Shown: piece after piece, positions 1 to 51,672 of the stretch
Numbering within the stretch: the stretch's first letter is position 1
Layout of the letters: each line of letters opens with the position of its first letter
Notes under the pieces: generated by a model
Database searches by the model: none
The model's input: only the letters and a program-made list of their open reading frames with translations
Told to the model about the DNA's origin: nothing
Program-made: the position numbers and the translations under genes
Source: Planctomycetota bacterium
Lineage (GTDB): Bacteria > Planctomycetota > Planctomycetia > Gemmatales > Gemmataceae
Reading direction: 5' to 3'
DNA: 51,672 nucleotides
Assembly (NCBI GenBank): GCA_016191165.1
Contig: JACPPF010000167.1
Coordinates: 1-51,672 of the forward strand

Positions 1-426
1 CGATCCTTCCGTGGACCAGTTACCGGCGTTGTCGGCGGTATGCAAACCAATGAAGTACGAACCAGGCGAGCCTAGCGAATCTGTGAACGACCCAGAAAAC
101 GGACCATTGCCGCTGACGTAGTCGCGTTTGATTTCGGTCCAGCCCGACGGCGTCCCCCCGATGTCATTCGCCCGCCAAAGTTCGACACGATTCAGACCCG
201 ATCCGCCCGCGTCCCAGACCGTATACGGAATCGAAATCGATTGCCCGGCGAAAACGAATCGCGGCGACACGTCGAACGCGCTCACGACCGGAGCCGTGAT
301 GTCAGCCGGAGCGTCCCGACTCTCCAGCATTTCCAAGCAAAGCCGAAATCTGGGTTTTGTTTGAATCGTTCTGCCGCGTGAGCGGGTTAAGGACTTCCAC
401 CAGCGAACGAGATTAAAAAAGAACAT
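1..426 (-). CDS. Secreted/surface protein with Ig-like region, N-terminal part (truncated by window edge)
   Basis: The frame is open from an ATG at 426 to the window edge, giving 142 residues; the C-terminus lies outside. An N-terminal basic stretch leads into LCLEMLESRDAPA (about residues 29-41), the 'LExLExRxAP' motif found near the N-terminus of many large planctomycete surface proteins. From residue 42 the sequence resembles Ig/fibronectin-like beta repeats: an 'ITAPVVSAFDVSP' opening, 'IPYTVWDAGGSGLNRVELWR', and near the edge 'FIGLHTADNAGNWS', a typical 'D-AGN' repeat end. AGGGG lies a few bases before the ATG. A role at the cell surface is inferred. Full size and partner are unknown. 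Confidence 0.8.
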   Translation of the reverse strand, partial: MFFFNLVRWWKSLTRSRGRTIQTKPRFRLCLEMLESRDAPADITAPVVSAFDVSPRFVFAGQSISIPYTVWDAGGSGLNRVELWRANDIGGTPSGWTEIKRDYVSGNGPFSGSFTDSLGSPGSYFIGLHTADNAGNWSTEGS

Positions 427-1129
427 GACACGCCCCTATGAGGTTTGAGGTAGCTAACACATCCGCGCGGGCGTGCACCCAAGGTACAAGCCGATGCACG
501 GATACCAGCACGGTACGTTCACACGAACGCGCCAACCAAGATTAACGGAGTGTGGAAGCGGTCCACGGCAGCCCCCTCGCGTCGGGGTGATTGGGTTGGT
601 CCGAGGTCAAATCACCAAATCAGACCAAACGGCCTGTATCTTGGCGCATGCACCTTCAGAAAGTACCCCAAATTTGCTGCTGTGGACTGCACGAGTTGCG
701 GAATAAAGTGCAATAAAACAAGCCTGACGAATCCGATGTTCGCCGTCCATTATGGACGTTGCCCGGCACGTGCTACGTGGAAGCCTCGGATGATTCAGCG
801 CTGAGAAGCGGCTGGTGCGTGCCTAAAATGTCGCCGTGCGATTGACGACGCGAGAAAAAAAACTCGTGAGTCCGCAGCTTCATCAGACTTGTGATTCAAT
901 TTGTTTTTTTACCTCCTTGGCTACGACGCCATTGTTGGTTTGTGAAATCTGTCGGCTATGTCGGATTGTATACGAAGGTCCTTGTCGATTCAAGGGGTCG
1001 GGCGAAAAAAAAAATCAAGAAAACTGGGAAAAGGTACTACACCCAATTCCCCTTGACCATGGATCGCAACAGCACGTGCCCGGCGTGCGTCTGCTTACGT
1101 GATGGCCAACATCCTCAACTCGCCGCCGG
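427..1129. other. Gene-poor stretch of about 700 bp
   Basis: Between two minus-strand genes. Short open frames occur on both strands but none has a recognisable domain or a convincing ribosome binding site. The stretch from 830 to 1025 has several A tracts and T tracts. No tRNA-like cloverleaf and no strong long palindrome was found. The 3' end of the region should contain the terminator of the nucleotidyltransferase gene, and the 5' end the promoter of the gene at 1-426, but I cannot point to either with confidence. Confidence 0.5.
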
Positions 1130-1733
1130 TCACTTTTTCCTGTGCCGCCGCCCCTTCTCATAATCGCCCAGCCTCTGGTCGAATTCGATGAACATCTCCG
1201 GGGTTTCCAGGGCCTGGGCGAATTCGTCCACGTGTTGGCGAACGTAGGCGACATCCAGTTTGGTCGCACGATCCAACCGGGCTTCGATGTCACCCTTGTC
1301 CACCACTCGGCGAGCGACTGCCTTCAGGACGATCAAATCCTCCGTGCTTGCGACCGGGACAGAAAGGCGGCCGACCTTGACCTTGGTGGCTCGCTTTAAC
1401 GCCTGGTATTCCAGGGGCAGCGAACCGAGCGATAGGTCGACCTCCACGCCGGTGTTTTCGTGGACCATCAGCAGGACGCGACTCCGTTTGACGAAATCAA
1501 GCACGTTGGGAATGCGGGGTTGAAACGAAAGGGCAGCGCCTTGCTCGATGAAATCGGGAATGGCATCCTCGTTGAGAAAATTGATGGCATCGACATCGCG
1601 CGTCGTGCGCGCCCGGCCGCGGAAAGCGATCGCCAGGCCGCCGATGATCACGCCTTTCACCCTCGCCTTGCGCCACCAGCGAAGCAAGTCCGGCAGCACG
1701 CCCCGGGGGGAGTTCGGGTTTCCTTTTAGCCAC
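1130..1733 (-). CDS. AbiEii/AbiGii-like nucleotidyltransferase-fold protein, apparently frameshifted near its start
   Basis: The intact frame runs from a GTG at 1699 (189 residues) to 1130. It carries the nucleotidyltransferase core GGLAIAFRGRARTTRDVDAI (GG at 20-21, DVD at 35-37) and a third acidic strand GVEVDLS (D88), as in MNT/AbiEii-type proteins that often act as toxins. A better start is GTG 1733, which overlaps the stop of the upstream gene (GTGGCTAA) and would encode MAKRKPELPPG, but it runs into the core only if one base is removed from the run at 1701-1710 (C4G6 on the plus strand). This is either a real frameshift, a sequencing error in a homopolymer, or the shorter GTG 1699 start is used. 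The partner gene immediately upstream suggests a two-gene toxin-antitoxin-like module. Function is inferred. Confidence 0.7.
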
Positions 1734-2049
1734 CGTACCCTTTCAGTTTTTGCCAGCGCCGACGTACTACCGCGATTTCCTCGGGCGAATGGACGTGCCA
1801 GTTCATGGCCTGGGCCAGGTCCATCAGATAAGCGAATTGCCTCAGGCATTCCTCGGGTGTCCGGGGGCGCAGCTGGCCTGATTCAAATCCATCGATTTTA
1901 GGGTAACAAACAATCCGCGAGCCGCCGGGTTTGTCCCGGCGGGGAACCAAGGCGGATCGGGATGCACCGCCGGGACAAGCCCGGCGGCTCGCTGTGACCT
2001 TCACTTGAACCAGGCCGCGCAGTTCCTCGATTTCGAGTTCGTTGACCAC
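1726..2049 (-). CDS. Small partner protein of the nucleotidyltransferase, carrying an in-frame palindromic insertion
   Basis: The open frame from GTG 2049 gives 107 residues. The C-terminal part (RTPEECLRQFAYLMDLAQ ... EEIAVVRRRWQKLKGYGG) looks like a small helical protein of the kind found next to nucleotidyltransferase genes in planctomycetes. The middle 50 codons are not native: they come from a palindromic element at 1873-2016 flanked by GCGCAG duplications; removing 150 bp rejoins ...EIEELR to PRTPEECLRQF in frame. There is also a likely upstream start, ATG 2099 (MPKPKK...), that joins this frame only if the A8 run at 2081-2088 had nine A's. The gene therefore looks eroded, although the frame has survived the insertion. 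It overlaps the downstream gene by 8 bp, so the two would be coupled. Confidence 0.55.
   Translation of the reverse strand: MVNELEIEELRGLVQVKVTASRRACPGGASRSALVPRRDKPGGSRIVCYPKIDGFESGQLRPRTPEECLRQFAYLMDLAQAMNWHVHSPEEIAVVRRRWQKLKGYGG
1867..2022. repeat. MITE-like palindromic element with 6-bp flanking duplication
   Basis: GCGCAG occurs at 1867-1872 and 2017-2022. Between them, inverted termini CCTGATTCAA (1877-1886) and TTGAACCAGG (2005-2014) enclose a long central hairpin whose arms read GAGCCGCCGGGTTTGTCCC and, on the other side, GGGACAAGCCCGGCGGCTC. A second copy with the same termini and interior lies at 34951-35084; shorter relatives of the hairpin occur at 29807-29885 and 24323-24370. 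There is no coding capacity for a transposase, so it would be moved in trans if it is mobile. Confidence 0.8.
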
Positions 2050-2182
2050 CTGGTAGCGATCGACGTAGGCCTGGTGTTCGTTTTTTTTGGTTTTGGCATG
2101 TGGAAAACTTCGCTTACGCTTCAGGCTTGGATGAATGCTGTTAGGAGCCGCGCGACAATTAGGGCTCGATTTGGGAATTGTT

Positions 2183-2242
2183 ACGAGCCGCGATCGTCAG
2201 GGAGCGGTCGGTGAAAACCGCTCCCTGACGGTCGCGGCTCGT
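2183..2242. repeat. 26-bp-stem palindrome downstream of the sulfatase gene
   Basis: ACGAGCCGCGATCGTCAGGG (2183 onward, arm to 2208) is mirrored by CCCTGACGGTCGCGGCTCGT (arm 2217-2242) with one mismatch and an 8-base loop. It starts 20 bp past the sulfatase stop codon, so it could end that transcript, but there is no T run, and the length and symmetry fit a REP-type dispersed element better than a classical terminator. Confidence 0.8.
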
Positions 2243-2261
2243 TAGCGGTAAACGCGTGGGC

Positions 2262-3659
2262 TTACTTATTGTAGGCCGACTTCTCCTCGCGATACAGGAT
2301 GGTCCAGGGATCGTTGGTGGCGGTTTGCCAGGCACGCAGGCGTTGGCGCAGGTCGGCAAGCGTGCCGGCGTGTTCCGGCAAGGCCGCCAGGTTTTTCAAC
2401 TCGTTCGGGTCGCTGGTCAGGTCGTAAAGTTCTTCCCTGGGGCGTTGCAAGAAGGATGCGACCGAACGTGCGCCCATCATCTTCAGTTTGTTGATGCGCA
2501 CGTGTTGCCAGCTTGGCGAGGCCCACAGGTCGGAGGCGAATGGGTATTCTTTCTTATGGTCGAGATTGACGATCAGCTTGTATTTCCGGGTGATGATGGT
2601 CCGCATCGGGTAGTACATGGTGATCTCGTGAAACTGATGCGACCCAAAGACCGCGTCCCAACCTTTGGGATTATGGCCATTCAGGACCTGCAGGATCGAC
2701 GTGCCGGAGAGCTTGGTTTGCTTGTAGGTCGGCACTTTGCCGCCGGCCCAGTCGAGGATCGTCGGCGCGAGGTCGATGTAGCTGACGAGCGCGTCACTGG
2801 TGTTTCCTTTGGGCAATCCCGGGCCGGCGATGAGCATCGGTAGGTGGATGCCCGCGTTGTAGAGGGTGGTCTTGGCGCCGGGGAAAGGGATGCCGTTGTC
2901 GCTGATGAAGATGATCAGCGTGTCGTCCAGGACGCCGGCCGCTCGCAGTTCTTCGATGATGAGGCCGATGCCGCGATCCATGCGCGTGATCGCTTGATAA
3001 TACTCGGCCAGGTCCTTGCGGACGGCGTCGCAGTCGACGAGGTGATAGGGGACGATGACTTTTTTCGGGTCGTACTTGACTTCCTTGGGATCCTTGGCGA
3101 ATGGCTCGTTGCCGAAACCCTTGGCGGCGCGGTGCGGGTCCTGATAGCCGACGACGAGAAAGAACGGCTTCTTGCCGCTGGCCTTGAGGAAGTCGTGGGC
3201 GTGCTGGGCGAAGCGGTTCATGTCGCGGCCATTGGTCTTGAGCATCAGGCGGTCGAACTGGAACGACGCATTTGGCCCGGTATGGAACTTGCCGATCAGC
3301 CCGGTGAAATAGCCGAGTTGTCGCAAGAGGTTGGGCAGGCCGCGCACCCAGGGGTAGCACTCCTGTTTGTGGGTGGCATGTTGCAAACCGTATTGGCCAT
3401 TCTGGTGAGTGTGCAGCCCGGTCAAGATGGTCGCGCGGCTGGGGCTGCACGACGCAACGGCGGCATAGGCGCGCGTGAAGCGGGTGCCGCGCTTGGCGAG
3501 CGCGTCGAGATTGGGTGAGTGGATGACCCGATCGCCGTAGCAGCCCAGTTGCATGCCGAGGTCGTCGGCGATGATGAGGACGACGTTCTTCGGTTTGGTC
3601 TGGGCGAAGGCCGAGGTCGGGATCAGGGCGAGAATCAGAATGGGGAGGAATCGGCGCAT
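2262..3659 (-). CDS. Secreted sulfatase of the SGSH (heparan N-sulfatase) type
   Basis: 465 residues from ATG 3659, chosen because it opens a clean signal peptide (MRRFLPILILALIPTSAFAQ); the frame is open further upstream but without a plausible leader. The alkaline-phosphatase-fold sulfatase features are present: metal-binding IIADDLG (D32, D33), the formylglycine motif CSPSR (C71) followed by TILTGLHTHQNGQYGLQ, and SDNGIPFPGAKTTLYNAG later. The stretch after CSPSR and the SDNGIPFP segment resemble N-sulfoglucosamine sulfohydrolase rather than aryl-sulfatases, so a sulfated-glycan substrate is likely. The enzyme would act outside the cytoplasm after maturation by a formylglycine-generating enzyme, not seen in this window. 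Transcribed divergently from the Uma2 gene at 3792. Confidence 0.9.
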   Translation of the reverse strand: MRRFLPILILALIPTSAFAQTKPKNVVLIIADDLGMQLGCYGDRVIHSPNLDALAKRGTRFTRAYAAVASCSPSRATILTGLHTHQNGQYGLQHATHKQECYPWVRGLPNLLRQLGYFTGLIGKFHTGPNASFQFDRLMLKTNGRDMNRFAQHAHDFLKASGKKPFFLVVGYQDPHRAAKGFGNEPFAKDPKEVKYDPKKVIVPYHLVDCDAVRKDLAEYYQAITRMDRGIGLIIEELRAAGVLDDTLIIFISDNGIPFPGAKTTLYNAGIHLPMLIAGPGLPKGNTSDALVSYIDLAPTILDWAGGKVPTYKQTKLSGTSILQVLNGHNPKGWDAVFGSHQFHEITMYYPMRTIITRKYKLIVNLDHKKEYPFASDLWASPSWQHVRINKLKMMGARSVASFLQRPREELYDLTSDPNELKNLAALPEHAGTLADLRQRLRAWQTATNDPWTILYREEKSAYNK

Positions 3660-3725
3660 GGGGGAGCCCTCGTGGTGCCAGGAAAGATGAGGGCCAATGT
3701 AAGCGAGAAACGCGGGGAAAACAAC

Positions 3726-3755
3726 TGGCAAATGGATGCAATCTTGCGATACAAT
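3726..3755 (+). promoter_or_regulatory. Possible sigma-70 type promoter for the Uma2 gene
   Basis: TGGCAA at 3726-3731 and TACAAT at 3750-3755 are separated by 18 bp and lie about 36 bp before the ATG at 3792. The -10 box is good, the -35 box is weak. Confidence 0.35.
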
Positions 3756-3791
3756 GAGACGACGTTCCAATGTACTAACCCCAGCGATGCC

Positions 3792-4427
3792 ATGAGCGTG
3801 ATGACCCGATCGAATCCACGTAGTGTTTCCGACCTGTTGCGGCGTCTGGCCGTGCCGGCGGAGCGTATTCTCCTTGATCCCAGGCCCGGGTTCGCGACGG
3901 AGGCCGATGCGATCCGAGCGAGACATTGCGAGCTCATCGACGGCACGCTGGTGGAGAAAGCGATGGGATATTATGAATCGCGCCTGGCGGTTGCCGTGAT
4001 CTATTTCCTTGAACGTTACCTGGATAACAATCCGTTGGGCTTCTTGCTTGATGGATCGGGAATGATCCGGGTGACCAAGGAACAGATTCGCCTTCCTGAC
4101 GTGTCGTTTTTCTCGTGGGATCATTTCCCTGACCGCAAGTTGCCGGCGGGCCAGGTGCTTGGCATGGTTCCCGACCTGCCCGTTGAAATCCTGAGCCCGA
4201 CCAACACTCCAGCGGAGATGACACGTAAACGCCGTGAGTTTTGCGCGGGTGGGGCCAAGCTGGTGTGGGAAGTCAACCCTGCTACGCGAAGCGTGGAGGT
4301 ATTCACTGCCCCCGACGTTTCGACGACGCTCAAGGGGGACGAGACGCTCGATGGAGGCGACGTGCTGCCCGGTTTTCGGTTATCGATTCACGATTGGTTC
4401 GCGCGGGCGGGGGACCGCGCTGATTAA
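3792..4427 (+). CDS. Uma2 family (DUF820) putative restriction-like endonuclease, copy 1
   Basis: 211 residues from ATG 3792; ATG 3801 is an alternative. The PD-(D/E)xK-type Uma2 core is visible: LPDVSFF (D103), VEILSPTNT (E132), then KRREFCAGGAKLVWEVNP and the usual C-terminal LDGGDVLPGFRLSI. Uma2 proteins are abundant in planctomycetes and cyanobacteria; no cellular role is established for most. The frame is open upstream into the sulfatase promoter region, but nothing there resembles the family. No clear ribosome binding site. Two further family members lie in this window (9024 and 24478). It converges with the DUF4058 gene, with 3 bp between stops. Confidence 0.88.
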   Translation: MSVMTRSNPRSVSDLLRRLAVPAERILLDPRPGFATEADAIRARHCELIDGTLVEKAMGYYESRLAVAVIYFLERYLDNNPLGFLLDGSGMIRVTKEQIRLPDVSFFSWDHFPDRKLPAGQVLGMVPDLPVEILSPTNTPAEMTRKRREFCAGGAKLVWEVNPATRSVEVFTAPDVSTTLKGDETLDGGDVLPGFRLSIHDWFARAGDRAD

Positions 4428-4430
4428 CGG

Positions 4431-5231
4431 TTACCGGGCCTTCTCCGCGGCCCGAAAACCCGCGTCACGTAAACGTTCCTCGCACCAGGCGACCTCGTCG
4501 GGTGTCAGGGGGCCCGGCGGCGGGCCGTCGTACTTCAGGAGTTCCGGGTACGGACCTTCATCCCAGGAACGCGTGAAGACGCCTTGCAGGTCGAGCACCA
4601 CGTCAGAGTCATCGGGCGTCAAAGGGATCGCGACCCTTGGCAGCGGCCTACGCAATGGAATCTCGTAGATTTCCTGTCGCGAGGGCCAAAACCGCGTGAC
4701 GGCCACGAGATAATGCCAGGGCTTTAGCTCCTTCAGCTTTTCAGGGGACAAGCGAATCGTCGGATCCCCTTCGCGAAGCAGATCGATCTCGACCAGGTTG
4801 ATGCCGGCGTTCCACAACTCCTCGCGCTTGCGCAGGTATTCCCGCCGTCCGACGCCAGGCGCCTTGTTCGCCGGACTCAGCACCTCGATGGTCGTGACGA
4901 TGCGATTGTTGGCGGCAGGCTCAACGATATGAATGAGCGGCTCGCGGATTTCCTCACGCCACAGATCGAAAACCGTGGCAGTGTCCGGCTCCAGAAGCGC
5001 CGTCCCGGTCGCGCCGGCCGATGTAACCGGTGTTCGGACGACAGCGACATCGGGAAAGATCGGGCGTTCGGCTTCGACGACGTATAGGCGATCCTGCGTC
5101 AGCGCGGCATATTTGGGCTTCAGTTGAGGTTGAAGAGCGCCGCGGATGCAAAGTACAAGGCTGTCGTGAAAATCCGCCCAGATGGCCGGACGTTCGACAT
5201 AAGGATCCATTCCAGGAAACGGCGCTGGCAT
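4431..5231 (-). CDS. DUF4058 family protein
   Basis: 266 residues beginning MPAPFPGMDPYVE, the family's signature opening, followed by WADFHDSLVLCIRGALQPQL, the VVEAERPIFPDVAVVR segment, and a central IVTTIEVLSPANKAPGVGRREYLRKREE block. That last block resembles the Uma2 'VEVLSPS...KR.EY' core, which fits the proposal that DUF4058 is a distant nuclease-fold relative; this is an inference. The C-terminus ends with a helical DEVAWCEERLRDAGF segment. The family is common in planctomycetes and cyanobacteria and has no known function. The length is normal for the family. Confidence 0.88.
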   Translation of the reverse strand: MPAPFPGMDPYVERPAIWADFHDSLVLCIRGALQPQLKPKYAALTQDRLYVVEAERPIFPDVAVVRTPVTSAGATGTALLEPDTATVFDLWREEIREPLIHIVEPAANNRIVTTIEVLSPANKAPGVGRREYLRKREELWNAGINLVEIDLLREGDPTIRLSPEKLKELKPWHYLVAVTRFWPSRQEIYEIPLRRPLPRVAIPLTPDDSDVVLDLQGVFTRSWDEGPYPELLKYDGPPPGPLTPDEVAWCEERLRDAGFRAAEKAR

Positions 5232-5291
5232 GACGAACTCCCCGAGGGCGTGGCAGCAATGAATCCATTATGCCACGGACTCCGCGCCGTT

Positions 5292-5361
5292 GCAATCGTC
5301 CTTCGCGCAAGGAACGAGCCGCCCTAATTTCAGGAGCGGCTCGATGCATTTCGACGATTGC
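5292..5361. repeat. Nested double hairpin between two minus-strand genes
   Basis: GCAATCGTC (5292-5300) pairs with GACGATTGC (5353-5361), and inside it CGAGCCGCCCT (from 5315) pairs imperfectly with AGGAGCGGCTCG (to 5343). It fills much of the gap between the stop of the secreted-protein gene at 5380 and the DUF4058 start at 5231, and may act as a terminator for the former. Confidence 0.6.
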
Positions 5362-5379
5362 CTGGCAGATCACCGCGCC

Positions 5380-7116
5380 CTAACTCGGCGGCGGCACGAT
5401 TTGCAGCGGCGGCGGCATGACCGGAGCGGACATCGGCAACGGCATGGGAATCGGGGGCGGCGCCACTTGCGGCGGCACCGGCAGGACGGGGCCGTCCGAC
5501 GCCACCGTGCGGATGCCACGCAGGACCACGCGCGGGCGGGCCGGGTCGTCGAACTGGACCGGTTCGAGCGTATTGGCAATGGCCTCGTTCCCGGCGGCGT
5601 CCTTCGCGAGCAGGCGGACATGCGTTTGCGTGCCGATCGACGTCGGCGGCGTCCAGCGATGCTGACCCTGCGCTTTCAGACCCTTCGCGATCGGCAGCCA
5701 CGGCCCCTGGGGCGTGGCGCCGTAGTAAAGCTCGACAGCCCCGTCAGTCAGATTCTTGTCCTGGACATTCCAGTCGATGTGAACCACGGTCGAACCGTTC
5801 TCGGTGGCGCAGCGAACGCCGGTGATCTGCGCGCTGGGCTTGGTCGTATCCACCTCGATCCAGCCCTGGGGCGCATCGCCCGCCTTGGGCGCCGCGGCAA
5901 TCGCGCCGCGGCCGTTGCTTGCCAGCAACGTGACGCCGAACAGGCCATCGCCGGGGAGTTGCACCTCCAGCGGGTTCTTGCTTTGCGTGTGTTCGACGAG
6001 TTTCTGCCAGTTCTGGCCCTGATCGCGCGTGATCCAGACCTCGACTCTGCCGATGCCGGAGAAACCAGTGTTTTCGACCTGGTAATCGAGCAACACTTTG
6101 GTCGTGTTAACCAGTTGGCGCTTGGCGGGCGCGGCCACGGGGGGCGCCGGCTTGGAGACCTGGTGGCGCGGGCTGACGATGTGGGTCGGTTCCTTGGCGG
6201 GGGCGATGGCCCAGTGGGGGCCGTCCGCGCCGTTGGGGCGGAAATTGGTTTGCTCGTGGGTGTTGACGGCAGGTTTCGTTTCCTTCCTGGGCACCCGCAC
6301 GTTGCCTGGCTCAAGGAGTGGCACGGGATCGAGATTCTTGGGCAACAGGTCGGGCGTGGTCTTGGTCTGGTGCATCGGCGCCGCCGGCGCGGTCTTGGTG
6401 GCCGTCGCCGTCTTCATGCCGTTGAGGTGCTGCTCGCGGAAGCCCCGGTTGCCCGCAAGGTCCGACGCCGAGGCGCGAATCAAGCCAGTGCAAACTGCTT
6501 CGTTCGGGATGCAGTAAACGTTAGCGCGGCCCGGAACAGCCAGCATGTCCCGAAACACCTTGTCGCCCCCCTGGAAGGTGATCCTGGCCTTGCCATTGTC
6601 CAGATGGGAATCGCTGATGTCGCACTGGATCAGCGTGCCGATTGGCGTTTCGCCGAGGTTGGTCAACTCGATGCGCGGCGCCTGCGTGTCGATGATGACA
6701 ATGAGGCCGGCCGGTTCGTTGCGAATGTCGGCCGGGTAGCTGCGGCCTTGCTTGTTCACGGTAACCATGGCGAACCAGTATTCCCCGTCGCGCGGCACCT
6801 GGAAGGTGAACGAATCCTGCGCAGCGCCCACCTTGTCGCGCAGCGCCCACGGCGCGTCGGGACTTTCCTTGACGAAGAGCTGAATCTCCTGAACCGATTG
6901 GCGGGTCTTGGCATCCATTTCGATCGGCAGACGGATGACATTTTTGTTGAGATAGTTCCGCTGCACCATCGGCGTTGGCTGGCTGGTGATGGTAGAGCCT
7001 GGCTGCGTTTGGGCAAACGCCGGCTGCGTGCCGGTCCAGGCGAGCAAGGCGCTCGCCAACGTGCCGCCGCCAAGGACTGCCTTGCGTGCCCAGCGTTTCA
7101 TGTGACGCATGGTCAT
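5380..7116 (-). CDS. Large secreted protein with Ig/FN3-like repeats, function unknown
   Basis: 578 residues from ATG 7116, chosen for AAGGGGA upstream and a signal peptide (basic MRHMKRWARK, then a hydrophobic stretch ending PAFAQ). Several stretches read like beta-sandwich repeats: IQLFVKESPDAPWALRDKV with 'DGEYWFAMVTVNKQGR', a related block VEVWITRDQGQNWQKLVEHT with 'GDGLFGVTLLASNGRG', and a third 'VELYYGATPQGPWLPIAKG' with 'HVRLLAKDAAGNEA'. The middle (about 240-330) is Pro/Thr/Lys rich and looks like a linker. The C-terminus is a Pro-rich tail of PPP repeats. This three-domain layout occurs in secreted planctomycete proteins of unknown role; a structural or adhesive role is a guess. Confidence 0.8.
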   Translation of the reverse strand: MTMRHMKRWARKAVLGGGTLASALLAWTGTQPAFAQTQPGSTITSQPTPMVQRNYLNKNVIRLPIEMDAKTRQSVQEIQLFVKESPDAPWALRDKVGAAQDSFTFQVPRDGEYWFAMVTVNKQGRSYPADIRNEPAGLIVIIDTQAPRIELTNLGETPIGTLIQCDISDSHLDNGKARITFQGGDKVFRDMLAVPGRANVYCIPNEAVCTGLIRASASDLAGNRGFREQHLNGMKTATATKTAPAAPMHQTKTTPDLLPKNLDPVPLLEPGNVRVPRKETKPAVNTHEQTNFRPNGADGPHWAIAPAKEPTHIVSPRHQVSKPAPPVAAPAKRQLVNTTKVLLDYQVENTGFSGIGRVEVWITRDQGQNWQKLVEHTQSKNPLEVQLPGDGLFGVTLLASNGRGAIAAAPKAGDAPQGWIEVDTTKPSAQITGVRCATENGSTVVHIDWNVQDKNLTDGAVELYYGATPQGPWLPIAKGLKAQGQHRWTPPTSIGTQTHVRLLAKDAAGNEAIANTLEPVQFDDPARPRVVLRGIRTVASDGPVLPVPPQVAPPPIPMPLPMSAPVMPPPLQIVPPPS

Positions 7117-7319
7117 GAGGGATCCCCTTCCCCTGATGAATGGTGACCGCGCCCGCCTCCCCCTTTGAGCCGGGCTGCGTGATATTTCCTGCATTCGAGG
7201 GGAATTCAATAACCGAAAAGACGCATCTGTCAAGGCCGATTGAGGTCCGCGCGAGATTCGCCCTCGCCACGGGCGAGGGGCCAAACTTGGATAATAATTA
7301 AATTAATCTGAAATTTGAC

Positions 7320-7348
7320 TTGAATATTGTTAATAACAACATTAATAT
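7320..7348 (+). promoter_or_regulatory. Promoter candidate in an AT-rich island before the DUF2089 gene
   Basis: TTGAAT (7320-7325) and TAATAT (7343-7348) are spaced by 17 bp inside a markedly AT-rich stretch (7288-7356) that stands out from the GC-rich surroundings. The -10 box is only 9 bp before the ATG at 7358 and no Shine-Dalgarno sequence precedes that ATG, so the mRNA may be nearly leaderless. An overlapping TATAAT at 7346-7351 is a second option. Confidence 0.5.
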
Positions 7349-7357
7349 AATTGAATC

Positions 7358-7696
7358 ATGGTTGATCACCGTCGCTGGCTGGACTTGCTCGAGGAGGAGG
7401 ACCTCGCGTTTCTCAAACGCTTCGTTCTCGCGTCGGGATCGCTCAAGGAGTTGGCCGAGGCGTATGGCATCTCGTATCCGACGGTGCGTCTACGGCTCGA
7501 CCGGCTGATTGCGAAGATTCAGGTATTCGACAGCCAGCAAGCGATGAGCGAATTCGAGCGCAGCGTGCGCGCCTTGCACGCGGATGGGCGGATCGATCAG
7601 GCGACTCTCAAACAAATCCTGAAAGTTTATCGCGAAGACAAGGAGAAACACCATGACGCAAAAACTCGCACTGGCTCTGCTGCTGCTGGCGTTTAG
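7358..7696 (+). CDS. DUF2089-type helix-turn-helix regulator
   Basis: 112 residues. LDLLEEEDLAFLKRFVLASG leads into a helix-turn-helix, SLKELAEAYGISYPTVRLRL (about residues 28-47), then LDRLIAKIQ and a C-terminal helical part with DGRIDQATLKQILKVYRED, matching the DUF2089 family of small DNA-binding proteins. Its 3' end overlaps the membrane-protein gene by 44 bp in another frame, so the two are co-transcribed. In other genomes DUF2089 proteins sit beside membrane or 'SHOCT'-like proteins and presumably regulate their own operon. The ATG has no ribosome binding site and follows a -10-like box closely. Confidence 0.85.
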   Translation: MVDHRRWLDLLEEEDLAFLKRFVLASGSLKELAEAYGISYPTVRLRLDRLIAKIQVFDSQQAMSEFERSVRALHADGRIDQATLKQILKVYREDKEKHHDAKTRTGSAAAGV

Positions 7697-8072
7697 CGCG
7701 CCGGCCGCCCTGGCTCAGGATGTACCGCAGCCCGGCGCTCCGCAACCCTGGTGGAGCGAGCAAGCGGCAGGCTGGCTGGGCGGAATCGTCGGAGGCTCGC
7801 TCGGCCTGCTCGGCGCCGCCTTCGGCATCTGCGCCGGACTCGGCGTGGCTCGGCGGGTCGTACAATTCAGCGCTCTCGCCGGCGCGTTGGTCGGCGTGAT
7901 CATCCTGTTGATAGGGGTCGGCGCTCTCGCATCCGGACAGCCGTATCACGTTTATTACCCGGCACTCCTGATCGGCGGCATCATGGCCTTCGTCTTCGGG
8001 TTGAATTACCCGATCATCAAACGCCGCAATGAGCAGATGGAATTGCAGAAGATGACCGCGATGGATGCGTGA
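7653..8072 (+). CDS. Small membrane protein encoded with the DUF2089 regulator
   Basis: 139 residues from ATG 7653 with AAGGAGA upstream. A signal peptide (MTQKLALALLLLAFSAPAALAQ) is followed by three glycine- and alanine-rich hydrophobic segments, about 38-62, 72-92 and 102-120, and a short charged tail KRRNEQMELQKMTAMDA. No family was recognised. The 44-bp overlap with the regulator gene suggests translational coupling and a functional link, perhaps with the regulator sensing or controlling the level of this protein. The ROK-family gene follows after 14 bp but has its own -10-like box. Confidence 0.75.
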   Translation: MTQKLALALLLLAFSAPAALAQDVPQPGAPQPWWSEQAAGWLGGIVGGSLGLLGAAFGICAGLGVARRVVQFSALAGALVGVIILLIGVGALASGQPYHVYYPALLIGGIMAFVFGLNYPIIKRRNEQMELQKMTAMDA

Positions 8073-8074
8073 AG

Positions 8075-8080
8075 TATAAT
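8075..8080 (+). promoter_or_regulatory. -10-like TATAAT directly before the ROK gene
   Basis: A perfect TATAAT lies 6 bp before the ATG at 8087. No good -35 box is seen at 16-18 bp. If used, transcription would start at or within the start codon, producing a leaderless mRNA; otherwise the gene is read through from upstream. Confidence 0.3.
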
Positions 8081-8086
8081 GCCGCC

Positions 8087-8989
8087 ATGTACCTTGGCAT
8101 CGAAATCGGCGGCACCAAACTTCAACTCGGCCTCGGCGATGGCGGGGGCGTCATCCATGCCCTGTGGCGTGGGACTGTCGTACCCGGCGATGGCGCGGAC
8201 GGGATTCGCAGGCAAATCACTGCCGCAATTGCAGAGCTTCTTGCGGGCGCTAAACGAGATCGGGCGGAACTCAAGGGCGTCGGTATCGGCTTCGGCGGCC
8301 CGGTCGATGATGCCACGCGCACGGTCATCAAATCCCATCAAATCGAAGGCTGGGACGCCTTCCCTCTCGCCGACTGGATCGCCGAGCTCGTCGGCGTCCC
8401 CGCAGTGCTCGGCAACGATGCCGACGTCGCGGGGTTGGCAGAAGCCCTTTTCGGCGCCGGCCAAGGACTCTCGCCCATCTTCTACATCACCATCGGCTCC
8501 GGGATCGGCGGTGGGCTGATTATCAATGGCGAGATCTATCGCGGATGTGGAGTCGGTGCCGCGGAAATCGGCCATCTCTGGGTCAACTGTGATGGAATTC
8601 GCGAACCGCTTGAGTTTTTTTCCTCGGGATGGGGTATGACTCATCAAATGCGGTATCAATCCGGGAAACCGAATTGTTCAGCCGCGGAAATTGCTCGTTT
8701 GGCAACCCGCGGCGACGAGAATTCTCAAGTGGTTCTCGATCGCGCCGTCGACCAACTGGCGGAGGCGATCTGCCACGTCATTGCGTTGCTTTGTCCACGC
8801 CGCATCGTCATCGGCGGCGGCGTTTCGTTAATGGGGGAGAAGTTGCTGTTCGGACCGTTGCGTCAAAAGGTTGCCGAGCGCGTCTTCAGACCGTTCGCCG
8901 GTTTTTATGACATTGTGCACGCTGACTTGGGCGAGGAGGTCGTCGTCCACGGGGCGCTTGCGCTGGCACGCCAACGGCTTTTGCGATAG
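8087..8989 (+). CDS. ROK family sugar kinase/regulator-like protein
   Basis: 300 residues from ATG 8087; a GTG at 8069 in frame overlaps the preceding stop and is less likely. ROK/actin-like ATPase features are in order: phosphate-1 GIEIGGTKLQLGL (4-16), GVGIGFGGPVDD, GNDADVAGLAEALFGAG with the catalytic Asp, phosphate-2 ITIGSGIGGGLIINGEIYRG, and the C-terminal IVIGGGVS adenosine motif. There is no HTH domain, so it is a kinase-type rather than a repressor-type member. The usual zinc motif CxCGxxGCxE is not present; the equivalent region reads IGHLWVNCDGIREPLEFF. Substrate unknown, perhaps glucose or an N-acetyl hexosamine. The protein is expected in the cytoplasm. Confidence 0.88.
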   Translation: MYLGIEIGGTKLQLGLGDGGGVIHALWRGTVVPGDGADGIRRQITAAIAELLAGAKRDRAELKGVGIGFGGPVDDATRTVIKSHQIEGWDAFPLADWIAELVGVPAVLGNDADVAGLAEALFGAGQGLSPIFYITIGSGIGGGLIINGEIYRGCGVGAAEIGHLWVNCDGIREPLEFFSSGWGMTHQMRYQSGKPNCSAAEIARLATRGDENSQVVLDRAVDQLAEAICHVIALLCPRRIVIGGGVSLMGEKLLFGPLRQKVAERVFRPFAGFYDIVHADLGEEVVVHGALALARQRLLR

Positions 8990-9023
8990 AATATCGCGCT
9001 CCGTCACCTTGTTAGAGGTTGCG

Positions 9024-9647
9024 ATGATTCTGCTCAAGACAAGAACACCGCTGATGACCGTGGACGACTTCTACGATTTCGTCAATCGGCCCGAAAATCG
9101 GGCGCGGTCGTTCGAACTTGTTCGCGGGGAGGTGATCGAAGTGTCTCGTCCTCGACGCCCGCATGGGTTTATTTGCGGAAATGCAGCCCGCAAGCTCGCC
9201 AACTTTACCTTTCGCAAGAAGAAAGGTTACATCACAACCAACGATACAGGAATCATTCTCGAACACGATCCCGGTTCCGTGCGAGGCGCCGACATTGCCT
9301 ATTATGAGGATGCCAAGAACTTTGAAGGCCTGCCCGAAAAATGGGGCGATACCGTCCCCCGGCTGATCGTCGAGGTCTTGTCACCGAATGACACGGCGCA
9401 ATACATCCTTGAAAAGATCGGCGACTACTTTCGTGGCGGCGTCGAACTCGTTTGGGTTATCGATCCCGACTCCCGGCGCGTCAACGCATATAGCCGAGAC
9501 CATGGCGTTCAAACCCTGACTGAGAAAGACACCCTCACCGGCGGCGACGTGCTGCCCGGCTTTCGCTGCAAAGTCGCCGACCTCTTTGTGCTGCCCGAGG
9601 CGGCCAAGGCGTCGGTGAAGAAGGTGAAACGGAAACGCAATCAATGA
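9024..9647 (+). CDS. Uma2 family (DUF820) putative endonuclease, copy 2
   Basis: 207 residues from ATG 9024 with AGAGG six bases upstream. Family features: N-terminal MTVDDFYDFVNRPENRARSFELVRGEVIE, then RGADIAYY (catalytic Asp), PRLIVEVLSPNDT (Glu), EKIGDYFRGGVELVWVIDPDSR, and the closing LTGGDVLPGFRCKVADLF. A Lys/Arg-rich tail (VKKVKRKRNQ) ends the protein. It follows the ROK gene by 34 bp and has TAGAAT just after the ROK stop, which may be its own -10 box. Role unknown, as for the other two copies. Confidence 0.9.
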   Translation: MILLKTRTPLMTVDDFYDFVNRPENRARSFELVRGEVIEVSRPRRPHGFICGNAARKLANFTFRKKKGYITTNDTGIILEHDPGSVRGADIAYYEDAKNFEGLPEKWGDTVPRLIVEVLSPNDTAQYILEKIGDYFRGGVELVWVIDPDSRRVNAYSRDHGVQTLTEKDTLTGGDVLPGFRCKVADLFVLPEAAKASVKKVKRKRNQ

Positions 9648-9653
9648 CTTCGC

Positions 9654-10337
9654 TCAGCGAAAAACGCGAGCGCGCAGAAAAACGGCGGCCGCTATGCCGG
9701 CGATACCGCCCGCGACCGCCGCGGCAATAAGTGCCCTGTCATCCTTTCCCAGAAATTGCAACAACGCCTGACCCACCAGCGCCGCCAGCCAGCCGCCCAC
9801 AAGTCCGCCGAGCAAGGATGAGAGGAACGCGACTTTAGCGATCGGGCGCAGGACATTGCCGCCGCGGGTAAGCATGGCGCCTGCCCAGCAGCCGGCGATG
9901 GCGCCCGTATACATTCCGAAGGCGCCGCAGGTTGCAACGAACAACAAACGCAACTCCCGCTCGGTAACTCGCCTGGCGGGAGTCTCATCCAACCCGATCC
10001 CCATCACCACCGCGTACAAGACCCCGCTGGCGAGCATCGCGGCAAGGTAACTCAACAACAAGCCGGCGACGAAGCGGTAAAGCAACCGCTTGAACAGCGA
10101 CGGTTGCTCAATGGTCCCATGCTCGGCTGGCGATTGGGGGTTGGTCTCCGCATGACTCGCATAGCCGGCCAGGAAACCCAGGCCGCCCCAGAAGAATACG
10201 ATCAAGCCGCTCGCGAGCGCCAGTTCGCCCAGCGGCGCGTTGCCGAAGACGGCGGCGGCCAGCGGGAACACGCCGATCGCCACCGCGAAAATGCCGCCGT
10301 AGCAGAGCCCGCGCGACCACGCTGATCGGAATCGCAT
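9654..10337 (-). CDS. Integral membrane protein paired with the GbsR/MarR regulator
   Basis: 227 residues with six or so hydrophobic segments: FAVAIGVFPLAAAVFG, LALASGLIVFFWGGLGFLAG, YRFVAGLLLSYLAAMLASGVLY, VATCGAFGMYTGAIAGCWAG, AFLSSLLGGLVGGWLAALVG and AAAVAGGIAGIAAAVFL. The family was not recognised. The ATG at 10337 is one base beyond the stop of the regulator gene (TGACATG), so the two are translated from one message. The regulator probably controls this gene; a transport or envelope role is only a guess. Confidence 0.75.
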   Translation of the reverse strand: MRFRSAWSRGLCYGGIFAVAIGVFPLAAAVFGNAPLGELALASGLIVFFWGGLGFLAGYASHAETNPQSPAEHGTIEQPSLFKRLLYRFVAGLLLSYLAAMLASGVLYAVVMGIGLDETPARRVTERELRLLFVATCGAFGMYTGAIAGCWAGAMLTRGGNVLRPIAKVAFLSSLLGGLVGGWLAALVGQALLQFLGKDDRALIAAAVAGGIAGIAAAVFLRARVFR

Positions 10338-10338
10338 G

Positions 10339-10884
10339 TCATTCCTCCGACGTCAGCATCTCCACCGCTTCCCTCAATCCCTTGTGGCTCTCGAAAAACC
10401 GTTGCGCTAACCCGTCGAACAGCGTCAAAAGCTTCAGCAAGTCGTTGATGCGCTGAAAACGCTTCTGCGCCGGCTCCTTGAGCGCTTGACCGCCGATGGC
10501 CTCGGGCGTCAGTTCATCCCGGCAACGCCGGAGCGTCGTGAGGATCGGGTCGATCTCGCGGCGTTTGCGCTGGTTGGCGACGAGCGTGAACATTTCCCAG
10601 ACGTCGCTCAGGGACTCAAAATACTCCTTGCGGTCGCCTCGCTTGTGCACGCGGCGGACCAGGCCCCATTCGACCAGCTTCGACAGGTTCATGCTGACAT
10701 TGCCGCGCGAGATGCCCAGGCGTTCCATGATGTCGTCCATGGAGAGGGCGGCGCCCGAGATATAGAGCAGTCCGTGAATACGGGCCATGGTCGGGCTGAT
10801 GCCCCACAGCGAGGCCATGTTGTTCCAAAGCTCGACGAACTGCTCTTCGACCTGGTCAAGACGTTCGGCGAGCGCAACTTTCAT
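10339..10884 (-). CDS. GbsR/MarR family transcriptional regulator
   Basis: 181 residues from ATG 10884 with GAAAGGA upstream; the frame is open further upstream but the -10/-35 pair and the ribosome site favour this start. N-terminal LDQVEEQFVELWNNMASLWGISPTMARIHGLLYISG is the GbsR-type opening, followed by a winged helix, MDDIMERLGISRGNVSMNLSKLVEWGLVRRV with the wing HKRGDRKEYF. The C-terminal half is helical and likely dimerises. GbsR-type proteins repress osmoprotectant, lipid or carotenoid genes in different bacteria; the target here is most likely the coupled membrane-protein gene. A DNA-binding cytoplasmic dimer is expected. Confidence 0.9.
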   Translation of the reverse strand: MKVALAERLDQVEEQFVELWNNMASLWGISPTMARIHGLLYISGAALSMDDIMERLGISRGNVSMNLSKLVEWGLVRRVHKRGDRKEYFESLSDVWEMFTLVANQRKRREIDPILTTLRRCRDELTPEAIGGQALKEPAQKRFQRINDLLKLLTLFDGLAQRFFESHKGLREAVEMLTSEE

Positions 10885-10914
10885 GGGTTTTATTCCTTTC
10901 AGGAAGATATGAAA

Positions 10915-10943
10915 ATTGTAACGCGCGGGACGTGGGACTGCAA
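10915..10943 (-). promoter_or_regulatory. Sigma-70 type promoter for the regulator/membrane-protein operon
   Basis: On the minus strand TTGCAG (10943-10938) and TACAAT (10920-10915) are 17 bp apart, with the ATG 31 bases past the -10 box and a ribosome site between. Confidence 0.5.
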
Positions 10944-11104
10944 GCATTTCCCTCCTCTCGACGGGCCTTCCAGTTCCAGTCGGGCCGTCCTGAGCGAAGA
11001 ACTTCGCGCTGCCAAGGGCGAGTAGAGGTTGCCGCGACCGACCGGCGGCTGGAAGGAACTCAAAGACGACGACGGAACGGTGACGCGGGGCGTCGAATGG
11101 TCTG

Positions 11105-11223
11105 GCCATGCGTTGGGTGGTGGTACAGTTTGCCGTAGGTCAGGCTTTCCAGCCTGACATTTCGCGGCTGCTGTCAGGCAAGAATGCCTGACCTACTTCA
11201 GACTGTACCACTGCCATGCGTTG
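11105..11223. repeat. 97-bp palindromic element flanked by an 11-bp direct repeat
   Basis: GCCATGCGTTG occurs at 11105-11115 and again at 11213-11223. The 97 bp between begin GGTGGTGGTACAGT and end ACTGTACCACT, and inside these GTAGGTCAGGC and GCCTGACCTAC form a further inverted repeat, with a third nested pair AGCCTGACA/TGTCAGGC. Inverted ends plus a flanking direct repeat are the marks of transposition. It lies between the GbsR gene (10884) and the CorA-like gene (11262), which leaves no other feature in this 377-bp gap apart from the promoter at 10915. Confidence 0.75.
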
Positions 11224-11261
11224 CAGCGATTGGTCGATGTCCAACCCCCGGTCGGGCACAG

Positions 11262-12059
11262 CTATGTCTTCACCGACATCAGGGCCTCGGTTGACACCGG
11301 CGAAGGCGGGGCGGGTTTGCGGGCGATGATACGGGCCAGCATCAGGCCGCACAGCAGGCCGAGGCCCATCATGCACCAGAATAGCCCCGGCGTGCTCAGG
11401 CCGTGCAGACCGTGATCTTCGTGGGCGAGCATCATCTCGAACACCGCGCCGAAGATTGCACTCAAAGTTGCAATCGGAAAGAACGCCGCCACCAGCAGGT
11501 TCAGGCGATGCGACGCCACGGTCATCTCATAGATGCGCTGGGACTGTTGCTCGGCCTGATGGGCGACCGTGAAATCCAGACCGTTCTTGGCATCGCCGTG
11601 CAGCAACTCCAACGCTCGTTCGATTTCGTTCACCTGGTCGCGCAGATTGATCAGGTCGCGATCCTCCGGAACCAGTTCCCGCGCATGTTGAAGAACCGCA
11701 TGGAGATGCCGAGTCGTGCGATGCAACGGCGCGATGGCACGCACCAGCTGGTAATATTCCGTGGCCGTGTCGGCGGCTTGCCAGAGTTTTTCAAGGCGTT
11801 CGACGCGCTCGGCATATTCCGCGACGTGCCGCTTCAGGGCTTGCGCGCCATCGCCGAGGGGTTTGGAGCGCCAGGCTCCATCGGGATCGCGCCAGAAGAG
11901 ACGGCCCTTGCGCCGCGCCAGCCCGGCCAGCGGCGGTTCGTGGAGCACCAGCAGCAGGTGCCCGTCGGCGTGCATCACGCGCTGCCGGCCCACGTCATCG
12001 CCCAGCCGCTTGGCGAACTTGGCGGGCACATCCCAGTCGGGTGGAAGCAGCATACGCAT
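11262..12059 (-). CDS. CorA-like membrane protein lacking the GMN signature
   Basis: 265 residues from ATG 12059, AGGAGCGAGCG before it. The layout is that of the CorA metal-transporter family: an N-terminal alpha/beta domain, long helices rich in charged residues (about 75-190, with AEQQSQRIYEMTVASHRLN at the end), then two hydrophobic C-terminal segments, LLVAAFFPIATLSAIFGAVF and GLFWCMMGLGLLCGLMLARI. In CorA the first of these ends in GMN; here the equivalent is GAVFEMM, so a selective Mg2+ channel is uncertain. The protein is shorter than typical CorA (about 310). It may be a divergent transporter or a membrane-anchored structural homologue. Confidence 0.7.
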   Translation of the reverse strand: MRMLLPPDWDVPAKFAKRLGDDVGRQRVMHADGHLLLVLHEPPLAGLARRKGRLFWRDPDGAWRSKPLGDGAQALKRHVAEYAERVERLEKLWQAADTATEYYQLVRAIAPLHRTTRHLHAVLQHARELVPEDRDLINLRDQVNEIERALELLHGDAKNGLDFTVAHQAEQQSQRIYEMTVASHRLNLLVAAFFPIATLSAIFGAVFEMMLAHEDHGLHGLSTPGLFWCMMGLGLLCGLMLARIIARKPAPPSPVSTEALMSVKT

Positions 12060-12198
12060 CGCTCGCTCCTGTTTTGAGGTTGGTAGTTGAACGGGTCGCT
12101 CTGACAGGTATTTCGGCGAGGTGGGCGGTTTCTTTGTGCAGCGACGGGGGCTTCATCAAATCGTCAAATAGAAAGGCACTATATGCTCTGGCGAGTCT

Positions 12199-12624
12199 TC
12201 ACGGCATCGACGCAAGGTGGACGACGAACGGGAATGCGGCTTGCAGTCCGTTGACGAGCTTGTTATCAGCGGTGATAAAGTCGCATTGCTCCCTCTCCGC
12301 GAGCGCCACGTACAGAGAAACGTACACGGTTCGTTGATGCCGATGGGCTATCTCATAGGCTCGCGGAAGCAGTGGAATCGAAGCAGCGATCACCGGAAGA
12401 GTTTGCAAGACGTCAATCAGCGCCAGCGCGCCATCGCCAGGGCCAATCGCCCTGCGTCGCTCCGCAATCAAAAATGCGTTTCCAATCTCGGCCGGGAAGT
12501 GGTCCGGCGCAAATAATTCATGGATTCCGTTGCGAAAGTCATCGCGCAGGAGAATTGCTTTCGGCCTGTGGATTTCCACTACCGCCCATTTGAATGCGAC
12601 TGAGCAGTCAATGACAAGATTCAT
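12199..12624 (-). CDS. PIN-domain toxin-like protein (VapC type)
   Basis: 141 residues. PIN features: N-terminal MNLVIDCSVAFKW (D6), PAEIGNAFL (E46) and FITADNKL (D120). In most VapC proteins a further Asp lies in a YDxxYxALA motif; here that stretch reads YVSLYVALAE, so the Asp is replaced by Val. The fold is intact, but this may reduce metal binding and activity. The ATG overlaps the stop of the small upstream gene by four bases (ATGA), the usual arrangement of vapBC. VapC enzymes cleave tRNA or rRNA; the target here is not known. Confidence 0.85.
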   Translation of the reverse strand: MNLVIDCSVAFKWAVVEIHRPKAILLRDDFRNGIHELFAPDHFPAEIGNAFLIAERRRAIGPGDGALALIDVLQTLPVIAASIPLLPRAYEIAHRHQRTVYVSLYVALAEREQCDFITADNKLVNGLQAAFPFVVHLASMP

Positions 12625-12824
12625 GGGCTCTCACGCATTTCGCGAATGATGTCCACACCGACATCGTGAACGCCATAGAGGCTGGCGTTCTTTTCAGCCC
12701 TGTGGTCCATCCGTTCGGCGGCCTTCTTCATCCCTTCGCGATCGCGAATCCCCTTGACAGCGGCGCCGGCCGCGAGATGCAACTCAGCCATCACTTCGGG
12801 AGGAATTGCCGCTTTTGTATCCAT
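12621..12824 (-). CDS. Small antitoxin-like partner (VapB type position)
   Basis: 67 residues from ATG 12824, preceded by AAGGAGATACATC. The sequence MDTKAAIPPEVMAELHLAAGAAVKGIRDREGMKKAAERMDHRAEKN (in two blocks) is mostly helical and charged, ending DVGVDIIREMRESP. It has the size and position of an antitoxin for the following PIN gene, although no classical ribbon-helix-helix or AbrB motif is evident. The C-terminal IIREMRE resembles the end of many VapB antitoxins ('dLIRExRe'). A TATAAT-like box lies on the minus strand at 12863-12858. Confidence 0.78.
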   Translation of the reverse strand: MDTKAAIPPEVMAELHLAAGAAVKGIRDREGMKKAAERMDHRAEKNASLYGVHDVGVDIIREMRESP

Positions 12825-12884
12825 GATGTATCTCCTTGCTGTCGCTCGAACCCATTCATTATATCCTGCTCCCCGTGCCGGGGC

Positions 12885-14315
12885 TCACAGCAACGTCACC
12901 TTGTCCCGATTGCGCGTCAGCCGCTTTGAGGCGTTGCGAGTATCGAGTGTGTGCGCCACGCGATCCACCACGCGGTCGTAATCGACGCCCTGGTGGTCGG
13001 TGGTGATGATGCACATCGTGCAGCTATCGAGCAACTCGTCCGACAGGGGGACGCATTCCATGGCCAGGCCGTGGTCGGCGAAGTTGGCGACGTGGGGATC
13101 GTGATAGACGACCTCGGCGCCATCCTCCTGCAGGAGCTTGATGACGTCGAGCGATGGCGATTCGCGCCAGTCGCCCAGGTCGCGCTTATAGGAAACGCCG
13201 AGGATGAGGATCTTCGATTTCGACGGCGACACGCCGAGCATGTTCAAGACGCGGTGCGTCTTGTCACGCACGAACTCCGGCATGCGGCGATTGATTTCGC
13301 CGGCGAGGGCGATGAAGCGGGTGTTGAAGTTGTACTCGCGGGCCTTCCATTCCAGGTAGTGCGGATCGAGCGGGATGCAGTGCCCGCCGACGCCGGGACC
13401 GGGGTAGAATGGCATGATGCCGAACGGCTTCGTGAACGCGGCATCGAGCACTTCCCACACGTTGAGATTCATCTTGTCGCACAGGAGCGCGAGCTCGTTG
13501 ACCAGCGCGATATTGACGGCACGGAAGGTGTTCTCGAACACTTTGACCATCTCGGCCGCGTTGGCGCTGGAGACGGGCACGACATGGTCGATCGTCTGGG
13601 AATAAAACGCGACGGCGACCTGCTGAGAATTCGGCCCGATGCCGCCGACGACCTTGTTGGTGTTTTTCGTGGTGTAGCGCGAGTTGCCCGGGTCGACGCG
13701 CTCCGGGGAATGCGACAGGAAGAAATCGACCTCGGCCTTCAATCCCGATTCTTCGAGGATCGGCAGCATGATCTCCTGCGTCGTGCCGGGATAGGTCGTC
13801 GATTCGAGGCTGATGAGTTGACCGGGGCGGAGGTACTTGGCGAGCTCGCGCGTCACGCTTTCGACATATTGCAAATCGGGATTGAGATTTCGCGTGAGCG
13901 GGGTTGGCACGCAGATGACGATCACGTCCATCTGCGGCACTTCGCGGAAATCGTAGACGGCGCGCAGGTGACCGGTGCTAACCAGGTCGCGGAGCTCCTC
14001 GTCCTTGACATCGGGAATGTAGTTCTCGCCGCGGTTGATGACGTCGGCGCGGGCGGGGTTTTGTTCGATGCCGATGACGTTGAAGCCGACCTTGCCCTTC
14101 TCGACGGCGAACGGCAAGCCGACATAGCCCATGCCGACGACGCCGACGAGGGCGGTGTGATTTTCGATTTTCGCGAGGAGCGTGTTGACGCGGTTTTGAA
14201 CGTCGGCCTCGGAGTGCTCCGCGAGGATGCGCAGGTGCGGTCCGCCGATGTACTTATGGCCAAGGCGAGCGCCGAGGGCAACGGGGCTGGCACGGCGTTG
14301 TGAGGGCTGCGACAT
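12885..14315 (-). CDS. wbpA: UDP-N-acetylglucosamine 6-dehydrogenase (WbpA-like nucleotide-sugar dehydrogenase)
   Basis: 476 residues from ATG 14315 with GGAAGGAGA upstream. Rossmann motif VGVVGMGYVGLPFAVE (about 58-73), ICVPTPLT, the LISLESTTYPGTT segment, SPERVDPGN, and the catalytic cysteine loop PGPGVGGHCIPLDPHY identify the WbpA/TviB/WecC group of UDP-HexNAc dehydrogenases, which oxidise C6 of UDP-GlcNAc with two NAD+. About 45 residues of N-terminal extension precede the NAD domain. The three upstream genes encode WbpD-, WbpB- and WbpE-like proteins, supporting the pathway to UDP-2,3-diacetamido-2,3-dideoxy-glucuronate. A 194-bp gap with a palindrome separates it from the aminotransferase gene. 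Confidence 0.88.
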   Translation of the reverse strand: MSQPSQRRASPVALGARLGHKYIGGPHLRILAEHSEADVQNRVNTLLAKIENHTALVGVVGMGYVGLPFAVEKGKVGFNVIGIEQNPARADVINRGENYIPDVKDEELRDLVSTGHLRAVYDFREVPQMDVIVICVPTPLTRNLNPDLQYVESVTRELAKYLRPGQLISLESTTYPGTTQEIMLPILEESGLKAEVDFFLSHSPERVDPGNSRYTTKNTNKVVGGIGPNSQQVAVAFYSQTIDHVVPVSSANAAEMVKVFENTFRAVNIALVNELALLCDKMNLNVWEVLDAAFTKPFGIMPFYPGPGVGGHCIPLDPHYLEWKAREYNFNTRFIALAGEINRRMPEFVRDKTHRVLNMLGVSPSKSKILILGVSYKRDLGDWRESPSLDVIKLLQEDGAEVVYHDPHVANFADHGLAMECVPLSDELLDSCTMCIITTDHQGVDYDRVVDRVAHTLDTRNASKRLTRNRDKVTLL

Positions 14316-14438
14316 CGAGAGTCTCCTTCCGTGGAGGAACGCCCCCGGCCATCCGATGGCCCGGGTGCAATCGCGGGAGCCTTGCGGCCTGTTTATACTT
14401 GAAAACCGGCGCTGGCCTCAAGAGCAAACTGGGGAAAA

Positions 14439-14494
14439 GCCGCTTGCGGCCTGGTGTTCGGGCGGCGACTGCCGAACGCCAGGCCACAAGCGGC
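14439..14494. repeat. 23-bp-stem palindrome between the WbpE-like and WbpA-like genes
   Basis: GCCGCTTGCGGCCTGGTGTTCGG (arm 14439-14461; first 20 bases GCCGCTTGCGGCCTGGTGTT) pairs with an arm at 14472-14494 ending GGCCACAAGCGGC, with few mismatches and a 10-base loop. The GCCGCTTGCGGC core recurs at 36179-36237 and 46569 onward. It may attenuate transcription into the dehydrogenase gene. Confidence 0.75.
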
Positions 14495-14509
14495 GTAATC
14501 GAGGTGTGC

Positions 14510-15661
14510 TCAGGCCGCGGCGCGGCGAGCCATTTTCCCGGCTGCTTCAAAGAAGGCCGCCAGGCAACGCACCACACGTTCCCGTTGAGCGTTGGGCAGT
14601 TCGGGATACATCGGCAGGGCCAGCGATTCCAGGGCGGCACGTTCGCTCTCGGGAAAATCGCCGACCTTGTGGCCCAGGTTCTCGAAGCATTCCTGCAAGT
14701 GCATGGGCACCGGGTAGTAGACCTCGGTCGTGATCTTGTCCTTCTTCAGGAACTCGCGGACATTGTCGCGGTCGGCACAGCGGATGACGTATTGATTGAA
14801 GATGTGCCGCGATTGCAGAATCTTTGGCGCCTCGACAAGCCGGCTGAGTCCGTACTTCGCAAGGGTCGCGGTGTAGAAGGCTGCGCCCTGCTGACGGGCT
14901 TGCGACCAGGTTTCAAGATGCTTGAGTTTCACGCGCAACACGGCGGCGTGAATCGAATCGAGGCGGAAGTTCCCGCCGACGACCTTGTGATAGTATTTCG
15001 GGTGCGAGCCATGCCCGCGCAGCAGCCGAAGTTTGTCGGCCAGGGTCTTGTCCTGAGTGACGACGGCGCCGCCGTCCCCCATGCAGCCGAGGTTCTTGGA
15101 CGGAAAGAACGAATAGCAGCCGACGGTTCCCATCGACCCGGCGCGGCGGCCCTTGTATTCGGAGCCAATGGCCTGGGCAGCGTCCTCGATCACCGCGAGT
15201 TTGTGTTTCTTCGCCAGGTCCAGGATCGGATCCATCTCGGCACACTGTCCGAACAGGTGCACCGGCATGATCGCCCTTGTCCGAGGCGTGATCTTCGCCG
15301 CGATGCCCCGCGGATCGATGTTGAACGTGACCGGGTCGATATCGACAAACACCGGCTTCGCGCCGACGCGGACGATCGCCCCGGCCGTGGCGAAAAACGT
15401 ATACGGCGTCGTGATGACTTCATCGCCCCAGCCGATGTCCAGGGCCATCAAGGAAACCAACAGCGCATCCGACCCCGACGACACGCCGATACAATGATTG
15501 GCCTGGCAATACTCGGCGATTTCCTTCTCCATCGCCTCGACATCGGGGCCGTTGATATACTGCATCGACTCGACGACACCCATGACGGCCGCATCGAGTT
15601 CCGGCTTGAGTGTCTGGTATTGAGCTCGCAGATCGAGCATCGGGATCGTGTTGTTCTCCAT
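14510..15661 (-). CDS. wbpE: DegT/DnrJ/EryC1/StrS aminotransferase (WbpE-like)
   Basis: 383 residues from ATG 15661, preceded by GGAGGAGG. It opens IPMLDLRAQYQTLKPELDAAV, the classic start of sugar-nucleotide aminotransferases. PLP-site features are present: GVSSGSDALLVSLMAL, VIEDAAQAIGSEYKGRRAGSMG, and SFFPSKNLGCMGDGG with the Schiff-base lysine. In the WbpA-B-E-D pathway this enzyme transfers an amino group to the 3-keto sugar produced by WbpB. The gene is 62 bp downstream of the WbpB-like gene, in line with the operon. The C-terminus ends in an Ala/Arg tail. Confidence 0.9.
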   Translation of the reverse strand: MENNTIPMLDLRAQYQTLKPELDAAVMGVVESMQYINGPDVEAMEKEIAEYCQANHCIGVSSGSDALLVSLMALDIGWGDEVITTPYTFFATAGAIVRVGAKPVFVDIDPVTFNIDPRGIAAKITPRTRAIMPVHLFGQCAEMDPILDLAKKHKLAVIEDAAQAIGSEYKGRRAGSMGTVGCYSFFPSKNLGCMGDGGAVVTQDKTLADKLRLLRGHGSHPKYYHKVVGGNFRLDSIHAAVLRVKLKHLETWSQARQQGAAFYTATLAKYGLSRLVEAPKILQSRHIFNQYVIRCADRDNVREFLKKDKITTEVYYPVPMHLQECFENLGHKVGDFPESERAALESLALPMYPELPNAQRERVVRCLAAFFEAAGKMARRAAA

Positions 15662-15723
15662 GGCCTCCTCCGTGAGTTTCCTTATTTGATTTCGTTTAGC
15701 CCCCGCGTGGCGCCTTGCCAATG

Positions 15724-16734
15724 CTAGGCCGCAAGCGGTTGGGCCGCGCGCGGAATCGACACGACGATCCCCCCTTGATCAAGCGAGCGCTGCCCGTATT
15801 CCAGGACGGACACGACCTGAGCGCCGGATTCACCATCGGAAATCGGCCTCGCGCCGGTGCGAATGCAATCGACAAAATGCTGTGCCTCCACCGCCAGCGG
15901 CTCGCCCCCGTCTGGGATCGGTGTCGTCGTGTCGCCCTGCCGCAGCGTGATGAACCCGTCAGACTTCTGAAATCCCTTGTCCAATACCATCAGTTTCGTC
16001 TCCGCGGCGTCGTCGAAGATCGCCATCTTGCGCGAGCCGACCACGACCAGCTTGCGGCTCTTTTGCGGGTCAAGCCAGCTCACATGCACGTGCGCCAGTC
16101 GGCCGCCGGGATACTCGAGCGCGGCGAAGACCACGTCGGCGACATTGGCGTTCACAATGTTCTGGCCGCGGCATTGAACCGAGACCGGTGCGGCGCCAAG
16201 AAGTCGATTGGCCACGGAGATGTCATGCGGCGCCAGGGACCACCAGGCATTTTCATCGGCACGAATCGTCCCCAGGTTGAGCCTTTGTTGATACAGATAG
16301 TACACCTCCCCCAGTTCGCCCGTCTCGATCATCTTGCGAATGTGGCGAATGATCGGGTGGTATTCGAGAAGGTGTCCGACCATCAAGACGCGATGGGTCC
16401 GCCGCGCCAGGTCGGTCAAGATGATCGCGTCCTTGGTGGTGAGGGTCATCGGCTTCTCGACCATCACGTGCTTGCCGGCGGTCAGGGCGCGGTGCGCGAC
16501 ATCGAAATGGGTGGGAGCGATGGTGGCGATGACGATGCCATCGAGCGTCGAATCGCCGAGAAGATCGTCCAGGCGCGTCGTGGTTTGCACCTGGGGGAAC
16601 TGCTGGCGAATCTTGTCCAGCGAGGTGGGGCTTACGTCGCAAACCCAGCGCAACTGCGTTCCTGGAAGTTGAGCGAGCGTGCGGATCCAGTTGCCTCCCC
16701 AGCGACCGGCCCCGATCATTCCGATGGTTGTCAT
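15724..16734 (-). CDS. wbpB: Gfo/Idh/MocA family sugar-nucleotide 3-dehydrogenase (WbpB-like)
   Basis: 336 residues from ATG 16734. The frame is open farther upstream, but those codons lie in the palindrome at 16752-16832, so the ATG that begins MTTIGMIGAGRWGGNW is the true start. NAD-binding GAGRWGGN, the EKPMTLT motif with the catalytic lysine, and the LLEYHPIIRHIRKMI segment identify the family. In P. aeruginosa WbpB oxidises C3 of UDP-GlcNAcA and works together with WbpE; the neighbourhood suggests the same job. The reading frame ends at 15724, close to the WbpE start. Confidence 0.88.
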   Translation of the reverse strand: MTTIGMIGAGRWGGNWIRTLAQLPGTQLRWVCDVSPTSLDKIRQQFPQVQTTTRLDDLLGDSTLDGIVIATIAPTHFDVAHRALTAGKHVMVEKPMTLTTKDAIILTDLARRTHRVLMVGHLLEYHPIIRHIRKMIETGELGEVYYLYQQRLNLGTIRADENAWWSLAPHDISVANRLLGAAPVSVQCRGQNIVNANVADVVFAALEYPGGRLAHVHVSWLDPQKSRKLVVVGSRKMAIFDDAAETKLMVLDKGFQKSDGFITLRQGDTTTPIPDGGEPLAVEAQHFVDCIRTGARPISDGESGAQVVSVLEYGQRSLDQGGIVVSIPRAAQPLAA

Positions 16735-16751
16735 GTACCTGTTTTCCGGGC

Positions 16752-16832
16752 AAGCCCAGGGGTGAGCGCAGCGAACCCCTGGGATCGGATTGGTGGCATC
16801 CCAGGGGTTCGCTGCGCTCACCCCTGGGCTTC
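16752..16832. repeat. Long palindrome of the CCCAGGGGTGAGCGCAGCG family (copy 1)
   Basis: AAGCCCAGGGGTGAGCGCAG (from 16752, arm to 16783) is mirrored at 16799-16832 by CTGCGCTCACCCCTGGGCTT, a stem of about 32 bp with a 15-base loop. It sits exactly between the WbpD-like stop and the WbpB-like start. Further copies lie at 37376-37428 and 39213-39292. Confidence 0.85.
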
Positions 16833-16841
16833 CAACAAATA

Positions 16842-17459
16842 TCACGCCGCCTTGGGAAGCGGCGAGGCTTCATCCAAATCGAGGCAGCGCAGCACGCCCT
16901 CCTGAACTTCCTGGTAGTGCAATCCGCTGTACGGGCACGTCATCACGCCGGCGGCATCCGGCTCGCCCAGGCGATAGCCGTGCCGGCTCATCCAGCCCAC
17001 GCGCCGCGCCGGCACGCCAACCATCAGGGCGTACTCGGGCACGTCCTTGGTCACGACCGCGCCCGCGCCGATGAAGGCGTAGCGGCCAATCGTCGAGCCG
17101 CACACGATGGTGGCATTGGCGCCGACCGAGGCCCCCTTGCGAATAATGGTTTTCTCGTACATATGCCGGCGCACGATCTCGCTGCGCGGATTGACGATGT
17201 TCGTCAGCACGCACGACGGGCCGAGGAAGACGTCGTCCTCGATGATGGCGCCGGTGTAAAGCGCGACGTTGTTCTGAATTTTGACGTTGTTGCCGATCTC
17301 GACGTGGCTCGACACCAGGACGTTTTGGCCCAGGTTGCAGTTCTTGCCGATCTTGGCATGAGGCATGACGTGGCAGAAATGCCAGATCCTCGTGCCTTCG
17401 CCAATTTCACAGGGAATATCGACAAACGACGACGAGTGGACAAAATAGGTGGTTTCCAA
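16842..17459 (-). CDS. wbpD: Left-handed beta-helix N-acetyltransferase (WbpD-like)
   Basis: 205 residues from TTG 17459, chosen because GAGAGG lies seven bases upstream and the protein then opens at the first hexapeptide turn (YFVHSSSFVDIPCEIGEGTRIWHFCHV); no ATG is near. Hexapeptide repeats follow: IGKNCNLGQNVLVSSHVEIG, IQNNVALYTGAIIEDDVFLG, and KGASVGANATIVCGSTIG, then AFIGAGAVVTKDVPEYALMV with the usual VGVPARRVGW end. A C-terminal zinc-like segment GVMTCPYSGLHYQ follows. WbpD acetylates the 3-amino group of UDP-GlcNAc(3NH2)A. First gene of the minus-strand cluster, transcribed divergently from the gene at 17717. Confidence 0.88.
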   Translation of the reverse strand: METTYFVHSSSFVDIPCEIGEGTRIWHFCHVMPHAKIGKNCNLGQNVLVSSHVEIGNNVKIQNNVALYTGAIIEDDVFLGPSCVLTNIVNPRSEIVRRHMYEKTIIRKGASVGANATIVCGSTIGRYAFIGAGAVVTKDVPEYALMVGVPARRVGWMSRHGYRLGEPDAAGVMTCPYSGLHYQEVQEGVLRCLDLDEASPLPKAA

Positions 17460-17716
17460 GGCGGGACCTCTCTTCCTTGAGATTGCGCACGGGTAACGCC
17501 AATCGGCCAGCGGTTCAGGGTGTGCAAGCGGTGATACCATGCCGGGTTTCGCGAATCAACGTGAGATTGCGAAGAAAAGCGGTGAATTACCCGGTCCGAG
17601 GAGCGGACCTGTCATTTTCGCCATCGCTCAAAAAAAAACCTGTCACAAGAAACGAAAACGCCGTTTGGGAAGACAGGACATGGTCGAAACACGCAGATTT
17701 TTTTGGAGGAGTCAGC

Positions 17717-18805
17717 ATGTATCGCAATCTGTTTCTTGCGGGCGTCATGGTTTTTCTGACGGCGTTCTCGGCGTCCGCACAGCCGGCCGAGGCGGCGGGT
17801 GGCGGGGACTCGGGGGCCGCCGTCCCGCTGGCTGACATTCTGGCGTCGCTCACGCCCGGGCAGCGTGTCGCGTTTACCGAGATCAGGGGGGCCAGCGAGG
17901 CCGCCGGCGCCGCTCAAAACAGGGCCGATCAGCTCCAGGAAGACCTTTCCCGCAACGACGGCGAAATGGTCCGGCTGCGTAATGGGCTGAATCGACCGCA
18001 ACAACCCAGTGAGACTCCTCAACAGTTCGCCGACCGACAGAAAAGGGAGACACGCCGCTTCAACGATTTGGTGAACAAGATCCTGCCGGCGCTACGCGCG
18101 TCCCTGCCCCAGGCGCAGCGCGAGGCCCAGGCGGCCCAAACGCACTTGCGCGAAACTCGGCAGCGGCATCGCAACATTTCGCTGCCTCCGGCCGCCAATC
18201 AATATCTTGAATCCCTCGCGCGCCCGATCGCGCGCGTGCGTTTCGGCGACCGTCCCACGCAGGTCGAGGCGGGCCGGGCGGTCAGCAATCCGGGTGGTGT
18301 CTTCGATGGCAGCGTTCCGCGTGCGCCGTTGGGGCCTGTCGCCAACCCGACTGGGCCGCGCGACCCGTTTCCGCGCGACGCCACCAGCAATCCTCCGCCG
18401 CAAAAGGGAATCTCTGCTGCGGCGAAAAAGCGAATCGATGACGAGGTGTTCTACAGGAACCTTCAAAGACAGCAGGATCTCGATTCAATCAAGCGCGAAG
18501 AGACCAACATTCGAGACGCGGTGCAAGCCCATTTTCGCCTGCTGGTCTCGCTCAAGGAACGAGACCGAATCCTCGGCGACCTCATTCGGGAACACAACAA
18601 CGATCCGCGGCGCTACAAACCCGAATGGAAGGCTTTTTACAATGGCCGCAAGGTGGGCCTGAATGTTCGGCAAAAAAACCTCAAGTCGGCCTTCCGGATG
18701 TGGAATGAGGAGCGCGACCGGATTGAAGCCCGGCACCGAGCCTACCGGCAGCGCCTTGAGGATTTCAACCGCAAGTGGGCCGCCATGAATTCCTTCAATC
18801 GCTGA
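17717..18805 (+). CDS. Secreted coiled-coil protein, function unknown
   Basis: 362 residues from ATG 17717, directly after GGAGGAG. A signal peptide (MYRNLFLAGVMVFLTAFSASAQ) is followed by a charged, alanine-rich helical region (about 30-190; e.g. ASEAAGAAQNRADQLQEDLS and QRETRRFNDLVNKILPALRA), a Pro/Asn/Gly-rich linker (200-250), and a second Arg/Lys-rich helical region (260-360) ending DFNRKWAAMNSFNR. Coiled coils are likely in both. No family recognised. The frame stays open upstream but without a leader. A structural role outside the cytoplasm is a guess. Confidence 0.75.
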   Translation: MYRNLFLAGVMVFLTAFSASAQPAEAAGGGDSGAAVPLADILASLTPGQRVAFTEIRGASEAAGAAQNRADQLQEDLSRNDGEMVRLRNGLNRPQQPSETPQQFADRQKRETRRFNDLVNKILPALRASLPQAQREAQAAQTHLRETRQRHRNISLPPAANQYLESLARPIARVRFGDRPTQVEAGRAVSNPGGVFDGSVPRAPLGPVANPTGPRDPFPRDATSNPPPQKGISAAAKKRIDDEVFYRNLQRQQDLDSIKREETNIRDAVQAHFRLLVSLKERDRILGDLIREHNNDPRRYKPEWKAFYNGRKVGLNVRQKNLKSAFRMWNEERDRIEARHRAYRQRLEDFNRKWAAMNSFNR

Positions 18806-18825
18806 TCCGCGCCGTGGCATCCCAC

Positions 18826-18886
18826 ACCAGCCCGCAGCGCCGCCAGGATTTGCTTTGAAAAACCCTTGCTCGCGCTGCGGGCTGGT
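18826..18886. repeat. 15-bp-stem palindrome, possible terminator
   Basis: ACCAGCCCGCAGCGC (18826-18840) and GCGCTGCGGGCTGGT (18872-18886) are perfect complements around a 31-base loop, 20 bp past the stop of the coiled-coil protein gene. No T run follows, so it is either a Rho-assisted terminator or another dispersed palindrome. Confidence 0.65.
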
Positions 18887-19003
18887 CCGTATCGTCTTTC
18901 CGGCGCACCCAATCACACCCCACGATTCGGTCACGCTTGTTCGGGCCACGCGGCAATACGCACATCGAGGACGGGACTTTCTTCTTTTTTTTTTGATTTA
19001 TTG

Positions 19004-19031
19004 TTGAAAAAAAAAAAAACGCTGGTAAGAT
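19004..19031 (+). promoter_or_regulatory. Promoter of the cysteine-rich protein operon
   Basis: TTGAAA (19004-19009) and TAAGAT (19026-19031) are 16 bp apart, 38 bp before the ATG at 19070. The region upstream holds a T10 tract and the spacer itself begins with a run of A, which could bend the DNA and act as an UP-like element. Confidence 0.5.
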
Positions 19032-19069
19032 CGGAGGTGTGTGCGGGCGTGACTCGTACGGGAGGCACC

Positions 19070-19924
19070 ATGTTTCCAACCATTCGACCGAAAATCTTGA
19101 TCGCAATTGGTTTGGTGCTCTTTTTGGCCGCTGGGATGAAAGCCATCGGTCGGGAAGTCGAACCTGTGGCGCGGACCGGCATTTTTTCGCTTCAGTTGGT
19201 TCAACTTTTGGTAATTAGCTCCGAGATTGCATTGGCCGTTTGGCTTGTTTCGGGCCTGTTGGAATCCATGGCCTGGATGACAGCAGTGGTTGTTTTCGTT
19301 GGGTTTGCAGGAGTCGCGTTTTACCAGGGGTGGATCGGCCAAGCGTCGTGTGGCTGTCTTGGCAAGGTAAAGGTAAGCCCGTGGATCACGTTGAGCTTCG
19401 ATTTGAGTATACTGGCCGCCCTTGGTATGGTATGCCCACACGGAGAGTTCTTTCGCGCGGACTGGAACCGGTTTCGCGCGGCGATCGCGGCGAGGTTGCT
19501 GCTTGGCGCCGGTTTGGTCGGCCTGGTTCTCATGTCGCTTGCGGGTTTTGGGCATCTCTATTTTGGATCGGTGGAGTCCGCCTACGCCGCGTTAAAAGGC
19601 GAACCGGTCACGATTGAGCCGTTTCTGGTCAATGTTGGAACCTGTCGCAACGCTGAACGCAAGGAATTCACGCTGCGGGTTGTAAACCACACATCGAATC
19701 CCGTGCGGATCGTCGGGCAGTTGCCAGATTGCGCCTGCGAATTACTGACGGAGCTACCGGTTGAGATTCCTGGCCACGGGGCCGTTGAACTGGCGGGCGC
19801 CTTCACCGTCGTCAACAAGCAAGGTCTTTTCGCAAGCAATCAGACGATCTACATGGACGGTCAAAATGAGCTCGGTTTTCTCAGATTCCGCATTTCCGGA
19901 CACGCGATTCGCGCAACAAAATAA
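19070..19924 (+). CDS. MauE/DoxX-like redox membrane protein fused to a DUF1573-like domain
   Basis: 284 residues from ATG 19070 with GGAGG upstream. The N-terminal half has four hydrophobic segments and the MauE-type motif SCGCLGKVKVSPW (C94, C96) between the third and fourth. MauE-like proteins carry redox equivalents or help form disulfides in exported proteins. After a fifth segment (about 165-182) there is an extracytoplasmic domain of about 100 residues, FTLRVVNHTSNPVRIVGQLPDCACELLTELPVEI (two blocks), that resembles DUF1573 (Ig-like, 'SCxCT' motif, here DCAC). It is the first gene of a four-gene run and directly precedes a protein with 20 cysteines, which suggests it supports that protein's folding. 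Confidence 0.8.
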   Translation: MFPTIRPKILIAIGLVLFLAAGMKAIGREVEPVARTGIFSLQLVQLLVISSEIALAVWLVSGLLESMAWMTAVVVFVGFAGVAFYQGWIGQASCGCLGKVKVSPWITLSFDLSILAALGMVCPHGEFFRADWNRFRAAIAARLLLGAGLVGLVLMSLAGFGHLYFGSVESAYAALKGEPVTIEPFLVNVGTCRNAERKEFTLRVVNHTSNPVRIVGQLPDCACELLTELPVEIPGHGAVELAGAFTVVNKQGLFASNQTIYMDGQNELGFLRFRISGHAIRATK

Positions 19925-19970
19925 TGCCATCGCCGCTTGCAATTTAGTCATTCCTTTACGAGGTGCAAAA

Positions 19971-20393
19971 ATGGAAAAAACCCGGGATCGATTGACGTGG
20001 ATTCTGGCAAGCCTGGCCGCGGGGTTCTTCGTGCTCGCCTTTTTGTCGGTTTCGGAGCAAAGAGTCTGGGCCGATGAAGGGACGGACTGCGCGTACAACT
20101 GCATGATGTATTGGGGCGACGACACCGCATATCAGGACTGCCTGAAAAAATGTTGCGAAGGGGCCTGCTCCCTTCCATCAGCTCCGCCCAATTGTTACGA
20201 CAACTGCATGCAAGTCAAAGCGGATTGCATCCCCGGTACTTGTCTGAACCCGCAATGCCATGACGGTGGCAAGTGCAAATACGATGTGATGGTTTGTAGT
20301 CCCGCGATTTGCCTGAAGGAATCCCAGTGCCTGCTATGCAAATGCAAACTCGCTCAATGCGGCCAGGATGAGACCTGCTGGTGCCAGAAGTGA
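19971..20393 (+). CDS. Exported cysteine-rich protein with 20 cysteines
   Basis: 140 residues from ATG 19971 with GAGGTG upstream. A signal peptide (MEKTRDRLTWILASLAAGFF..., cleavage near VWA-DE, about residue 34) leaves about 105 mature residues with 20 cysteines, in clusters such as KKCCEGAC, NCYDNC, LLCKCKLAQC and TCWCQK. The even number suggests ten disulfides in the oxidising periplasm or at the surface. No family recognised; the spacing is unlike known metallothioneins because Asp, Gly and aromatic residues intervene, and it resembles a knottin-like or dehydrogenase-small-subunit style of packing only loosely. The MauE-type protein upstream could be its disulfide partner. Confidence 0.8.
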   Translation: MEKTRDRLTWILASLAAGFFVLAFLSVSEQRVWADEGTDCAYNCMMYWGDDTAYQDCLKKCCEGACSLPSAPPNCYDNCMQVKADCIPGTCLNPQCHDGGKCKYDVMVCSPAICLKESQCLLCKCKLAQCGQDETCWCQK

Positions 20394-20402
20394 ACGGAGA
20401 CC

Positions 20403-21392
20403 ATGAAGGAAGGTTCCATGCCCCGCTCGTTCGTTTCAGTTTTTTTGCTGGTTATTGGCTCGGGCGCCGCCCCGGCCTGCGGCCAGGACATGGACGTAGC
20501 CGGGCAGGTCGGTGAGCACTACAAGAAATACCTGACTCGTTGGAGATCCTGTCAGGCAAAGGCCGAGAAGGTGACGACTAACTATGTGGTGGGAAAAAAG
20601 TTTCAAAAGAGAGAGGAAATCCGGCAAAAAGGCGACTGGAAGCTGCTCCTTTTTGAATACGACGGCCAGGGCAGCTGTTACGCCAAGAATTCCCGATACG
20701 CTTTTGAACTACGAAAAGTCAAGGACATTTGGACCCTCTCCGAGGTTGATCTCAATTTGGCAAATGGCGTTCAGATCGGCTGGATCGCCACGCCTGGAAA
20801 TATGGGCGACGACTTCGGCGGCTTCTGCACGCCATACACCTTCGGCGGGCACGGTATGTTGCCGTACCTTATCAAGCGTCCAGGTTTTACCGTGACAAAA
20901 CAGGAGCGCAAAGCCGGCGATTTGGTGAAGGTTCATTTTCGGGTTGAACCCGATGAGGTTTCCGCAAAAAAAGTAGGCGCTGCGTCCGTGCAGGGTCCGG
21001 GATGGTTCCTGCTGGATCCAAAATCCTATTGGCGGCTTTTGGAGATGGAGCTGCCGTTCCTTGGAGATTCGTTCATCATTCACGCGCGGTATCAATATGA
21101 CATGGACGGCGAATTTCCATTACTCAATCAGCTTGACATGGAATACACCAGCCGACCGGAAAATAAGCTAAAGGGACAGGCCAAATGGACTTTTGCGATT
21201 GAAAAACGAACTCCGTCCGAGGAGGAGTTCAAACTCTCCGCTTTCGGACTGCCCGAACCGACGTTTCCGCGCCGGCCTGGATGGTGGTCCGAGCCGTTTT
21301 TTTGGCTTGTCCTGGTGGGCATAATTTGCCTCGCGTGCGCGTTTTGGATTCGCCGGCGGAAACGAACGCCAGGTCCGGCCGAGAACAACTGA
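20403..21392 (+). CDS. Secreted protein with a C-terminal membrane anchor, function unknown
   Basis: 329 residues from ATG 20403 (GGAG four bases before); ATG 20418 after GGAAGG is an equally good start and gives a neater signal peptide (MPRSFVSVFLLVIGSGAAPACG). The mature part begins HYKKYLTRWRSCQAKAEKVTTNYVVGKKFQKREE and continues with beta-rich stretches such as WKLLLFEYDGQGSCYAKNSR, loosely like a lipoprotein-carrier or 'outer-membrane lipoprotein-sorting' fold. Near the C-terminus a single hydrophobic helix (PFFWLVLVGIICLACAFWI) and an RRRKR stop-transfer tail anchor it in the membrane. Third gene of the operon, 9 bp after the cysteine-rich gene. Role unknown. Confidence 0.75.
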   Translation: MKEGSMPRSFVSVFLLVIGSGAAPACGQDMDVAGQVGEHYKKYLTRWRSCQAKAEKVTTNYVVGKKFQKREEIRQKGDWKLLLFEYDGQGSCYAKNSRYAFELRKVKDIWTLSEVDLNLANGVQIGWIATPGNMGDDFGGFCTPYTFGGHGMLPYLIKRPGFTVTKQERKAGDLVKVHFRVEPDEVSAKKVGAASVQGPGWFLLDPKSYWRLLEMELPFLGDSFIIHARYQYDMDGEFPLLNQLDMEYTSRPENKLKGQAKWTFAIEKRTPSEEEFKLSAFGLPEPTFPRRPGWWSEPFFWLVLVGIICLACAFWIRRRKRTPGPAENN

Positions 21393-21409
21393 ATACCGGG
21401 AGAATTCGC

Positions 21410-22312
21410 GTGTCCACTCAAATGAGATTGAGACGCGGGCGATTCGCCTTCTCAATAATCGAACTCCTGGTTGTCATCGGGATCATCGCGCTGTTGCTCG
21501 CGCTGGCAATCCCCGCCACTCAGCGGGTACGGGAAGCGGCCTCGCGTTTACAATGTGCAAACAATCTAAGGCAAATCGGGTTGGCGCTTCATCAGCTTCA
21601 CGACGCCGAGCGAGTTTTGCCAGCGGGCGTTTGCTCGCCTAACACGCCGACACCGTACAGGAGTTGGCACGTACGGCTTCTCCCCTATCTGGATCAGGCG
21701 GGGCTTTGGCAATCGTCGCAGGACGCCTATCAAATCACCCGTCGCCCGTTTCAAAATCCGCCCCATATCGGACTAGCCACGATCATCCCCGTGTTCGCGT
21801 GTCCGACCGACGGCCGGACGCTTGAGGTCCAACATGCGGCCCGGGATAATCTCAATGTCGCGCTGACCAGTTATCTGGGCGTGTCCGGCACGAATCTGTA
21901 CTCCCATGACGGTATTTTCTTCCCCGATTCGCGCATTCGGATTGCGGACGTGATCGATGGCACAAGCCAAACGGTCATGGTTGGTGAACGTCCACCAAGC
22001 AACGACAATCAATTCGGCTGGTGGTACGCTGGGCGCGGCCAGTTCTCAACCGGCTCCTGCGACATGCTCCTCGGCGCTTTGGAGGTCAACATTCTTAGTC
22101 CAACGATTGCGCCATGCCCGCAAACCGGCCATGTGTTTGGCCCTGGGAACCTTTGGGACCCATGTTCCATGTTCCATTTCTGGAGCCTCCACCCGCCTGG
22201 CGCGCATTTTCTGTTCGCGGACGTCTCCGTGCGAATGATCACCTATTCTGGCGGTTCCATTCTTCCAAAATTGGCCACCCGTGCCGGCGACGAGGTTGTC
22301 TCCTTGGAATGA
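21410..22312 (+). CDS. DUF1559 family protein with prepilin-like N-terminus
   Basis: 300 residues from GTG 21410, preceded by GGGAGA; ATG 21422 is an alternative. The type IV pilin-like methylation motif is RFAFSIIELLVVIGIIALLL (A13|F14, E18), followed by REAASRLQCANNLRQIGLALHQLHDA, the DUF1559 hallmark, YRSWHVRLLPYLDQAGLW, an FACPTDG block, a TSYLGVSGTN block, and the closing WSLHPPGAHFLFADVSVRMI. DUF1559 proteins are greatly expanded in planctomycetes and are thought to be pseudopilin-like surface or secretion components. The gene ends the operon that includes the cysteine-rich protein. It converges with the M61 peptidase gene, 8 bp between stops. Confidence 0.92.
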   Translation: MSTQMRLRRGRFAFSIIELLVVIGIIALLLALAIPATQRVREAASRLQCANNLRQIGLALHQLHDAERVLPAGVCSPNTPTPYRSWHVRLLPYLDQAGLWQSSQDAYQITRRPFQNPPHIGLATIIPVFACPTDGRTLEVQHAARDNLNVALTSYLGVSGTNLYSHDGIFFPDSRIRIADVIDGTSQTVMVGERPPSNDNQFGWWYAGRGQFSTGSCDMLLGALEVNILSPTIAPCPQTGHVFGPGNLWDPCSMFHFWSLHPPGAHFLFADVSVRMITYSGGSILPKLATRAGDEVVSLE

Positions 22313-22320
22313 TCCGGCAT

Positions 22321-24243
22321 TTACTCCTTATTCGCGCCGCTTGACTTTTGGGGTAGTTTCGCGCGCGCCCGCATGATATCCAGCACCAAATCCGGTCGCC
22401 GCGCGTCGCGTTCCAGGTGCGGGTAGCGATCGCCGGCGGTGTAATCGAGCGTGACGTTACGGAAGAAATCCTGATTCTCCAGGAGTAGCCGCAGCTTCTG
22501 TTTGCTGGCAAGGGCGGCGCGCAGGCGTTCGGCGCTGAAGCGGCGGTCGTTGACGGCGAGCAGTTTCATGCCGGGACCGATGCGGGCCTTGTCGGCGAGC
22601 GAACCGGGCGTGATGTCGGTGATCTTGCCTTCCTCGGTGACGACAAAGCCAAGCGACGCGCTCAGATAGAGCGATTTCTCATCGGTTTCGCGCGCCTTGT
22701 AGAGTTCGCCCGGCCTGTCGCGATAGGTCAGCTTCCAGCCGGCCCGGGCGATGCCGTCAAGCGGGCCGTCGCCTTCGGTCACATTCAATCGGCGTTCCAG
22801 AAACGTGTTCCAGTCATTGGGTGCCACTTCGTTCAGGGTTTTCACGATGTCCTTGAACGCATAGGCCTTCACGCTTGGCTCCCCTCCCTTGCCGGAGAAG
22901 AACGCCCGGCAGAAATCGTCGAGGCAATTCTTGCCCCTGGATTTTTCGCGAATGAGCGTGTCAATGTCAAACCAGAGCAGGGCGCCTTCGTCATAGAAGT
23001 CAACGCCGCGCCGCCGGCTCGCCCAGTCGCCGCGCGCGAAATAGAGGTGCGGCGCCGCGACGGCCGTATCCTGGAGTGAACGCCAATCGCGTCCGCGCTG
23101 GAGTTTCGACCAGCTGGCGATATGGGCCCAGTTCTCGCGAGCAATCTCGGGAGTGTACAGTCCGCTGCGGGCGGTCAACACGAAGCCGAGGTATTGCGTC
23201 AGCCCCTCGTACACCCACAGAAGCTGGGTACGCATCGGCTTCTGGTAGTCGGGCAGGACGAGTCCCTCGGGCCGGCGATACTTGCCGTTCCAGGAATGGA
23301 CGAATTCGTGAGGCAACACCCAGGCGTGCCAGGTCTTGCGGTAAGTGTCGTCGGTCAGAAATTTCTCCGGCACGCGATTATCGCTGGACTCGTGATGCTC
23401 GATCGCGAAATGGTTGATGTGATCGCTCATCGCGACCAGGAAGCGGTAGGAGCGATAGTGGCGCGTGCCAAAAAGGGCGCCGGCTTCCAGCACGAGCCGT
23501 TCGTAGTGCCGCTTCAGTTCCGGCGCGAGCGTCAGGCCCGCGGCGCTGTCGCAGGCCAGGGTCAAATAGTGCGGCGGTCCCTGTGCGGGGCCGAGCGGAA
23601 TCTCCTGAAAGTGTTGTCCACACAGAACCGGCGAGTCGGCAAGCATTTCGAGCGACACCGTTTTGAAGGTGGTCTTGCCATCCTTTTCAGACGCGATCGG
23701 CAAGGCGGTCCCGAGTTTCCATCCTTGGGGCACGGTCATGTCGGCGTTGACGCGGAGATCGCCTACGGCATGTCCCTTGGGATAAACGAGCACGAGGTGC
23801 CAGTTGATCATCGCGAGTTTCGGGGTCATGCACGGCGCGGAGGAACCGAGGCCTCCACCCGCTTCCTTGGCCGAGCCGAGATATTCGAGCGCGACCTCCA
23901 GCATGTCAACGCCGTCGGGAATAACGCAATGAAACGAGTAAAGATCAAGCCCGTCGCGCCGCCAGGGCAACGGCGTCCCCTTCACGCGCAGCTTGAAACC
24001 GGCAAGATCGTTGATCGGGCCGTTGGGCGAGTGCTCCCCCTGAATCCACTTGGGATAATGCAACGTCAGCGGCCCCGGTTTGACCGGGATACGCATCGTT
24101 GCTCGCAGGAGCCGGCGCGGCGCCTCCGTGGCGTTGACGCTGATCTCCAGCGGGCGCGTGCTCGAGGGCTGGGCGGCCAGCGGTCCCGTGTGCAACGAAC
24201 AGGGCAAGACGAATCCGATGAAGAAAGCGATGTTGCGCGGCAT
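22321..24243 (-). CDS. Secreted M61 family (glycyl-aminopeptidase type) metallopeptidase with PDZ domain
   Basis: 640 residues from ATG 24243. A signal peptide (to about residue 25) is followed by the M61 N-terminal beta domain (FKLRVKGTPLPWRRDGLDLY). The zinc site is WVLPHEFVHSWNGKYRRPEGL, with HEFVH at about 312-316 and the family-specific WNGK after it; the usual third ligand Glu lies a little downstream in the LWVYEGLTQYLG helix. From about 530 to 600 there is a PDZ domain (GFVVTEEGKITDITPGSLAD ... IGPGMKLLAVNDRRF). The C-terminal FRNVTLDYTAGDRYPHLERD is the normal family end. The enzyme would act in the periplasm on N-terminal glycine or alanine substrates; the substrate is inferred from the family. 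Confidence 0.92.
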   Translation of the reverse strand: MPRNIAFFIGFVLPCSLHTGPLAAQPSSTRPLEISVNATEAPRRLLRATMRIPVKPGPLTLHYPKWIQGEHSPNGPINDLAGFKLRVKGTPLPWRRDGLDLYSFHCVIPDGVDMLEVALEYLGSAKEAGGGLGSSAPCMTPKLAMINWHLVLVYPKGHAVGDLRVNADMTVPQGWKLGTALPIASEKDGKTTFKTVSLEMLADSPVLCGQHFQEIPLGPAQGPPHYLTLACDSAAGLTLAPELKRHYERLVLEAGALFGTRHYRSYRFLVAMSDHINHFAIEHHESSDNRVPEKFLTDDTYRKTWHAWVLPHEFVHSWNGKYRRPEGLVLPDYQKPMRTQLLWVYEGLTQYLGFVLTARSGLYTPEIARENWAHIASWSKLQRGRDWRSLQDTAVAAPHLYFARGDWASRRRGVDFYDEGALLWFDIDTLIREKSRGKNCLDDFCRAFFSGKGGEPSVKAYAFKDIVKTLNEVAPNDWNTFLERRLNVTEGDGPLDGIARAGWKLTYRDRPGELYKARETDEKSLYLSASLGFVVTEEGKITDITPGSLADKARIGPGMKLLAVNDRRFSAERLRAALASKQKLRLLLENQDFFRNVTLDYTAGDRYPHLERDARRPDLVLDIMRARAKLPQKSSGANKE

Positions 24244-24322
24244 TTTCTTGGCTCCCGGGGAGGTGGAAATCTCACTCTATCGACCGGCGGCATCAAAAGC
24301 AAAAATCATCGACGAGCCGATG

Positions 24323-24370
24323 AGCTTGTCTCGGCGGTTTTCACGGCGGGGACAAGCCCCGCCGCTCGCT
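24323..24370. repeat. Short relative of the GCCGGGCTTGTCCC hairpin
   Basis: AGCTTGTCTCGGCGG (from 24323) and GGCGGGGACAAGCCCC form a shortened copy of the central hairpin found at 1867-2022, 29807-29885 and 34951-35084. It lies in the divergent gap between the M61 peptidase and the third Uma2 gene. Confidence 0.45.
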
Positions 24371-24477
24371 TGGTTCGTCCGCGAGGGCAAAAACGTCAGT
24401 TTCACCGTGTCTTGGGGAGGTACAATATGCGATAATGACTGAACGTTCCTGACCGTATCCGCAACGAGGCGATCAAG

Positions 24478-25155
24478 ATGGCAACCGTGACCGCATCCGC
24501 GCCGCCGCTCGTCAATGGTGATAGGCTATCACGCGATGAATTCCTGCGCCGGTGGAGCGAGCACCCTGAAACCAAACGGGCCGAGCTCATTGGTGGAATC
24601 GTTTACCTGGCCTCACCGGTAACTTTGGAACATGGAGATTCCGAGGGTGATCTGGGTTTGCTTCTCGGAACCTACGCTGCCCACACTCCGGGCGTCAAAC
24701 ATGCACACAACACCACGATTCTCATGGATGAAGATGCCCCGCAGCCGGACGTTCATCTTCGTATTCTGCCGGAATACGGCGGCGTTACCCGAAAAAAGGG
24801 AAAATTCCTCTGGGGTTCACCCGAATTGACTTCGGAGGTCTGCCTGACCAGCGCGGTCTACGATCTGCACCAGAAGCTCGAATTGTACGAGGAAGCCGGC
24901 GTCCAGGAATACCTGGCCGTCTTGATATATGAACGGGAGATCCGCTGGCACACGCTCACCAAGAAGGGATACCAGGCGATGGCGCCGGCTAGCGACAACC
25001 TATGGAAATCGAAAATCTTCCCCGGCCTTTGGCTCGATGGTCAGGCCTTGCTTGCACATGACTCTGGCAAGATCCTCGCTACGCTTCAAAAAGGCTTGCA
25101 ATCGCTGGAGCATGCTGATTTCGTGAAAAAACTCGCCAAGAAAAAAGGAAAATGA
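24478..25155 (+). CDS. Uma2 family (DUF820) putative endonuclease, copy 3
   Basis: 225 residues from ATG 24478. The pattern follows the family: SRDEFLRRWSEHPETKRAELIGGIVYLASPVTLEHG, then QPDVHLRI (catalytic Asp), WGSPELTSEVCLTSAVYDLHQKLELYEEAGVQEYLAV with the SEV glutamate, and IFPGLWLD near the end. The usual 'VEV' strand is SEV here and the C-terminal tail is longer, with KKLAKKKGK. The stop is 3 bp before the next ATG (25159), so it is probably co-transcribed with the UGA-interrupted thioredoxin-like gene. Role unknown. Confidence 0.88.
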   Translation: MATVTASAPPLVNGDRLSRDEFLRRWSEHPETKRAELIGGIVYLASPVTLEHGDSEGDLGLLLGTYAAHTPGVKHAHNTTILMDEDAPQPDVHLRILPEYGGVTRKKGKFLWGSPELTSEVCLTSAVYDLHQKLELYEEAGVQEYLAVLIYEREIRWHTLTKKGYQAMAPASDNLWKSKIFPGLWLDGQALLAHDSGKILATLQKGLQSLEHADFVKKLAKKKGK

Positions 25156-25158
25156 ACC

Positions 25159-26412
25159 ATGTTAAAACTCGTTGTTCCCACCTGGGCAGGCCTGATGCTC
25201 GCGGTCTTTGCGTTACACGCCGCCGAGCCAATCAAGCCGGCGCAGTTTGAAAAACTGCACGCGCTGATCAAGCCGCAGGCGCATGAAGAGAAGTACATGC
25301 AAATCCCCTGGCTGACCAGTCTTTGGGAAGCCAGGCAGCAGGCGGCCAAGGAGGGCAAGCCGATACTGCTTTGGGAAATGGACGGTCACCCGCTCGGCTG
25401 CGTCTGAAACAACGGTGTCGTGGGCCGTGAGCTCACCTTTGCCGATCCGCGCATCATTCGACTGGTCAAAGAGAACTTCGTCGCCGTCGCCGCTGACGAT
25501 TGGTTCCAACGTCGCCGAAAGGACGCTGAGGGCGATTTCTTCCGCAAGGTTGCCAATCAGGGGCCGCGCAAGGGGCAGGGGGGAAGCACCCGGCAGGGCA
25601 TCTACACCCTTACCGCGGACGGCAAGCTGTTGCAGTATCGCAACCATCAAGACGCGGACATCATGCACGGCTTCCTGAAAACCTCCCTGGCGGCGTGGAA
25701 TCGGCTGCCCGCCGTCACGCGCGCGAAGGGCAGCGTGGAGGTTGCCCCGTTGAAAGCGATCGATCCGCGTTTCGCGCCCACGCTGCCCAAAGGTGCAGTT
25801 ATCGTAAACGTTCACGCTCGCATCCTAGACCGGCAGGATGATTTCTACTGTCACGGAACCTGCCGATTCCCCGGTGGGCAACGCGCGTCGCACGACCACC
25901 TGTGGATTCGTGCCGAGGAGTTGCGTGCCCTGATGCCTGCCAACCCACGTCAGGGCCAGGAGATCGCGATTCCCGCCAAGCTGATCTACCGCATTGCCCG
26001 GTATCACCTCGTTGACAACACGCGCGGCGAACCGCCGATGTGGACGCGGCGCGACGTGCGGAAGGCCGACATGAAGCTCATGATCGAGAGCATTGATAAG
26101 AGGGAGGTCCGACTCAAACTAATGGGATCATTCCTGTTGGCAACGGACGCGGATGTGAAGTTGGCCAAGCGGGGTTATGACGTCGCGCTCCTCGGCGACC
26201 TTCGCTACGATCCGGAGCGGAAGAAGCTGACGCGATTTGACATTGTCGCCCTCGGCGGGCACTGGGGCCAGGGAACGTATACCGGCGGCGCCCGACTTGG
26301 CCGCATGCCGTTCGGCGTGGCCTTCGAGTTGGCCGACCCAAACCGCCCGGCTGACCGTGTGCCACCCCAGTTCATCCGCGAGGGCGGCGACTACTACAAC
26401 GCAGAGCGATAA
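25159..26412 (+). CDS. Thioredoxin-like exported protein with in-frame UGA: selenoprotein candidate or nonsense-split gene
   Basis: The frame is continuous over 418 codons except for a TGA at 25405-25407 (codon 83). Before it: a signal peptide (MLKLVVPTWAGLMLAVFALHAAE) and a thioredoxin-fold-like stretch, AARQQ-type helix WEARQQAAKEGKPILLWEMDG ending HPLGCV; after it: NNGVVGRELTFADPRIIRLVKENFVAVAAD, the next helix and strand of such a fold. The site reads GCV-UGA-N, where a redox-active cysteine or selenocysteine would be expected in a thioredoxin-like loop. The later part (about 110-417) is beta-rich and of unknown function. If the UGA is a stop, the product is 82 residues and the rest could only start at GTG 25420 with no leader. 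A cysteine-to-stop mutation is the alternative. Confidence 0.7.
25405..25407 (+). other. In-frame UGA at codon 83
   Basis: TGC GTC TGA AAC AAC in frame. Starting seven bases after the UGA, GGTG (25414-25417) can pair with CACC (25434-25437) around a GC-rich core, leaving room for a bacterial SECIS-like stem-loop; I cannot fold it, so this is only permissive. Confidence 0.55.
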
Positions 26413-26426
26413 CGAAATGTTGCCAC

Positions 26427-26632
26427 GCCGGGCTATCCCCGGCAAGTTTCTTACAGACAGATGCGCAAATAGCGCAACCTTTACCTTTCTGGTTCCCAAA
26501 CTCTGTTTGGGAACCCACGAAGGCGAAACTCTGTTACGCGAGATAAATGCCGCATCGAAACGGAGTTTCCCAACGTGCGTTCCCAACCAGAGTTTGGGAA
26601 CGAGGGCCGGGCTATCCCCGGCAAGGTTCTTA
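26427..26632. repeat. Composite palindrome island flanked by 26-bp direct repeats
   Basis: CGGGCTATCCCCGGCAAG with a shared TTCTTA tail occurs near 26429 and again near 26608 in the same orientation. Between them lie GGTTCCCAAACTCTGTTTGG (from 26491), its inverted relative ending at 26603, and a third pair GCGAAACTCTGTTACGCG against AAACGGAGTTTCCC. Each inner unit is a hairpin, so the island could fold into several. It fills the gap between the UGA-split gene and the SMP-30 gene. Confidence 0.7.
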
Positions 26633-26661
26633 GCATCGAAAAACCTACAGGGATCCTCAAC

Positions 26662-27672
26662 ATGCGCCGCATCATCGCACTTTCGTTACTGACGTTTCCA
26701 GGCGTCCTTTGCGCTCAGGACGCCAAAATCTTCGAACCTGGGGCAAAACTCAAGGTCGAAGCCGAGGGTGAAGGGGCCGGCGAAGGGCCGGCCTGGCACC
26801 CCAAACTTGGCATCCTTACCAGTGGGAACAACGGGCATATCCAGCGCCTCGGACTCGACGGCAAGGTCAGCATCTGGCGGAAAAACGCCGGCACCAATGG
26901 GCTACTCTTCGATTCCCAGGGCAATCTTGTGGCATGCGAACACGTCGCCCGGCGCGTCACGCGCACCGATCCCAAAGGAAACGTGACCGTGCTGACCGAC
27001 CAATACGACGGCAAGCGCTACAACAATCCCAACGATCTCACCATCGATTCCAAGGGCCGCATCTACTTCACCGACCCGCGCTACGGTCCGCGCGACGGCA
27101 TGGAGATCCGCGATGCCAAAGGGCGAACCATCGAGGGCGTTTATCGCATCGATCCGCCTTCACCCCCGACTCCTTTCCCAAAGGGAGCAAAAATATGGAA
27201 GGTGATTCGCATCATCGGCCGCGAACTCGATCGACCCAATGGCATCCTGGTTTCTCCGGGCGACAAATATCTCTTTGTCGCGGACAATAACAACAACTCG
27301 CTTGACGGCGCCCGAAAACTCTGGCGATTCGATCTCAAAAAAAATGGCGCCGTCGACCTCGCCAGCAAGAAGCTCCTGTATGACTGGGGTCTGGGCCGTG
27401 GTCCCGATGGGCTGAAGCAGGATCGTGAAGGCCGCCTGTATGTCGCGGGCGGATTGAACAAGCCGAATAAGTTTGAACCGGCCAAGGACAAGAAAGCCGG
27501 TATCTACGTCTTCAGCCCCGAGGGGAGACTGCTGACCTTCCTGCCAGTGCCGCGCGACGAAGTCACCAACTGCGCCTTCGGCGGCGCCGATCTCAAGACG
27601 CTGTACATCACCGGTGGCGGGACGCTATACAGCATTCGCACGACGACGCCGGGACGGGTGCTTTTCCCGTAG
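26662..27672 (+). CDS. Exported SMP-30/gluconolactonase family protein, copy 1
   Basis: 336 residues from ATG 26662, with AGGGA upstream; a signal peptide (MRRIIALSLLTFPGVLCAQ) follows. Beta-propeller blades of the SMP-30 family are clear: EGPAWHP, TNGLLFDSQGNLVACEH, the metal-site motif NNPNDLTIDSKGRIYFTDPRYG, RPNGILVSPGDKYLFVADN with the catalytic/metal Asp, and GPDGLKQDREGRLYVAGG. Members hydrolyse sugar lactones or organophosphate-like esters with a divalent metal. Between blades 3 and 4 the protein contains PSPPTPFPKG, encoded by a short palindromic repeat shared with the second SMP-30 gene at 33259. Located outside the cytoplasm. Confidence 0.9.
   Translation: MRRIIALSLLTFPGVLCAQDAKIFEPGAKLKVEAEGEGAGEGPAWHPKLGILTSGNNGHIQRLGLDGKVSIWRKNAGTNGLLFDSQGNLVACEHVARRVTRTDPKGNVTVLTDQYDGKRYNNPNDLTIDSKGRIYFTDPRYGPRDGMEIRDAKGRTIEGVYRIDPPSPPTPFPKGAKIWKVIRIIGRELDRPNGILVSPGDKYLFVADNNNNSLDGARKLWRFDLKKNGAVDLASKKLLYDWGLGRGPDGLKQDREGRLYVAGGLNKPNKFEPAKDKKAGIYVFSPEGRLLTFLPVPRDEVTNCAFGGADLKTLYITGGGTLYSIRTTTPGRVLFP
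27160..27186 (+). repeat. Short palindromic repeat inside the SMP-30 gene (copy 1)
   Basis: The 18-bp ACTCCTTTCCCAAAGGGA at 27169-27186 is identical to 33802-33819 in the other SMP-30 gene. It encodes SPPTPFPKG in the same frame in both. Variants of this coding repeat are known from many unrelated bacterial proteins. Confidence 0.6.
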
Positions 27673-27753
27673 AAGCATTCGGTTTGGCACTCGCCAGGCG
27701 CCACGCGATCGCCATGCTGCGAGCGGCTTTGCGTAGAAGGTAGAATGCGTCCG

Positions 27754-27762
27754 TGATACAAT
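27754..27762 (+). promoter_or_regulatory. Extended -10 promoter candidate for the acetolactate synthase gene
   Basis: TGATACAAT (27754-27762) is an extended -10 box (TG-N-TACAAT), 43 bp before the ATG at 27806. The -35 position has only weak similarity, as expected for an extended -10 promoter. Confidence 0.45.
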
Positions 27763-27805
27763 ACCACCTAACGATTTTTACCGAAAAGGCCGCGAGATCC
27801 GCATC

Positions 27806-29593
27806 ATGGCTAACAAACCACTCCAACCCCTGTCCGGCGCCGATATCCTGGTCCAGTGCCTGGTGAATCACGGCGTCGATACGGTGTTTGCCTATCCCGG
27901 CGGGGCGTCGATGCCGATTCATCAGGCGCTCACGCGGTTCCAATCGCAGCTTCGCACGATTCTGCCCCGGCACGAGCAAGGCGGCGGATTCATGGCCGAG
28001 GGTTATGCGCGCAGCACCGGGCGCGTCGGCGTGTGTATCGCGACCAGCGGTCCGGGAGCGACCAACTTCGTCACCTGTCTCGCCGACGCCAAGATGGATT
28101 CGATCCCGATCATCGCCATCACCGGACAGGTTGGTACGCAGGTAATCGGCACCGACGCCTTTCAGGAGACGCCGATTGTCGAGGTGAGTCGTCCGGTCAC
28201 TAAACACCATTACCTGGTGCAGCGAACCGAGGACATCGCGCGTGTAATGAAGGAAGCGTTTCATATCGCGACCACCGGTCGCCCGGGCCCGGTCATTGTC
28301 GATATCCCGAAGGACGTACAAAATCGGTGCATCGCCCCCGATTTCGATCCGCCCATGAACCTACCGGGCTACAAGCCGCAGCGGCACGCGACGCGCGACC
28401 AGCTCGAGCAGATCTTCGCGCTCATTCGCCAGAGCCAGCGGCCCATCCTTTATGCGGGGGGTGGCATCATCGCCGCCGGCGCGGCGCCCTTGCTCAAGGC
28501 GTTTGCCGAGAAGACGGGGATCCCCGTCGCCCTCACCGTGCATGGGCTAGGTGCTTTTCCCAGTAAGCACTATCTCTGCCTGCAAATGCTTGGCATGCAC
28601 GGCACGATCTACGCCAACTACGCGATCAACGAGGCCGACTTGCTGCTCGCCTTTGGCGTCCGCTTCGACGACCGCGTCACGGGCAAGGTGAGCGAGTTCG
28701 CCAAGCATGGCAAGATCGTGCACATCGACATCGACCCGTCCGAGATCAACAAGATCAAGACGGCGACGCTGCCAATCTGTGGCGATGTCGGCGACGCGCT
28801 GCGCGAGATGTTGAAGATGATGGACGAGAATCCGGCTTTGTTGGCCCCGACCTCCGGCCCGTCACGGGGCTCGGCTCGCCCAGGGGGCGAGGGGCGATAC
28901 GCGGCGTGGATGCAGCAGATCGATCGGTGGCGCGATGACGAACCCCTGAAATTCGCCGACCGCGACGACGCCATTGTCCCGCAATACGCGATCCAACGCC
29001 TTTGGGAAATCGTGCGCGACCGCGGCGCGTTGCCAAACACCATCGTGACTACCGGTGTTGGCCAACACCAGATGTGGACCGCGCAATACTGGCATTTCGA
29101 CACGCCGCGCAACTGGTTCACCTCGGGCGGCCTGGGCTCGATGGGCTTCGGCCTGCCCGCGGCGATGGGGGCCCAGGCGGCGCATCCGCTCAAGACCGTG
29201 ATCGACATCGACGGCGACGGCAGCTTCCTCATGAACATCCAGGAGTTGGCCTGCGCCTTCACCGAAAAGTTGCCCGTGAAGATCCTGCTGCTCAACAATC
29301 AACATCTCGGCATGGTGATGCAGTGGGAGGATCGGTTCTACGAAAGCAACCGCGCCCACACCTACCTCGGCGCGGGATTCGAGCATGAGCCATATCCCGA
29401 CTTCGTCGCGATTGCCAAGGGGTTCCGTTGCGGCGGCGAGAGTATTTCACGTAAGGAAGACCTGGATGGGGCTCTGAACGAAATGCTGAATAGCAAAGGC
29501 CCCTATGTTCTGAACGTGCTGACGCCCTACCAGGAACACGTGCTGCCGATGATCCCCGGCGGGATGTCGGTGAAGGACATCATCAAGGCGTAA
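27806..29593 (+). CDS. ilvB: Acetolactate synthase large subunit
   Basis: 595 residues from ATG 27806. The three-domain thiamine-diphosphate fold is intact: N-terminal [13 protein letters not shown] and the activating glutamate in [13 protein letters not shown] (E57), the central FAD domain with [15 protein letters not shown], and the C-terminal binding motif [14 protein letters not shown] ... LLNNQHLGM. It condenses two pyruvates, or pyruvate with 2-oxobutyrate, in branched-chain amino acid synthesis. The length and features match biosynthetic (FAD-containing) enzymes. No small regulatory subunit (ilvN) is adjacent, so it must be elsewhere. A Ser/Gly/Arg-rich insertion ([15 protein letters not shown]) lies near residue 355, perhaps another repeat-derived loop. 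Confidence 0.95.
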
Positions 29594-29623
29594 GCACAAT
29601 ACCGAACGTCAAGAAGATGGATA

Positions 29624-29692
29624 CCAGCTCCACGCGCAAGCGTGGGGTTTGGGCAGCGTCCGAAAACCCCCAGCTTGCGCTGGGGGGATGGT
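29624..29692. repeat. Palindrome of the GCGCAAGC family
   Basis: CCACGCGCAAGCGTGGGGTTT has an imperfect reverse complement, AAACCCCCAGCTTGCGCTGG, in the second half. It lies 30 bp past the acetolactate synthase stop and may serve as its terminator. Confidence 0.65.
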
Positions 29693-29724
29693 CGTGTGCT
29701 CTTCAACGAAAGGTTTTGTAGCTT

Positions 29725-29787
29725 GTAGGGTGCGTCGAAAACGCACCGGGCCTCGCGAGACCGCGGTGCATCTTCGACGCACCCTAC
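29725..29787. repeat. Palindrome of the GTAGGGTGCGTCGA family
   Basis: GTAGGGTGCGTCGAAAACGC (from 29725) is mirrored by a 27-base arm (29761-29787) ending TCTTCGACGCACCCTAC. The sequence differs from the two neighbouring palindromes, so these are three separate element types side by side. Confidence 0.75.
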
Positions 29788-29806
29788 GGGCCCACGGGGC
29801 TAGGGT

Positions 29807-29885
29807 AGCGAGCCGCCGGGCTTGTCCCGGCGGTGAACAAACACCGTATCGGCATGTACCGCGGGGACACGCCCGGCGGCTCGCT
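29807..29885. repeat. Hairpin of the AGCGAGCCGCCGGGCTTGTCCC family
   Basis: AGCGAGCCGCCGGGCTTGTC (from 29807) faces a complementary arm ending CGCCCGGCGGCTCGCT (to 29885). The arms match the centre of the element at 1867-2022, but the CTGGTTCAA termini of that element are missing, so this is either a truncated copy or the autonomous hairpin. Confidence 0.7.
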
Positions 29886-29967
29886 GGGACAAATCGTGGC
29901 AATCGACGACTCCGCAAGAACTTGCGACGCGATTACGACTTTTCACTTGTTCCGCGCCGGTTATTCG

Positions 29968-30840
29968 TCACGGCGCCAATCCCAAATTCTTCAACACCTC
30001 CGCGCTGGACGGCACCCGATTCAAGCAATAGAAGTGAAACCCCGCAACGCGGTTTAATAGCTTTGCGCAGATCTCCGTGCAAACTTCCACGCCATACTTG
30101 CGCACCGATTCGTCGTCGTGGGCGTACTGCTCGATCTTCTTGTAGATCGGGCTGGGCAGCCGCGATCCGCATAGCGACGTAAACCGCTTGATCTGGGAAG
30201 CATTGAGGAAAGGCAAAATGCCCGGGATGATTGGCACTTTCACATTTCGCTTGTTGCGCAGGTAATCTTCCATATCCAGAAAATGGCTCCAGTCATAGAA
30301 GAGCTGGGTGATGAGAAACTCGGCGCCGGCTTCCACCTTTTCCGCGGCGTAATCCCAATCCTGATGTTTGCAACGTGCTTCGACGTGGCCTTCGGGATAG
30401 CAGGCGGCGCCGATGCCGATGTCGGATCGCCCGCGGATGAAGCGCACCAGATCGGTCGCGTTGCCGAAGCCGCCTTCGACGGCATGGAACTCCGTTTGAT
30501 CCTTGGGTGGATCGCCGCGCAGGGCGAGGACGTTCTCGAAGCCGAGTTTGAGGACTTCATCGAGGAAGTCGCCGAGCATTTCTTGCGTGGAGCCGACGCA
30601 GGTGAGGTGAGGCATCGACTCGATACCATGCTGCTCGCGGATGCGCTGGACGATGCGTGTGGTCGTGCCGCGCGTGCTGCCGCCGGCGCCGTAGGTGACC
30701 GAGATGAACGAGGGCTGGAGCGCCTTGAGTCCGGGAACGGTGTCGCGGAAAAGCGTCTCCTCCGCGTCCACGTTTTTGGGCGGAAAGAACTCGAAGGAGA
30801 TGGTGGGCACCGGGCGGTCGTAAAGGTCGCGGATTCGCAA
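29968..30840 (-). CDS. metF: Methylenetetrahydrofolate reductase
   Basis: 290 residues from TTG 30840, with AGGGGGG about nine bases upstream. The MetF signature is present from the start: VPTISFEFFPPKN, FISVTYGAGGSTRGTT, PHLTCVGSTQEM, NVLALRGDPP, CYPEGH, the FFP-type ITQLFYDWSHF motif and the VPIIPGILPF segment. The enzyme reduces 5,10-methylene-THF to 5-methyl-THF with FAD and feeds methionine synthesis. The length is normal. The gene stands alone, with palindromes downstream and a divergent peptidase gene upstream. Confidence 0.95.
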   Translation of the reverse strand: MRIRDLYDRPVPTISFEFFPPKNVDAEETLFRDTVPGLKALQPSFISVTYGAGGSTRGTTTRIVQRIREQHGIESMPHLTCVGSTQEMLGDFLDEVLKLGFENVLALRGDPPKDQTEFHAVEGGFGNATDLVRFIRGRSDIGIGAACYPEGHVEARCKHQDWDYAAEKVEAGAEFLITQLFYDWSHFLDMEDYLRNKRNVKVPIIPGILPFLNASQIKRFTSLCGSRLPSPIYKKIEQYAHDDESVRKYGVEVCTEICAKLLNRVAGFHFYCLNRVPSSAEVLKNLGLAP

Positions 30841-31008
30841 GCGGATTCCCCCCTTGTCGTTGCCAAACGCCTTTTCGTGGCGGCTGGTTGTTATGGAACC
30901 TCAATTATTTTATGGGTTGGTCCGGAAAAAAACGGCGGAATTTTTCTACGCAGCGAATGGTGTACTGGTTACACTGGTGCGAAATCGCTTTCTCGTCGCG
31001 AGGTTTCC

Positions 31009-33228
31009 ATGGCGCGAACTCTTCACATGCTTGTACTCGGTTTCTGCGTGGCGTCGGCCAGCGTGGCTGCGGCGCAGGGCGACGCCAAACTGCCCACCAG
31101 CGCCGAAGTAAAGGCGCTTCTAAAAAGCGAGCCGATCAACGACGCTAATTGGCCTGCGTGGAGGCAGCGCTTGATAAGCTGGTTTGGGGACAGGAGCCGG
31201 CAAACCGACGAGGCGTACAAGGAAGCGGCGCGGTACGTCGGCGCCCGCGCCGGTAACAACCGTGGATTGCCCGCCCGCCTGGAACGGGATCACATCGCCT
31301 GGTACATGCTCGCCAACCACTACCTCGATCGCCAACCGACCAGACCCGAGGATCTGGCGTCCGCGGAAAGGGCATTTCGCCAGAGTGTCGCGATTGAAGG
31401 CGAATTCGCGCGCGGCCGGCGCAATATCGCGATGGCGTTGATCCTGCAAGTCAAACCGTTCCAGGCGAGGGGCAAAGGGCTGACGCCGAGCGGCGACGAT
31501 CCTCGACTGGCCCAGGCAGAAAAGCAACTGGCCGAAACAGCCCGACTTGATCCGAATCTGGATCTTGATGGCTACCATGGCATGATCGCCGAGAAGCGTG
31601 GCAATTTTCCTGCCGCCATTCGCCGCTTTGAAGATGCGCTTCGTAAGGACCCGGAAAATGTCGGCTGGGCCGTGCAAATTGCCCATTGCATTCTGCTCGA
31701 CCCCCATGCCACCGGACGCACCGCGCGCATTCAGCCCCTGGTGCAGCGGTTTCCGAAGGACGGCGTGATGTCTACGCTCTACGCGCTCAGCCTGGCCATG
31801 GACAACCGCCCGCGTGACGCCTACGACCAGCTCGAACGCGCCCGATCCCTCGGCGCCGATCCGACGAAGATTCTCCCGCCCGACATTATCCGCCTAATTG
31901 AGGGCGCCGGGAAACCAAGCCTCACGGAGCTTTATCTCCGAATCATGGCCTGGTTCGGATCGGTCTACGCGGGGGTGATGCTCTCGATGGCGGGCGTTGG
32001 TCTGGTGCTTGCCGTGCGGACGCGTGGAACCGGCGCGCTTGGCCTATTACAGCAGCAAACGCCAACCGAACTGGTGCAAGAGGGGCGAATCGCGCGCGTC
32101 CACGGCGAAACCGTTCTGGCACGGATGTACGGTTTCGCTCTCATGGTCGGGCTCGTGTTGTTCTATGCGGCAATTCCGTTTGTCATCCTTGGCTTGCTGG
32201 GCGGGACGGCGGTTTTGCTCTACCTCATCTTCACCGGCCTGGACCGCATTCCGATCAAGCTCATCGTGATCATCGTGGTCGCCGGCGGGTTCAGCGCATG
32301 GGCGGTTTTCAAAAGCCTGTTCACCCGGCCTGCCAGCGGCGCGTTCGGCATTCGCAAGACCGGCGCTCAATGTCCGCAGCTACACCAACTCCTCGCCGAG
32401 GTCGCGCGTAAAGTTGATACCGACCCGGTCGACGAAGTCTATCTCGCTCCCGGCGCCGCCATCGGCGTTCATCAGGAGGGCCGGGGGCCGTTCGGCATGT
32501 TCGGCATCAACAAGCGCGTGTTGACCCTCGGCTTCTGCACGTTGCGGTTCCTGACCGTGGGTGAACTCAAGGCAATTCTCGCGCATGAATATGCGCACTT
32601 CAGTCATAGCGATACGTTCTATAGCCGCTTCATTTATCAGGTCCACATGAGCATCGAGGAAGCCCTGTACGGCATGGCGGGGGCGGGTGGATGGATCACC
32701 TACGTGAATCCTTTCTACTGGTTCCTGTGGCTCTACTATAAAAGCTACTCGCTGTTGGCCGCCGGGTATTCCCGGTCGCGCGAGTACCTTGCGGATCGCA
32801 TGGCCGCGACCCTCTATGGGGCTGCGCCGTTCACGAGCGGACTGACGAAGGTAAGCACGGACGGCACGCTGTTCGAGATGACGATGTACGATCACATTGC
32901 CGCGCTCTTGAACGAGCAAAAGGAATTCACCAATATGTACGACGCGTTCGCCCGGTATCGTAATGAGCAGATAACGCAGGAGGATCGGGAAAAACTCTAT
33001 AAGAATATCCTCGGTGAACAAGGGTCCTTGTTCGCGTCGCATCCGACGTTTGCCGAGCGCGAAGTAGCAATCCAGACTTTCCCCGCGGTGGTGGAGGCGG
33101 ATGACCGACCGGCCATGGCGCTGTTCGATGATCCAGGAGAGATCGAAAGCGAATTGACCCGTTTTCTCACGGAATACCTGGCCTACATTCGCTATCTCCA
33201 GGCGCAGGCGGAGCAACAACAGACCTGA
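31009..33228 (+). CDS. M48 family metallopeptidase with signal peptide and N-terminal TPR-like region
   Basis: 739 residues from ATG 31009 with GAGG upstream; the frame is open further 5' but overlaps the metF gene and lacks a leader. A signal peptide (MARTLHMLVLGFCVASASVAAAQ) precedes an extracytoplasmic helical region of about 250 residues with TPR-like pieces (LASAERAFRQSVAIEGEFAR, AEKQLAETARLDPN, AAIRRFEDALRKDPENV). Two or three transmembrane helices follow (about 310-440), then the M48 catalytic domain with HEYAH (526-530), third ligand Glu at about 592 in YSRSREYLAD, and the C-terminal SHPTFAERE typical of the family. The protease site faces the cytoplasm or membrane, as in HtpX-like enzymes. 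It leads a three-gene run with an SMP-30 and a PepSY gene. Confidence 0.9.
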   Translation: MARTLHMLVLGFCVASASVAAAQGDAKLPTSAEVKALLKSEPINDANWPAWRQRLISWFGDRSRQTDEAYKEAARYVGARAGNNRGLPARLERDHIAWYMLANHYLDRQPTRPEDLASAERAFRQSVAIEGEFARGRRNIAMALILQVKPFQARGKGLTPSGDDPRLAQAEKQLAETARLDPNLDLDGYHGMIAEKRGNFPAAIRRFEDALRKDPENVGWAVQIAHCILLDPHATGRTARIQPLVQRFPKDGVMSTLYALSLAMDNRPRDAYDQLERARSLGADPTKILPPDIIRLIEGAGKPSLTELYLRIMAWFGSVYAGVMLSMAGVGLVLAVRTRGTGALGLLQQQTPTELVQEGRIARVHGETVLARMYGFALMVGLVLFYAAIPFVILGLLGGTAVLLYLIFTGLDRIPIKLIVIIVVAGGFSAWAVFKSLFTRPASGAFGIRKTGAQCPQLHQLLAEVARKVDTDPVDEVYLAPGAAIGVHQEGRGPFGMFGINKRVLTLGFCTLRFLTVGELKAILAHEYAHFSHSDTFYSRFIYQVHMSIEEALYGMAGAGGWITYVNPFYWFLWLYYKSYSLLAAGYSRSREYLADRMAATLYGAAPFTSGLTKVSTDGTLFEMTMYDHIAALLNEQKEFTNMYDAFARYRNEQITQEDREKLYKNILGEQGSLFASHPTFAEREVAIQTFPAVVEADDRPAMALFDDPGEIESELTRFLTEYLAYIRYLQAQAEQQQT

Positions 33229-33258
33229 TCGAATAGATTGTCTGGGAGGAAATTGAAC

Positions 33259-34302
33259 ATGTTTCGGCAAGCTGTGTATGCGTGTGTCCTGTCCATGCCG
33301 TTTGGCGTGAGCATGGCGACAGGACAGGAAAAGTTGCCCCCGCTGCCGCCTGGCCTCGTCGCGCCAGCCACGGTCGTGGACACCGCCGGTACGGCCTGTT
33401 TCCTCGAAGGCCCCGCCGTCGATGGGAAAGGCAATGTATTCTTCAGCGACATCGCAGGTAACCGCATCCTGAAGATGGACCCCAAAGGAAAGATTGACGT
33501 CTGGCGCGCCGACAGCGGGCGCACCAACGGCAACGCCTTCGATGCCCACGGCCGGCTCATCAGCTGTGAAGGCAATGAGCAAGGCGAAGGTCGACGCCGT
33601 ATCGTCCGCACCGACATGAAAACTGGCAAGATCACCGTCCTTACCGACAAGTATCACGGCAAGCGTTACAACAGCCCCAATGACGTCTGCGTGGATTCCC
33701 GGGGCCGGGTGTGGTTCACCGATCCCTATTACGGCCCGCATCGCGATCAAATGGAAATGGACATCGAGGGCGTCTATCGCATCGACCCAGTTTCGCCCCC
33801 CACTCCTTTCCCAAAGGGAAAGCGGAGTCCGAAGGTTTTCCACGTCCTGACCCAAAAGGAAGTTCAGCGGCCCAACGGCATCGCGGTCTCGCCCGATGAC
33901 AAGACACTTTACGTCGTGGATAGCCATCCCAAACCCGGCGGTAATCGCAAGGTCTGGGGCTTCGACATTGCGACGGATGGCTCCCTCTCCAAACGGAGGC
34001 TCATTTACGATTTCGGCAAAGGCCGCGGAGGGGATGGGATGCGCCTCGACGTGAAAGGAAACCTCTGGGTCGCCGCGGGCATTTCCGTGAAACGCGGGCC
34101 GGGCGAAACCCTGGATAACCCGCCCGGAGTGTACGTCATTTCACCGAAGGGGAAGCTTCTGGGTGTGATTCCAATTCCGGAGAATCTCATCACCAATTTG
34201 GCCTTCGGCGGTCCGCAGCGCAAGACCCTTTACGTGACCGCCGGGAAAACCGTGTATCGGTTTTCCACCCTGGTATCCGGCCACGCACTGAATTTGAAGT
34301 AG
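33259..34302 (+). CDS. Exported SMP-30/gluconolactonase family protein, copy 2
   Basis: 347 residues from ATG 33259 after GGGAGGA. A signal peptide (MFRQAVYACVLSMPFGVSMATGQ) is followed by the same propeller features as copy 1: FLEGPAVDGKGNVFFSDI, the metal-site NSPNDVCVDSRGRVWFTDPYYG, RPNGIAVSPDDKTLYVVD and GGDGMRLDVKGNLWVAAG. It also carries the SPPTPFPKG insert at the same place, here as a complete palindrome. The gene follows the M48 peptidase by 30 bp and is followed 14 bp later by the PepSY gene, so the three are probably one operon. The lactone substrate is unknown. Confidence 0.9.
   Translation: MFRQAVYACVLSMPFGVSMATGQEKLPPLPPGLVAPATVVDTAGTACFLEGPAVDGKGNVFFSDIAGNRILKMDPKGKIDVWRADSGRTNGNAFDAHGRLISCEGNEQGEGRRRIVRTDMKTGKITVLTDKYHGKRYNSPNDVCVDSRGRVWFTDPYYGPHRDQMEMDIEGVYRIDPVSPPTPFPKGKRSPKVFHVLTQKEVQRPNGIAVSPDDKTLYVVDSHPKPGGNRKVWGFDIATDGSLSKRRLIYDFGKGRGGDGMRLDVKGNLWVAAGISVKRGPGETLDNPPGVYVISPKGKLLGVIPIPENLITNLAFGGPQRKTLYVTAGKTVYRFSTLVSGHALNLK
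33793..33828 (+). repeat. Short palindromic repeat inside the SMP-30 gene (copy 2)
   Basis: ACTCCTTTCCC-AAA-GGGAAAGCGGAGT is a near-perfect hairpin with a two-base bulge. The first 18 bases are identical to 27169-27186. It codes for SPPTPFPKGKRS. Confidence 0.6.
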
Positions 34303-34316
34303 GGAGACATCGGTAG

Positions 34317-34913
34317 ATGAAGATCAACTGGCGAGTCTGGCTGCGAAAAATCCACCGCTGGGGCGCCGTCATCATTGCGCTGCCGTTCCTGGTAGTCATC
34401 GTTACCGGGCTTCTGTTGCAACTCAAGAAACAACTGCCGTGGGTTCAACCGCCTGCCGGGCGCGGGCAAGGCAATCTGCCCCAGGTGTCGTTCGATGCCA
34501 TTCTCGATGCCGCAAAATCGGTCCCCGAGGCGGAAATTCGTGGATGGGACGACATTGATCGGCTGGATGTCCGTCCGACTCGAGGCTATGTCAAGGTACA
34601 GGCGCGCACGCGCTGGGAGATCCAGGTTGATCTGAAAACCGCCAAGATCCTGCAGGTCGCGTATCGGCGATCTGACCTGATCGAATCGATCCACGATGGG
34701 TCCTGGTTTCACGATGCCGTGAAGCTTTGGGTGTTTCTGCCTTCTGCGGTCGTGGTCCTTGTCCTTTGGGGCACGGGCATCTACCTTTTTGTCCTTCCGC
34801 ATTACGTGCGCTGGACCCGTACGCCGCCGGGAAAAATGCCTGAAAAGAATCAGGCCAAACAGCCGTCGTTCGTTCAGGATCGATTGGACGACCTGCCGAA
34901 GGGCGTGACGTAA
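34317..34913 (+). CDS. PepSY-associated membrane protein
   Basis: 198 residues from ATG 34317, with GGGAGA upstream. It opens KINWRVWLRKIHRWGAVIIALPFLVVIVTGLLL, the PepSY-TM type first helix with the conserved HRW, followed by a PepSY-like periplasmic domain (LPQVSFDAILDAAKS ... IRGWDDIDRLDVRPTRGYVKVQA) and a second membrane segment, LWVFLPSAVVVLVLWGTGIYL. The protein is shorter than full PepSY-TM iron-reductase-type proteins and has a single PepSY domain. PepSY domains often modulate peptidases, which fits its position in the M48 peptidase operon. The C-terminus is hydrophilic. Confidence 0.82.
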   Translation: MKINWRVWLRKIHRWGAVIIALPFLVVIVTGLLLQLKKQLPWVQPPAGRGQGNLPQVSFDAILDAAKSVPEAEIRGWDDIDRLDVRPTRGYVKVQARTRWEIQVDLKTAKILQVAYRRSDLIESIHDGSWFHDAVKLWVFLPSAVVVLVLWGTGIYLFVLPHYVRWTRTPPGKMPEKNQAKQPSFVQDRLDDLPKGVT

Positions 34914-34950
34914 GTCGCCCGAAGATCAGTCGCGTACGGAGAACTCGGAA

Positions 34951-35084
34951 CTGGTACAAATCCTTCGATTTTAGGGTAACCAACAATCCGCGCGCCGCCG
35001 GTTGTCCCGGGGGTGAGCAAGGCCGAATCTGGCTATACCGCCGGGACAAACCCGGCGTCTCGCGGCGACCTTCAATTGAACCAG
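34951..35084. repeat. Second copy of the 135-bp palindromic element
   Basis: CTGGTACAA (34951-34959) and TTGAACCAG (35076-35084) are the inverted ends; the interior TTCGATTTTAGGGTAAC and the GCCGCCGG/ACCGCCGGGACAA hairpin match 1878-2013 closely. A degenerate flanking pair, AACTCGGA (34942-34949) and AATTCGGA (35090-35097), may be the remains of a target duplication. It lies in the 389-bp gap between the PepSY gene and the DedA gene, where nothing else is evident. Confidence 0.75.
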
Positions 35085-35302
35085 GCTGGAATTCGGACCT
35101 CATCCACCCGATTTGTGACCTATGTTTGCATGAAGCCCGTTGCCGGGTCGGATCGGGCCAAACGGTTCGACGCGATTTGGCAAATACTGGAAAGCTCGGC
35201 CGGAGACGCCCGCCGGCAAATTGGTCTTTGCAGAAATTGGCCAGACGGGTAATCTGCATCGAGTGCCAAGGAATGGTGTCTCTTTCCCCATGCAGGATTC
35301 GC

Positions 35303-36196
35303 ATGATGTTTAAGCTGAATCAGAAATCGACCCTTCGCTTCCTCGTCTGGGGAGGCGCCATTGCCGTGGTCTGGGCAATCTGGCGCGAAACCGCGCTGGC
35401 CCAGGGCGTCCTGGGAGCGGCGGAGCCGGAATCCAGCGACGATGGCTTTTTCGGCAATCTCTTTCGCAGCATCTTTCTTTTTGATTCCGAGGGACTGTTC
35501 CTGACGCTGCGTAAACCGCAGTATTCCATTCCAGCGTTCATTGCTCTCAACCTGATCATTTTCACCGAAACCGGCTTGCTGATCGGCTTCTTCCTGCCCG
35601 GCGATTCGCTGCTCGTTATCACCGGCATGATTTGCGCGCGCGATGATTGCGGCTGGAACATGCCGCTGCTTCTGGGAACTCTGAGCCTGTCGGCGGTTGT
35701 CGGCGACACGGTCGGGTACTGGATTGGCGCCACCACGGGGCCGAAGATTTTTAGCCGGGAGAAATCGTTTTTCTTCGCCAAGGACCATTTACTTAAGGCC
35801 CAGGCGTTCTACGAGAGACATGGCGGCGTCACGATCATTCTGGCTCGCTTCGTGCCGTTCTTGCGGACCTTCGCACCGGTGGTCGCCGGGGTGGGTAAGA
35901 TGCGGTATAGGCAATTTATCGTATACAATGTCGTCGGGGGCGTCGGCTGGATCTTCAGCATGATTTTCGCGGGCTACTTCTTGCCATCCCTGCTAAATCC
36001 GGCCCTGGAGCCGATTTTTGGTGAGGGGTTTCGCATCGAACGCCATATCGAGAAGGTGGTGATCGCGGTGGTCTTCCTGTCGGTCCTGCCAATGGTCTAC
36101 GCCTGGCTCAAGAACAGACTGGCGAGCCGGGCGACTAACCAGGCTGAACCTCCCGCCGAGAAGAAAGAGACAAAAAAGACGCCGCTTGCGGCGTAG
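35303..36196 (+). CDS. DedA family membrane protein
   Basis: 297 residues from ATG 35303 with AGGA six bases upstream; ATG 35306 is an option. After a first hydrophobic segment, the DedA/VTT core is seen: ETGLLIGFFLPGDSLLVITGM (the F-LPGD-L motif), GDTVGYWIGATTGPKIF, and the RFVPFLRTFAPVVAGVGKMRYRQF motif with its key Arg residues. Three or more further membrane helices follow. DedA proteins are now seen as lipid scramblases/transporters for polyprenyl phosphate or phospholipids. The last residues (TPLAA and the TAG stop) are encoded by the palindrome at 36179, so the element has replaced the original end of the gene. Confidence 0.9.
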   Translation: MMFKLNQKSTLRFLVWGGAIAVVWAIWRETALAQGVLGAAEPESSDDGFFGNLFRSIFLFDSEGLFLTLRKPQYSIPAFIALNLIIFTETGLLIGFFLPGDSLLVITGMICARDDCGWNMPLLLGTLSLSAVVGDTVGYWIGATTGPKIFSREKSFFFAKDHLLKAQAFYERHGGVTIILARFVPFLRTFAPVVAGVGKMRYRQFIVYNVVGGVGWIFSMIFAGYFLPSLLNPALEPIFGEGFRIERHIEKVVIAVVFLSVLPMVYAWLKNRLASRATNQAEPPAEKKETKKTPLAA

Positions 36197-36237
36197 CATT
36201 CGCAAGGTAAATTGCGAATTCCACGCCGCAAGCGGCG
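36179..36237. repeat. Palindrome of the GCCGCTTGCGGC family overlapping a stop codon
   Basis: ACGCCGCTTGCGGCGTAGCA (arm 36179-36205) is mirrored by an arm at 36212-36237 ending CACGCCGCAAGCGGCG. The DedA stop TAG (36194-36196) lies inside the first arm. Similar units are at 14439-14494 and from 46569. Confidence 0.8.
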
Positions 36238-36257
36238 CTTGCGTCCAGGGCGAAACG

Positions 36258-37277
36258 TTAGTTCTGCGGAATCGGCAGATTCTGCAACAGCTTTTCGAGA
36301 TTGGCAAACGTGACCTGTCCGCGGATCACCAGGTTGGGCCCCTGCGTCGTGACTCGGACGGTGTTGACAATATCGACCACCGTCTTGAATTTTTCGTCCT
36401 CTTTGGCCTTCTCCGCCACTTTCATCTTGGCGACGCCCACCAGCAAATTCAGAACGCCCGCATACTTTTGCGCGGTCTCCGCGTCCATGGTGGTGACGGC
36501 AACCTGAAGATCAATGTCCTTGTTGATGGTGAGGGCAAGACTGCCGCCTTCCATCGTCTTGAGGATGGCCATGGCCTGCTGGACCTGCGGGTTGTCGGCT
36601 TGCGGCGAGTTTTCCCCTAGCTTGGCAAGCAGCGAGGCCGTCGCCACCATACTGATGCTTTGCTTCTTGTTGACCGTGCTCATGAGTTTCTTGATGGCGG
36701 CGGACTTGAAGGCGGGCGCCTTGGCGCTGTTCAGGCGAGCGACCGCCGCGGCGAAATCTTTCTTGGTTGCGCACGCGATGATCGTCTTGGAGTCGAGCAC
36801 GCCGACGTACATGGTCTTGTCTTCCTTCGGCGTGACTTCATAAGCCTTGACGTTGGCAATCCGCGTGACCTTCACGCCGCCGCCGGCTTCCTTGCTTGCC
36901 GCCACGACTGCCGCATCGATCTTTTCCGCGTTGAATTTCCCTTCCAGAAGAATGATGCCTTCCTGGGGGTTGCGGCCGCCGGGGACCGCGAAGGTCACGC
37001 TCGACAGATCACGGAACAGGTCGAAGTCGGCTTTCTTCAGCCATTTCGACACGCCCTTGTCATCGAGTTGTTCTTCGATCTTTCCCTTGGCCAGGTCGAT
37101 CAGGGTCTTGTTCGCCTTGACCACTTCGGACTTGAGAATCTGCTGAAAGTTAATGGTTACGATTAGTTCCGTGTCGTTTGGCAACAGCGCGATCGGTTGC
37201 GCCCGTCCGACCGAGACAGTTACCAACAGGCCGAGCGCGCACGCCGTGGCCACGAGAATTCGACGAGCAAATTGCAT
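36258..37277 (-). CDS. Exported protein of unknown function (planctomycete type)
   Basis: 339 residues from ATG 37277 with AAGGAGA upstream. A signal peptide (MQFARRILVATACALGLLVTVSVGRAQ) is followed by alternating helices and strands: VTINFQQILKSEVVKANKTLI, SSVTFAVPGGRNPQEGIILLEGKF, SISMVATASLLAKLG, and SLALTINKDIDLQVAVTTMD. The pattern of FxxxxF-type 'VTFAVPGG' and 'IILLEGKFNAEKI' strands recalls DUF3352-like proteins, but I do not assign a family. Lys-rich. It converges with the DedA gene, the palindrome at 36179 lying between the two stops. Function unknown. Confidence 0.75.
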   Translation of the reverse strand: MQFARRILVATACALGLLVTVSVGRAQPIALLPNDTELIVTINFQQILKSEVVKANKTLIDLAKGKIEEQLDDKGVSKWLKKADFDLFRDLSSVTFAVPGGRNPQEGIILLEGKFNAEKIDAAVVAASKEAGGGVKVTRIANVKAYEVTPKEDKTMYVGVLDSKTIIACATKKDFAAAVARLNSAKAPAFKSAAIKKLMSTVNKKQSISMVATASLLAKLGENSPQADNPQVQQAMAILKTMEGGSLALTINKDIDLQVAVTTMDAETAQKYAGVLNLLVGVAKMKVAEKAKEDEKFKTVVDIVNTVRVTTQGPNLVIRGQVTFANLEKLLQNLPIPQN

Positions 37278-37375
37278 AACCGGTTTCTCCTTGAAGGGTT
37301 GGGGAATTCAGGTATTCCCCTTGATGTATGAACTGATACCGGAAGGTGACGAGAAAAGTTTCAAAAAAACCGCGC

Positions 37376-37428
37376 AGCCCAGGGGTGAGCGCAGCGAACC
37401 CCTGGGATCACGCAACCCCCTGGGCTTA
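37376..37428. repeat. CCCAGGGGTGAGCGCAGCG family palindrome (copy 2, one arm shortened)
   Basis: AGCCCAGGGGTGAGCGCAGC (from 37376) pairs only with the short arm AACCCCCTGGGCTTA at 37414-37428, so most of the second arm is lost. The stop codon of the methyltransferase gene (37426-37428 on the minus strand) lies in the short arm. Confidence 0.75.
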
Positions 37429-38697
37429 CACCCGGCAGATTACGCATTTGAGGTAATTCGTCTCCGGGCACAGGGCCGACACGGGATGATCGGGCGCGGC
37501 GCCCCGGCTTTCAAGGATTTGCAGCGGGCGCCGCGCCTGCGACGCTTCCTGAGCCAGCAGGTCGTGCAACATTTGACGTTCAATCAGACCCGAGCAGCAG
37601 CACATCACCAGAATCCCGTCGGATTCCAGCAACCGGAGCGCCTGGACCAGGAGACGGCGATATCCGCGCAATGCCTCGTCAATCGCCGACTTGGAACGTG
37701 CGAACTTGGGGGGATCAAGCACGATGACGCCAAAACGTTCCTCGGCCTCTACGAGGTGATCGAGCCGATTGAAAACGTCGGCCTTGTCGAAGGTGATGTT
37801 CGTAAGCGCATTCAAGTGGGCGTTGGCGCGCGCCAGTTGCAAGGCTGGTTCGGACGCATCGACGCCGAGGACGGAGGATGCGCCAGCACGAGCCGCGTGC
37901 AGGCCGAAGCCGCCGCTGTAACAGAAGGCGTCGAGCATTCGGCGTCCTACGGCGAGTCGGGCGACGGCCTTGCGATTGTCGCGGTGATCGAGATAGTACC
38001 CGGTCTTTTGCCCTTCGGTCAGATTGACCTGTAGGAACAGGCCGTTTTCATCGATGGTGAGCAACCCGGGCGTTTCGCCGCGGAGCGGGCCGTCTTGCAA
38101 TTCCAGACCTTCGAGTTGACCCGTGCCGCGTTCGGTGCGGAGGTAGATTCCGGTGGGATGCACCAGTTCCGTCAGTAGAACGGCGAACAGCTCACGGCGT
38201 TGCGCCATGGCCAGGCTGGTGAACTGGGTGACAAGCCAGACGCCCGCGCCGGAATCGCCGGAGGTGGGGGATTCCGGCCGAGCGGGAACGAACGCTTCCA
38301 CCGTGAGTCCTGACAGCCCGTCCGCCTCGCTGAAGGCGAGCCGGCACGACCCGGGCAAACGCAGGATGTCGCGCCGCAAACGAATCGCGCTGCGCAGTTT
38401 CTCTCGAAAGAAATCAGCGTCAAGCGTTTGGATCGCATCCCAGGAATAGAGGCGTACGCGAATCTTGCTTTGACTGTTGTAAAGCCCGCGTGCGATGAAG
38501 GTGCCGACATGGGAGACGAGATCGACGAGATCGCCGTCCCTGGGATCGCCTTCGACCGCATCGATGGCGCCGGCATAAACCCAGGGGTGCATGCCGAAAA
38601 AAGGGCGTGCGCGCTTGGGTTTCAGGAGGACGCGCGGGAGTTGGAACAAGGAGGCACCGGAAAAGGAATGCTTCAGGAGGTCACGACGGTTTGGCAC
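37426..38697 (-). CDS. RlmI-like class I SAM-dependent rRNA methyltransferase
   Basis: 423 residues from GTG 38697. The PUA-like N-terminal domain begins VLLKPKRARPFFGMHPWVYAGAID, followed by the linker FFREKLRSAIRLRRDILRLP and the Rossmann-type methyltransferase domain: RRMLDAFCYSGGFGLHAARAGA (motif I), VDASEPALQLARANA, and VIVLDPPKFARSK (motif IV, DPPK) with MCCCSG near the end. This is the architecture of RlmI (23S rRNA m5C1962) and its relatives. The first 20 residues (MPNRRDLLKHSFSGASLF) look out of place for a cytoplasmic enzyme; a TTG just before the domain (FQLPRV) may be the true start, but it lacks a ribosome site. Confidence 0.85.
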   Translation of the reverse strand: MPNRRDLLKHSFSGASLFQLPRVLLKPKRARPFFGMHPWVYAGAIDAVEGDPRDGDLVDLVSHVGTFIARGLYNSQSKIRVRLYSWDAIQTLDADFFREKLRSAIRLRRDILRLPGSCRLAFSEADGLSGLTVEAFVPARPESPTSGDSGAGVWLVTQFTSLAMAQRRELFAVLLTELVHPTGIYLRTERGTGQLEGLELQDGPLRGETPGLLTIDENGLFLQVNLTEGQKTGYYLDHRDNRKAVARLAVGRRMLDAFCYSGGFGLHAARAGASSVLGVDASEPALQLARANAHLNALTNITFDKADVFNRLDHLVEAEERFGVIVLDPPKFARSKSAIDEALRGYRRLLVQALRLLESDGILVMCCCSGLIERQMLHDLLAQEASQARRPLQILESRGAAPDHPVSALCPETNYLKCVICRV

Positions 38698-38706
38698 ATT
38701 GTCCGA

Positions 38707-38755
38707 GCCTGAGCGTCAGCGAAGGGCATCACGCCGCCCTTTGCTGGCGCTCAGG
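38707..38755. repeat. 21-bp-stem palindrome
   Basis: GCCTGAGCGTCAGCGAAGGG (from 38707) is mirrored by CCCTTTGCTGGCGCTCAGGC (to 38755) around an ATCACGCC loop. It sits between the stop of the receiver protein (38767) and the methyltransferase start. Confidence 0.75.
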
Positions 38756-38766
38756 CCTGGATAGGT

Positions 38767-39201
38767 CTACACCCCCGCCTGCACCCCCTCGATGTACGCC
38801 AAGGTCTGATCGAGCGGGTCCGTGAAACGGCGGCTGCCCAGGGCGGCCTTGATGCGCAGCAGTAACTCCGCCTTGTTGATTGGCTTGGTCAGGAAGTCAT
38901 TGGTTCCGGCCTCGACGGCGCGGTCGATGTCGTGATGTTGATCGAGAGCGGTGATCATCAGGATGATGATGCCCTGAGTTTGAGGAGTTGCCTTGAGTTG
39001 CTTGCAGACCTCGAAGCCGCTGATCTTCGGCATCATCACGTCGAGAAGGACGATATCGGGCTTAAAAGATTGCACCTTCTTGAGCGTGTCATCGCCATCG
39101 CGGGCGATTTCGATGTCGTACCCGGCGCCGTCGAGATAGGCTTCGAGCAGTTCGGCGCCTTCCGGGTTGTCTTCCGCAATGAGGATGCGAGCGCGTGACA
39201 T
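38767..39201 (-). CDS. Stand-alone response-regulator receiver domain protein
   Basis: 144 residues from ATG 39201. A single receiver domain: acidic pair in ILIAEDNPEGAEL, phosphoacceptor Asp in PDIVLLDVMMPKISGFE, the conserved Thr in MITAL and Lys in LTKPINKAELLLRIK. After residue 125 there are only 20 further residues, so no output domain. It may act through protein contacts, like CheY or a phosphorelay shuttle; no histidine kinase is encoded in the window. The upstream codons to 39282 lie in the palindrome at 39213 and are not part of the protein. Confidence 0.9.
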   Translation of the reverse strand: MSRARILIAEDNPEGAELLEAYLDGAGYDIEIARDGDDTLKKVQSFKPDIVLLDVMMPKISGFEVCKQLKATPQTQGIIILMITALDQHHDIDRAVEAGTNDFLTKPINKAELLLRIKAALGSRRFTDPLDQTLAYIEGVQAGV

Positions 39202-39212
39202 TGAGGAGCCCC

Positions 39213-39292
39213 AAGCCCAAGGGCGAGCGCAGCGAGCCCCTGGGATGGAGGAAAAAGCATCCCCGGGGTTCGCTGCGCTCACCCCGGGGCTT
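39213..39292. repeat. CCCAGGGG family palindrome (copy 3)
   Basis: AAGCCCAAGGGCGAGCGCAG (from 39213) and CTGCGCTCACCCCGGGGCTT (to 39292) form a stem of about 32 bp with a 15-base loop. Several G:T-type mismatches show it has drifted from copy 1. It separates the receiver gene from the oxidoreductase gene. Confidence 0.8.
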
Positions 39293-39296
39293 CCGG

Positions 39297-40622
<1,326 letters not shown>

Positions 40623-40815
40623 GGCAACCTCCTGTGAAAGCGTGTCAGGAACGGCGAGCCCCAGCGTTGAGGACGCGGCCGATTTCATCCGTTTAGTTTA
40701 CCAGGCGATGATCGGTGTGACCAAGCGAAATGTTGTGTTCGCGCACGGTGAGCCGGGAACGTGAGCGACCGGAGGACCGCGTGGGTGCGTCAGCTGGTCC
40801 TTCGTTGCTACCGCT

Positions 40816-40833
40816 CCCGGCTTGCCAGCCGGG
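40816..40833. terminator. Hairpin downstream of the hydrolase gene
   Basis: CCCGGCTTGCCAGCCGGG (40816-40833) is a compact hairpin ending directly at the stop codon of the minus-strand hydrolase gene. There is no T tract, so termination is a guess. Confidence 0.45.
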
Positions 40834-41547
40834 TCAAACGTCGGTAAAGCGTGTGATGATCCAGCGATTGACGTCGCGCAACATGTCCTTGTGCAGGCGG
40901 TGAGTCGTCGGGTATCGGTGCATTTCCACGTCCAACCCCGCGCTCCACAGGAGGCGATAATCCTCACATGCCATGCTCAGCGGCACCACCGAGTTCGCAA
41001 TCCCGTGGCCGATAAATGCGTGCAACGAACGCACCTCCGGTAAACGGAGCAAAGGCCGATCCTCGCGCGGCATATGACCGTTGAGGGCGATGACTCCGCC
41101 GATCCGATCCGGGAATTCGAGGCCCATGCGATAGGCGAGCGTTGCCCCTTCGCCATACCCGGCCAGGAAAATACGCTCGGAGTGAATATGGTAGTTTCGT
41201 CGAGTCTCCTGAATGGCGCCGAGCAGGTAATCCTCAATCATTGGCAGCTGCGACGAATCTCCCCACGAAAAGCCAAGGGAGCCTTTGCGGTTGGTGCCCA
41301 GGCAGACCGGTCCGCGCAAACCGATGGCGACGTAGTTGCGCCGGCTGACCCGGGGCGCCAGGCGCAGGATTTGCTCCTCGTTGCCGCCGTGGCCATGCAA
41401 AAAAACGAGCAGTGGATAGGCATACCGTGGCTCATAGCCGACCGGAGCGAAAGTGCGAATGGGCAACGGCTGTGGTGTTGCCGTCTCCGACGTGTAAAAG
41501 CCCTCTTCGGGCCGAAAAGTCTGCCAGGAAATGTCGAGGAAAGCCAT
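40834..41547 (-). CDS. Alpha/beta-hydrolase fold protein lacking the nucleophilic serine
   Basis: 237 residues from ATG 41547. The fold of phospholipase/carboxylesterase-like hydrolases is visible: PLLVFLHGHGGNEEQI (oxyanion loop), NYVAIGLRGP, RIFLAGYGEGATLAYRMGLEFPDRIGGVIALNGHMP, and a C-terminal TTHRLHKDML. In active members the elbow is GxSxG; here it is GYGEG, so Ser is Gly. The acid residue, normally in an 'HGxxDxVVP' loop, is Asn (HGIANSVVP). Two of three triad positions are therefore lost while the scaffold is well kept, which suggests a pseudoenzyme with a binding role. Located in the cytoplasm, as there is no signal peptide. Confidence 0.85.
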   Translation of the reverse strand: MAFLDISWQTFRPEEGFYTSETATPQPLPIRTFAPVGYEPRYAYPLLVFLHGHGGNEEQILRLAPRVSRRNYVAIGLRGPVCLGTNRKGSLGFSWGDSSQLPMIEDYLLGAIQETRRNYHIHSERIFLAGYGEGATLAYRMGLEFPDRIGGVIALNGHMPREDRPLLRLPEVRSLHAFIGHGIANSVVPLSMACEDYRLLWSAGLDVEMHRYPTTHRLHKDMLRDVNRWIITRFTDV

Positions 41548-41967
41548 CGCGAAATCCTGAATGGGTCAGGCTTACGAGCCTGAGAACGTTGCTGCGCCAA
41601 TCACGACCGTGCGGAAGGGCCGCCCACGATTGGCATGCCCGTCGTGATTGTCGGGAGAAGTCTACGCCGATCCGGCCCGGGTGTCAACGTAACTCGTTGG
41701 CGGACTTGAGGCAAAATCGACGGGTTTGTGTTTTTCGCGCCCTGTTGCAACGATTAGTGGACATGGACAAAACAGGCGAAACAGCCAGAGCCAGGAGCAA
41801 GAACGCCTGCGAGGTGGCGTCTGAAGATTCCAGGTCAACCGATAAATCCGGACTTGCTTTGCGTGCCTTTTTTGACAAAGGGGGATTTGCGACGCACAAT
41901 AGAGTAATCTTGCACAGGTCCCGAAAAGGACTCTCGGCCAAACTCCAGCGTGTTGAGGGCATCCGCG
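41548..41967. other. 420-bp intergenic region between divergent genes
   Basis: Between the hydrolase start and the kinase start. It contains a small TCAGGCTTACGAGCCTGA hairpin near 41565, a stretch with no clear gene, and the kinase promoter at 41872-41900. Confidence 0.5.
41872..41900 (+). promoter_or_regulatory. Sigma-70 type promoter of the Ser/Thr kinase gene
   Basis: A perfect TTGACA (41872-41877) and CACAAT (41895-41900) are 17 bp apart, 67 bp before the ATG at 41968. This is the best promoter match in the window. Confidence 0.6.
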
Positions 41968-43377
41968 ATGCCAGTAGACAACCTGAGCGACCACATGCAA
42001 ACCATTGGCAATTACGATCTTGTGGAAAAGATTGCCGAGGGAGGCATGGGCACTGTTTACCGTGGCCGTCACCACGTCACGGGCGAAATCGTCGCCGTCA
42101 AGGTGGTGCCGCCCCATTTGTTGTCCAATCCCGTGGTGCTCAAACGCTTCGAGCAAGAGTACAACGTTGCGAGCTCCATCGATCATCCCAATATTGTCAA
42201 GGCCCTGGATTTCGGCCGCGCTGGCGAATCGCGCTATCTGGTCATGGAATACGTCGATGGTGAATCGCTAGGGCAGAAGATCGAACGCGATGGAAAAATG
42301 TCCGAGAAGGACGCGATCCGAATTATCAGCCAGGTCGCGTTGGGACTGCAAAGAGCTCACAAGCAGGGCATGATCCATCGCGATGTCAAGCCCGACAATA
42401 TCCTGATCACGCGCGACGGCGAGGTCAAGTTGACCGACCTGGGTTTGGTCAAGGAAATCGATGCCGACCTGAATTTGACGCGCACCGGACGCGGCCTGGG
42501 CACGCCGCACTTCATGGCGCCGGAGCAATTTCGCAACGCCAAGAAGGCGGACGCTCGGTGCGACATCTATTCGCTGGCCGCGACGTTGTACATGATGGTG
42601 ACGGGGCAGCTGCCGTTTCAGTCGAACGGGCCGCTCGACGCCTGGATGAAAAAGATCAACAACGAGATTGACGCGCCGATCAAGGTGGTGCCGACGCTGT
42701 CCGAACGAATCGACTGGGCCATCCGCCGGGCCATCAGCCCGGAGCCGCAACATCGTCCGGAGAGCTGCGCCGAATTCGTCGAGGACTTGACGGGCCACAG
42801 CACGAAGCAGCTGGCGGGAACCGATCCCGCGTTACGAGCCTCCAACGAATACTGGTACCTGGTCTACACCGACGAAGCCGCTGTTGTGCATTCGGTCAAG
42901 GGTACGATCAAGGGTATTCGCCGTTCGCTCGTGGATGGCTTGCTTGGGGACGCGGAGAATATTCGCGTGGCGCGCACCAAGGCCGGGCCTTTTGAACCGC
43001 TCAAGCGACACGCCGAGTTCCGAGACCTGGTGATTCAGCCAGAGAAGGTGGCGACGCCCAAGTCCGCGGCTGCCGATCCCAAGACCCTCCAACCGCGCAC
43101 GAAACCCGGAAGCGCCGAAGACACGGCCGCCATCCAGGCAAGCGCCGATTCCACGATCCTTGAAAACACCTCGCTGGGAATTCCCGCCGTCCAAGCGGGC
43201 CCCGCCAAACCAAAAACCATGGTCCCTGCCGGCCCGCAGATTCAACTCGCTGACCGCGGCGTGTCCTGGGCGCCAGAACTCGGCCGATTGGCAATGCTCC
43301 TCTTCGTATTTGGCGGCATCGGAATCTTTGCGACCTATGCCCTTCCCACGCTGATCCGCTACATTCGCTTCATGTAA
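41968..43377 (+). CDS. Membrane-anchored Hanks-type Ser/Thr protein kinase
   Basis: 469 residues from ATG 41968 with GAGGG upstream; GTG 41950 is an option. Kinase subdomains are in order: EGGMGTVYRG (P-loop), IVAVKVVP (K45), the alphaC glutamate in FEQEYNVAS, MEYVDGESL hinge, IHRDVKPDN catalytic loop (D139), TDLGLVKE (DLG replaces DFG, common in planctomycete kinases), GTPHFMAPEQF and DIYSLAATLYMMVTG. After a linker there is a small beta-type domain around 290-360 (NEYWYLVYTDEAAVVHSVKG ... GPFEPLKRH) reminiscent of GYF_2-like sequences, a Pro/Ala linker, and one membrane helix near the C-terminus (MLLFVFGGIGIFATYAL). It would phosphorylate cytoplasmic targets at the membrane. Confidence 0.93.
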   Translation: MPVDNLSDHMQTIGNYDLVEKIAEGGMGTVYRGRHHVTGEIVAVKVVPPHLLSNPVVLKRFEQEYNVASSIDHPNIVKALDFGRAGESRYLVMEYVDGESLGQKIERDGKMSEKDAIRIISQVALGLQRAHKQGMIHRDVKPDNILITRDGEVKLTDLGLVKEIDADLNLTRTGRGLGTPHFMAPEQFRNAKKADARCDIYSLAATLYMMVTGQLPFQSNGPLDAWMKKINNEIDAPIKVVPTLSERIDWAIRRAISPEPQHRPESCAEFVEDLTGHSTKQLAGTDPALRASNEYWYLVYTDEAAVVHSVKGTIKGIRRSLVDGLLGDAENIRVARTKAGPFEPLKRHAEFRDLVIQPEKVATPKSAAADPKTLQPRTKPGSAEDTAAIQASADSTILENTSLGIPAVQAGPAKPKTMVPAGPQIQLADRGVSWAPELGRLAMLLFVFGGIGIFATYALPTLIRYIRFM

Positions 43378-43494
43378 GCCAGGCCCCACGTTGAGCGCAG
43401 CGATTCGTGGAGGTCATGACGGTTATCCCCGTTGACGCCAAACCACCGTGCCGTAACGTAGAGGCATCGCCCCCCTCCCGCATCGGAGTCCGCC

Positions 43495-45501
<2,007 letters not shown>

Positions 45502-45565
45502 CTGAAAAAGGACGGCGGGAGCAGGCGGCGTCACCCGTGGAAAGCAGCAGTCGGTTGGGCTGTCA

Positions 45566-46102
45566 ATGGGAAACGAAGACTCTGGTATTGTCGGTTCGGG
45601 AGGCGGCCTCCCCTATCTTGCCGAACGGGACGATTCGGATGTCGTTAACCAGGAACGGGCTTTTTCGTGCCAGGCTGCATGTGCGAGGCAACTTCTCCGA
45701 GATGCTGGAACGGACGTTTCTGAGGGTGAATTGTTGGCGCAAATCGGGTATCTTGACGGTTGGGGAACGTCGGCGAATAACACCGGTGCGGCCCTGGACA
45801 AATTGCACCCGACCCTGGGATTCGTCGGCGGATCGGTGGACCCAACTTCCATCGCCATCTTGTGCCGTCGAGACCCGTGGATTGCCTCCTTGAAAACCGA
45901 CCAAGGGACCATTCATGCGGTGATTGTCGACACGATCCTGGCAAATGTCGTGTACGTTCGAGATCCCTGGGGAAGGACGGGGCCTGGTTCCGGGAATGGG
46001 ACCAGGGCGACCATGAACCTGGATGCCTTCATGGAACGATGGGCATATGCGCTAAACATCGCGGTATTCCCAAATCGCACGAAAAAAGGAGAGGGCCCAT
46101 GA
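45566..46102 (+). CDS. C39-like/papain-like cysteine peptidase domain protein
   Basis: 178 residues from ATG 45566, ribosome site weak. The Cys-peptidase pattern is NQERAFSCQAACARQLLRDA (Q29 as oxyanion residue, C35 as nucleophile, compare 'Q...DCGxA' in C39 peptidases), then GTIHAVIVDTI (H117) and VYVRDPWG (D133). C39-type peptidases trim leader peptides after a GG motif or act as stand-alone maturation or toxin domains. There is no transporter domain and no signal peptide, so this is a soluble, single-domain form. The stop overlaps the next gene's ATG (ATGA), so the pair is coupled and probably works together. Confidence 0.75.
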   Translation: MGNEDSGIVGSGGGLPYLAERDDSDVVNQERAFSCQAACARQLLRDAGTDVSEGELLAQIGYLDGWGTSANNTGAALDKLHPTLGFVGGSVDPTSIAILCRRDPWIASLKTDQGTIHAVIVDTILANVVYVRDPWGRTGPGSGNGTRATMNLDAFMERWAYALNIAVFPNRTKKGEGP

Positions 46103-46455
46103 TGAAGACCGTGGCCGATGCCAAGGCGTTTTTTGAGAACGAAGGGCTCTATGTATCCACCGACAAAGATCGATCCTTATGGATCGCCACCAACGTTCGC
46201 GACGCGGGCAATGGCGTCCTGATTTCCGACCACGCGTGTTCTCTTATCAAAGGCAAACAGGAATGGACAGCGGTGTTCCCCGCCGAAGCCTCTTGTACCT
46301 TTCAAATATCTGGCGCCTTGCCCGAATTGGCGGCTACGATTTCGGTCGTATTCGCCAAACAGCGAGTCACGGGTGATCCACTCCGCGATGCTTTTCGGCA
46401 GGTTGTGCCAGATTCTGAACGTCTTATCGCCAGGCAAGTGGTCGCCCATGTTTGA
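46099..46455 (+). CDS. Small partner protein of the C39-like peptidase, function unknown
   Basis: 118 residues from ATG 46099 (the ATG at 46102 is next), with AAGGAGAGGG upstream. It begins MMKTVADAKAFFENEGLYVST, with SDHACSLIKGKQEWTAV and SCTFQISGALPELAATISVVF further on: an alpha/beta mixture, no leader, no membrane helix. No family recognised. The four-base overlap with the peptidase gene points to a substrate, adaptor or inhibitor/immunity-type partner. No classical double-glycine leader (LSxxELxxIxGG) is seen, so a peptide precursor role is not supported. Confidence 0.7.
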   Translation: MMKTVADAKAFFENEGLYVSTDKDRSLWIATNVRDAGNGVLISDHACSLIKGKQEWTAVFPAEASCTFQISGALPELAATISVVFAKQRVTGDPLRDAFRQVVPDSERLIARQVVAHV

Positions 46456-46568
46456 GTCGTCTGGGCGCCGCCTATCCAGGGCCGCGTTGTCACGTCGTTG
46501 ACGAATCGGCGTACCTGCTTGAACAACCGCTGGCTCATCAATTGTCCTTCAAAAATTGCGCGAACGCC

Positions 46569-46603
46569 ACGCCGCAAGCGGCTACTTCTTTCTATCCTCC
46601 GGA
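46569..46603. repeat. Single arm of the GCCGCTTGCGGC family at a stop codon
   Basis: CACGCCGCAAGCGGCTAC (46569-46586) matches the arms at 36179-36237. On the minus strand it reads GTAGCCGCTTGCGGCGTG, and the TAG is the stop codon of the FHA gene (46582-46584), so again a gene ends exactly in this element. Confidence 0.5.
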
Positions 46604-47040
46604 TAAACATCCGGGAGCACATTGCGATAAACTTCGGGCATCGGCTGATCGGCGGAGCTGTCCATGAGCACATCCTCGGCGGGCTTGCCCGTGACTTGCT
46701 GCAACTCGGCGGGATCGACACGCTGGGTCTTGTCGGATTGTTCGGCCGCGGTGAGGGCGGCGCCGAAGAGTACGCGAAAGTGAAACTGAGCGACGCTCAG
46801 CTTGTCGTTGGGCAGCATCGCCGCCCGGCGCACGCGCGTTCCGTTCACGCGCGTGCCGTTGGTGCTGCCCAGATCGCGCAGGACGATCAAGCCATCGGTC
46901 TTGACCAGGATACAGTGCATCTTCGAAACGCTCTTGTGATCGAGCCGGATGTCGCAGTCTTCCTGTCGGCCAATGACGGTCATTTCCTTGGCGACTTCAA
47001 CGGGGGAGCCGCCTTCCAGGGGCACGAGTTGCGCGCGCAT
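46582..47040 (-). CDS. FHA domain protein
   Basis: 152 residues from ATG 47040. The FHA domain fills residues 1-90: MRAQLVPLEGGSPVEV, TVIGRQEDCDIRLDHKSVSKMHC (GR at 24-25, S39, H42) and LRDLGSTNGTRVNGTRV (STNGT at about 59-63). The remainder is an acidic, low-complexity tail with a short DVYPEDRKK end. FHA domains bind phosphothreonine, so it may read the output of a Ser/Thr kinase such as that at 41968. The frame is open upstream to 47196, but it would overlap the divergent glycosyltransferase gene and the added residues are not FHA-like, so the ATG at the domain start is preferred. Confidence 0.85.
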   Translation of the reverse strand: MRAQLVPLEGGSPVEVAKEMTVIGRQEDCDIRLDHKSVSKMHCILVKTDGLIVLRDLGSTNGTRVNGTRVRRAAMLPNDKLSVAQFHFRVLFGAALTAAEQSDKTQRVDPAELQQVTGKPAEDVLMDSSADQPMPEVYRNVLPDVYPEDRKK

Positions 47041-47177
47041 AAAGTCGGGTAAATCTCCGGGGGGACGCTCCTCGTATTCAACCACAGAATTCTGTCCGTG
47101 TCGAGACTTTAATCTCTGGTCAAGATTGTGGATTTTGGTTATGCTGCCGGTCGCGGCAAGAGTGCCGATTGTGACGA

Positions 47178-48509
47178 ATGGATTCTCCACGGGCAAGCAT
47201 GATGCAACTGGCTCACTTCATTCAACGTTACCCCCCAGCTCTGGGAGGCTCCGAGGCGTACTTCGCGCGCTTGAGCCAATTTTGCGCGCGGCAAGGCGAT
47301 GACGTTACCGTCATCACGTCCAACGCGCTGGCGCTGGAAAGCTTCTGGTCGAACCGGCAAGAATGCCTCCAGCCCGGCATCGAGATGGACGCGGGGGTAA
47401 CCGTGGTCCGCCATCCACTCTGGCGCTTTCCTGGCCGGCGCTGGCTGCTCAAGCCGTTATCCCTGATTCCGCACCGCGCCTGGCAATGCTTGACGATGCC
47501 GTGCAATCCAATTGCGAAAGGAATGTGGAACGTTGCCGGTGATTTTGACGCGGTTCACGCCACGGCGTTTCCCTATGCCTTTCCAGTCCTTTGCGCTCGT
47601 CGTCTGGCGCGCCGCTTGCGAATCCCCTTCTTCATTACGCCGTTTCTACACCTGGGCGATCCGGCCGATCCGCACAATGCAACGCGTCGCGCCTACACGT
47701 CGGCGCCGTTGGGCTGGCTGTTGAAGGAAGCGGATGCCATCTTCGTGCAAACCCCGAGCGAGCGCGACCTGGCCCTGGCGCTGGGGCTGGCAGCGGACAA
47801 AGTGATCCTGCAAGGCCTCGGCGTTGAACCAGGCGAATGCACGGGCGGGCATCGGGCAGGCGCCCGGCACCGCTGGAATTTGCCGGCTGAGGGAGTCGTC
47901 GTCGGCCACCTTGCCAACAACAGCTGGGAAAAAGGAACCAACGACTTGCTCGACGCCCTCGAGCCACTTTGGCGTCAAGGCAAGCCAATTCACCTGCTGC
48001 TGGCGGGACCCCGCATGCCCAACTTCACTTCGTACTGGCAACGCTTCGTGGAGCGCTGTCCCGAATTCGTGCGAACCTGGATTCGCCAGCTGGGGCCGAT
48101 CACGGATGAGGAGAAACGCGACTTCTTCGCAGCGATTGATCTTTTCGCGCTGCCCAGCCGATCCGATTCGTTCGGTCTGGTGCTGCTTGAAGCCTGGGCG
48201 AACGGCGTGCCGAGCGTCGCGTATCGCGCCGGCGGCATCGCCGATGTGATTCACGATCAACAAGACGGCCTGCTCGTTCGCTGTGGAGACCTAGGTGAAT
48301 TGTCGGCCGCCATCGCTCGCCTCACGGACAAAGAAACAACGTGTCGACACTTCGGAGAAAATGGCCGGCAAAGGCTGGCAACCGAATTTCGCTGGCGCGA
48401 CAAACTTGAACTGGTGCGTGCGGTCATCGCGGAGCGCATAAAAAAAACTCGGACCGAGTGGGTTACAAGGACGCTGCCTGCCCTGCAACCCGTGCTACGG
48501 CCCGAGTGA
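47178..48509 (+). CDS. GT4 family glycosyltransferase
   Basis: 443 residues from ATG 47178 (ATG 47199 is an alternative). N-terminal domain: QLAHFIQRYPPALGGSEAYFARLSQFC, with the GG loop, and DVTVITSNA. C-terminal domain: VVVGHLANNSWEKGTNDLLDAL, the hydrophobic strand HLLLAGPRM, the donor-site FALPSRSDSFGLVLLEAWANGVPSVAYRAGG with the E-x7-E motif, and DGLLVRCGDLGELSAAI. It is a retaining transferase using a nucleotide sugar, probably for cell-envelope glycan or glycolipid synthesis. The acceptor is unknown. It is not adjacent to the sugar-nucleotide genes at 12.9-17.5 kb. The region after its stop (48510-48650) is AT-rich and holds no gene. Confidence 0.9.
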   Translation: MDSPRASMMQLAHFIQRYPPALGGSEAYFARLSQFCARQGDDVTVITSNALALESFWSNRQECLQPGIEMDAGVTVVRHPLWRFPGRRWLLKPLSLIPHRAWQCLTMPCNPIAKGMWNVAGDFDAVHATAFPYAFPVLCARRLARRLRIPFFITPFLHLGDPADPHNATRRAYTSAPLGWLLKEADAIFVQTPSERDLALALGLAADKVILQGLGVEPGECTGGHRAGARHRWNLPAEGVVVGHLANNSWEKGTNDLLDALEPLWRQGKPIHLLLAGPRMPNFTSYWQRFVERCPEFVRTWIRQLGPITDEEKRDFFAAIDLFALPSRSDSFGLVLLEAWANGVPSVAYRAGGIADVIHDQQDGLLVRCGDLGELSAAIARLTDKETTCRHFGENGRQRLATEFRWRDKLELVRAVIAERIKKTRTEWVTRTLPALQPVLRPE

Positions 48510-48650
48510 TCTCATGCTCATTTCTTATCTACACCAATGTTACAGAAACGTTATTTTTTGTCAAGAGGAGTTGAAAAAAAATCCAAACGCCCGCGCACTC
48601 TCAAACTCCGTTTGAGGGCGACGAGGTTTTGGACTCGCGGCGTGAGCGCT

Positions 48651-49700
48651 TTACCTGCGTGCCGACGCCTGCGGACCCTCACACGATTGAATCGCCATGA
48701 CCGCGAAGGCACTGCCAATGTGGGTCAGGTAGTGCTTGTTGTCGCGAAACAGCGAGCGCGTGAACCAGCGGCCGCTCGCGCGCTGGTTGGCCTTGAGCCA
48801 GGCGATGCCCTTGACGAGCGCAGGATCGCTGGCGGGAATGCCGGCCTGGCGCAGGATGAAAATCGTGAAGCCAGTGCCGTACCCGTCGCTGACCAGCGGC
48901 TCGGGTTTCTTTTTGTCTCCGCGCGGCCAGGGGTAGATTCCAGGGGCGGACCAGCCGCCGTCAGGAAGTTGTTTGGCAAGGAGTTCGGTGCGTGTGGCCT
49001 TCTGTTCGTCGGCGGTCATGAACCCTTCGAGATAGGTGGACGCCCAGAGAATCATCGCCTTGTGGTGAAGATTTTTCGGCGGATTCTTCTTCAGGTAGCC
49101 GCGCAAGCCGTCGAGCCCTTTTTTCGCCTGCGGTGTTTTGGCGTATCCATCCGGGGCGACGCCAACGGCAAGCGCGGCGAGCGTGACACCGTAGTGATCG
49201 TCGTTTTCCATGGGCGGCCATTTGCAAAGCAGCCACTTGATGCCGCCGTCCTGGCGTTGCACTTTCCAGATGCGGTCAAGCGCGGTGCGGGTGACGGGGT
49301 GCAGTTTTTTTGTCGTCAGCGCGTCGTTGTAGGCAAGGGCGGCCGCCGTGGCGACGACCTCCGCGTCCCAGCGCGGTCCCTTTTCTGGCCAGCGCTTGGT
49401 CACGAGTTCCTCGGCCGCCCTACGAATGTCGAGATGCGCCGGCACCTTCGCGTCGATCATCGGCCGGACGTAGAGGTAGGCGTAGTTGGTATGGCACGCG
49501 AAGCAGCCTCGTTTGTCGGTCCATTGCAATGCGGCATGATCGAGGAAGCTGACCGCCTTGTCGAACGAAAATTGCTTTGCGATCGGCTCGTCCTTCTTGT
49601 TGTCCGTAGGCGCGGCATATTTTTTGAGCGTCGGTCCTTGCGCGAGAACGACGACTTGCGTGCCTAGAATTGCAAACATGCACAGAGAGTTGCGAAACAC
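48651..49700 (-). CDS. Exported squalene-cyclase/prenyltransferase-repeat-like protein with a CxxCH haem motif
   Basis: 349 residues from GTG 49700, chosen because GGAGGA lies eight bases upstream and it opens a signal peptide (MFRNSLCMFAILGTQVVVLAQ). The mature protein has KRGCFACHTNYAYL (C66, C69, H70), a c-type haem attachment motif, followed by repeats of the squalene-cyclase/prenyltransferase alpha-alpha type: WKVQRQDGGIKWLLCKWPP, HYGVTLAALAVGVAPDGYAK, LAKQLPDGGWSAPG and DGYGTGFTIFILRQAG. Planctomycetes carry related proteins of unknown function; whether haem is bound is inferred from CxxCH alone. No cyclase DxDD motif is seen, so terpenoid cyclisation is unlikely. Confidence 0.8.
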   Translation of the reverse strand: MFRNSLCMFAILGTQVVVLAQGPTLKKYAAPTDNKKDEPIAKQFSFDKAVSFLDHAALQWTDKRGCFACHTNYAYLYVRPMIDAKVPAHLDIRRAAEELVTKRWPEKGPRWDAEVVATAAALAYNDALTTKKLHPVTRTALDRIWKVQRQDGGIKWLLCKWPPMENDDHYGVTLAALAVGVAPDGYAKTPQAKKGLDGLRGYLKKNPPKNLHHKAMILWASTYLEGFMTADEQKATRTELLAKQLPDGGWSAPGIYPWPRGDKKKPEPLVSDGYGTGFTIFILRQAGIPASDPALVKGIAWLKANQRASGRWFTRSLFRDNKHYLTHIGSAFAVMAIQSCEGPQASARR

Positions 49701-49793
49701 CGGGGATTCCTCCAGGGCAGGTGGGTACATCAGGCGGGATGGAGGAATCGTATCACAGCGGAGAATCGGAGGAAAGGGAAAAAAAATGCTCTT

Positions 49794-49831
49794 CGTTTAG
49801 CGCCCGCCCGGCGCCTTGCGGGCGCTAAACG
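49794..49831. terminator. 14-bp-stem hairpin downstream of the TPR gene
   Basis: CGTTTAGCGCCCGC (49794-49807) and GCGGGCGCTAAACG (49818-49831) pair perfectly around a 10-base loop, 9 bp past the TPR gene's stop. On the minus strand the downstream side is A/T-rich. A GTTTAGC...GGCGCCTTGCC relative lies near 15696-15720. Confidence 0.6.
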
Positions 49832-49839
49832 TGTGGCCC

Positions 49840-51438
49840 CTATTTCCGAAACGCGATCAGCGCCTTTTCGTAGCGAGCATTCCCGGCGTCGTCGGCCTGC
49901 ATTCGCTGCAGTTTGAGCCGGGCCAGGGTAGTCTCGCCGCCGAGGGCCTGATGGATGGCGGTCAGGAATTCGAGATCGGTCAGAAGGCTCGCCCCCATTT
50001 CAGGCCGACATGCCAGGCTGCCGCGATCGAGATAGTTTTGGGCCACTCGCAGCGATTGCGCGTCGTCGGCCTTCCGCATGGTCAGGGCGGCCAGGCCCAG
50101 CAGGCAGTGCGGATCGTTGGGGTTCTCCTTCAGCCCGGCCAAACAAATCGGCTCGGCCAGGTCGTAACGCTGGTTCGCCACCAGCGCCTTGGCGAGGATG
50201 TAAAAATTCCGCGACGTTGGAAGGTTTTTGACCAGGTTCTGCGCTGCCGCGAGTTGATCGACGGTGCGCCCTTGCTGCACCAGCGCCTGTTGCAACTGCT
50301 CCGACGCGGTCTGACTTTTCGGATCGACCTGCAACGCCCGGCGCGCATGTTTTTCGACGGACGCGTTCTCGTGCATGGACGAATACATGGCAGCAAGGAT
50401 GAGCCGGCAATAGGCCTCGGTTTCGCCTTTGCCATCCGTCGCCAGCTTTTCGATTCGGGCCAGAGCGGTGCGAATCGCTTGCTCGTCTTGCGGCGTCGCG
50501 GCCTTGAAAGTCTTGCGGTCCTTGTCCTGATTTTCCTTCCAGCCAAGCATCACGAGTTGGTGCGCGAGTTGCGATTGCCAGAGGATGTGGTCCGGATGAA
50601 GCTGGGCGGTGGCCAGCAACTCGTTGAGCAGGATCCGCTCAAACTGCATGCGCGGATACGCGGGCTTCTTGCCGCGCGATACGTCGATGGCGTTGCGCAA
50701 CACGATTTCCGCCAGGCGAAAGCCGTAACGGCGAACCTGCCGCTGCGGTTCGTTGGGCGCCAGTTCCTTGGCCTTGTCGTGGTACTGCAGAGCTTCGTTG
50801 AGCGCCTTTTCGGCTAGATCGACATGCTCTGGACGGAATCGTTGCAGGATCAATCGGCCGATGACTTCCTCGGCCCGTCCTTTTTTGCTGAGATCTTTGT
50901 CGTCGCCTCCGCACAGGATGGACGGAATCTGTTGATGGCGGACATGGGCCAGGTAAGCCCAGGTGCGCCAGTCCTGGGGCGACACCGAGACCGCGCGGCG
51001 GGCCCACTTCTCGCAGTCGCTCCACGGGTCGGCCTTCAGGATTTCCAGTGTGGTGGCGTATGTGGTCAGCAGGTGGCCCTGTTTCGGATCGGTTGTGGCG
51101 ACAAGCGGCCGAACCAGCGCCTCGGCCTGCGCCACCACGGCCTGGGCTTTGCCTTCGTTGCGGTTGATTCCTTCCAGGTAAAGGGCTCGCTGTTCAAGAA
51201 GGATTTCCGCATCCTCGGGACGGCCCGTCATCTTTTTTTGAAGCTGCGTCAGTTTTTCGACCGGGTCGAGCTTGTTGCCTTGGCCATCGCGCTCGTTGGA
51301 GCGAAAACTCACGCCCAGCGAGGTGTTGAGGGTGGGCAATTCGATCGCCTGGCGAAGCCTGGTCTTGTCAAGTCCCTGGGCTATGGAGGTTTGGGCAGAT
51401 GCGACAAGACAGAGAAATGCGCAAAGAATCCGGCGCAT
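49840..51438 (-). CDS. Exported TPR-repeat protein
   Basis: 532 residues from ATG 51438. A signal peptide (MRRILCAFLCLVASAQTSIAQ) is followed by helical repeats of the TPR type: CEKWARRAVSVSPQDWRTWA, LAEKALNEALQYHDKAKELAPN, SVEKHARRALQVDPKSQTA and YDLAEPICLAGLKENPNDPHCLLGLAAL. The last third lacks enzymatic motifs. TPR proteins outside the cytoplasm act as scaffolds for protein complexes; the partner is unknown. Length and composition are typical of planctomycete exported TPR proteins. Confidence 0.82.
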   Translation of the reverse strand: MRRILCAFLCLVASAQTSIAQGLDKTRLRQAIELPTLNTSLGVSFRSNERDGQGNKLDPVEKLTQLQKKMTGRPEDAEILLEQRALYLEGINRNEGKAQAVVAQAEALVRPLVATTDPKQGHLLTTYATTLEILKADPWSDCEKWARRAVSVSPQDWRTWAYLAHVRHQQIPSILCGGDDKDLSKKGRAEEVIGRLILQRFRPEHVDLAEKALNEALQYHDKAKELAPNEPQRQVRRYGFRLAEIVLRNAIDVSRGKKPAYPRMQFERILLNELLATAQLHPDHILWQSQLAHQLVMLGWKENQDKDRKTFKAATPQDEQAIRTALARIEKLATDGKGETEAYCRLILAAMYSSMHENASVEKHARRALQVDPKSQTASEQLQQALVQQGRTVDQLAAAQNLVKNLPTSRNFYILAKALVANQRYDLAEPICLAGLKENPNDPHCLLGLAALTMRKADDAQSLRVAQNYLDRGSLACRPEMGASLLTDLEFLTAIHQALGGETTLARLKLQRMQADDAGNARYEKALIAFRK

Positions 51439-51533
51439 GATCGACCCTCCCTGGCAATATTCGGAACCGTTTTCCTAATAGCGTCTTGCGCACGCCAGGT
51501 AAAGGGGAATTGAGGATCGCGGCGTGGCGAACA

Positions 51534-51672
51534 CAGGGCAATTCGCCAATTGAGGTTGGTTGGTCGGAAGGAATTAAGTAGAAGGGGGAATCGCTTTCTT
51601 AGGATTGGAGATTGCCATGATGGCTCCGCTTTCCCTTCTTGAAGTGCTTGCCGATTTGCCTGATCCCCGCAG
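51534..51672 (+). mobile_element. Left end of an ISAs1-like insertion sequence, truncated by window edge
   Basis: CAGGGCAATTCGCCAATTGA at 51534 onward is a plausible outer end of an ISAs1-type element; the transposase gene starts 80 bp inside. The right end is beyond the window, so the inverted repeat cannot be confirmed. Confidence 0.5.
51617..51672 (+). CDS. ISAs1-like transposase, first 18 residues
   Basis: ATG 51617 (or 51620) after GGAG opens MMAPLSLLEVLADLPDPR, matching the 'LLExLAxxPDPRxxxGRRH' start of ISAs1-family DDE transposases. Only 56 bases are inside the window, so the catalytic residues and intactness cannot be judged. Confidence 0.6.
   Translation, partial: MMAPLSLLEVLADLPDPR

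Follow-up and report, generated by a model that had tools for sequence, protein, structure and literature searches.

An in-frame UGA, very probably read as selenocysteine, in a two-domain thioredoxin-fold protein family of Planctomycetota and Verrucomicrobiota

DsbH, the C-terminal domain of DsbD, and AGR2/AGR3 are Cys proteins with domains of the Thioredoxin_7 and Thioredox_DsbH type, and they have the same fold as residues 46-185 of the family described here. This family differs from them in two ways: it carries a selenocysteine (Sec) preceded by a Cys, and a further domain follows at the C-terminus. Thioredoxin-fold selenoproteins are also a known kind among bacteria. The VPGUxxT proteins of types 1 and 2 (NF041382 and NF041383) are likewise thioredoxin-like (seleno)proteins and appear as OS_HP5 in a 2026 inventory of 119 prokaryotic selenoprotein families (PMC13188914). 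The Trx7/PDZ selenoprotein NF041199, with a CxxU motif, is a further Trx_7-type selenoprotein and is known from metagenomes (PMC13188914), while Sec.1 (CxU) and Sec.2 (UxC) are thioredoxin-like selenoproteins of PF13192. In planctomycetes, selenoproteins were already reported in 2016 in a paper whose S9 table gives the candidates of two planctomycetes (PMC4807772). Numerous Cys homologues exist for almost all selenoproteins, as the deep-Sep paper states in its introduction (PMC12013277).

The gene studied here (Table 1) lies in a window of 51,672 nucleotides, by which we mean the whole stretch of DNA analysed (contig JACPPF010000167.1 of assembly GCA_016191165.1, a Planctomycetota bacterium of the Gemmataceae). 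Because the inventory gives only motif and domain accession, we compared the window family with its entries by these and by NCBIfam models, and no entry was matched by motif, domain accession, or NCBIfam model (PMC13188914). Among the 47 members scanned against NCBIfam, apparently none reached the cut-off of any model; five families were matched, all weakly (best E 0.00086). The VPGUxxT models aligned weakly with the thioredoxin region around Sec in 12 of these 47 members at E ≤0.1 (best 0.00086), and the matches stop short of the C-terminal domain of the window family. For NF041383, the best score among the ten members shown in detail was 18 bits against a cut-off of 275, and the window protein had no match; the Sec motif is VPGUxxT in NF041382 and NF041383 but CxUNNG in the window family. 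NF041199 differs as well, since it is matched by none of the 47 members, the Pfam search gave no PDZ match, and the family motif is CxU or CU rather than CxxU. While the CxU spacing of Cys and Sec is common to Sec.1 and the window family, PF13192 is matched by no family member, and the inventory gives no sign of a two-domain architecture for Sec.1 or Sec.2. Judging from open PMC papers, the family is apparently undescribed, although a member may already stand in the S9 table of PMC4807772. What looks new is the family as such, together with its second domain and a Sec that is nearly obligate.

The plus strand of the window holds a single frame at 25159-26412 (translation M...WEMDGHPLGCV*NNGVVGRE...AER*), which closes with TAA. 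Its sole internal stop is the TGA at codon 83, behind which 334 codons run otherwise uninterrupted. The initial annotation had described this long continuation and the codons GCV-UGA-NNGVV, and the translation of the window bears out both. When the gene is compared with its closest relative (L010), dN/dS is 0.116 before the TGA and 0.126 after it; the two values are about equal, so the part behind the TGA is evidently coding and under purifying selection. No further disabling mutations were found downstream. The upstream neighbour, a Uma2-family (Uma2-like) gene at 24478-25155, ends with an ordinary TGA at 25153-25155, and three bases separate this TGA from the ATG of the selenoprotein gene. 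Thus, TGA also works as a stop in the source genome.

Table 1. Features of the candidate selenoprotein gene, in window coordinates
Feature	Position	Strand	Basis or remark
Candidate selenoprotein gene	25159..26412	+	417 codons plus stop, Sec = codon 83; open frame with one TGA; same TGA in homologues
Signal-peptide-like leader MLKLVVPTWAGLMLAVFALHAA	25159..25224	+	Read from translation
Thioredoxin-fold domain, residues 46-185	25294..25713	+	AF2 model and VIA-align fold matches
Cys81, partner Cys of the CxU motif	25399..25401	+	Cys before Sec in 88/88 Sec members
UGA codon, predicted to be read as Sec (U83)	25405..25407	+	TGA in 88/93 and 114/114 listed homologues; U83 directly before helix 84-91
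SECIS apical hairpin	25420..25436	+	GTGGGC / loop CGTGA / GCTCAC; consensus fold, covariation, synonymous-codon constraint
Possible extended stem of the window's own SECIS	25413..25444 (25413-25417 with 25440-25444)	+	Single-sequence minimum-energy fold
C-terminal beta-rich domain, residues 205-417	25771..26409	+	AF2 model of this domain by itself, pLDDT 91.8

As the query against 397 genomes of the same class, we used the translation that continues past the TGA. Relatives occur in 104 of them, about a quarter of the sampled class, and nearly all of the full-length matches listed contain exactly one TGA. Among the 93 aligned members, 88 have TGA at codon 83 and two have Cys; the remaining three have Asp, Ser, and Arg, respectively. 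The first two of these three share one genome (G288) and are sisters within a Sec clade, the Arg member (G009) clusters with Sec members, and of the two Cys forms, one comes from a genome that lacks any tRNA-Sec above the family cut-off (G255). We also scanned GTDB species genomes for exact matches to DG(H/N)PLGC-x-[any codon]-NN-(G/V), a pattern that leaves codon 83 free. This returned at least 115 stretches; the free codon is TGA in 114, all encoding homologues of the window protein and partly overlapping with the 93-member alignment, and Cys occurs at the free codon in none of the 114 homologous matches listed. We excluded the exception (L186, with AGC at the free codon) as not fitting the family. 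In 80 titles of GTDB matches, Planctomycetota and Verrucomicrobiota are frequent, while Kiritimatiellia and Armatimonadetes each have a single mention; a few further labels may be wrong, since titles of metagenome-assembled genomes can err. The initial annotation had offered a recent mutation of a Cys codon to TGA as an alternative to Sec, and we reject it because the TGA is conserved across Planctomycetota and Verrucomicrobiota.

The source genome contains at least three copies of the family. Two further members with an in-frame UGA lie in one region of it (L039, C30:97000-107000), at about 1375-2886 (+) and 6685-8706 (-); their motifs are GVCU and AAGCU, and a restriction-methylase-like gene stands between the two. 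Cultured carriers include Limnoglobus roseus PX52 (Gemmataceae) and strain K23_9. In three members (L120, L150, and L187), the frame closes early after the Sec codon, giving 237, 182, and 119 residues, respectively, through truncation, a frameshift, or a further in-frame TGA. One relative (G309:C356:2237-3430) has two in-frame TGA codons inside the match, and it could be a double-Sec member or a broken copy.

To describe the RNA behind the TGA, we used a gapless alignment of 107 distinct 48-nt stretches that run from the TGA onward. From this alignment alone and unprompted, RNAalifold proposed a hairpin (columns 17-21 with 27-31), which starts 12 nt past the TGA and whose loop starts 18 nt past it. 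When columns 16-21 are paired with 27-32, 91.6% of cells are paired; shuffles reach 78.5%, and sliding the pairing gives no more than 42.5%. Two-sided changes occur at all six hairpin pairs, the covariation score is 0.503 against 0.266, and the stems GTGGGC/GCTCAC, TCGAC/GTCGA, and TCGAT/ATCGA are examples of compensatory change. Synonymous codon bias peaks exactly over the hairpin, at codons +5 to +9 (Leu +5, Asp +6, Arg +7, and Ser +9). The Arg +7 codon (n = 113) is CGT in 85, AGG in 24, and CGG in four sequences, yet never CGC, the commonest Arg codon elsewhere in the family genes. For CGT, the excess over a background of 0.16 has p 1e-44, although the codon-bias p values overstate independence because the sequences are related, and we give more weight to the compensatory stems. 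The CGT codon gives the loop CGTGN and the AGG codon the loop AGGTT; in both, the apical loop has a G close to its start, as a bacterial SECIS requires. Folded as a single sequence, the window's own hairpin exceeds shuffles only slightly in stability (z -1.11), so we rely on covariation and codon bias rather than on this weak folding energy. The SECIS proposed in the initial annotation was a GGTG/CACC pairing at the expected distance behind the UGA. Its place holds, but the stem does not: by consensus fold, covariation, and the fold of the window, GGTG/CACC is not the conserved pairing, and the conserved hairpin is GTGGGC-CGTGA-GCTCAC.

The initial annotation had tied its reading to Sec machinery, and the source genome indeed has selA, selB, and a tRNA-Sec with a UCA anticodon. 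No selD match above the cut-off was found in its roughly 95% complete draft; each of the six congeners searched does have selD, so the absence is most simply read as an assembly gap. Within the class, tRNA-Sec occurs in 67 of 77 strong carriers of the family versus 123 of 320 other genomes (Fisher p 2e-15, uncorrected for phylogeny). The ten carriers without a clear tRNA-Sec comprise nine with a UGA copy in draft assemblies and, as the tenth, the Cys form of G255. At five loci (L113, L121, L147, L155, and L175), 1.4-2.2 kb separate the family gene from one that encodes a pyridine nucleotide-disulfide oxidoreductase/SelD fusion, and selA follows the fusion gene. In three of the fusion-selA loci selB comes next after selA, and another locus has the fusion only (L191). 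Against selD (cut-off 125), the L175 fusion reaches 247 bits, and against the 'fusion_not_SelD' model (cut-off 700) it reaches 465. We looked for tRNA-Sec beside the selD-selA-selB loci and did not find it there, and no widely common conserved neighbour names a substrate, the only conserved neighbours being selD-selA-selB in Rhodopirellula-type loci. As a separate observation, several planctomycete selD genes (e.g., L110 and L111) have one in-frame TGA of their own, and SelD is likely itself a selenoprotein in these planctomycetes.

AlphaFold2 (AF2), with Sec modelled as Cys, gave a model of the protein with pLDDT 92.9 and pTM 0.90. Residues 1-20 have low confidence; hydrophobic leaders are visible in relatives, and we infer that the product is exported. 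The best VIA-align fold match of residues 46-185 is 3f9u (Z 13.6, 117 residues aligned, rmsd 2.2), and further matches are AGR3 (3ph9, Z 12.2), DsbH (2ju5, Z 11.3), the C-terminal domain of DsbD (2fwf, Z 10.3), and AGR2. By sequence, the Pfam search showed weak similarity of the family to the Thioredoxin_7 and DsbH families, with the window protein at 15.2 bits to Thioredoxin_7 (PF13899), below the gathering score of 27. In thioredoxins, the attacking Cys sits directly before the active-site helix. The model puts U83 directly before helix 84-91, which would correspond to this site, in agreement with the earlier placement of the UGA at the redox position of a thioredoxin-like protein. The distance from Cys to Sec in the 88 Sec members is two residues in 67, one in 20, and three in one.

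The C-terminal domain has the invariant residues D246, W249, D286, RGE (R289-G290-E291), and W295. A fold search of the PDB with this domain found no chain at Z ≥8; the top match, at Z 6.5, was to small outer-membrane beta barrels and may reflect just a common arrangement. Pfam gave no convincing match for the domain, and when the family profile was run against PDB chains, the whole protein had no match and the C-terminal domain one at chance level. The domain probably binds a substrate or partner.

Altogether, UGA conservation, SECIS covariation, the presence of Sec machinery, the selection downstream, the ever-present Cys, and the fold prediction strongly suggest that the UGA at 25405-25407 is read as selenocysteine, to which we assign a probability of about 0.95. 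The central claim of the initial annotation is thus supported, and much more firmly than it had been put, by TGA conservation, hairpin covariation, and the presence of selA, selB, and tRNA-Sec. A real stop, due to a recent nonsense mutation, a sequencing error, or decay to a pseudogene, would agree with the way in which a standard gene caller would split the frame at the TGA, and a GTG at 25420 could open a second ORF. However, the same TGA stands in 88 and in 114 homologues of two partly overlapping samples, from many genera and at least two phyla, purifying selection acts downstream of it, and the RNA right behind it is constrained, so we regard a real stop as extremely improbable. Equally improbable is an altered genetic code with UGA as a general sense codon of the lineage: while this would account for a TGA that is read through in the selenoprotein gene, the neighbouring Uma2 gene stops at TGA, members nearly always have a single TGA at one codon, and the tRNA with the UCA anticodon is tRNA-Sec. 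Pseudogene, sequencing error, and altered code are ruled out by TGA conservation, purifying selection, and the Uma2 stop. Regulated termination with readthrough by near-cognate Trp, Arg, or Cys would yield a short and a long product; readthrough does take place at UGA as well, and the short product would be an exported peptide of 82 residues. We nevertheless consider this very unlikely, as it leaves unexplained the co-occurrence with tRNA-Sec (p 2e-15), the proximity of selD-selA-selB, the SECIS-like hairpin with its G-containing loop, and the ever-present Cys partner.

If the UGA is read as selenocysteine, the mRNA hairpin at 25420-25436 would recruit SelB and Sec-tRNA to it, and the exported product would act outside the cytoplasm. 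There, Sec83 would take the attacking position of the thioredoxin fold and Cys81 would be the resolving residue, with a Cys81-Sec83 selenenylsulfide as the resting or an intermediate state, and the protein would work as a thiol/disulfide-type (selenenylsulfide) oxidoreductase. We consider this Sec83/Cys81 redox mechanism, with its chemistry drawn from fold and motif, to be likely. Alternatively, the Sec of a genuine selenoprotein may be non-catalytic, with Cys81 and Sec83 binding a metal or thiophilic ligand (Hg, As, Cu) in exported detoxification or sensing. CU and CxU motifs are also found in known metal-related selenoproteins (PMC13188914), and the C-terminal domain is without a known relative; however, a Sec directly before the helix of a thioredoxin fold occupies the classical catalytic site, and the weak sequence similarity points to the Thioredoxin_7 and DsbH families, which makes metal binding unlikely. 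Returning to the redox reading, we lean slightly toward the broader view that these proteins form a widespread two-domain selenoenzyme family of PVC bacteria, with Sec close to obligatory and with a new extracytoplasmic selenium-dependent redox activity.

The family suggests that PVC bacteria have a selenium-dependent redox function outside the cytoplasm, and one may ask why Cys is hardly ever accepted at codon 83. Selenoprotein discovery often rests on Sec/Cys pairs, a rule that the family breaks in the genomes sampled; with almost no Cys forms, it would be missed by finders that use such pairs, and gene callers would split its genes at the in-frame UGA. Cultured carriers such as Limnoglobus roseus make the Sec reading testable.

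Downstream of the gene, the intergenic stretch 26427-26632 contains two kinds of repeat: a direct one of 27 nt (GCCGGGCTATCCCCGGCAAG...) and an inverted pair of 31 nt whose stems are GTTCCCAAAC...GTTTGGGAAC. These repeats are possibly a small mobile or REP-like element.
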